A stretch of DNA of 34,300 nt from Bacteroidota bacterium (lineage in GTDB: Bacteria; Bacteroidota; Bacteroidia; Bacteroidales; UBA7332). A model generated the notes under the pieces. That model was not told where the DNA came from and did not search any database. It saw only the letters and a list, made by a program, of their open reading frames with translations. Location: positions 1 to 34,300 of the forward strand of contig JAUZOF010000006.1 of assembly GCA_030706585.1 (NCBI GenBank), written 5' to 3'. Both the position numbers and the translations under genes were made by a program. Positions 1-34,300 of this stretch are shown here, piece after piece (the stretch's first letter is position 1; each line of letters opens with the position of its first letter).

Positions 1-274
1 CATCTACGACTACAAAAACCTGCTCCAATGGAATTTTTTCAGTCTGCATCCAGTAGCGGACAGCATTTCCGCTGAGATTCATATAAGTGGACGGTTTTAG
101 CAGGATAAGCGTTCTGCCTTTCACTTTCAACTCACAAATAGCACCGTAACGGATATCTGTAAAAACAAGATTGGACTCTTTAGCTAAAGCGTCCAATACC
201 CGGAATCCTATGTTGTGGCGGGTCATCTCGTACTCACTTCCGATATTCCCCAAGCCAACGATTAAGTACTTCAT
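1..274 (-). CDS. pth: Peptidyl-tRNA hydrolase (partial, C-terminus outside window)
   Basis: Hydrolyses the ester bond of peptidyl-tRNAs dropped by stalled ribosomes, recycling tRNA in the cytoplasm. The visible 91 residues match the N-terminal half of the Pth family: [18 protein letters not shown] at 7-24 contains N10 and the catalytic H20, [10 protein letters not shown] at 60-69 contains the substrate-binding N66, and the segment ends at VVVD with D91, the equivalent of the catalytic Asp. The start is the ATG at 274-272; the frame is open to the window edge. It lies 44 bases downstream of rplY on the same strand, a common pairing, so the two are probably co-transcribed. The identification is firm; only the truncation is unresolved. 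Confidence 0.95.
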
Positions 275-318
275 TTTTCTAATTTAAGTGGCGACCTTGG
301 TGGTCAACCGAACTAAAA

Positions 319-897
319 TTATTTACCTTTTGCAGCAGCCAGAGCACCTCTTGCAGCTCTTGTCAACTTAACGGCACAAACTACAGCATTTTTAGCGTTC
401 ATCAGTTCGAGGTTCTCGTATGACAATTCACCAACCTGGATAGTTTTACCAAGACCAAGGCTTGAGATGTTGATGTGAAGTTTTTCAGGAACGTTGTTGT
501 AAAGAGCTTTAACGCGAAGTTTACGCATTTCAAGGCTCAATTTACCCCCTTGTTTAACACCTTCAGCCAAACCATCAAGTACAACAGGTACTTCGATTGT
601 AATTGCCTTGTCTTCGAAGATTTCAAGGAAGTCAACGTGCAAAATACGATCTGATACCGGGTGGAACTGAAGATCTTTAATGATAGCGTTGTAAGTTTTG
701 CCATCGATAGTTAATTCTACTTTAAAGATTTCAGGAGTGTAGATCAATTTACGGATAGCATCCTGAGTTACAGTGAAGTGAACTGTTTCAGCACCACCAT
801 ACAATACACCAGGAATAGCATCGCTTTTACGGATACCTTTAGCAGCTTTTTTTCCGAGGTCTGCTCTACCCTCTGCTGACAATTGAAAAGTTTTCAT
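319..897 (-). CDS. rplY: 50S ribosomal protein L25/Ctc
   Basis: Ribosomal protein of the large subunit that binds 5S rRNA. The 192-residue product is the long, two-domain CTC form: an N-terminal L25 beta-barrel (about 1-92, with KSDAIPGVLYGG and LQFHPVSDRILHVDF) and a C-terminal TL5-type domain (about 95-180, with IEVPVVLDGLAEGVKQGG), then a short basic Ala/Lys tail. The ATG at 897 is the only sensible start and sits about 80 bases below a very good Bacteroidota-type promoter. First gene of a probable rplY-pth operon. Confidence 0.96.
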   Translation of the reverse strand: MKTFQLSAEGRADLGKKAAKGIRKSDAIPGVLYGGAETVHFTVTQDAIRKLIYTPEIFKVELTIDGKTYNAIIKDLQFHPVSDRILHVDFLEIFEDKAITIEVPVVLDGLAEGVKQGGKLSLEMRKLRVKALYNNVPEKLHINISSLGLGKTIQVGELSYENLELMNAKNAVVCAVKLTRAARGALAAAKGK

Positions 898-978
898 TTT
901 TGTTTGATTTTGTGTTACTCAAAATTAAGTTTTCACTTGCTTAATTTCCCATCACACGGACGTTCTTAAAAAGCGCTG

Positions 979-1009
979 CAAAAGTAAGCATTTCCCGCCT
1001 ATTTTCAAA
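979..1009 (-). promoter_or_regulatory. Promoter of rplY-pth
   Basis: On the minus strand the sequence shows TTTG (1009-1006), a 19-base spacer and TACTTTTG followed by C (986-979). This matches both elements of the Bacteroidota consensus, -33 TTTG and -7 TAnnTTTG. The expected start of transcription is about 75 bases upstream of the rplY ATG. Confidence 0.8.
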
Positions 1010-1020
1010 ACGATATATCC

Positions 1021-1061
1021 AAATAAATAAATGCCCCGCCAGAAACAACTCCGACAGGGCA
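1021..1061 (-). terminator. Terminator of the zinc-peptidase gene
   Basis: A 12-bp stem (1061-1050 with 1043-1032, several G-U pairs) closes a 6-base loop and is followed on the minus strand by a T-rich tail (TATTTATTTATTT). It begins about 30 bases after the stop codon at 1090. Confidence 0.75.
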
Positions 1062-1089
1062 AACTTTATCTCATATTACGTAAGGCAAA

Positions 1090-1773
1090 TTAATCACGAC
1101 GACTTCCGCCCAGATAGATCATTATATAATATACCAACGTAGCCAACGAACTCAAAGCTGCAACAACATAAGTATATGCCGCCCAACGCAAAGCATCGGT
1201 CGCCTTATCATGTGTATTTACATTAGTAATCCCCGCACGGCTCAACCAGACTATAGCACGGCTACTGGCATTGACTTCCACCGGTAAAGTAATAAAGCTA
1301 AACAGCGTTGTCATGGCAAACAAAAGAATCCCAAATAACAGCAATTCAGGGAATGTCTTGAGTGTAAAAATCCCCGCCAGCAATATCCACTGCACCCAGT
1401 TAGATGCAAAACTTACCACCGGTACCAGTTTACTTCGCATTTGCAAAAAGCTATAGGCTGTAGCATGCTGTACAGCGTGACCACATTCATGAGCAGCAAC
1501 AGCAGCCGCTGCAACACTATTACTGTAATAAACATCTTCACTCAGATTCACGGTTTTATCTGCCGGATTGTAATGGTCTGTCAAACGACCTTCCACCGAA
1601 AGCACTTTTACATCATAAATACCATTATCGTGAAGCATTTTTTCAGCCACATCTTTACCAGTCATCCCATTAGGAATGGGCACTTGTGAATATTCATCAA
1701 ACTTACTGCGAAGTCTGCTCTGAATCAACCAACTAATCAGTGCAAAACCAATAAAAATAACATAGATCATCAT
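1090..1773 (-). CDS. Membrane neutral zinc metallopeptidase (YugP type)
   Basis: A predicted membrane zinc protease of the Zn_peptidase_2 (YugP-like) family. The 227-residue product has a hydrophobic N-terminus (about 2-17), the zinc motif HECGH at 95-99 with the catalytic E96, and hydrophobic segments around 120-158 and near the C-terminus (about 198-220), the usual plan for this family. The substrate is unknown. The start is MMIY at 1773; the second Met would shorten it by one residue. A hairpin terminator follows the gene, and an inverted repeat lies 59-85 bases upstream. The family call is secure from the HExxH motif and length; the cellular role is not. Confidence 0.85.
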   Translation of the reverse strand: MMIYVIFIGFALISWLIQSRLRSKFDEYSQVPIPNGMTGKDVAEKMLHDNGIYDVKVLSVEGRLTDHYNPADKTVNLSEDVYYSNSVAAAAVAAHECGHAVQHATAYSFLQMRSKLVPVVSFASNWVQWILLAGIFTLKTFPELLLFGILLFAMTTLFSFITLPVEVNASSRAIVWLSRAGITNVNTHDKATDALRWAAYTYVVAALSSLATLVYYIMIYLGGSRRD

Positions 1774-1831
1774 AATGATTCAATTTTAAGTTTCAACATA
1801 GCCTATTCAAATGTCATACCAAACTAAAAAG

Positions 1832-1858
1832 GTCTGACTCATTGCCAAAATGTCAGAC
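1832..1858. repeat. 7-bp inverted repeat upstream of the zinc-peptidase gene
   Basis: GTCTGAC at 1832-1838 and its exact reverse complement GTCAGAC at 1852-1858 are separated by 13 bases. The related word TGACATT recurs about 25 bases further upstream of the gene. It could be a binding site for a dimeric regulator; no clear -7 element was found beside it. Confidence 0.4.
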
Positions 1859-1995
1859 ATTCAACTTAACTCACGGCCACTTTTGACATTTCGGAGGTAA
1901 AATTACTTTGACAGAAGATATTGCTGAAATCTTTTTCCTCAAAAATTGTTTTGACTCAATCCTCATTTAGCTAAATATTCGCAATACAACCATCA

Positions 1996-2030
1996 GAAAA
2001 AGAAAAGCCCGCCATTTTACAACAGCGGGC
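1996..2030 (-). terminator. Terminator of the ferredoxin gene
   Basis: GCCCGC (2030-2025) pairs with GCGGGC (2012-2007) around a 12-base loop and is followed on the minus strand by TTTTCTTTTTC. It lies 22 bases after the ferredoxin stop codon. Confidence 0.85.
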
Positions 2031-2051
2031 TAACGAAATAATATCCAACTT

Positions 2052-2255
2052 TTACTCCTCTTCACAGCGGATTACATTCACCGGACAGCTATCAACCGCC
2101 TCTTTGATTTCATCCGAAAACTCACTGTAATCAACACCTTCGATTACATGCATTTTATCTGACACTTCAAATACTTCTGAAACAATAGATTCACACATAC
2201 CGCATGCAATACAGCTATCCTGGCTTTCATCGAGCCATACTTTTTTTACTTTCAT
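2052..2255 (-). CDS. Small 4Fe-4S ferredoxin
   Basis: A 67-residue soluble electron carrier. C15, C18 and C21 (CIACGMC) together with C57 followed by Pro (SCPVNVI) form the ligands of one [4Fe-4S] cluster. A second motif is absent, so it is a monocluster ferredoxin. An extra cysteine, C64, near the C-terminus is not a standard ligand. The protein is strongly acidic, as usual for this class. It is flanked by its own terminator and by a gene-free 580-base stretch, so it is probably transcribed alone. Its partner enzyme cannot be told from the context. Confidence 0.9.
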   Translation of the reverse strand: MKVKKVWLDESQDSCIACGMCESIVSEVFEVSDKMHVIEGVDYSEFSDEIKEAVDSCPVNVIRCEEE

Positions 2256-2559
2256 AGTTCTTTTGACAGTTAATTATTAGACGTTCTATCTTGAACGATT
2301 CTAAAACAACCCACCATCATGAAGGTTGAGTAGATTCAGACAATTTAAACTCTTTTCAGAGCTGTTGGTTCCAATATGAATACCCCCCAAGCTTTAACTG
2401 ACAATTATAAAGTCTGAAGACACATCACTACAGCAAGTAGCCACATACAAATACAGCTGTAAAACCATGTACTTTCTGGCAGAAACAATTAAAATGTGAT
2501 GTGACGCTGCTTCAGCCACCCGAAAACCAACACTTATTGAATAGTAAAAGCAACTGTAG

Positions 2560-2690
2560 CGGGATAAAAACAGGTAAATAATAACAGATATAACAGGAGA
2601 TAAACAGGGATAAAACACATTTAAATGGTGTTTTATCCCTGTTATATCTCTGTTATATGCCTGTAATATCCCTATTATATATAACAATGA
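2560..2690. repeat. Large imperfect inverted repeat in a gene-free stretch
   Basis: The 2256-2835 interval contains no convincing gene. Its centre is a long palindrome around CATTTAAATG (2618-2627). The inner arms 2603-2622 and 2623-2643 pair perfectly except for one bulged base, and pairing continues outward, with gaps, through roughly 60 bases on each side. Each arm is built from short related words (GATATAACAG, GATAAACAGG, GGGATAAAAC), so it also looks like a degenerate tandem repeat. An open frame across it (2394-2708, minus) is an artefact of the symmetry. It could be a mobile-element relic or a strong RNA hairpin. Confidence 0.75.
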
Positions 2691-2835
2691 GACATGCCTT
2701 AATACCAACTAACCGGTGCTCTACACTGGCTATTACCAACAGAAACTTATATTGATACTTGTTTTAGTGGCACAGCAATGATAAAAGAGAAATTGACATT
2801 AACTTACCTACCGTTATCTTTCGGGATGACTATAG

Positions 2836-4035
2836 TTAAGGAAGAGAGGAATACCCATTACGTATTTTCCATAGGAAATATTTTTCCAGGATCACCTTGT
2901 TGACATCATAGAAAACATTCGGAATCATAATAGCAAAGTTACGGGGCTTAAATAAGTGGTCAGAGAGGATAATCACCTCCTTTTTGCCGGCATCCATAAT
3001 ACAGACACCCGGAATTTTACCCCATGATTTTTCTTTCAACTTAGTCTCACCGTTAATAGAACGAAGGATATTTTCTGCTACAATCTTGCCTGTTTCGTCG
3101 CTGGGATAACCTGTCTTAGGAACAGAGAAAGGCACTTCACCCTGTTTAAAAGGCGGTACCACATTTACAGTCAATCCTGCCGCCCAGATATTGGAATATT
3201 TCCTATGTCGGTAATCCAATCCAACATCAAGAAAGCCATTAGCAGTCGCCTCCAATTTTGGAGAATTTGCAATAAAATCAACACCAACAAAAGGAGGCAT
3301 AAGCATGGTAAACTTAAATGGCAAAGATTCACCGTTGGTTAGCTTTACACTATCAGGTGTCACCTCCGTCACACCAACACCTGTACGGTAATGAATATTA
3401 AACATTTGCATAAATTTCTTCAACATCGCTTCCCCCATCGGCATTCCTTCAATGCCAAAGTGACCAAGAAAAGTCTCAGGAGTTACCCAGTATAAATCTA
3501 CTTTTTTCCGGATTTTCTGCTCACGCAACCATTTCTCCATATTAAAAAGAAACTCGTATGCGGCCCCCATACATCCTGCATTTTGAGTAGCCCCGATAAC
3601 CATTGGCCCGGGATTCTTTTTAAACTCCTCCAATGCAGCTTTTGCAGCCAAAGCTCCGGTTGGATGACCAATATAATGAGCATACTCTTTGACACCCGGC
3701 GCAATATCATGTTTTACTTTTGGCCCCGTAGCGATTATGAGCTGGTCATATTCAAAATTCCCCTGCTCGGTTGTAACGATTCTTGTATCAGGATCAACAC
3801 TTAATGCTATAGTTTGAACAAATGCTATCCCTGCTTTTTCAAATACCCCTCTCCTCGGCACACTAATTTGCGCCACATTGCGTCGACCAAAAGGCACCCA
3901 AATCAATGAGGGAATAAACAGAAAATCAGGATTACGGTCAATTACAGTCACATTAACACTGCCCTTTAGCTTTTTCTTCACTTCCATAGCAGCGGTCATT
4001 CCGGCAAAATTGCCTCCAATCACTAGGACTTTCAT
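2836..4035 (-). CDS. Sulfide:quinone oxidoreductase-like FAD enzyme
   Basis: A two-dinucleotide-fold flavoprotein of the SQR/flavocytochrome c sulfide dehydrogenase/NDH-2 superfamily. In a 399-residue reading from the ATG at 4035, VLVIGGNFAGM near the N-terminus binds FAD and YDQLIIATGP precedes the second fold. Cys155 (NAGCMGAAYEF) and Cys345 (PGVCIMDAG) occupy the places of the two redox-active cysteines of SQR, which favours sulfide (or polysulfide) oxidation with electrons passed to quinone. Nine upstream codons (MSNNLNIMI) are open, but the FAD fold normally starts within a few residues of the first Met, so the later ATG was chosen. The C-terminus has the hydrophobic and basic residues expected of a membrane-surface enzyme. 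The exact substrate is inferred. Confidence 0.75.
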   Translation of the reverse strand: MKVLVIGGNFAGMTAAMEVKKKLKGSVNVTVIDRNPDFLFIPSLIWVPFGRRNVAQISVPRRGVFEKAGIAFVQTIALSVDPDTRIVTTEQGNFEYDQLIIATGPKVKHDIAPGVKEYAHYIGHPTGALAAKAALEEFKKNPGPMVIGATQNAGCMGAAYEFLFNMEKWLREQKIRKKVDLYWVTPETFLGHFGIEGMPMGEAMLKKFMQMFNIHYRTGVGVTEVTPDSVKLTNGESLPFKFTMLMPPFVGVDFIANSPKLEATANGFLDVGLDYRHRKYSNIWAAGLTVNVVPPFKQGEVPFSVPKTGYPSDETGKIVAENILRSINGETKLKEKSWGKIPGVCIMDAGKKEVIILSDHLFKPRNFAIMIPNVFYDVNKVILEKYFLWKIRNGYSSLP

Positions 4036-4139
4036 AATCATTATATTTAAATTATTAGACATTAATCATTTGAGTCATATTCCAGAAACTAAACTTCTCA
4101 TTTCATCTTCACCTACACCACAACATATATACACGTATT

Positions 4140-4155
4140 TATATTTGCAAATATA
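4140..4155 (-). promoter_or_regulatory. Palindromic -7 element between divergent genes
   Basis: The 16-base sequence 4140-4155 is a perfect palindrome (TATATTTG followed by its reverse complement), so a TAnnTTTG element reads on both strands. On the minus strand it lies about 105 bases upstream of the oxidoreductase ATG. No TTTG lies at the -33 spacing on either strand, so it could equally be an operator. Confidence 0.45.
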
Positions 4156-4301
4156 CTACTATTTCAATCGGATTGTAATTTACCAATACGATTTTTTTTA
4201 TGTTGTAGAATACCCTCTTACAATCAATACAGGAAAAAGACGTGCTATCAATGCAAAATACTCAAAACACCCCAATCGCTTCACCTCCTTTAAATTCTGA
4301 C

Positions 4302-4309
4302 TATATTTG
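4302..4309 (+). promoter_or_regulatory. -7 element of the EFR1 gene
   Basis: TATATTTG followed by C fits the Bacteroidota -7 consensus and lies 34 bases upstream of the ATG at 4344. The -33 region is poor. Confidence 0.5.
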
Positions 4310-4343
4310 CATTCTCTAAATTCCAATCCCCTTTCAATATTGC

Positions 4344-5384
4344 ATGAAGCAGATACACATCTACTATTTTTCAGGCACAGGCAATGCCCGGATGGTCGCT
4401 CGTTGGATGAATGAAGAAGCGCAAAACGCCGGACTCGAAAGCCGCGTGATCAACGTTTCGCAAAACCGCATAGCCAGAGAGATGACTCCCGATACGATGC
4501 TGGGATTCATCTCCCCCACCCACGGCTTCAACTACCCGCCGCTGATGATATATTTCCTGCTACGAATGCCTACGACCAAAGAACACCAACCCGTATTCCT
4601 GATGAATACCCGGGCTGGTATGAAGTTTGGCCCGCTTTACATCCCGGGATTATCGGGGATCGCGTTGTGGCTGGCAGCTTTTATCCTTTGGACGAAAGGG
4701 TACCACGTGGCGGGAATGCGCTCCATCGACATGCCGTCAAACTGGATTTCGCTCCACCCCGGCTACGGACCGAAGACAATCGTAGCCATCGTTGCCCGGT
4801 GCGAAAAGAAGACCCGTCATTTCGCCCGACAGATTTATTCAGGCAAAAAAATATACCGTGCGGCATGCGACATTGTACAGGATGCGCTGATTTCGCCCAT
4901 CGCCATCGCCTATTTCCTGGTGGGACGTTTTATTTTATCCAAAACATTGTATGCCACCCGCGCCTGCAACCGTTGCGGGAAGTGCATCAAAGAGTGCCCC
5001 GTGAAAGCCATCTACGAAGTGGCCGACCGCCCCTACTGGAGCTTCCGCTGCGAGAGTTGCATGCGCTGCATCAACAACTGCCCGCAACGGGCCATTGAGG
5101 CGGGGCATGGGATGTTTGCCGCCATTATGGTATTGGTTTATACCTTTGTAATAAGCGCTTTCTACCGATATTTTCCGGTCAGCAAATGGGGCATCTTCAA
5201 CAGCGATTCGTTTCTTGACAAACTGGCACGGTTTACACTGGAAAGCTTTATCGTATTGGTATTTCTGGTCTTCTGCTACCGGCTAATACATCATCTGCGC
5301 CGATACCGGTGGATCGATGCGATGATTACCTATACCTCATTGACCAAACTTAAATTCTGGAGAAGATATAAAGCGCCAGAGTGA
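4344..5384 (+). CDS. EFR1-type flavodoxin-ferredoxin membrane protein
   Basis: A 346-residue electron-transfer protein. The N-terminus (about 1-165) is flavodoxin-like, opening with IHIYYFSGTGNARMVARW, the FMN phosphate-binding loop. Two ferredoxin motifs follow, CNRCGKCIKECP (208-219) and CESCMRCINNCP (236-247), able to bind two [4Fe-4S] clusters. Hydrophobic segments at about 100-117, 184-197, 256-273 and 301-317 suggest membrane attachment. This matches the EFR1 family, whose partners are unknown. It diverges from the SQR-like gene, and both are redox proteins, but no direct link is visible. It ends 59 bases before tex. Confidence 0.85.
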   Translation: MKQIHIYYFSGTGNARMVARWMNEEAQNAGLESRVINVSQNRIAREMTPDTMLGFISPTHGFNYPPLMIYFLLRMPTTKEHQPVFLMNTRAGMKFGPLYIPGLSGIALWLAAFILWTKGYHVAGMRSIDMPSNWISLHPGYGPKTIVAIVARCEKKTRHFARQIYSGKKIYRAACDIVQDALISPIAIAYFLVGRFILSKTLYATRACNRCGKCIKECPVKAIYEVADRPYWSFRCESCMRCINNCPQRAIEAGHGMFAAIMVLVYTFVISAFYRYFPVSKWGIFNSDSFLDKLARFTLESFIVLVFLVFCYRLIHHLRRYRWIDAMITYTSLTKLKFWRRYKAPE

Positions 5385-5405
5385 AATGCTTCCGGATTTT
5401 ATACC

Positions 5406-5413
5406 TAAGTTTG
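5406..5413 (+). promoter_or_regulatory. -7 element of tex
   Basis: TAAGTTTG followed by C, 31-38 bases upstream of the tex ATG, matches the -7 consensus. There is no TTTG at the -33 spacing. tex may therefore also be read from the preceding gene. Confidence 0.45.
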
Positions 5414-5443
5414 CTCCCGATTCATTAACCTATATTTTTCCGA

Positions 5444-7567
5444 ATGGAGATTTTCATTTCACTCATTGCCAAATCGCTCTCCATGAGCGAAAAACAGGTA
5501 AACAATACTATAAAGCTTTTTGATGAAGGCGCCACCATCCCCTTCATCAGCCGTTACCGCAAAGAAGCAACCGGCGGACTGGACGAAATCAAGGTAGCCG
5601 ACATCAAGGAACAGCATGAAAAGCTCACCGAAACCCAAAAGCGCAAACAGACCATCCTCAGCACCATCGAAGAGCAGGGCAAACTGACCGGTGAGCTGAA
5701 GAAACGTATCGAAGAGAGTTGGTCGCTCACCGAACTGGAGGATATCTACCTTCCTTATAAACCCAAACGCCGCACACGCGCCGAAATCGCCCGAGAAAAG
5801 GGACTAGAACCTCTGGCCAAAATACTGATGGTTCAACAGGAGAATAACCTCACCCGTCGTGCCCTACAGTTTGTCAATGACCAGGTTGCCAACGAGGAGG
5901 AGGCGCTCAAAGGCGCCCGCGACATCATTGCCGAATGGGTTAACGAAAACGAACGTGCCCGCAATTCGGTCCGAAACGTATTTTCCAGAGAGGCCGTAAT
6001 CTCTACCTCTGTCGTAAAAGGCAAAGAGGAAGAAGGGGTAAAATACCGCGACTACTTCAATTGGAGCGAACCACTGAAACGCTGTTCGTCACACCGCTTG
6101 CTGGCGATCCGTCGCGGAGAGACGGAAGGTTTTCTCAAGGTATCCATCTCCCCCGAGGACGACCATTGCATTGACCGCCTCAACGGCATTTTTGTAAAAG
6201 GCAATAACGAGGCATCGCAACAGGTAGAAGATGCGGTAAAAGATGCCTACAAGCGTCTGCTGAAATCTTCCATCGAAACGGAATTTGCCAACGAATCGAA
6301 AGAAAAAGCCGACGTAGAAGCAATCCGGGTCTTTGCCGAAAACCTTCGCCAGCTGCTTTTGGCAGCACCGCTGGGGCAAAAACGAGTGATGGGTATCGAC
6401 CCCGGTTACCGCACAGGATGTAAAATCGTCTGCCTTGACGCACAGGGAAATCTGATGCATAACGAAGCCATCTTCCCGCATCCACCACAAAACGAAAAAA
6501 TACAAGCATCTCGTAAAATCACCCAACTGGTGGAAAGTTATAATATCGAAGCCATCGCCATCGGTAACGGCACCGCCAGCCGCGAAACGGAACAGTTCAT
6601 CACCAACCTTCGCTATGACCGCAAGGTTCAGGTCTTCGTAGTCAGTGAAAACGGAGCATCCATCTATTCCGCGTCAAAAGTGGCACGGGAAGAGTTTCCG
6701 CAATACGATGTAACCGTCCGTGGAGCCGTCTCAATCGGGCGCAGATTGATGGATCCTTTGGCCGAATTAATCAAAATTGACCCGAAAAGCATCGGTGTCG
6801 GTCAGTACCAGCACGATGTGGACCAGTCCCTGCTCAAAAAGACCCTTGACCAAACCGTAGAAAACTGTGTGAACTTAGTCGGCGTCAATGTAAATACGGC
6901 CAGCAAGCATTTGCTGACCTACATCTCGGGATTAGGGCCTCAATTGGCACAAAATATCGTCAATTTCCGTGCTGAAAACGGACCGTTCCACAATCGCCGG
7001 GAACTGATGAAAGTCCCCCGCATGGGAGAGAAGGCTTTTGAGCAAAGTGCCGGATTCCTTCGTATTCCTGATTCCGATAATCCGCTGGATAATTCAGCAG
7101 TCCACCCTGAAAGCTATGGTATAGTGGAGAAGATGGCAAAAACGGTTGGCTGTAACGTTCAGGAACTTATCACTAACAAAGAGCTAAAAAAGCAACTAAA
7201 ACTGGAAGACTTCACCACCGACAAAGTTGGTCTTCCCACCCTGCTCGACATTATGGAAGAGCTGGATAAACCAGGTCGTGACCCGCGTCGTATTATTAAA
7301 GTCTTCGAGTTCGACCCAACGGTTAAAACGATCAACGACCTGCGCGAAGGGATGAAACTTCCAGGCATTGTGACCAATATCACCAACTTCGGCTGCTTCG
7401 TTGACATCGGTATTAAAGAAAACGGACTTGTTCACGTGTCACAACTGGCAGATCGTTTTGTTTCTGATCCGACTGAAGTTGTTTCGATTCACCAGCATGT
7501 TCAGGTAAAGGTTCTTTCTGTAGATTTCGAGAGAAAACGGGTACAACTGACGATGAAGGAAGGTTGA
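5444..7567 (+). CDS. tex: Tex family RNA-binding transcription accessory protein
   Basis: A cytoplasmic nucleic-acid-binding protein related to eukaryotic Spt6. The 707 residues show the full Tex order: an N-terminal helical region (FISRYRKEATGGLDE at 34-48, YLPYKPKRRTRAEIA around 102-116), a YqgF/RNase H-like domain from about 312 (VMGIDPGYRTGCKI), helix-hairpin-helix repeats from about 487 (ISGLGPQLAQNIVNFR, LMKVPRMGEKAFEQSAGFLR), and a C-terminal S1 RNA-binding domain from about 634 (GIVTNITNFGCFVDIGIKENGLVHVSQL). Length is slightly below the usual 720-780. No damage is seen. It is probably monocistronic, because a strong hairpin follows at 7634. Confidence 0.95.
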   Translation: MEIFISLIAKSLSMSEKQVNNTIKLFDEGATIPFISRYRKEATGGLDEIKVADIKEQHEKLTETQKRKQTILSTIEEQGKLTGELKKRIEESWSLTELEDIYLPYKPKRRTRAEIAREKGLEPLAKILMVQQENNLTRRALQFVNDQVANEEEALKGARDIIAEWVNENERARNSVRNVFSREAVISTSVVKGKEEEGVKYRDYFNWSEPLKRCSSHRLLAIRRGETEGFLKVSISPEDDHCIDRLNGIFVKGNNEASQQVEDAVKDAYKRLLKSSIETEFANESKEKADVEAIRVFAENLRQLLLAAPLGQKRVMGIDPGYRTGCKIVCLDAQGNLMHNEAIFPHPPQNEKIQASRKITQLVESYNIEAIAIGNGTASRETEQFITNLRYDRKVQVFVVSENGASIYSASKVAREEFPQYDVTVRGAVSIGRRLMDPLAELIKIDPKSIGVGQYQHDVDQSLLKKTLDQTVENCVNLVGVNVNTASKHLLTYISGLGPQLAQNIVNFRAENGPFHNRRELMKVPRMGEKAFEQSAGFLRIPDSDNPLDNSAVHPESYGIVEKMAKTVGCNVQELITNKELKKQLKLEDFTTDKVGLPTLLDIMEELDKPGRDPRRIIKVFEFDPTVKTINDLREGMKLPGIVTNITNFGCFVDIGIKENGLVHVSQLADRFVSDPTEVVSIHQHVQVKVLSVDFERKRVQLTMKEG

Positions 7568-7618
7568 CTTTTAACTTTTTGAATATATCTCAATAGAAAA
7601 ACAAACCAAAATATTTCC

Positions 7619-7626
7619 TATTTTTG
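7619..7626 (+). promoter_or_regulatory. Possible -7 element before the fusion gene
   Basis: TATTTTTG followed by C fits the -7 consensus. Transcription from it would begin at about 7632, at the base of the hairpin at 7634-7660. There is no TTTG at the -33 spacing. This is the only good -7 match in the gap. Confidence 0.4.
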
Positions 7627-7633
7627 CAAACAT

Positions 7634-7666
7634 CAACTGACAACAAACTGTTGTCAGTTGTTTTTT
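7634..7666 (+). terminator. Perfect 12-bp hairpin with T6 tail
   Basis: CAACTGACAACA (7634-7645) and TGTTGTCAGTTG (7649-7660) pair perfectly around a 3-base loop and are followed by six Ts. The form is that of an intrinsic terminator, 66 bases after the tex stop. It lies directly downstream of a -7 element, so it could also be the first thing transcribed from the next promoter, acting as an attenuator or 5' stabiliser. Confidence 0.75.
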
Positions 7667-7718
7667 AACGACAACATCAGCACATTACAGCATAGATAAA
7701 ATCATAATATCAAGATAA

Positions 7719-8867
7719 ATGGCTAAAAAAGTATTTGTTTCCGGATGCTACGATATGCTACACAGCGGACACGTGGCATTTTTTATGGAAGCAGCTCAAT
7801 TGGGCGATCTTTACGTCGGATTAGGCTCTGACAAAACAATCCAGGATCTGAAAGCCCGCAAAACAATCAACTCGGAAGAGGAACGTCTGTTTATGGTCAA
7901 AGCCCTTAAAGTGGTAAAAGACGCGTGGATCAATACAGGAAATGGTCTGCTTGACTTCGAAAAAGAGCTCAGAGAGCTGAAACCGGATATTTTCTTCGTC
8001 AATGAAGACGGGCACAGCCTGGAAAAAGAAAAAATCTCCAAAGAGCTCGGCATTGAATACGTAATCAGTAAACGCGTTCCTCATGTTGGACTACCTGTTC
8101 GTTCCACAACTGCTCTTCGCCAGGAATGTCGTATTCCCTACCGCATTGACCTCGCCGGAGGGTGGCTCGATCAACCTTATGTATCGAAATATGCAGCCGG
8201 CCCGGTACTCACTATTTGTATCGAACCGGACTATGAATTCAACGACCGAAGCGGAATGTCCACCAGTTCACGTAAAAAAGCAATCGAACTCTGGCAGACA
8301 GATATTCCAGCGGGCGATAAAGTAAAACTAGCAAAAACTCTCTTCTGCTTTGAAAATCCCCCTGGCACACAATATGTGAGCGGATCACAGGATTCCTTAG
8401 GCATTGTTTTACCGGGGCTGAATAAACATTGGTACGATAAGGGAAATTATTGGCCTACTAATATTCAATCTATCACTGATAACGATACTTTATCCTGGAT
8501 TGAGGATCATATTTATATGATTCCGTTATATCCACGCAATTCGAGCTACAATGTATTGGACAACACCCATATCAATGAAGAGGGAGCTGCGCGCCTTGGC
8601 AAAGCAGCACAAGATTGCTGGGAAGCCATACAAGCCAAAGACCTTAAAGCATTTGGCAATGCCTTTCGCGAATCATTTGAAGCACAAATATCCATGTTTC
8701 CCAATATGATTACGGACGGGGTTTGGGAACAGATCGAGAGCTATAAAGATATGGCCTATGGTTGGAAACTCAGCGGCGCAGGTGGAGGCGGTTACTTAAT
8801 CTTTATTTCTGAGAACCCAATAGAACCGGCCATTAAAATCAGAATCAGAAGAGGCACTATTGAATAG
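7719..8867 (+). CDS. Cytidylyltransferase / GHMP-kinase-like fusion protein
   Basis: Two domains occur in 382 residues. Residues 1-134 form a nucleotidyltransferase fold: VFVSGCYDMLHSGHVAFF carries the HxGH motif at 15-18, and RSTTALR (128-134) resembles the closing R-S-T motif. From about 138 a GHMP-kinase-like part follows: YRIDLAGGWLDQP (141-153) resembles the family's first motif, GMSTSS (179-184) sits where the ATP loop would be but is degenerate, and LSGAGGGGYLIF (351-362) is the last motif. The kinase part is only about 245 residues, short for the family. The pair suggests phosphorylation of a sugar or polyol and its activation with CTP or ATP, but the substrate is unknown. The start follows a 50-base leader after the hairpin. 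Confidence 0.7.
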   Translation: MAKKVFVSGCYDMLHSGHVAFFMEAAQLGDLYVGLGSDKTIQDLKARKTINSEEERLFMVKALKVVKDAWINTGNGLLDFEKELRELKPDIFFVNEDGHSLEKEKISKELGIEYVISKRVPHVGLPVRSTTALRQECRIPYRIDLAGGWLDQPYVSKYAAGPVLTICIEPDYEFNDRSGMSTSSRKKAIELWQTDIPAGDKVKLAKTLFCFENPPGTQYVSGSQDSLGIVLPGLNKHWYDKGNYWPTNIQSITDNDTLSWIEDHIYMIPLYPRNSSYNVLDNTHINEEGAARLGKAAQDCWEAIQAKDLKAFGNAFRESFEAQISMFPNMITDGVWEQIESYKDMAYGWKLSGAGGGGYLIFISENPIEPAIKIRIRRGTIE

Positions 8868-8880
8868 TAGAATCGTATAT

Positions 8881-8919
8881 AAAAGCGTGACTGAAGTCAT
8901 TTTTCAGTCACGCTTTTTG
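8881..8919 (+). terminator. Terminator of the fusion gene
   Basis: A perfect 15-bp stem (8881-8895 with 8903-8917) around a 7-base loop ends in a run of Ts. It begins 13 bases after the stop codon. The remaining stretch up to the tRNA promoter (8920-9080) shows nothing recognisable. Confidence 0.9.
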
Positions 8920-9080
8920 ATTGTTTGTCCACAAGAAAAACAGCAAGTATCTTCAGAAAACAAGTCCTTTCATGCAAGCTCCCACACACATACACATTAT
9001 TTAACAGCATTCTATCTAACTATGCCTCTGTGCATAAGCCAATCTCAAACATATTGAACACAATTTTCATCACATAAAAA

Positions 9081-9111
9081 TTTGTCAGATCAAACAAAAG
9101 CACTACTTTTG
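9081..9111 (+). promoter_or_regulatory. Promoter of the first initiator tRNA
   Basis: TTTG (9081-9084), a spacer of exactly 19 bases and TACTTTTG followed by C (9104-9111) match the Bacteroidota consensus completely. The mature tRNA starts 14 bases later. Confidence 0.85.
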
Positions 9112-9124
9112 CACACGTAAACAT

Positions 9125-9200
<76 letters not shown>

Positions 9201-9203
9201 AGT

Positions 9204-9234
9204 AAAGAGTATCTGTTTAAGATACTCTTTTTTT
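9204..9234 (+). terminator. Terminator of tRNA copy 1
   Basis: AGAGTATC (9206-9213) pairs with GATACTCT (9221-9228) around a 7-base loop, and Ts follow to 9234. Confidence 0.9.
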
Positions 9235-9287
9235 ATACGGGTTCTATACTCTCGAGGTAGCATAATCAGAAAATATTTCGCAAAGGT

Positions 9288-9318
9288 GTTGCAACTTAAA
9301 ATAAAAGCATTACCTTTG
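9288..9318 (+). promoter_or_regulatory. Promoter of the second initiator tRNA
   Basis: GTTG (9288-9291), a 19-base spacer and TACCTTTG followed by C (9311-9318). The -33 box has one mismatch to TTTG, so this copy may be transcribed somewhat less than the first. Confidence 0.75.
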
Positions 9319-9331
9319 CACACGTAAACAT

Positions 9332-9404
<73 letters not shown>

Positions 9405-9406
9405 CT

Positions 9407-9442
9407 AAAAAGGACGATTTATTTAAATCGCCCTTTTTCTTT
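9407..9442. terminator. Terminator after tRNA copy 2, probably bidirectional
   Basis: AAAGG-A-CGATTT (9409-9420) pairs with AAATCG-C-CCTTT (9425-9436), with one A:C mismatch, and a T-rich tail follows. On the minus strand it also ends in Ts, so it can serve the convergent lytic transglycosylase gene that stops at 9457. Confidence 0.8.
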
Positions 9443-9456
9443 TTACTATCACTATC

Positions 9457-10428
9457 TTATTCGGTTATCCAATTCTTATCAAAAGGAGCCATTGGCTCTG
9501 AGGTGTAATTCAAATCCTCTATCACAGGGATTTTCACCTTATACAATTTACCCGAGACATTGGAAATACTCTTACTTCGTAACCATGGATTAAAATCTTT
9601 AATAAGATAATAGGTCGTATTATTGTCTGTGGCAAATTTGTACAAATCATCCACGGGTGCATTAACAACAACCTCATTACAGCGAATTGGCTTATAAAGT
9701 TGATTAGCTTTTATAGTATAGCCGTATTTTGACGGATGAGACATTAATTCCTTCGCAGCAAGAATCCGAAATACATAACGTGATGTTTCCTCAACAAGCC
9801 ACAAATCAAGAGATGTATTGGCTTTTTGATTTTCAAGCTCTGTTGTGATACGTCCCGCACCGATATTATATGCAGCCGCCACTGAAGGCCAGTTCTGGAA
9901 CTTGGCATACATATCCTTCAGATATTTACAAGCTGCAATGGTTGACAACTCAACGTGCATCCTTTCGTCAATAGTATCATTTACCTCCAGACCATACTGA
10001 CGTCCTGTTGCCGGCATAAACTGCCACAATCCGGCAGCTTTGGCCGGTGAGATCGCACGCACATTCAGACTACTTTCTATAACGGCCAGATATTTCATAT
10101 CGTTTGGAATCCCCATCCGTTCCAATATAGGTTCAATCACCGGAAAATATCGGTTAGCTAACTTAATAATACGCAAAGTAGATGACTGCATATAAACCAT
10201 CGTGGTCAATTCGCGATCAAATCGCTCATACATATCGTAGCGCTTAAGATCAATTGCCTGACCACAAAACTCAATTCTGGGAGAAAAGGCAGGAGCAGGC
10301 GAAAGCGGGACAATCTCGACTTTCTCTTTAACCGGTTTAGGGCGACTGGCATCAATATCCGCCGCCATGGTTACGAATGCCGGAAATGCAACACCGGCAC
10401 AAAAAGTTATTACTTTGTTTATCTTCAT
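9457..10428 (-). CDS. Lytic transglycosylase (MltD/SLT type)
   Basis: A secreted muramidase that would cleave the MurNAc-GlcNAc bond of peptidoglycan with formation of 1,6-anhydroMurNAc. The 323 residues start with an export signal (about 1-23, MKINKVITFCAGVAFPAFVT). The SLT domain spans about 92-230: YLAVIESSLNVRAISPAKAA contains the catalytic E118, AAGLWQFMPATGRQYGL is the next family motif, and VAAAYNIGAGRI is the third. There are no C-terminal LysM repeats, unlike many MltD proteins. It lies downstream of the T9SS-cargo gene on the same strand but is separated from it by a terminator. Confidence 0.92.
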   Translation of the reverse strand: MKINKVITFCAGVAFPAFVTMAADIDASRPKPVKEKVEIVPLSPAPAFSPRIEFCGQAIDLKRYDMYERFDRELTTMVYMQSSTLRIIKLANRYFPVIEPILERMGIPNDMKYLAVIESSLNVRAISPAKAAGLWQFMPATGRQYGLEVNDTIDERMHVELSTIAACKYLKDMYAKFQNWPSVAAAYNIGAGRITTELENQKANTSLDLWLVEETSRYVFRILAAKELMSHPSKYGYTIKANQLYKPIRCNEVVVNAPVDDLYKFATDNNTTYYLIKDFNPWLRSKSISNVSGKLYKVKIPVIEDLNYTSEPMAPFDKNWITE

Positions 10429-10433
10429 ATTCC

Positions 10434-10474
10434 AAATAAAAAAGAGAAGCTTTGATTAAAAAATCAAAGCCTCT
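10434..10474 (-). terminator. Terminator of the T9SS-cargo gene
   Basis: A 13-bp stem (10474-10462 with 10457-10445, one G-U) with a short A/T loop is followed on the minus strand by CTTTTTTATTT. It separates the two minus-strand genes on either side. Confidence 0.85.
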
Positions 10475-10492
10475 GAGTTATCCTAAAAAATA

Positions 10493-11821
10493 TCATTTAT
10501 TGCTGAATACATTTACAGCACCTTTTTCCTTATACTTATGCCCATCAGATCCTGTCGCTTCTATTACATAAAAATAAGCCCCGGTAGAAACATAATTTCC
10601 ATTCACCTTTCCATTCCATCCTTTTGAAGGATCAGTCCAATAAAACAACTGAACGCCCCATCGATTAAATATCCAACCTTTAAAGCTTGAAAGCGATTTA
10701 TACGAAACCTTAAACTCATCATTAATCCCATCCCCATTGGGTGAAAACGCATTTGGAACTTTCAATCCTGATTCGGAAACATCAATTGACTCAGAATAAG
10801 TGGATTCACAGGAGTCTTTAGCATTTACGACAGATAAATTCACCTTATATTTTCCACTGTTGAAGGTATAACGAAGTGATTCATCTGAGGAAGCTGTTAT
10901 TTTATTGTCCAGGGAATCCAGAATAGACCAACTGAAATAGGTAGCAACTGGTTTATTCGCATAAGCCGTAAAAGTAATATCAAACGGAGCTGTACCTGTT
11001 GTCGAGCTTGCGTCTTCTCCCCTGACCATATTATTGGACTCATTACGAAGAGGATTGTGTTCATGAATTACAGTTACTTTTACCCTTTTTGCCAAATAGA
11101 TATCAGGGCTTTCGGCGGCATTACCCAGCTTCCAATCGTATGCAAACTGATCGGCAACTCCAAAATTGGTATTCATTAACGGGAGTTCATCATCAAAGAG
11201 ATATATCCCCCCACCAGTTTTTAGATTATCACCATAAGTAAGCGTTATAACAGTGTCCATTGGAATGTATGCTTTTGATATAGGATCAAACGTCATTGAT
11301 TTATAAGACAATGCCCAGTTAACGTCATAATATTTAGCATTCGAAACAGAAGGTGCATAATATGGAATAGAATATTTTCTATCTAACCCTTTAGAGTTTA
11401 GCACAAGTTGATCACAGGAACTAATTGGATTTGCCCCTAAATAAATCGACTTATTCAGTCTTAAAGAATCCTTATAATCCTGATAGTCTATCAACCACAC
11501 CCAGTATGTTTTATCGTTATACGAAAGAGAATACCCCCTTTCACTTTCCGTTTTCTTTAACGTGTACGATGTGGAACCAGGAATAAGCACAGGATCTTTC
11601 CCACTACTATATTTATACCATTGAGGAGATGTAGTTTCATCACTAAACGTCATTGTTACATCATCCAAATTATAGCAAACATAAACAAAGGACAAAGGAT
11701 CAGAAGTCTGAATCCTTATGGGTTTATTTGAACCACCAGACGTTACATTAATAGATTCTGCATGTATGGTCAAACAAGAAACCGCTACAGTGAAAAACAA
11801 TAGTGAAATAAATTTTCTCAT
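10493..11821 (-). CDS. Secreted protein with T9SS type B (CHU_C) sorting domain
   Basis: A 442-residue exported protein. The ATG at 11821 was preferred to one 39 codons upstream because it gives a clean signal peptide (MRKFISLLFFTVAVSCLTIHA). The middle contains a PKD-like module (about 275-345, with GTAPFDITFTAYANKPVATY). The last 85 residues are the gliding-motility-associated C-terminal domain, VPNAFSPNGDGINDEFKV and FNRWGVQLFYW being its signature, which directs type IX secretion. No catalytic motif is visible; an adhesin or matrix role is possible but only inferred. It ends in a good terminator. Confidence 0.88.
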   Translation of the reverse strand: MRKFISLLFFTVAVSCLTIHAESINVTSGGSNKPIRIQTSDPLSFVYVCYNLDDVTMTFSDETTSPQWYKYSSGKDPVLIPGSTSYTLKKTESERGYSLSYNDKTYWVWLIDYQDYKDSLRLNKSIYLGANPISSCDQLVLNSKGLDRKYSIPYYAPSVSNAKYYDVNWALSYKSMTFDPISKAYIPMDTVITLTYGDNLKTGGGIYLFDDELPLMNTNFGVADQFAYDWKLGNAAESPDIYLAKRVKVTVIHEHNPLRNESNNMVRGEDASSTTGTAPFDITFTAYANKPVATYFSWSILDSLDNKITASSDESLRYTFNSGKYKVNLSVVNAKDSCESTYSESIDVSESGLKVPNAFSPNGDGINDEFKVSYKSLSSFKGWIFNRWGVQLFYWTDPSKGWNGKVNGNYVSTGAYFYVIEATGSDGHKYKEKGAVNVFSNK

Positions 11822-11971
11822 TATAAATTGATAATTATAATTCCAGATTAATGACATATAAAATCTATCAAACTCCATCTCAAAATTAATACTTTTACCG
11901 GTTACCTGTTCTATTTTGTACAAATAATAAGTACACAAAGCGTTTTAAAGGCACTATTGCAATATTATTTC

Positions 11972-11979
11972 TAATTTTG
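11972..11979 (+). promoter_or_regulatory. -7 element of the LysM/PorT-like operon
   Basis: TAATTTTG followed by C lies 36-43 bases upstream of the ATG at 12015. No TTTG lies at the -33 spacing. Confidence 0.5.
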
Positions 11980-12014
11980 CAGGAGTAATTTTCTTACCTA
12001 AAGAAATAAGAATT

Positions 12015-14006
12015 ATGCGCACACTAAAATTCCTCCTTTTGAATCTGGCATTATTGCTATCGTCAACGCTATCATCACAGGATTTGCCATACAAAAAAGA
12101 AACGAAAGAGGGCAAAGAATATTACATTTATCAGGTCGCTTCAGGTGAAGGACTTTATTCTATTTGTAAGAAATTCAATATTACCCAGGACGAAATCATC
12201 AAAAGTAATCCGGATATCGAGAACGGACTGAAATCAGGACAAACACTCCGTATCCCCGTAAAAAAGCCCAATGGCAAGCAAGACGAATCAGGGTTCTTTT
12301 ATCACACTATCGAACAAGGTGAAACACTGTCATCTATTGCTATTATGTACGGCGTCTCAACGGCATCTATTAAAAAGCTAAATCCTGAATCCGATAAAAA
12401 TTTCAAGATCGGGTTTACGCTGAAAATTCCTCAGACAGTGAAAGTGGCGGAAGAAACGGGCAAGGAAGATTACAAATATCATACAATCGCACCTAAGGAA
12501 ACTCTTTCCTCTTTAGCGAAACAATATGGAATCACGATTCAGAATATTACCGACCTCAATCCCGGATTGACAGCTGAAAATTTCCAGATTGGTAAAGTTA
12601 TCCGGATTGATATATCTAAAGCGAAGAAAAACGAAGTTGAGAAAAAAGAAACCACTGAAGAAGCATTCTTCGAATATCTTACAAAGAAAAATGAAACTCT
12701 ATATAGCATCAGCCGTAAATTCAATGTACCCATCGATTCTATTCTGACAACAAATCCGGGATTAGCCGGACGATTCAGAGCTGGAATCATCATCAAAATA
12801 CCGACTCCGGCCCAAACAGAAAAACAGCTTCCCGAAAAAGAAGAGGAAACACAACAAGAAGCTAAGCCTACAGAAGAGACACCTATCATTACACCTGCAA
12901 CTATCGAACCTATCAAAGTTGCGGTACTGTTGCCTTTTATGCTGGATGAAACCGGGGAAGAAGCATCTAAACAGTCCCGTCGTTTCATCGAGTATTACGA
13001 AGGGTTGCTGCTTGCTGTGGAAAAGCTGAGAAACCAGGGGGTTTCAATCAATCTTTACGTACACGATACCGGATCTGAAAGCAAATCGATCAATAAAATC
13101 CTCCACTCTCCTGAAATGAGCGATGTGCAGATGATTATCGGACCATTTTATAGTGCACACATTACACCGGTGGCAAAATTTGCCAAAGCGAATAACATCT
13201 CTCTTGTCATTCCATTCACTTCAAAAAATGAAGATGTGCTGACCAATTCACACATTTTCCAGGTAAATACACCTCATTCTTACCTCTACTCAGAAGCATC
13301 TCAGATGTTCTGTAAACAATTCAGAAACGCCAAGGTGATTTTCCTTTCTGAAAAAGACAAAGAGGGAGACAAGACCGAATTCATCAATACGCTGAAAACC
13401 GAACTCAAACGTAATGCAATATATTATCAGACTTACACCGTTACCGAACCGGAAGATATTGAAAAGATAACTTCGGTATTATCGGAAAGCGAAGAAAATA
13501 TAATCGTTCCGACTTCCGGGACATCTAATGCTATCAAGCCTTTTATTCCGGAATTGCAATCTGTAGCCGTTAATAACTCAAGCTACAAAATCTCCTTATT
13601 CGGATATCCGGAATGGCAAACCTACGTCAAGGATTATATTGATGCGTTTTACCGCCTGAATACCTACATTTATTCGACCTTCTTTGTAAATCCGACTGAA
13701 TATAGCTACAAGGAATTCAGTAGCCATTTCCGGAGCTGGTATCAGCGGGACATCATCAACAGTTATCCTAAGTACGGGGTGTTAGGTTATGACAGTGGCT
13801 TATATTTCCTCAAAGCACTCTCATCCACCGGAAATAACTTTGATAAAAGTATTGCAGGGAATCGTTACGATGGAATTCAGACCGGATTCTCTTTTGAGCG
13901 TGTCAACAACTGGGGCGGTTTAATCAATAAGAACGTTTATCTGATCCATTATAAGCGAAATTATGAGATTGAGAAAATCAGTCCGGATAATGTTCACTCT
14001 CGCTGA
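12015..14006 (+). CDS. LysM-repeat protein with periplasmic-binding fold
   Basis: A 663-residue exported protein. A signal peptide (about 1-21) is followed by four LysM modules at about 36-81, 97-140, 153-198 and 218-262, each with the YSICKKF/LSSIAIMYG and NP...G..L.IP pattern that binds glycan chains. A Glu/Thr/Pro-rich linker (about 263-297) leads to a type 1 periplasmic-binding-protein fold starting at IKVAVLLPFMLDE and including MIIGPFYSAHITPVAKFAK. The combination resembles branched-chain amino-acid receptors used as cell-wall regulators rather than transport proteins. No permease is nearby. It is co-transcribed with the PorT-type barrel 19 bases downstream. The role is inferred. Confidence 0.85.
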   Translation: MRTLKFLLLNLALLLSSTLSSQDLPYKKETKEGKEYYIYQVASGEGLYSICKKFNITQDEIIKSNPDIENGLKSGQTLRIPVKKPNGKQDESGFFYHTIEQGETLSSIAIMYGVSTASIKKLNPESDKNFKIGFTLKIPQTVKVAEETGKEDYKYHTIAPKETLSSLAKQYGITIQNITDLNPGLTAENFQIGKVIRIDISKAKKNEVEKKETTEEAFFEYLTKKNETLYSISRKFNVPIDSILTTNPGLAGRFRAGIIIKIPTPAQTEKQLPEKEEETQQEAKPTEETPIITPATIEPIKVAVLLPFMLDETGEEASKQSRRFIEYYEGLLLAVEKLRNQGVSINLYVHDTGSESKSINKILHSPEMSDVQMIIGPFYSAHITPVAKFAKANNISLVIPFTSKNEDVLTNSHIFQVNTPHSYLYSEASQMFCKQFRNAKVIFLSEKDKEGDKTEFINTLKTELKRNAIYYQTYTVTEPEDIEKITSVLSESEENIIVPTSGTSNAIKPFIPELQSVAVNNSSYKISLFGYPEWQTYVKDYIDAFYRLNTYIYSTFFVNPTEYSYKEFSSHFRSWYQRDIINSYPKYGVLGYDSGLYFLKALSSTGNNFDKSIAGNRYDGIQTGFSFERVNNWGGLINKNVYLIHYKRNYEIEKISPDNVHSR

Positions 14007-14025
14007 TATACTGAAATAAAACACA

Positions 14026-14676
14026 ATGAAAAAGATTATTATTTCCCTTTTCCTTTTAGCAACACTGAGCCTGCAGGCACAAAACTATAAACCTGAAACC
14101 TATTTGGGGGTAAATGGAGGTGTTACTCTTTCTCAGGTTAGCTTTATTCCGGTCGTAAAACAAAGTATGTTACAGGGACTCGATGGCGGACTTACCTTTC
14201 GATATATTTCCGAAAGTCATTTCGGGTTAATCATCGAAAGTAATCTTGCTCAGCGGGGATGGAAAGAAAACTTTACCGACACGACTCTCTCCTATTCACG
14301 AACATTGAATTACCTGGAAATTCCATTCCTGACTCACGTTACTTTTGGAAACCATAAATACCGTTTTTTCGTGAATCTGGGTCCCAAAGTAGCATTTCTG
14401 CTTTCAGATAAAGAGAAGCGAAACTTTACGAACAAATTGCTGGAAGAGCATGGAAAGACAATTGATAACCGGCTGGATTATGGATTGGTGGGAGGTGCCG
14501 GATTTGAACTCCGTACCGGAGTTGGATGCTTTTTATTGGAAGGCCGTTATTACTACGCATTAAGTGATGTTTTCTCTAATGCAAAAAAGGAATATTTTGA
14601 CCGTTCGGCAAATAATTCAATATCCGTCAACCTGACTTATCTTATTCCCTGGCAAAAGCTCAATTTATCCAAATAA
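14026..14676 (+). CDS. PorT-like outer-membrane beta-barrel protein
   Basis: A 216-residue outer-membrane protein. The signal peptide ends at SLQAQ (about residue 19). The remainder alternates hydrophobic residues as in a small beta-barrel, with the family features LGVNGGVTLSQVSF at the start, LNYLEIPFLTHVTFG in the middle and a strand-rich end (SVNLTYLIPW). This is the plan of the PorT family, some members of which serve type IX secretion, but most have unknown tasks. It starts 19 bases after the LysM gene, so the two products probably work together at the envelope. Confidence 0.8.
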   Translation: MKKIIISLFLLATLSLQAQNYKPETYLGVNGGVTLSQVSFIPVVKQSMLQGLDGGLTFRYISESHFGLIIESNLAQRGWKENFTDTTLSYSRTLNYLEIPFLTHVTFGNHKYRFFVNLGPKVAFLLSDKEKRNFTNKLLEEHGKTIDNRLDYGLVGGAGFELRTGVGCFLLEGRYYYALSDVFSNAKKEYFDRSANNSISVNLTYLIPWQKLNLSK

Positions 14677-14677
14677 A

Positions 14678-14716
14678 AAATCGGCGGACTCAATCTGAAT
14701 CCGCCGATTTCGTTTT
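14678..14716. terminator. Bidirectional terminator between convergent genes
   Basis: AAATCGGCGGA (14678-14688) pairs with TCCGCCGATTT (14700-14710) around an 11-base loop. Runs of Ts follow on both strands, so it can end both the PorT-like gene and uvrA. Confidence 0.9.
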
Positions 14717-14722
14717 TCTACC

Positions 14723-17545
14723 TTAGTGAAGCTCCTGCTTCAAATATTTCGTGGTAAACGTATCGTATTTGGAACAAATCTCTTCCGGAGTGCCGGCACA
14801 CAGCAACTCACCACCTCCACGACCACCTTCCGGCCCCATATCGATGATATAGTCGGCACATTTAATGACATCCATGTTGTGCTCAATGACAATCATCGTA
14901 TTTCCTTTATCCACCAGACGATTTATTACACCCATCAGCACATTGATGTCTTCGAAGTGAAGCCCGGTAGTCGGTTCATCAAGGATGTAGAGTGTTTTTC
15001 CCGTATCACGTTTGGCGAGCTCGGTAGCCAGTTTCACGCGTTGGCTTTCTCCTCCGGATAAAGTGGTGGATGGTTGTCCGAGACGAATGTAACCCAATCC
15101 CACATCCTGAAGCACTTTCACCTTTTGCAAAATAGACGGGATGTTTTCGAAGAAATCCACCGCCGCATCAATGGTCATATCCAGCACATCGGCAATGGAT
15201 TTTCCCTTGAAGCGAACTTCGAGCGTTTCGCGGTTGTAGCGCTTGCCGTGGCAATCCTCGCAAGGGACAAGCACATCGGGCAGGAAGTTCATCTCGATGG
15301 TTTTGTAACCGTTTCCGCTACAGGTTTCGCATCGGCCACCGGCTACGTTAAAAGAGAATCGACCCGGCTTGTAACCGCGGATTTTTGCTTCCGGCATTCC
15401 GACAAACAGATTACGAATATCGGAAAAGACTCCGGTATAGGTTGCCGGATTCGAACGCGGCGTTCTTCCCAGCGGACTTTGATCGACAGTTACTATTTTA
15501 TCAATATGTTCGATTCCCTCGATGTTTTCGTATTCAAGCGGATCCTGCAATGAACGATAGAATTTCTGACTGATGATCGGTTGTAACGTTCCATTAATCA
15601 GACTGGACTTACCGCTACCGGAAACTCCCGCCACGCAAATCAATTTGCCTAACGGAAATTCTACATCTACGTTTTTCAGGTTGTGTCCTTTTGCTCCTTT
15701 CAGAGTAATGGACTTACCATTACCGGCACGACGCTCTTTCGGTACGGCGATTTCCATTTCGCCATTAAGATAGGCCGAGGTGAGCGTATGTTGCTTCAGC
15801 ATCTCCTGTGGAGTTCCGGAGAAAACAACCTCCCCTCCCAGCCTTCCGGCCTTCGGTCCCATGTCGATCACATAATCGGCGCTGAGCATCATATCCTTGT
15901 CGTGCTCCACGACTACCACGCTGTTGCCAGTATCGCGGAGTTGCTTGAGCGAATGAATCAGCCGGTCATTGTCGCGCTGGTGAAGTCCGATACTCGGCTC
16001 ATCGAGGATATAAAGCACATTCACGAGTTGCGAACCGATTTGCGTAGCCAGACGAATGCGCTGGCTCTCTCCACCCGAAAGCGATTGTGAGGAACGGTTG
16101 AGCGAAAGGTAATTCAAGCCCACATCGAGCAAAAAGCTCAGTCGGGAACGGATTTCCTTCAGGATTTCGGTAGCTATGACACGCTGTTTGTCGTTCAGTT
16201 GATCTTCGACGTTGGCGAGCCAAAGATTAAGCTCTGAAATATCCATCTCAGCAAGTTCCGAAATATTTTTATTGGCTATGCGATAATGCATCGCTTCTTG
16301 ATTGAGTCGGTGACCGTTACATTCGGGACAGATTGAGATTTTCACAAACTGGTTTGCCCATTTCTGTCCGGTGGCGGAAGCGCTGCTCTCCTGCTGCATC
16401 TCGATGTATTTCACCACTCCGTCATAACTGAGGAACAAGTTGGAATTTACTCCTAACACATGATTTTTAATGGAAAGACGCTCGTCTGTTCCGTAGAGGA
16501 TTTCCTCCAACGCCTCGTCGGGAATATCCTTGATCGGAGTCTTCAGTGTGAAGCCGTATTTTTCGGCAATGGCTTCGATTTGCCAGAATATCGTGGTCTG
16601 ACGGTAGCTGCCGAGGGGTACAATACCACCGTTGTGAATACTTTTATCGGAATTCGGAATGATTTTCTCCTGATCGATCTGGTTGATAATCCCCAGCCCT
16701 TTACATTTCGGGCAAGCTCCCTGCGGGGAGTTGAACGAGAAGTTGTGCGGTGCGGGTTCGCCATACGAAAGTCCGGTCGAAGGGCACATCAGCTGGCGGC
16801 TGTAGTGGCGAAGATCACCTGTATCGGGCATCAGCACCATCATCAGTCCTTCGCCCTGTTTCATCGCGGTGCGAACGCTTTGTTTGAGGCGTTGCTCGTC
16901 TTTGTTCGACACCTGAAGCTTATCGATCAGCAATTCGATGCTGTGGTTTTTATAACGGTCGAGCTTGAGGCCGGGCAGGATTTCGCGGATTTCGCCATCG
17001 ATACGGACGTTGAGATAACCTTTCTTTCGCAGGTTTTCGAAGAGCTCCTTGTAATGTCCTTTTCGGTTGCGCACCAACGGCGTGAGGATGTAAATCTTCT
17101 TGCCGATGTAGCGTTCCAGGATCAGTTCGAGGATTTGCTCTTCGGTATATTTCACCATCTTCTCGCCGGTATTGTACGAATAGGCCTCACCGGCGCGGGC
17201 AAAAAGCAGACGGAGGAAGTCGTAAATCTCGGTAGTCGTTCCCACGGTCGAGCGCGGGGAATTGTTGGTGGTCTTTTGCTCGATGGAGATCACCGGACAG
17301 AGGCCGGAAATTTTATCCACATCCGGTCGCTCCAGATTGCCGAGGAAATTGCGTGCATACGACGAGAAGGTCTCGATGTAGCGGCGCTGCCCTTCGGCAA
17401 AGATGGTATCGAAAGCCAGCGACGATTTACCGCTGCCGCTCAACCCGGTAATGATGGTAAAGCTGTTGTGCGGAATCGTCACATCTATATTTTTGAGGTT
17501 GTGGACGCGGGCGCCCAATACCTCGATCACTTCTTGCTCGTTCAT
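14723..17545 (-). CDS. uvrA: Excinuclease ABC subunit A
   Basis: The damage-recognition ATPase of nucleotide excision repair, which acts with UvrB in the cytoplasm. The 940 residues contain two ABC ATPase modules with Walker A loops GLSGSGKSS (34-42) and GVSGSGKSS (about 637), signature sequences LSGGESQRIRLATQIGS and LSGGESQRVKLATELAK, and Walker B segments YILDEPSIGLHQRD and YILDEPTTGLHFED. The main zinc module is intact (CETCSGNGYK and CEDCHGKR, about 735-765). The first zinc module near 253-285 reads CPSTG then CPKC, so one of its four expected cysteines is missing. The ATG at 17545 lies just below a -7 element. Confidence 0.97.
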   Translation of the reverse strand: MNEQEVIEVLGARVHNLKNIDVTIPHNSFTIITGLSGSGKSSLAFDTIFAEGQRRYIETFSSYARNFLGNLERPDVDKISGLCPVISIEQKTTNNSPRSTVGTTTEIYDFLRLLFARAGEAYSYNTGEKMVKYTEEQILELILERYIGKKIYILTPLVRNRKGHYKELFENLRKKGYLNVRIDGEIREILPGLKLDRYKNHSIELLIDKLQVSNKDEQRLKQSVRTAMKQGEGLMMVLMPDTGDLRHYSRQLMCPSTGLSYGEPAPHNFSFNSPQGACPKCKGLGIINQIDQEKIIPNSDKSIHNGGIVPLGSYRQTTIFWQIEAIAEKYGFTLKTPIKDIPDEALEEILYGTDERLSIKNHVLGVNSNLFLSYDGVVKYIEMQQESSASATGQKWANQFVKISICPECNGHRLNQEAMHYRIANKNISELAEMDISELNLWLANVEDQLNDKQRVIATEILKEIRSRLSFLLDVGLNYLSLNRSSQSLSGGESQRIRLATQIGSQLVNVLYILDEPSIGLHQRDNDRLIHSLKQLRDTGNSVVVVEHDKDMMLSADYVIDMGPKAGRLGGEVVFSGTPQEMLKQHTLTSAYLNGEMEIAVPKERRAGNGKSITLKGAKGHNLKNVDVEFPLGKLICVAGVSGSGKSSLINGTLQPIISQKFYRSLQDPLEYENIEGIEHIDKIVTVDQSPLGRTPRSNPATYTGVFSDIRNLFVGMPEAKIRGYKPGRFSFNVAGGRCETCSGNGYKTIEMNFLPDVLVPCEDCHGKRYNRETLEVRFKGKSIADVLDMTIDAAVDFFENIPSILQKVKVLQDVGLGYIRLGQPSTTLSGGESQRVKLATELAKRDTGKTLYILDEPTTGLHFEDINVLMGVINRLVDKGNTMIVIEHNMDVIKCADYIIDMGPEGGRGGGELLCAGTPEEICSKYDTFTTKYLKQELH

Positions 17546-17566
17546 AGCGTTGTTTTTTCAGGAACG

Positions 17567-17574
17567 CAAATTTA
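17567..17574 (-). promoter_or_regulatory. -7 element of uvrA
   Basis: TAAATTTG followed by C on the minus strand, 22-29 bases upstream of the ATG, with TTTT at the -33 position after a 19-base spacer. Apart from this and the palindrome at 17651, the 17546-17844 gap shows only the next gene's promoter. Confidence 0.6.
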
Positions 17575-17650
17575 CGCCTTTTCGGGCAGGTAAAAAATCA
17601 ATGGCTTGGGAAGTTGCGGATTATTAACAGGGGGAATCTGGTTATTCTTA

Positions 17651-17681
17651 TACCTGACAGGTTTTGAAAACCTGTCAGGTA
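17651..17681. repeat. 31-base perfect palindrome, dispersed-repeat type
   Basis: Two exact 15-base arms (TACCTGACAGGTTTT and its reverse complement) meet at a single central G at 17666. The sequence is of a kind I have met as an intergenic repeat in Bacteroidota genomes. It lies between the divergent uvrA and lipoprotein genes, outside both promoters. It would form a cruciform or a strong RNA hairpin; no T-tail follows on either strand. Confidence 0.8.
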
Positions 17682-17762
17682 TGGCACACCCACCTTTATT
17701 CAAATTTTACCACTTCGTAGGATTTTTCATCAAATGCAATCAGGGAATTAGAAAGATTCTTT

Positions 17763-17770
17763 TACATTTG
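17763..17770 (+). promoter_or_regulatory. -7 element of the lipoprotein gene
   Basis: TACATTTG followed by C, giving a leader of about 70 bases before the ATG at 17845. The -33 region is poor. Confidence 0.5.
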
Positions 17771-17844
17771 CAATTAAGGAATATCGGAATCACCTGTTTA
17801 GACATAATATCGACTGTTGGAATAACAAAAATCAGAATCCGCCA

Positions 17845-18537
17845 ATGAAAAGATTATTCATCCCCACCCTATTGATTATACTGACAACTGCATGTAATCA
17901 CAAAAAAGCAGATTTACCAAAGGCAGATGTTCGTCCACCATTCGATACATTAATGATTAACGGCAAGGTTTACGCACTGGATTCTATCAGCGAAAACTAT
18001 TATAATTCGGTTCATTACAAATACCCATCGGATCAAGACACAATTCCGCTCGATACAAACCGAATAAAACAGACTAAAGAGGGTATCAAAATTCATTTAC
18101 AAAACAATCAAATCATATTTTTGAAAAATGATTCGACAGAGCAACATTCACCTTTCTATCATGAATATATAAAAACGCTTAGTCATATTCCATATGTCCA
18201 TGTAAAAGCACAATATTCAGAGTACTCTTATGAGATATTTATAAATCTAAAGAATGGGACGAAAATGGAATTGTGGGAACCGCCTTTGTTTTCTCCTAAT
18301 AAAAAATACTTTGTCTGTGCTTCATCCGACTTAATTGCTTGTTTTGAAGAAAATGGAATCCAACTCTACAAAGAAAAAAATGGAGGTTTTGATAAAGTAT
18401 TCGAAAAAGAAATCTCAAATTGGGGACCACATGAAGTAAAATGGGAAAATGATTCTTGCCTTGTCATCAAACGAGCAAAAGTCGATAAAACTGAGAATTT
18501 GCAGTTTGATTATGTAAGATTGAGGTTAAAGATCTGA
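17845..18537 (+). CDS. Hypothetical lipoprotein
   Basis: A 230-residue protein of unknown function. The N-terminus MKRLFIPTLLIILTTAC is a lipoprotein signal with a lipobox at LTTAC (13-17), so the mature protein is anchored by Cys17. The rest is hydrophilic and rich in Lys, Glu and Tyr, with SPNKKYFVCASSDLIACFEENG in the middle resembling a single beta-propeller-like blade. There are no catalytic motifs. It has its own promoter and stands at the upstream end of an accessory stretch. I do not recognise a family. Confidence 0.75.
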   Translation: MKRLFIPTLLIILTTACNHKKADLPKADVRPPFDTLMINGKVYALDSISENYYNSVHYKYPSDQDTIPLDTNRIKQTKEGIKIHLQNNQIIFLKNDSTEQHSPFYHEYIKTLSHIPYVHVKAQYSEYSYEIFINLKNGTKMELWEPPLFSPNKKYFVCASSDLIACFEENGIQLYKEKNGGFDKVFEKEISNWGPHEVKWENDSCLVIKRAKVDKTENLQFDYVRLRLKI

Positions 18538-18556
18538 CAAACTGGGATAGATTAGG

Positions 18557-18784
18557 GGAATTTTCCCGTAAATTTTGCCCCTGGAAAATTCCGAAGTCAA
18601 AATAAACCGTCAATTTCCCCTCTGGCTGGATTCCGGGTCTCAAAAAACAGTTTTTTTTGAGGCTGGCGCGCGCCAGAGGCAAAAAAAACTCTTTTTTGAG
18701 ACTCCGGATTTTCCCGGACACGAAAAAAAACGTTTGGGGAGACGTTGGAATTAGCCAGAGAGAAAAAAAACGAAAAATTCCGAC
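18557..18784 (+). other. Structured leader with nested hairpins and A8 tracts
   Basis: The 359-base gap before the DUF6261-type gene is full of inverted repeats. H1: GGAATTTTCC (18557-18566) with GGAAAATTCC (18583-18592). H2: arms 18637-18669 and 18670-18702, symmetrical about CTGGCGCGCGCCAG, with 29 of 33 positions paired. H2b: TCCGG and CCGGA (18703-18718). H3: GTTGGAATT (18744-18752) with AATTCCGAC (18776-18784). Runs of eight As start at 18681, 18723 and 18763, about 40-42 bases apart, and eight Ts start at 18651. No credible frame exists here. It may be an untranslated RNA leader, an independent RNA or bent regulatory DNA. Confidence 0.7.
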
Positions 18785-18896
18785 ATCCGGATTTTCCAGA
18801 GACCAATTTTCCCGTTTCGATTTAGCCTAAACCCATCCAGAGAGGATGATAATGATTGAAAATCTCATTTTTGTTTAACTGATAAAGAAAAAAACT

Positions 18897-19634
18897 ATGA
18901 TTGAGACATTTAATTATTCATTGTTGCCCAACGACGAATTATACACGTTGACGCAACGGGTTATGACTGCCTGCAACGGATTAAATCTGACAGATGCTTC
19001 GCCAGTGAAGCCTTTGATCAATGCCGCAGGAAATGCTTTTGAGAAATTTGACCTTGCTTTTAAGCGGGAAAGTAAAAACAGTTCCACCCCGATTCTTCGG
19101 AATCTGGATGAGATCAGAGACGAAGGTTTTCTGGCGTTCCGATTCTGCACGGAAGCCTGGAGCCACCGTGCCAATACTGAAAAACGGGAAGCTGCCCTGA
19201 AGATTCTCTCCGTGATCCGTCGGTACGACTGGAGTGCTCATGCGCTGGGCGACAAAGCCGAAACGGCGGCTTTGGCCAATCTGATCAAAGACCTCCGTAA
19301 CAATTATGCTGCTGAAATGACACTTCTGACTCTTTCGGAGTGGTTCGAGGAGATGGAGACAGCTCAGGTTGCGTATGAAAAGGGAGTTACCGAAAGCGCA
19401 GCCAACGCGCCTACCGACTTACCGACGCTGACGATTACCCGTCCGGATCTGATCAAGGCATTGAAAAATCTCTTCTCTCTGATCTCCCTGCTCGAACCTT
19501 CAATGCCGGAATTCACACCTCTGATCGCCACCATCAACAACCTCATCTCCCAATCGTTCACTTCCGCCAAGGCCGCCGCGACCCGCGCTGCCAACCAGAA
19601 AGCGGAGGAGGCGAAAAAGAGTGAGGGGCAGTAA
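18897..19634 (+). CDS. DUF6261-type protein of unknown function
   Basis: A 245-residue soluble, largely helical protein without a signal peptide or membrane segment. Length and composition, including the opening FNYSLLPNDELYTLTQRV and the Ala/Lys-rich end (AAATRAANQKAEEAKKSEG), suggest the Bacteroidota DUF6261 family, whose members often occur as several paralogues in one genome. No catalytic motif is visible. The gene has higher GC than the two genes that flank it. It is preceded by the structured leader and followed by a strong hairpin, so it seems to be a self-contained unit. The family name is from memory of its general features and is the uncertain part. Confidence 0.65.
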   Translation: MIETFNYSLLPNDELYTLTQRVMTACNGLNLTDASPVKPLINAAGNAFEKFDLAFKRESKNSSTPILRNLDEIRDEGFLAFRFCTEAWSHRANTEKREAALKILSVIRRYDWSAHALGDKAETAALANLIKDLRNNYAAEMTLLTLSEWFEEMETAQVAYEKGVTESAANAPTDLPTLTITRPDLIKALKNLFSLISLLEPSMPEFTPLIATINNLISQSFTSAKAAATRAANQKAEEAKKSEGQ

Positions 19635-19645
19635 ATTTTATTCTT

Positions 19646-19676
19646 TTCAGGGGGTGACTTCGGGTCACCCCCTGAA
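19646..19676 (+). terminator. Strong GC-rich hairpin after the DUF6261-type gene
   Basis: TTCAGGGGGTGAC (19646-19658) pairs perfectly with GTCACCCCCTGAA (19664-19676) around TTCGG. It begins 12 bases after the stop codon. No T-run follows, so it may be a stabilising 3' hairpin or a Rho-assisted end rather than a classical terminator. Confidence 0.65.
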
Positions 19677-19692
19677 TAAAAGCATTCAAACC

Positions 19693-19857
19693 ATGTCTAG
19701 AAGCATTCATATCACAATAAAGAATTTTAGAGGGTTAACAAAAAAAGAAATGGACGAACAAATGATCGACCCTAATTCAGATTTAGCCACTTGGGCCCAA
19801 AAACTGGGGATAAAAAAATCGGTTATAAAAGCCAGGAAACAAAAAAGACAATTATAA
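19693..19857 (+). CDS. Small basic protein (54 residues), function unknown
   Basis: The frame is open further upstream, but those codons fall in the hairpin 19646-19676, so the ATG at 19693 (MSRSIHITIKNFRGLTKKEM) is the likely start. The product has DPNSDLATWAQKLGIKKSVI in the middle and a very basic end (KARKQKRQL). It looks like a genuine small protein because of its balanced composition and its 4-base distance from the next gene, which suggests co-transcription. There are no cysteines or membrane segments. The function is unknown; nucleic-acid binding is possible from its charge. Confidence 0.55.
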   Translation: MSRSIHITIKNFRGLTKKEMDEQMIDPNSDLATWAQKLGIKKSVIKARKQKRQL

Positions 19858-19861
19858 TCTT

Positions 19862-19920
19862 ATGCACTACAAAAAAACTCAGGAAATCAAGTACGTCTGG
19901 CTATGGATCGGACTGCTCGT
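19862..19920 (+). repeat. 59-base direct repeat, copy A
   Basis: Identical to 20521-20579 at 55 of 59 positions, beginning exactly at the ATG of each gene and ending within the first transmembrane segment. Sequence before the ATG and after the repeat is unrelated. Confidence 0.9.
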
Positions 19921-20494
19921 AATATTTGCGTTGTTACATAGTAATTATGCACAAGCACAAAACTCCCTACTCCAGAAAAATGCACCTGAAAAAACCGTTT
20001 TTGCATTTCTGAATTGGTATAAGAATAATAAATCAGCACTTGATCAGATAAATGTGATAAACAACTACCTCTCAGAAGACTCTAGCAAACCATATAGCAT
20101 AAACTTTCAGAAAACAGAACAGTACATATCCCTCGTACAGAAAAGCAAATGCGTTTCAGCTGAGTATCTGAATAACTGGAGAGAATACTTCAGGAAATGC
20201 GATAAGCAATTTATTAAACTTCATTTATTCGAAGGTCCGGCTGAAGGATTGGAGTTTGATTATGTCATGTTGGTCCAGGATTATGGAAATGATCTCAACG
20301 AACTGAATCGGGCTAAAGTGGTGAAAACACAAACAATAAATAATACGGCTTATGTGACCGTCGAATTTCTTTACAAAGACAAATATCTTTACAAACTGAC
20401 GAAAAATAGCAATCAGTGGCTAATTGATGGGATCAAACTTATTTCAAGTGCAAGCATAGAAGGAAATGCTGTCCATCCTTTCACAATCAAATAA
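19862..20494 (+). CDS. DUF3828-like exported protein with captured N-terminus
   Basis: A 210-residue protein. Residues 1-20 (MHYKKTQEIKYVWLWIGLLV) are nearly the same as the start of the next gene, at DNA level 55 of 59 bases. They run into ALLHSNYAQAQ, which looks like the end of an ordinary signal peptide. The remainder (about 38-205, TVFAFLNWYKNNKSALDQI, FDYVMLVQDYGND, WLIDGIKLIS) resembles DUF3828-type periplasmic proteins. It therefore looks as if the original signal start was replaced by a copy of the neighbour's first transmembrane segment. The hybrid could still act as an uncleaved anchor or a signal. The function is unknown. Confidence 0.7.
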   Translation: MHYKKTQEIKYVWLWIGLLVIFALLHSNYAQAQNSLLQKNAPEKTVFAFLNWYKNNKSALDQINVINNYLSEDSSKPYSINFQKTEQYISLVQKSKCVSAEYLNNWREYFRKCDKQFIKLHLFEGPAEGLEFDYVMLVQDYGNDLNELNRAKVVKTQTINNTAYVTVEFLYKDKYLYKLTKNSNQWLIDGIKLISSASIEGNAVHPFTIK

Positions 20495-20520
20495 ATTATT
20501 ACAAACAATTTCGAATTCCC

Positions 20521-20579
20521 ATGCGCTACAAAGAAACCCAGGAAATCAAGTACGTCTGGTTATGGATCGGACTGCTCGT
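20521..20579 (+). repeat. 59-base direct repeat, copy B
   Basis: Partner of 19862-19920. Two of the four differences change an amino acid (His/Arg at residue 2, Lys/Glu at residue 5) and two are silent. This copy fits the membrane-protein family it sits in, so it is the likelier source. Confidence 0.9.
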
Positions 20580-20994
20580 CGCTTTTCTATTCGTTTTTAT
20601 TTTGCTGATGGAGCTGGCTACAACGAAAACAATTCGTCCGGAAACCATCGCAATATTTTCATCCCTCTCCGTGCTGATGACCCTCTTCTTCAAAACCATG
20701 AAGCTGACAACCATCATTGACGAATTCAACATCTCGTACAAACTCTTTCCGTTTCATCTGACTTTCCGCAAAATCCCGTGGATGCTGATCGAGCGTTGCG
20801 AAGTCCGCACCTACAACCCAATGGGTGAATACGGCGGCTGGGGACTCAAATACGGACGTAAAAGCGGCAAGGCCATCAACCTCTCCGGTAACAAAGGTCT
20901 GCAACTCTATCTCAAAACGGGAAAGAAAATCCTCATCGGCACGCAACAGCCGGAAAGACTGGAGCAATATCTGAAGATGATCGGGAAAGTTTGA
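20521..20994 (+). CDS. Small membrane protein with PH-like cytoplasmic domain
   Basis: A 157-residue protein. Two transmembrane helices lie at about 12-31 (YVWLWIGLLVAFLFVFILLM) and 40-60. The soluble part (about 62-157) begins with LTTIIDEFNISYKLFPFHLTFRKIPWMLIERCEVRTY and ends with LKTGKKILIGTQQPERLEQYLK. This is the pattern of bacterial PH-like membrane proteins common in Bacteroidota (DUF6141-like), in which a beta-sandwich follows two helices. No enzymatic motif is present. It starts 26 bases after the previous gene, so the two, and perhaps the 54-residue gene, form a unit. It shares its first 59 bases with its neighbour. Confidence 0.7.
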   Translation: MRYKETQEIKYVWLWIGLLVAFLFVFILLMELATTKTIRPETIAIFSSLSVLMTLFFKTMKLTTIIDEFNISYKLFPFHLTFRKIPWMLIERCEVRTYNPMGEYGGWGLKYGRKSGKAINLSGNKGLQLYLKTGKKILIGTQQPERLEQYLKMIGKV

Positions 20995-21136
20995 ATAAAA
21001 AATTGACAATTCATTCAACAGTAAATCTCTGGCAACTGTCTGTTATCTTTCAGATTAAAAAAACATTGGAAACTAATCTCATCAATTCTTAGGACTAAGA
21101 GATTCAACTTTCCGTTCCTTTTTGGAATAATTGTAT

Positions 21137-21144
21137 TAATTTTG
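21137..21144 (+). promoter_or_regulatory. -7 element of the SLBB/Wzz operon
   Basis: TAATTTTG, about 100 bases upstream of the ATG at 21241. The -33 region is poor. A small interrupted hairpin (about 21074-21104) lies just upstream. Confidence 0.45.
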
Positions 21145-21240
21145 ACGTGGAAAAATTACCACAATAGATTATTTTCATCAAAACACAATTAGATCAGTAG
21201 TTTTACCGTTCTAATATCTCAAAAGTTTATAATAGTTCCT

Positions 21241-23700
21241 ATGAAGAAAATCGTATGTTTACTCTTTGCTCTGATTTGTTTTAATGTCATACAAGCGCAA
21301 TCCTTAGATCTTTTAAAGAATTTGAACACCGACGATTTGAGTGAGCAACAGGTTCAGGATATTGTCTCTAAAATGCAATCTGAAGGTGTCTCTATGAATC
21401 AGCTAGACCAATATGCCACTGCTAAAGGAGCATCCAAAGAAGAGATTGCCAAACTCAAAAAAAGAATCGTCAAATACAATGACAAATTAGGTGGAGCAAA
21501 AAAACGAATTTCTACATCTGACGAAAACCAAATGCCGGAAGAATTCCGGTTCGATCCTGAAAAGGCAAAGTATTACGAAGCTTATTTAGCAAAACAGGAT
21601 TCCATCAAAGCTGCTAAACCCAAAATCTTCGGAGCCTCGATCTTCAACGACGTTAATCTATCATTTGAGCCCAACCTGAGATTAGCGACTCCACAAAACT
21701 ACATATTAGGTCCTGATGACGAATTACTCATTGATGTCTATGGGGTATCGGAAGTCAGTCATAAAGTAAATGTCAGCCCGGAAGGAAATATCAGAATCCC
21801 CAATGTCGGTGTAATCTCTGTTGGAGGATTAACTATTGAAGAGGCAAAGAAAATAATTAAATCACGACTTGCCAGAGTTTATGGAGGAATTTCTGCAGGA
21901 AATACATTTGTTAGCATCGCGTTAGGAGATATCCGCAGTATAACGGTAAATGTTATTGGTGAAATTGTTTATCCCGGTTCATATACAATACCATCATTAG
22001 CTACTGTATTCAATGCTCTTTATCAGTCGGGCGGTCCCAAGGAAAGTGGTTCATTCCGTGATATCCAAGTGATCCGAAACAGTAAAGTAATTGCAACCAT
22101 TGACTTATATGATTTCCTGGTTTACGGCAAACAAAGTAATCTTCGCCTTCATGATCAGGACGCTATCAAAGTACTCCCTTATCGCAATCGTGTAACAATC
22201 ACCGGTGAGGTTAAAAATCCGGCTATTTTTGAAATGAAACCCGGAGAAACGCTCAAAGAACTTATCGAATTTGCCGGTGGATTTACAGAAAAAGCTTACC
22301 GCGAACGCATTACAGCTAACAGAAACACATTGAAAGAAAAGTCTGTTATTGATATCGCTTATGATGAATTCAAGATATTTAAAACCGAACCCGGAGATGA
22401 ATACAAGGTAGGTGAGATTTTGAATCGTTACACCAACCGTGTTCAAATAGCAGGAGCTGTTTATCGTCCGGGAGCCTATGCTCTTACCAAAGACATGAAT
22501 CTTAGAACTCTGCTTGAAAAGGCTGACGGACTGAAAGAAGATGCATTCGTAAATAGTGCCACCATCTTCAGAAAGAATGCAACCGGACTACCCGAAATGA
22601 CCACCTTCTGTCCTAAAGATATATTAGAAGGAAAAAGTACAATTCTTCTACAAAGAGAAGATAGTATATTCATCTCTTCTGTTCTTGATCTGAAAGAAAA
22701 AGAATTTGTTTATATTTCAGGGGAAGTGATGAACCCTGGAAGATTTCCTTTTGCTGATGGTATGAGCCTAAAGGATATTATCCTGATGTCAAATGGATTT
22801 AAGAATACGGCTAACGTAGGTGAGATTGAAATATATCGCCAAATTACGGATGAAAATATTCTGAATAAAAATATCAACAAAGCGGAATCATTTAAAATCC
22901 AGATGGACAAAAACCTGTCACTTGAGCAGACTGCTTCTTTCAAATTAAAAAGAGAAGACCGTGTCATGATTCGTCCAATTTTTGGATTTGAGAATATGAA
23001 AGATGTTAAGATCGAGGGTGAAGTCAGATCTGCAGGTAGTTATGTAATAACCTCAAAGAACCAGCGAATTTCAGATCTGATTAAATTAGCCGGAGGTTTA
23101 ACAAACTACGCTTACCCAGAAGGTGCTTTCTTAATTCGCAAGTTAGAGAGTAATGAATCCCAGAAGAAATTACTGGAAGACATCTCCGGTAGTATATCTT
23201 CAAAAGTGATAAAAAAAGGAAATGAAATTGACAGCCTAAGAGTTAAGAAAGAAATTCTCAATGAAACTCAAACCGTTGCGATTAACCTTGAAAAGATATT
23301 GAAAAAACCGGGTTCGGACTACGATCTTAAACTTGAAGCCGGTGATGTATTATCTATTCCTAAATCCCTTGAAACAGTCACAATAAACGGAGAAGTGCTG
23401 CGTCCAAACACCGTTCGTTATCAAAAAGGAAAATCTTTTGGCTTTTATGTCAACAATGCAGGTGGGTATAGTACAAATGCTAAAACGAGTAAATCTTACA
23501 TTATACATGCCAATGGTTCAGTAGAGGTTACGACCTGCTTTTTAGGACTTAAATTTTACCCGAAAGTAAAACCGGGATCACGCATTATTGTACCAGAGAA
23601 ACCAGTTAGAAAATCAATGACTACTGCAGAGACAGTTGCTATTTCAACAAGTTTGGTTTCTGTATTAGCTATATTATTAAGCGTAATAAAATCGTTTTAA
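21241..23700 (+). CDS. Polysaccharide export outer-membrane protein, SLBB repeats
   Basis: A Wza-like exporter of capsule or exopolysaccharide. The 819 residues contain a signal peptide (about 1-19, ending VIQAQ), a helical, charged stretch, the polysaccharide export domain (from about 153, YILGPDDELLIDVYGV and VNVSPEGNIRIPNVGVI), then about six SLBB modules marked by VIGEIVYPGSY, ITGEVKNPAIF, IAGAVYRPGAY, ISGEVMNPGRF, IEGEVRSAGSY and INGEVLRPNTV. A hydrophobic segment at the very C-terminus (TVAISTSLVSVLAILLSVI) could enter the outer membrane or anchor the protein. It is about twice the length of Wza because of the extra SLBB modules. The Wzz-type gene follows 40 bases later. Confidence 0.93.
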   Translation: MKKIVCLLFALICFNVIQAQSLDLLKNLNTDDLSEQQVQDIVSKMQSEGVSMNQLDQYATAKGASKEEIAKLKKRIVKYNDKLGGAKKRISTSDENQMPEEFRFDPEKAKYYEAYLAKQDSIKAAKPKIFGASIFNDVNLSFEPNLRLATPQNYILGPDDELLIDVYGVSEVSHKVNVSPEGNIRIPNVGVISVGGLTIEEAKKIIKSRLARVYGGISAGNTFVSIALGDIRSITVNVIGEIVYPGSYTIPSLATVFNALYQSGGPKESGSFRDIQVIRNSKVIATIDLYDFLVYGKQSNLRLHDQDAIKVLPYRNRVTITGEVKNPAIFEMKPGETLKELIEFAGGFTEKAYRERITANRNTLKEKSVIDIAYDEFKIFKTEPGDEYKVGEILNRYTNRVQIAGAVYRPGAYALTKDMNLRTLLEKADGLKEDAFVNSATIFRKNATGLPEMTTFCPKDILEGKSTILLQREDSIFISSVLDLKEKEFVYISGEVMNPGRFPFADGMSLKDIILMSNGFKNTANVGEIEIYRQITDENILNKNINKAESFKIQMDKNLSLEQTASFKLKREDRVMIRPIFGFENMKDVKIEGEVRSAGSYVITSKNQRISDLIKLAGGLTNYAYPEGAFLIRKLESNESQKKLLEDISGSISSKVIKKGNEIDSLRVKKEILNETQTVAINLEKILKKPGSDYDLKLEAGDVLSIPKSLETVTINGEVLRPNTVRYQKGKSFGFYVNNAGGYSTNAKTSKSYIIHANGSVEVTTCFLGLKFYPKVKPGSRIIVPEKPVRKSMTTAETVAISTSLVSVLAILLSVIKSF

Positions 23701-23740
23701 ACGCCTCTAAAAGATTAATACAAAAGAGATACTGGAATAT

Positions 23741-24817
23741 ATGGAAGAAAATATTATAAACGAAGACAGCGAAATATCCATTAAGGATTTAATCAAACAC
23801 TTTAAAGACGTAAAAAGGTTGATTCGAAAGAAATCAATCACAATTTCTATAATAATAGCGCTGTCTGCAGCAATTGGACTTACAATCTCTTTAACCACTA
23901 AGCCCAAATACACAGCTTCTCTCTCTTTTGCAGTTGAAGATGATGAAAAAGCAAGTGGGATATCAAATCTGGCCAGTCAGTTTGGATTCTCATTAGGAGG
24001 TTCTTCAAGTGGAGCCTTTGGAGGAGATAATCTTTTTGAACTATTTACCTCTCATTACCTCATTGAAAAAACACTTTTATCTCCAATTACGATTGACAAC
24101 CAAAAAACCAATCTTCTCAATCTATATATTAAGACGTATGAGTTGGATGAAAAATGGAAAAAAAGCAAATTCAAAGAGATAAGAGAATTAAACTTTCCAA
24201 TTGATCAAAAACAGGAAACGTTTAGCAGACCTCAGGATAGCATTATCAAATTAATCTACGGACAGATCTTAAAAAAGCCATTGCTAACTGTTAGTAGAAG
24301 AAGTAAAAAGCTAAGCATCGGAGATATTTCTTTTGTTTCTGAGAATGAAGCTTTATCAAAATATTTCGTAGAGAACTTAACTCAAGTAACAACACAATTT
24401 TACGTTGATACAAAAACAAAAATTACCCGTCAAAACTACGAAACATTAAAGCACCAAACTGATTCTATCAAAGCTGAACTTGACAGAGCCGTTTCTCAAC
24501 GAGCATTTATGGCAGACAATCTACTTAATGCAGTTAAGCCTTCTGCAGGCATAGGTCTTGCAAAAAAACAAACAGATATACAGGTTTCCGCTAATGCTTA
24601 TATTGAAATGAAGAAAAACCTGGAAATGCTAAAAATCAGTTTAGGAAGAGAAACCCCTCTCATCCAAATAATTGATGCCCCAATTTTCCCATTAGAAAAA
24701 ATACGAATTGGTAAAATAAAAGGCACTGCAATAGGGTTTACAGTTGGGTGTTTCATCTCATTTATATATTTAATAGGACTCTTAATAATAGAAAAGTTAC
24801 GTAGTCAAATAGTATAA
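23741..24817 (+). CDS. Wzz-type chain-length determinant / export inner-membrane protein
   Basis: An inner-membrane protein that regulates polysaccharide length or forms the export co-polymerase. In 358 residues, a cytoplasmic start with SIKDLIKHFKD leads into a first helix (about 35-55) and the typical TKPKYTASLSFAVEDDE, then a long helical periplasmic part and a second helix (about 328-350) preceded by the Pro-containing IDAPIFPLEKIRIGK. Only a few residues follow the last helix, so it lacks a C-terminal tyrosine-kinase domain. It is co-transcribed with the SLBB gene. Glycosyltransferases are absent, so the sugar genes must be elsewhere. Confidence 0.9.
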   Translation: MEENIINEDSEISIKDLIKHFKDVKRLIRKKSITISIIIALSAAIGLTISLTTKPKYTASLSFAVEDDEKASGISNLASQFGFSLGGSSSGAFGGDNLFELFTSHYLIEKTLLSPITIDNQKTNLLNLYIKTYELDEKWKKSKFKEIRELNFPIDQKQETFSRPQDSIIKLIYGQILKKPLLTVSRRSKKLSIGDISFVSENEALSKYFVENLTQVTTQFYVDTKTKITRQNYETLKHQTDSIKAELDRAVSQRAFMADNLLNAVKPSAGIGLAKKQTDIQVSANAYIEMKKNLEMLKISLGRETPLIQIIDAPIFPLEKIRIGKIKGTAIGFTVGCFISFIYLIGLLIIEKLRSQIV

Positions 24818-24838
24818 GCTATTCTGCTACAAATAAGG

Positions 24839-24902
24839 TACCCTATAAGTCGCCTTCTTTCTATATTGTTTTAGAAAGAATCGATTTATAGGGTAGCTTT
24901 TA
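24839..24902 (+). terminator. Terminator of the SLBB/Wzz operon
   Basis: A long hairpin: TACCCTATAA (24839-24848) with TTATAGGGTA (24886-24895), an internal loop, then TTCTTTCTA (24855-24863) with TAGAAAGAA (24872-24880). A short T-run follows. It begins about 20 bases after the stop. Confidence 0.8.
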
Positions 24903-25030
24903 TTCAAACTTTTAATAAAACAGCAATGTTGTATCTTATAAACCGACTATCCCTTTGCAGCATATTATAACTTAGCAAACAGACTCTTCAAATTTTTAGA
25001 GATTTGTTAGCTGACAGATGTGAAATCTTT

Positions 25031-25038
25031 TATATTTG
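25031..25038 (+). promoter_or_regulatory. -7 element of the OmpA gene
   Basis: TATATTTG followed by C, 20-27 bases upstream of the chosen ATG at 25058. It lies inside the longer open frame that starts at 25004, which argues against that earlier start. Confidence 0.55.
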
Positions 25039-25057
25039 CAATATTAAAGTCTGGATT

Positions 25058-26692
25058 ATGAAGAAACAACATTTTCTCTTTCTTCTTTTTACTGTTTGTC
25101 TACCATTTACCCAAGCACAAGTAAGTGATTCAAACAATTTCCCTAAGCTTACCACAAGTAAATCGTCAGATAACTGGTTCATCGGGGCCGGGATTGGAGC
25201 TGGGATCAGTAACCACTCCCTTGAAAAAGGATTCGGTAGCTCGGGTAACTCTTCTATAAAACTTGCCCCCCCGGTAATAAATATCTTTGGAGGAAAATGG
25301 CTGACACCAGGAGTAGGTCTGCGACTAGAAACCGGAATATGGGATATCAATACATGGATTCCTCATACCACAATTTCTGGAAGTATTATTCCTCCCGGAA
25401 TAATATCGGTAAACACGACTACCACAAAAATCAAACAGGATATTCTTGGATTTGACTTACACGGTGAAGTGCTTTTTAATTTGAATAATCTCATTGCCGG
25501 ATACAATCCTGAAAGAAGAAATTCATTATCGATCTACCTGGGACCTGGAATTACAGCCATGAAGATTAAAGATTCTTCCACTGTATATAAAAACCTGATC
25601 GTTAATTCGGGATTGATTTTCGAGCATAAATTCAGCAGTTCACTCGCATTCTTTGCAGATGTCAAAGAATCAATAATTCCTTTGTATTTCAAATTCAATA
25701 CCAGTTTCAATTCGTCAAATATCAAATATGAAGGATTTGCATCGCTGACCCTCGGTGTTACTTATACTTTTCCAGGAACATACCGCGGATTCAGAACTGC
25801 ATTCTTACCGGAAGAGAAGGATAAACTCAACAAAAAAATCAACGAACTAACCGATGACAAGAGCAAACTCAATGCTGAAAACGAAAAACTCGTAAAAGCC
25901 TATGATGAACTGAAATCAGACTATGAGAAAGCGGCTCAGAGTGCTATTGAGCTCAAACAGTTGATAAAAAAATATGATCTCCCGGAGTGCAGTAAAATTT
26001 TACTTTGTGACTTCGTAAGTTTTGACATAGATAAGAGCGTGTATCAACCTAATGAAGAAGACAATATCCGTAAAGCGGCTGATGAGTTTGCAAAAAGTAA
26101 AGACTGTGTTATTGAGATCTACGGGTATGCAGATCCAAGTACGGGAACCCGCTCTTACAACCTCAACTTAAGTAAACGAAGAGCCGAATATGTAGCAAAC
26201 ATATTGAAAACGAAATACAATATTCCGGCAAACAGAATTGTAATCAAACATTTCGGGGGCAATCAGGCTCCGATCGAAAATCATGCTACGAATAAGATTG
26301 CCTTGTTCTTCTTATCTAAATCGCCATCGACAGACACTTTGGCAGAGTCAACAACAGAGCCAAAGACTGAAGCTGAAACTCGCAACCAAGAAGCTGCAAA
26401 AATACCAAAGATTGAAGCAGAACAGCCTACTCAAGCAAATTCGACTGATACCATTGCAACAGAAGTCATGCAACCCGGTTCCAGACTGACGTTACTGGCA
26501 TTGAAATATTATGGCGATAAGATTTTCTGGGTCTATATCTACGAATATAATAAGAAGAAAATCCGAAATCCGAATACTGTTCCTGTAGGAACCGTACTTG
26601 ATATTCCTTCTAAAGAGAAATACGGAATTGATTCCTCCAATCCCGAGTCAATCGCTAAAGCCAAAAGGCTATTCGGAAAAATAATGTATTAA
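25058..26692 (+). CDS. OmpA-family protein with C-terminal LysM-like tail
   Basis: An outer-membrane protein that would tie the membrane to peptidoglycan. In the 544 residues, the signal peptide ends near FTQAQ (about 21). An N-terminal beta-barrel follows (about 40-255). A coiled coil spans about 255-305 (heptad-rich KLNKKINELTDDKSKLNAEN). An OmpA domain follows (about 315-420, VSFDIDKSVYQPNEEDNIRK and the NLNLSKRRAEYVANILK loop that contacts diaminopimelate). After a Glu/Thr-rich linker comes a LysM-like module (about 465-530, PGSRLTLLALKYYGDKIFWV, NTVPVGTVLDIP). Having two glycan-binding modules is unusual. The start at 25058 was chosen for the signal peptide and the promoter. Confidence 0.88.
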   Translation: MKKQHFLFLLFTVCLPFTQAQVSDSNNFPKLTTSKSSDNWFIGAGIGAGISNHSLEKGFGSSGNSSIKLAPPVINIFGGKWLTPGVGLRLETGIWDINTWIPHTTISGSIIPPGIISVNTTTTKIKQDILGFDLHGEVLFNLNNLIAGYNPERRNSLSIYLGPGITAMKIKDSSTVYKNLIVNSGLIFEHKFSSSLAFFADVKESIIPLYFKFNTSFNSSNIKYEGFASLTLGVTYTFPGTYRGFRTAFLPEEKDKLNKKINELTDDKSKLNAENEKLVKAYDELKSDYEKAAQSAIELKQLIKKYDLPECSKILLCDFVSFDIDKSVYQPNEEDNIRKAADEFAKSKDCVIEIYGYADPSTGTRSYNLNLSKRRAEYVANILKTKYNIPANRIVIKHFGGNQAPIENHATNKIALFFLSKSPSTDTLAESTTEPKTEAETRNQEAAKIPKIEAEQPTQANSTDTIATEVMQPGSRLTLLALKYYGDKIFWVYIYEYNKKKIRNPNTVPVGTVLDIPSKEKYGIDSSNPESIAKAKRLFGKIMY

Positions 26693-26694
26693 CA

Positions 26695-26736
26695 AAAAAG
26701 ACCCGCTGTCAAATGATTCTGACAGCGGGCCTTTTT
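26695..26736. terminator. Bidirectional terminator between convergent genes
   Basis: CCCGCTGTCA (26702-26711) pairs with TGACAGCGGG (26720-26729) around an 8-base loop; runs of Ts follow on both strands. It serves the OmpA gene and the minus-strand recycling operon. Confidence 0.9.
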
Positions 26737-26737
26737 A

Positions 26738-27466
26738 TTATCGAAGAAAGGCTTCAGCCTTTTCTATAGCTTCCGGTTTTCCCACATCCAATAAATAGCA
26801 GTCATTCTGCAAATAAGCCTGTAAACGTGCTTTCTCGGCAATAGAAAGATAATAGTCAATAATCGAAAACTTCCCCTCCCATTTATCCATATCGTTCAAT
26901 ACAGAAGGCGAAAGAATATGTATTCCACCAAACGAATATTTCTTGTAATCTGCCGGATTAAAGCCAGCTATCGGCGATTTCACCTCGCCGGTCACGCTAT
27001 TGGTCCAGCCCTTCATCATTCCGGTATCATCAAACAGCAACGAACGGTCTGCATCCACTTCCTTAACCAAAAGCGTTGCATCGGATTTTGAGTTAAGATG
27101 GTGCTGATACATTTTCGCCAAATCCACATCGGAAAGGATATCAACATTATGCACCAGAAAAGGTTTTCCGTCATCGAAAAACCAGGAGGCTTTTTTGATG
27201 CCCCCACCGGTTTCAAGGAGCAAGTCCTGTTCGTCCGAAATCTCGACACGAATACCAAAACGGTCGTTTTCATCTAAAAAACGAATTACCTGATTGGCAA
27301 AATGATGAACATTGACAATGATTTCATCAAAACCAGCTGCTTTGAGCTTTTCAATAGTGATTTGGAGCAGCGGTTTACCATTGACCGGAATCAAGGCCTT
27401 TGGTATCGAGTGAGTAAAAGGCTTCATGCGGGTACCGAGTCCCGCGGCAAATATGAGGGCTTTCAT
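26738..27466 (-). CDS. MurU-like sugar-1-phosphate nucleotidyltransferase
   Basis: A nucleotidyltransferase that joins a sugar-1-phosphate to NTP. The 242 residues begin with AGLGTRMKPFTHSIPKAL, the GxGTRxxP...PK signature, followed by IVNVHHFANQVIRFL and LLLETGGGIKKA (base and sugar contacts) and a metal-binding Asp in LVHNVDILSDVDL. Its closest functional analogue is MurU, which makes UDP-MurNAc from MurNAc-1-phosphate. This fits because the gene upstream on the same strand encodes an AmgK-like kinase that would provide that substrate. Mannose- or glucose-1-phosphate enzymes share the same signature, so the specificity is inferred from the cluster. Last gene of the operon. Confidence 0.8.
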   Translation of the reverse strand: MKALIFAAGLGTRMKPFTHSIPKALIPVNGKPLLQITIEKLKAAGFDEIIVNVHHFANQVIRFLDENDRFGIRVEISDEQDLLLETGGGIKKASWFFDDGKPFLVHNVDILSDVDLAKMYQHHLNSKSDATLLVKEVDADRSLLFDDTGMMKGWTNSVTGEVKSPIAGFNPADYKKYSFGGIHILSPSVLNDMDKWEGKFSIIDYYLSIAEKARLQAYLQNDCYLLDVGKPEAIEKAEAFLR

Positions 27467-27475
27467 AATTCAAAG

Positions 27476-27505
27476 TGACCTCCCCCAACCCCTCCGAAGG
27501 AGGGG
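27476..27505. repeat. Short GC-rich palindromic repeat
   Basis: CCCCTCC (27489-27495) and GGAGGGG (27499-27505) flank GAA, preceded by TGACCTCCCCCAA. It stands in the roughly 100-base gap between the nucleotidyltransferase and kinase genes. I have met similar sequences as intergenic repeats in Bacteroidota; a search would decide. Confidence 0.6.
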
Positions 27506-27571
27506 AAAAAGACGCAAGCACAGCTTCTTCCTGCCTTCCCTACAGCGAAAATTGGAGTGAGATCGTTATGT

Positions 27572-28555
27572 TTAGTTTAGTTCTTTCAATAAGTTAGTCA
27601 GGTAAGGATATTCCTTGAAACCCTCCTCACCCAGCAGCGAATTAATATTGCGGATGGCTTTCGGAATCATGTCGATGAAATATTGCTTCTTCTCAATCAA
27701 GCCACGGAAGCCACCGGCACCCAACACCTGCAACAGGCGAAACAGGGCAAAGTGTCTCAATCGCTCACGGAAAGCAGCATCATCCACCGGACGATATTTG
27801 CGTAAAGAAGTCAGATAAGAATCAATCAGCAAATCAGTCATTTCAGCTGAATAGTGAGCCTCAACCTGCCAAATAAATGACGCCACATCGTAATAGACCT
27901 GTCCACGGCGACCGCCTTGAAAATCGATAAACCACGGTTCTCCGTCTTTAACAATCACATTGCGCGATTGGAAATCACGATACAGGAAAACATCGTTTTC
28001 TTCAGCTTCAAGCAGATCCGCCATGATTTCGAACTCATCTTCCAGGGTATTTTCACTAAATGCGACACCGTAAGGGCGCAGGAAACAATATTTGAAATAA
28101 TTCAAATCCCAGAAGATGCAACGACGGTCAAACTCCGCCCGGGGAAAACAAACTGAATAATCGAGTCCTTCGGCTCCTTTCACCTGAACATCGGCAAGAG
28201 CAGCCATTGTTTTGCACAGAATCTCTTTTTCATCTGCCGAATAATTATTGGCTTCACGACCTTTGGCTACATAATCAAACAGGGCCAGGTCGCCTAAATC
28301 CTGCTGAATGTAATGCATCCGATCCTCTGAAACGGCATATAACGCTGGAATCGGAAGTCCTTTTCCATTAAAATGTTGTGCGAGATAGATGAACGCCTCA
28401 TTTTCCACAGTTGATTCACCACGCGTACCAATGCAAGAATTTTTCTCACCGATCAGGCGCACATAAAAGCGGTTTGATCCGGAACCGGGAATGGCTTCGG
28501 TCGTTTTCAGCGGTTCGCCAAAGTAGTTTTCAAATAGTTGTTTTAGTTTCTCCAT
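27572..28555 (-). CDS. AmgK-like amino-sugar kinase (APH fold)
   Basis: A phosphotransferase that, as an AmgK analogue, would phosphorylate MurNAc or GlcNAc at C1. The 327 residues carry the APH-fold signatures LYRDFQSRNVIV (catalytic Asp and metal-binding Asn; the usual His of HxD is Tyr here) and WFIDFQGGRRGQVYYDVASF (second Asp, the AmgK-type IDFQ). The start is the ATG at 28555. Codons further upstream are open, but they lie partly inside the dispersed repeat 28570-28658 and read as Cys/His-rich junk. It sits between an AmpG-like importer and a MurU-like enzyme, the arrangement expected for recovery of cell-wall MurNAc. The substrate is inferred. Confidence 0.8.
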   Translation of the reverse strand: MEKLKQLFENYFGEPLKTTEAIPGSGSNRFYVRLIGEKNSCIGTRGESTVENEAFIYLAQHFNGKGLPIPALYAVSEDRMHYIQQDLGDLALFDYVAKGREANNYSADEKEILCKTMAALADVQVKGAEGLDYSVCFPRAEFDRRCIFWDLNYFKYCFLRPYGVAFSENTLEDEFEIMADLLEAEENDVFLYRDFQSRNVIVKDGEPWFIDFQGGRRGQVYYDVASFIWQVEAHYSAEMTDLLIDSYLTSLRKYRPVDDAAFRERLRHFALFRLLQVLGAGGFRGLIEKKQYFIDMIPKAIRNINSLLGEEGFKEYPYLTNLLKELN

Positions 28556-28569
28556 TCTGTTTTTATTTT

Positions 28570-28658
28570 TGGCACACAGATGACACAGATGCGCTGCAAC
28601 ACAGATTTCCACAGATAATCCGTGGAGATCGATTCAAATCAGTGTCATCAGTGTGCTA
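28570..28658. repeat. Dispersed palindromic (MITE-like) repeat, copy 1
   Basis: GGCACACAGATGACACAGAT (28571-28590) is answered at the far end by an inverted copy (ATCAGTGTCATCAGTGTG and CTA, to 28658), with a less regular middle. The 29951-30044 copy is related over its whole length. It fills the gap between the kinase and importer genes. Confidence 0.85.
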
Positions 28659-28662
28659 TTTC

Positions 28663-29937
28663 TTAAATCTTTCTTTTTCCAAAATCCTTATCCACTTTAA
28701 CCACAGCCACCCCGATAAAGGTAAATACAGTACAAAACATGACCCAAAGGAAGAAATGGGGATAGCCCAGCCATTTCTGTACTTTTCCGGCCACCATGGT
28801 CGGCAACATCATGCCCAAAGCCATAATTCCGGTGCAAATGGCGTAATGCGCCGTTTTGTATTTACCTTCGGAGAAATACATCAGGTAGACCATAAACGCG
28901 ACAAATCCAAACCCGTATCCGAATTGCTCTATAGCCACACAAGTAGAAACCGCCCACAGACTGGTTGGATAAAACTGCGATAGATAGACATAGGTCAGAT
29001 GTGGAACGTTGATCATCAATCCCATTGGCCACAACCAATATTTCAGTCCGTTGCGGGAAATAAAAACACCGCCGAGAATTCCGCCCAAAAGCAGAAAAAC
29101 GACAGATACGACTCCATACAGGAAACCTACCTCTTCCGTACTCAGACCAAGTCCGCCTGCCGATCTCTGGTCCAGCATTAACAGCTTACTGATCACCGTG
29201 ATCTGAGCTTCTCCGAAACGGTAAAACAAAATGAACAGCAGAGTTCCCCAGACTTGCTTTTTCTGGAAAAAGCTAACGAAAGTCCCTCCGAATTCTTTCA
29301 GGATATGGCTTACCGAATGTGTCTCAAGAGAGTGATCGCCGTCCGGTCTTGGCAAAGAAAACTTATGCAAAGCCAGCAGCAGAATAAAAAGTGCGGTAAA
29401 AATACCATACACGATCATCCACGCCACTTTGAGGTTTTGTGTCGTTTGCTCAATGTATCCGGCCAACATCACCAACAATCCTTGTCCGGTGATCATCGCA
29501 ATGCGGTAAGAAGTATTTCGAATGCCCATGAATGCGGCCTGATTGTGTGCCGGAAGCGCTAACATATAAAAGCCATCACAGGCGATGTCATGTGTGGCCG
29601 ATGAGAACGCCACCAAAAACAGGAAAGCAAAAGTCATTTGCACCCAATGTGTAGCATGTAAAGAGAAGGCAACTCCGGCCAATCCTACCCCAAGTATTAG
29701 CTGCATCAGAACAATCCACCAGCGCTTGGTTTTGAATATTTCCACAAAAGGGCTCCACAACGGTTTGATCACCCAGGGAAGATTGAGCCAACCGGTGTAC
29801 ATTGCGATTGTATCGTTAGCGAGTCCCAGGCGTTTGTACATGATTCCGGCCACGACCATCACCGCCACGTAGGGCAACCCTTCGGCAAAATAGAGCGAGG
29901 GAATCCAGCTCCAGGGATTTCTTGTTTTTTGTTCCAT
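28663..29937 (-). CDS. AmpG-like muropeptide permease (MFS)
   Basis: An inner-membrane importer that, as AmpG does, would take up GlcNAc-anhydroMurNAc (peptides) released from the cell wall. The 424 residues form about 12 hydrophobic helices. Family-like features are YFAEGLPYVAVMVVAGIMYK and WLNLPWVIKPLWSPFVE at the N-terminus, SSATHDIACDGFYM (AmpG-type motif) at about 133-147, and MGIRNTSYRIAMITGQG. The N-terminus has no cleavable signal, as expected. Upstream lies the SpoIID-type gene and downstream a MurNAc-kinase candidate, which supports a role in recycling. The exact muropeptide is inferred. Confidence 0.85.
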   Translation of the reverse strand: MEQKTRNPWSWIPSLYFAEGLPYVAVMVVAGIMYKRLGLANDTIAMYTGWLNLPWVIKPLWSPFVEIFKTKRWWIVLMQLILGVGLAGVAFSLHATHWVQMTFAFLFLVAFSSATHDIACDGFYMLALPAHNQAAFMGIRNTSYRIAMITGQGLLVMLAGYIEQTTQNLKVAWMIVYGIFTALFILLLALHKFSLPRPDGDHSLETHSVSHILKEFGGTFVSFFQKKQVWGTLLFILFYRFGEAQITVISKLLMLDQRSAGGLGLSTEEVGFLYGVVSVVFLLLGGILGGVFISRNGLKYWLWPMGLMINVPHLTYVYLSQFYPTSLWAVSTCVAIEQFGYGFGFVAFMVYLMYFSEGKYKTAHYAICTGIMALGMMLPTMVAGKVQKWLGYPHFFLWVMFCTVFTFIGVAVVKVDKDFGKRKI

Positions 29938-29950
29938 TTCTTGTTTTTAT

Positions 29951-30044
29951 TGGCACACTGATAACACAGATGCAAGCAACACAGATTTTCACAGATCTTT
30001 CTTATCAGTGAAAATCGATCCAAATCTGTGTCATCTGTGTGCTA
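29951..30044. repeat. Dispersed palindromic (MITE-like) repeat, copy 2
   Basis: Left end GGCACACTGATAACACAGAT, right end ATCTGTGTCATCTGTGTG and CTA in inverted orientation, to 30044. It is related to 28570-28658 throughout. It lies between the SpoIID-type gene and the importer, and ends 9 bases from the SpoIID stop codon. Confidence 0.85.
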
Positions 30045-30052
30045 CAATTTTC

Positions 30053-31375
30053 TCAATATTTTTTCTCCAAAGCCACATCCCGATAGTAATGCAGCAAAAT
30101 ATCACGGTACGAATAACCTTTGTCCCCCATCACGGCAGCGCCAATCTGGCAAAGGCCGACACCATGCCCCCACCCTGCTCCAGTGAGGGTAAAACTTTCG
30201 GGAATAGCATTTTCACCCATAGATTTATCCACGACAAAGGCTGAACTATACAAGTGTGACCCCGAAAGCGATTTGCGAATGAGCAATTCTTTGCCGATTA
30301 CTAATGTCTTTTTCGTACCCACAATGCGTAGTTTTATTAATCTGCCTGAAACGCCCCGCTCCATCGGTTGCAAATCTATAATTTCTCCGAAATCAATTCC
30401 CGTGCGACGACGAATCAGATCTGATATTTCCGATTGAGAATAAGTAACCGTCCAGCGATAAAAGTCGGCTGTCTCCTGATCGTAATTGTTAAGCACCTGA
30501 CTCAGCACTTTTGCATCTTGCGTATTACAGAAGGCGTCCGGCGAAGTGCGAATCCACTTCTCGGCTTCAGCTTCGATGGTCAGGTCGGGCGTGTCGGATA
30601 TAGCGTTTTCGGCACGGTCAAAAACCTTTTGCAGATAAGGATGCGAAGCCGGTTCCCAGCAATTATCGAACTTTTCAAGTACGCCACCGCAACACTTCGA
30701 GAAACGGGCATCACAAATGGCATTATCAGAAATCAGGAGTTCCCCCCGTGTTGCTTCCACGGCTTCCACCACCTTTTCGGTCGATGCGCGGGTGATACCC
30801 TGGTAGCGCTGGCAATGATCGTCGGCACAGACATCGTACAACAGATGATCCTCGCGGTCCCACCACTTGATCCATTCGGTTTCGGTCTGCGTATCCGAAA
30901 CATACGTGACCGATTTTGCCGCCAGATCATTCTTCTTGGCCAACTGCGACAGCAACCAGCTTCGAGAAATGACGGCATGAGCTTTCAGCAGTTCAGGCGA
31001 ACTGGTCGCACTCATCTCAGACGAAATCACGCTTTTGAGATACTCCTCCACCGGAATCAGATTGACGGCAGTGATTTTGTGATTTTCCTGAATCAGTTTG
31101 AGCGAGCCACGAAACGACTGCACCTCTTTGCGCTCCCAATGGAAACCGATACCAATCACCACTTCTTTCAACGTAAATGAAGCATCGTCAGAAGCGGGCT
31201 GAAAAGTCACTTCATCGTAAAATTTACCATTGAAAATGATTTTGGCATCAATCAGATAGGCGGTATAATCGCCGGGATGAAGCTCTTCTGCTCCATTCAG
31301 CAGGTATTTTCCCTGAAAAGAAAACGGAATCTCAATGTCGGAGACTATGCCGACGGAAAGTATGGGTTCTAGCAT
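30053..31375 (-). CDS. SpoIID/LytB-domain protein without signal peptide
   Basis: SpoIID enzymes cleave denuded peptidoglycan strands to leave anhydroMurNAc ends. In 440 residues, IPVEEYLKSVISSEMSATSS holds the catalytic E120 and leads to LLKAHAVISRSWLL. CADDHCQRYQGI (183-194) and the nearby KCCGG resemble the Cys/His zinc-site region. GAGWGHGVGLCQIGAAVMG near the C-terminus is the closing motif. No export signal is seen (MLEPILSVGIVSDIEIPFSF), so the product may be cytoplasmic, unlike sporulation SpoIID. It is the first gene of the recycling operon, about 85 bases below a -7 element. Other starts were considered, but no upstream Met was noticed that adds a signal. Confidence 0.85.
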   Translation of the reverse strand: MLEPILSVGIVSDIEIPFSFQGKYLLNGAEELHPGDYTAYLIDAKIIFNGKFYDEVTFQPASDDASFTLKEVVIGIGFHWERKEVQSFRGSLKLIQENHKITAVNLIPVEEYLKSVISSEMSATSSPELLKAHAVISRSWLLSQLAKKNDLAAKSVTYVSDTQTETEWIKWWDREDHLLYDVCADDHCQRYQGITRASTEKVVEAVEATRGELLISDNAICDARFSKCCGGVLEKFDNCWEPASHPYLQKVFDRAENAISDTPDLTIEAEAEKWIRTSPDAFCNTQDAKVLSQVLNNYDQETADFYRWTVTYSQSEISDLIRRRTGIDFGEIIDLQPMERGVSGRLIKLRIVGTKKTLVIGKELLIRKSLSGSHLYSSAFVVDKSMGENAIPESFTLTGAGWGHGVGLCQIGAAVMGDKGYSYRDILLHYYRDVALEKKY

Positions 31376-31464
31376 GGATCAATGTTATGAAGAAAGTCAG
31401 GAAAATGGATTTCGAATACTCATTCATTCAATCCATCTATCCTTTGCTCCTTTTATTTGAGGTG

Positions 31465-31472
31465 CAAATATA
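31465..31472 (-). promoter_or_regulatory. -7 element of the recycling operon
   Basis: TATATTTG followed by C on the minus strand, about 90 bases upstream of the SpoIID-type ATG. The -33 region is poor. The palindrome array begins about 100 bases further upstream. Confidence 0.5.
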
Positions 31473-31533
31473 ACGAATCAAGAGGGGATTTTAAGATTAA
31501 AAACGGGAAGTTGACGGAATAATTCAGCTCTAA

Positions 31534-31889
31534 ATGAATGGAATCTAATTTTCAGCCGTTGAAGGGCTGCCTGTAAAAATCTAAAAGATAAAAGTTACGG
31601 TTGAAAACCATCCTATAAAATTATAGACTCATTTTCTGTCGGTTGAAAGACCCCTATAAATTTATAGATTCAAGATTTTCCATTATAAGGTCGCCTATAA
31701 ATTTATAGGACCATTTCCAACTACATTTTTTAAGCCTATAAAATTATAGCGTTAAATTCGGCGGTCAATTTTAACGCTATAATTTTATAGGACAAATTTC
31801 AATCGCCGAAATCCGATCTATAATTTTACAGGATGATTTTCGACGGTCAAAAATCATATTCCGTAAGCTTAGAATCCAATTCCATTCAT
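31534..31889. repeat. 11-base inverted repeat flanking the palindrome array
   Basis: ATGAATGGAAT (31534-31544) and its exact reverse complement ATTCCATTCAT (31879-31889) bracket the whole array, giving a unit of 356 bases. No target-site duplication was evident and no transposase lies inside. Confidence 0.6.
31570..31832. repeat. Array of 16-base palindromes spaced exactly 41 bases
   Basis: The palindrome CCTATAAAWTTATAGR occurs at 31612, 31653, 31694, 31735, 31776 and 31817, each exactly 41 bases after the last; the final one ends at 31832. A degenerate copy stands at 31570 (42 bases before). The 25-base spacers are not unique: the box CGGTTGAA/CGGTCAA recurs 13-14 bases before several palindromes (31598, 31640, 31762, 31844). 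The section 31735-31791 is itself a near-perfect 24-25-bp hairpin with an 8-base loop. No open frame fits here. Its nature is unknown; see findings. Confidence 0.9.
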
Positions 31890-31977
31890 GCATTTCCACC
31901 AATATCATTTACAGCTAATGATTTTAAATCCAATTGCTACAATACAATCCGATTCATTTCCAAATTAAATCGTCGGA

Positions 31978-32007
31978 TTTGATTTCCGGAAATAATCGTT
32001 ACCTTTG
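31978..32007 (+). promoter_or_regulatory. Promoter of the btuB transcript
   Basis: TTTG (31978-31981), an 18-base spacer and TACCTTTG followed by C (32000-32007) match the consensus apart from a spacer one base short. Transcription would begin just before the riboswitch. Confidence 0.7.
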
Positions 32008-32013
32008 CAACCG

Positions 32014-32195
32014 CTTTGGTTCCGAAGCCGCATTCGCGGTCGAGGATGAAAAGGGAATCCGGTGAGAATCCGGAACAGTCCCGCTGCTGTAAGCTTCACC
32101 AAACGTTTGGGCAAAACTTTCGCCACTGTCATGCGACGGGAAGGCCGCCCCAAACGGAAGTAAGTCAGAAGACCTGCCACGGCAACGTTAGTTCA
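32014..32195 (+). promoter_or_regulatory. Adenosylcobalamin riboswitch
   Basis: The 182-base leader contains the conserved cobalamin aptamer core (32051-32094: the GGGAATC...GTGAGAATCC...AACAGTCCCGC...CTGTAA series), then GCCACTG (32122-32128), GACGGGAAGG, and the closing box AGTCAGAAGACCTGCC (32163-32178). Binding of adenosylcobalamin would shut down the receptor downstream. No clear terminator hairpin was found in the 130 bases to the probable start, so the control may be on translation. Edges are approximate. Confidence 0.93.
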
Positions 32196-32322
32196 AAAGC
32201 TTTCGAGGATAAAGCTGAGAAACATCCGCAAACTGATTTACTTCTTTTGCCCTTGTTGCAATCATTTATTCTGAAAGCTGTCATTGTGACTAGTCATTAC
32301 TTGTTACCTAAACACAGTTATT

Positions 32323-34300
32323 TTGATTCAAAAACGTCCATATCGAATCACATTCCGCCTCCTGAACTTATGTTTGGCTTGTGCGGCCTCTTTGTCAGTC
32401 TATTCTGAGACCGAAAAAGATTCCGTAAAAACCCAGGTTAAGTTGCAGGAAGTACTCGTGAATGGACACAACTCTCAAGTAGTCAGAGCTGCGATGCCTG
32501 TGCAGTTATTTACCGAAAATGAAATAAGCCGGTTGAATGCAGCTTCCATCTCAGACGTTGCCAAACATTTTGCCGGAGTGACTGTAAAGGATTACGGCGG
32601 CATTGGCGGATTAAAAACGGTTTCATTACGAGGTTTGGGTGCCCAGCATACCGGGGTGAGCTACGATGGTATCATGCTGAGTGATATCCAAAGCGGACAA
32701 ATCGACCTCAGCCGTTTTTCCCTGGATAACATCTCTGATATTTCGTTGAACAACGGCCAACCCAACGACATTTTCCAGACCGCACGCATGTTTGCTGCTG
32801 CGGGAGTGCTTTGCCTCAATACGAAATTGCCGGAATATGATGGAAAGAATCAACTGAGAGGAAATGCTACTGTAAAAACGGGATCATTCGGGTTATTTAA
32901 TCCGTCATTGTTCATGAATCGGACATTTGGTAAGAAATGGGCGATGAATGTATCGGCTGATGGAATTTTAGCGGATGGGAAATACAAGTTTATCCAATAT
33001 TACGGTTCCAGTTCCAATATTGGCGAAATTCTTTCCCGTAAAAACAGTGATGTCAAAAGTATCAGAACAGAACTTAATACACGTTTTGCTCTACACTCCA
33101 ACGAAAACATTTTACTAAAGCTCAATTATTACAATTCAGAAAGAGGATTGCCCGGCCCTGTTGTATTTTATAATTCATATAGTGCCAAAAGACTTTCCGA
33201 AAATAATTTCATCTCACAACTTCATTACGAAAACAAGGAATCGAATAAAATACAATACCAGGCATCGGCCAAATACAATCGTAACTTTAATTCCTTCCTG
33301 GATAAAGATTCAACGTATAATGATCCGGGAGTACAAGCAGGAGAACGGCACGAAAAATATACTCAGAACGAGATATATCTCACCTCAACTGTGAAATACA
33401 TCTATAATGATAACTTAGCCTCGGCTCTTGCAGTTGACTGGTGGTATAATAACCTCTTCAAATATGCCAGCAATCCTTTTGCTAAGTTTAATTACCCAAC
33501 CAGACATAACGGACTGGCTAACTTTTCGACTAAATACGTTACGGAATTCTGGAGTATTAACGGGAATCTGCTTTATACTTTAACCCGTGAGCAGGTTAAA
33601 ACCGGCGTCGCGGCTAAAAATCAAAACAAATTGAGTCCGACAATCGGACTTTCTTACAAACCATTCAAAAGCAGAGAGTTCAGAGTCAGATCATATTACA
33701 AGGAGGAGTTTAGAGTCCCTACATTTAATGACCTCTATTATCAGGACTTTGGAAATACGTCTTTACGTCCGGAACAAACCCGACAGTACGATGCTGGAAT
33801 TACCTTCTCTTCAAACACATTGTTAAGGGAAGCTGAGTTGTCTATCACATCTGACTTTTATTACAATAATATCACTGACAAAATCATTGCCATCCCCAAA
33901 GATCTGTTTCACTGGACAATGATCAATAAAGGAAAAGTTGATATCCTTGGCTGTGACGTAACGCTAGATTTCAGGAAAAAGGTTAGTCAGAAGCAAGTAT
34001 ACATCATCTTTAAGGGGAATTATACCTTTCAGGATATAAAAGATGTGACTCCCCGTAGCTCAACATATGGCAAACAGTTGATATACTCGCCCAAACATAC
34101 CGGAGGCTGCTCCTTAGCTTTATCCGGGCCGGGATATGAAGCAGGTTATAATCTCTGTTTTGTAAGTAGTCGCCTAACAGACAACTATCCGTTTAACACG
34201 CTGAAAGGATATCAGGATCATTCCCTGTTTGCCCAAAAGAAATTCAACAAACTGAATATAAAATGTGAAGTAAATAATCTGTTAAACAAGCAATTTGAAG
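32323..34300 (+). CDS. btuB: TonB-dependent vitamin B12 receptor (partial, C-terminus outside window)
   Basis: An outer-membrane active transporter, here under cobalamin control and so probably a B12 or corrinoid receptor. The 659 visible codons start at the TTG at 32323: no in-frame ATG lies between the TGA at 32287 and residue 58, while this TTG gives a basic start and hydrophobic signal (MIQKRPYRITFRLLNLCLAC). TonB box-like VKLQEVLVNGHNSQ follows, then a plug domain (SISDVAKHFAGVTVKDYGG, VSLRGLGAQHTGVSYDGIM) and a beta-barrel with many aromatic-rich strands and RVPTFNDLYYQDFGNTSLRP. The frame stays open to the last base, near the family's end (VNNLLNKQFE). The specificity is inferred from the riboswitch. 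Confidence 0.87.
   Translation, partial: MIQKRPYRITFRLLNLCLACAASLSVYSETEKDSVKTQVKLQEVLVNGHNSQVVRAAMPVQLFTENEISRLNAASISDVAKHFAGVTVKDYGGIGGLKTVSLRGLGAQHTGVSYDGIMLSDIQSGQIDLSRFSLDNISDISLNNGQPNDIFQTARMFAAAGVLCLNTKLPEYDGKNQLRGNATVKTGSFGLFNPSLFMNRTFGKKWAMNVSADGILADGKYKFIQYYGSSSNIGEILSRKNSDVKSIRTELNTRFALHSNENILLKLNYYNSERGLPGPVVFYNSYSAKRLSENNFISQLHYENKESNKIQYQASAKYNRNFNSFLDKDSTYNDPGVQAGERHEKYTQNEIYLTSTVKYIYNDNLASALAVDWWYNNLFKYASNPFAKFNYPTRHNGLANFSTKYVTEFWSINGNLLYTLTREQVKTGVAAKNQNKLSPTIGLSYKPFKSREFRVRSYYKEEFRVPTFNDLYYQDFGNTSLRPEQTRQYDAGITFSSNTLLREAELSITSDFYYNNITDKIIAIPKDLFHWTMINKGKVDILGCDVTLDFRKKVSQKQVYIIFKGNYTFQDIKDVTPRSSTYGKQLIYSPKHTGGCSLALSGPGYEAGYNLCFVSSRLTDNYPFNTLKGYQDHSLFAQKKFNKLNIKCEVNNLLNKQFE

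Follow-up and report, generated by a model that had tools for sequence, protein, structure and literature searches.

Arrays of dyad-containing repeats with a 41/42-bp period upstream of DUF6261 genes in Bacteroidales

A repeat array and a DUF6261 gene in a Bacteroidota genome

The features of the locus are listed in Table 1. The window analysed is the whole stretch of 34,300 nucleotides at positions 1 to 34,300 of contig JAUZOF010000006.1 (assembly GCA_030706585.1, Bacteroidota bacterium). It contains a gene of the unknown family DUF6261, identified by a Pfam match (PF19775) of 73.1 bits (E = 3e-20) against a cut-off of 27, and 71 of 71 aligned relatives match the same family. The gene is preceded by a non-coding stretch, in which the initial annotation of positions 18557-18784 had noted four successive inverted repeats, one of them with 29 of 33 positions paired about its centre, together with A8 runs starting 40-42 bases apart. 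These observations proved correct on re-examination: the 29 of 33 pairs were recovered, and the A8 runs start 42 and 40 bases apart. A 261-nt stretch folds as RNA at -105.1 kcal/mol, compared to -67.7 +/- 4.2 for shuffled sequences (z = -8.8). What appeared as four hairpins plus A-tracts is, however, a single tandem array. Tandem Repeats Finder (TRF) gives a period of 41 with 4.3 copies at 18631-18806, and the five copies recognised extend over 18588-18792. The self-match at lag 41/42 is 0.55, against 0.27 in dinucleotide shuffles, none of 3000 of which reaches the observed value.

Table 1. Positions of the array, the gene and neighbouring features in the window
Positions	Strand	Feature	Details
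18588..18806	+	Tandem array of five copies of a ~41-bp unit	Copy starts 18588, 18631, 18670, 18711 and 18752; consensus TTCCCGGAGTCAAAAAAAACCGTTTATTGAGACTCTGGCTT
18637..18702	.	Strongest dyad, centre 18669.5	Central sequence CTGGCGCGCGCCAG at 18663-18676; neighbouring dyad centres near 18650.0, 18689 and 18710.5, i.e. about 20 bp apart
18681..18770	+	A8 tracts	Starts 18681, 18723 and 18763, in the same phase of three successive copies
18807..18896	+	Short gap between array and start codon, where the promoter is expected	No clear Bacteroidota -33/-7 motif recognised here
18897..19634	+	DUF6261 protein gene	245 aa; predicted all-helical (AlphaFold2, mean pLDDT 95)
19646..19675	+	Hairpin GGGGGTGACTTCGGGTCACCCCC, likely terminator of the DUF6261 gene	Compensatory change in the congener (GAGGGTGAC...GTCACCCTC)
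31590..31850	.	Second 41-bp array, without a DUF6261 gene	Unit with CCTATAAATTTATAGG; same unit at two other places of the genome; just before a cobalamin riboswitch (32000-32195, RF00174)

In Rfam, the leader gave only sub-threshold chance matches such as mir-992, and at the gathering score only the cobalamin riboswitch and two tRNAs were found, all elsewhere in the window. Models of two family members, including that of the window protein, are predicted to be all-helical, with mean pLDDT values of 95 and 93, and neither has a significant match in PDB or viral fold searches. PADLOC and PHROGs yielded no match, and NCBIfam gave only weak matches, far below cut-off, for two relatives. Nearly invariant residues of the family include a DxxRD motif (D71, R74, D75), and the proteins are slightly acidic (mean net charge -2.7). 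A search of plasmids with the window protein found none that carry it. Two “phage” hits are short unannotated faecal scaffolds. One of them (MT837725.1, 1-6318), filed as a phage from human faeces, carries a DUF6261 gene beside what reads like a C5 methyltransferase, a Vsr-like endonuclease and an HU-like protein, and is probably bacterial DNA. No recurrent gene neighbour was found. An empty site that would indicate a mobile cassette was sought in the congener G002, but there is no synteny upstream of uvrA in that genome.

Period and symmetry of the arrays across the family

The initial annotation had proposed the comparison of regions upstream of other DUF6261 genes, and this gave a positive result of an unexpected kind: the sequence is not conserved, but a strict 41/42-bp period is. 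A genome of the same genus, termed G001, carries a 95% identical protein with the leader conserved. Other DUF6261 genes have unrelated upstream sequences, but most of these are also repeat arrays. We assembled 80 loci of up to 16 kb from Bacteroidales genomes which, together with the window and eight earlier loci, contain 89 DUF6261 genes, nearly all from Bacteroidales; most of the data come from metagenome-assembled genomes. Of these, 72 have an array with a period of 41/42 bp, or a multiple thereof, within 900 bp upstream, whereas 17 show no array within this distance. The arrays comprise about 2-10 copies. The averaged autocorrelation of the upstream regions has sharp peaks at 41-42, 82-84 and 123-126 (weaker at higher multiples) and nothing else, while other intergenic regions of the same loci are flat. 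The periodic signal is located at about -600 to -50 and, on average, not in the gene, downstream or further away. The best lag falls in the 41/42 series in 59 of 72 upstream regions, compared to 25 of 188 control regions (Fisher p = 1e-25). An independent set from another genome collection gave 18 of 24, including an isolate of Parabacteroides goldsteinii. A scan of this collection with the window protein alone had found nothing, and its members were retrieved with a subfamily alignment.

The anatomy of the arrays was examined in 70 cases, with a mean of 5.5 copies. Although the units are unrelated in sequence, 306 of 316 copy spacings are exactly 41 (178) or 42 (128) bp, with only 10 at all other values. 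The mean of 41.4 bp corresponds to 4 x 10.35 bp, i.e., four turns of the DNA helix. Most arrays are purely 41 or purely 42 (27 and 14 of 61, respectively). Of the 70 units, 55 contain a dyad with a stem of 5 bp or more, against about 21 expected, and in 13 of 15 units with two dyads the centres are 20.5 or 21.0 bp apart, i.e., two helical turns. The gap between array and start codon is A+T-rich across the family (GC 34%, compared to 46% in the arrays). The few matches to a -33/-7 promoter are densest there, but the numbers are small. A-tracts in phase with the helix are present in the array of the window but absent from many other units.

Unit sequences are alignable only between close relatives: in 4 of 7 pairs with 75% or more protein identity, in 2 of 9 at 55-75%, and in none below. 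In one set of near-identical paralogues, all or nearly all copies carry CTACA..TGTAG in one locus and CTGCA..TGCAG in the others. In this set, two paralogues of G001 with about 90% identical proteins differ in these dyad arms, and the relative in the genome of the window has the CTGCA type. Part of this pattern reflects recombination between the loci, as the promoter side and N-terminal codons of the latter gene resemble the other paralogue; it is therefore a lead and not proof of a specificity switch. The G001 assembly also contains, on both contigs C1 and C7, two pairs of DUF6261 genes with identical scores about 113 kb apart, which suggests a duplicated or strain-mixed segment in that assembly.

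Arrays of the same period also lie elsewhere without the gene, as in the second array of the window. On 800 kb of G001, TRF lists 26 stretches with such periods. After setting aside coding repeats, a tRNA cluster, a period-43 array and the three DUF6261-linked arrays, 14 clear intergenic arrays were kept, all with a best lag of 41 or 42. They lie between ordinary genes and are enriched between convergent genes (6/14 vs 22/204, p = 0.004). One array (contig C1 of G001, 274525-274675) occupies the short gap between a PstS-like and a PstC-like gene, an operon-internal position typical of REP elements. Only 4 of the 14 match a DUF6261-linked unit of the two congeners (G001 and the genome of the window). 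Two linked units used in DNA searches each had several cognate arrays in both congeners and none in G002 or a further genome, G003. In 346 kb of DUF6261-negative genomes no array with a period of 41, 42, 82-84 or 123-126 was found, against 13 hits in 897 kb of flanks and 18 in the 800-kb contig, some of them coding or tRNA repeats; this comparison is suggestive only, as the sample is small and not corrected for phylogeny. The other common repeat class on contig C1 of G001 has a period of 72 (eight places) and perhaps represents CRISPR arrays.

Tests for RNA pairing in the arrays

If hairpins of the sense strand were selected, G.T mismatches in the dyads should exceed A.C mismatches. Across the 70 arrays the two are equally common (114 vs 126, p = 0.48); an earlier test with few stems was underpowered (8 vs 4). 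Between the two congeners, 13 pairs of the predicted leader fold are changed, of which 8 break, 5 survive by a one-sided change and none by a double change. Paired positions change as often as unpaired ones (14/182 vs 5/79). By contrast, the hairpin behind the DUF6261 gene shows a compensatory change and serves as a useful positive control for RNA pairing. Both lines of evidence argue for double-stranded DNA, and they disfavour an RNA element without excluding one.

Interpretation of the arrays and their relation to known systems

The interpretation offered in the initial annotation, namely a non-coding RNA, an RNA element controlling the gene or phased A-tract bent DNA, is partly supported: the RNA reading is weakened, and the phased-DNA reading fits better, since 41.4 bp is four helical turns, but A-tracts are a detail of this array and not general. 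We consider the stretch to be a helically phased array of dyad DNA sites placed upstream of the DUF6261 gene, outside its coding region and probably upstream of its promoter. The analysis itself demonstrates the fixed spacing of four turns, the dyads half a period apart, the different unit sequence of each gene and the related arrays elsewhere in the genome. That the dyads are bound as double-stranded DNA by a dimeric protein, with all copies on one face of the helix so that a continuous protein-DNA stretch would form, is inferred. It is inferred with less certainty that the binder is the DUF6261 protein of the same locus, or a complex containing it, which would thereby control its own gene and mark the dispersed arrays with the same unit. 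This mechanism is the most likely of those considered but remains tentative: the proteins are slightly acidic, their predicted fold matches no DNA-binding structure, 17 of 89 genes show no array within 900 bp, only 4 of the 14 intergenic arrays without the gene match a DUF6261-linked unit, and proteins 50-75% identical mostly have unalignable units, such that recognition would have to change quickly. The rapid drift of the unit sequence, with period and symmetry kept, is as expected if spacing and symmetry are under selection and the letters follow a co-evolving partner.

Among the alternatives, REP/BIME-like selfish or structural repeats, which a mechanism with a 41/42-bp ruler would amplify and spread from or into DUF6261 loci without site-specific binding by DUF6261, are doubtful, though they would account for the dispersed arrays with the same unit, the positions between convergent genes and inside an apparent pst operon, and the rapid unit turnover. 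RAYT genes are likewise flanked by cognate REPs that keep their palindromes (PMC2817692), and RAYT-REP/BIME (REPIN) systems share with the present loci the linkage of a protein gene to its own palindromic intergenic repeats, the dispersal of arrays, the compensatory change of palindrome arms and fast evolution. Against this, no transposase domain, such as the Y1 (IS200/IS605-like) transposase with HUH motif of RAYT systems, was found in any of 71 proteins, the arrays on average lie upstream and not, as REPs do at RAYT genes, on both sides in inverted orientation, the units are in-phase tandem copies with a private sequence per paralogue, there are few copies per unit type, and the spacing is far stricter than needed for simple dispersal. 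An RNA element is unlikely; in this view the array would be transcribed as a leader or as a small RNA of repeated hairpins that controls the gene or neutralises its product, as in type III toxin-antitoxin systems (ToxIN, CptIN, TenpIN), in which the repeat is transcribed and processed to a pseudoknotted RNA. The very stable predicted fold, the same gene order as in type III systems, the similar copy numbers and the conserved repeat length with diverging sequence (ToxI repeats of 34-36 nt; PMC5086642) speak for it. The mismatch and pair-change data, the fit of 41 and 42 bp to helical turns, the occurrence of the same class of arrays without the gene and between convergent genes, and the lack of an Rfam family at gathering score in the leader speak against it, as does the all-helical predicted protein, with no RNase match and none to a ToxN/CptN/TenpN-type endoribonuclease in Pfam, PADLOC or PDB folds.

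Phased A-tract bent DNA acting as an upstream promoter element is very unlikely: A8 tracts lie in phase at 40-42 bp in this array, but many other units contain no A-tract, yet keep the same period, and dyads are the more general feature. A meaningless tandem duplication or an assembly artefact is already contradicted: the genome of the window is a fragmented assembly (834 contigs), but the leader is conserved at 92% in a second genome, and the period is shared by 70 unrelated arrays and replicated in another collection. Two further systems bear comparison. The BrickBuilt MITE of Porphyromonas gingivalis is also an intergenic tandem minisatellite dispersed in a Bacteroidales genome (PMC4596501), but its 23-nt repeat is of one sequence with MITE ends and is not linked there to DUF6261. 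Iteron and centromere arrays of plasmid replication and partition are helically spaced direct repeats next to the gene of the protein that binds them, whereas the present arrays are chromosomal, with many paralogues per genome and no recurrent neighbour such as a partition ATPase.

The loci thus lack at least one defining feature each of RAYT-REP systems, type III toxin-antitoxin systems and RNA leaders, and no description of the pattern was found in the open-access literature searched, which excluded subscription papers and preprints. It is possible, though on present evidence unlikely, that DUF6261 proteins and their arrays form orthogonal protein-DNA pairs, wherein each of up to a dozen paralogues per genome has a private, fast-changing dyad unit with fixed four-turn spacing and organises its own set of dispersed chromosomal arrays; this would be a new class of chromosome-marking or regulatory nucleoprotein system in Bacteroidales. 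The period, kept to within one base across dozens of unrelated sequences, points to selection on spacing and not on letters, and gives a family of unknown function, mentioned once in the only paper found to name it, a concrete candidate partner. If DUF6261 binds its array, the many paralogues would provide a natural set of co-evolving protein-DNA specificities; if it does not, the genome-wide 41/42-bp arrays would still need a ruler mechanism.
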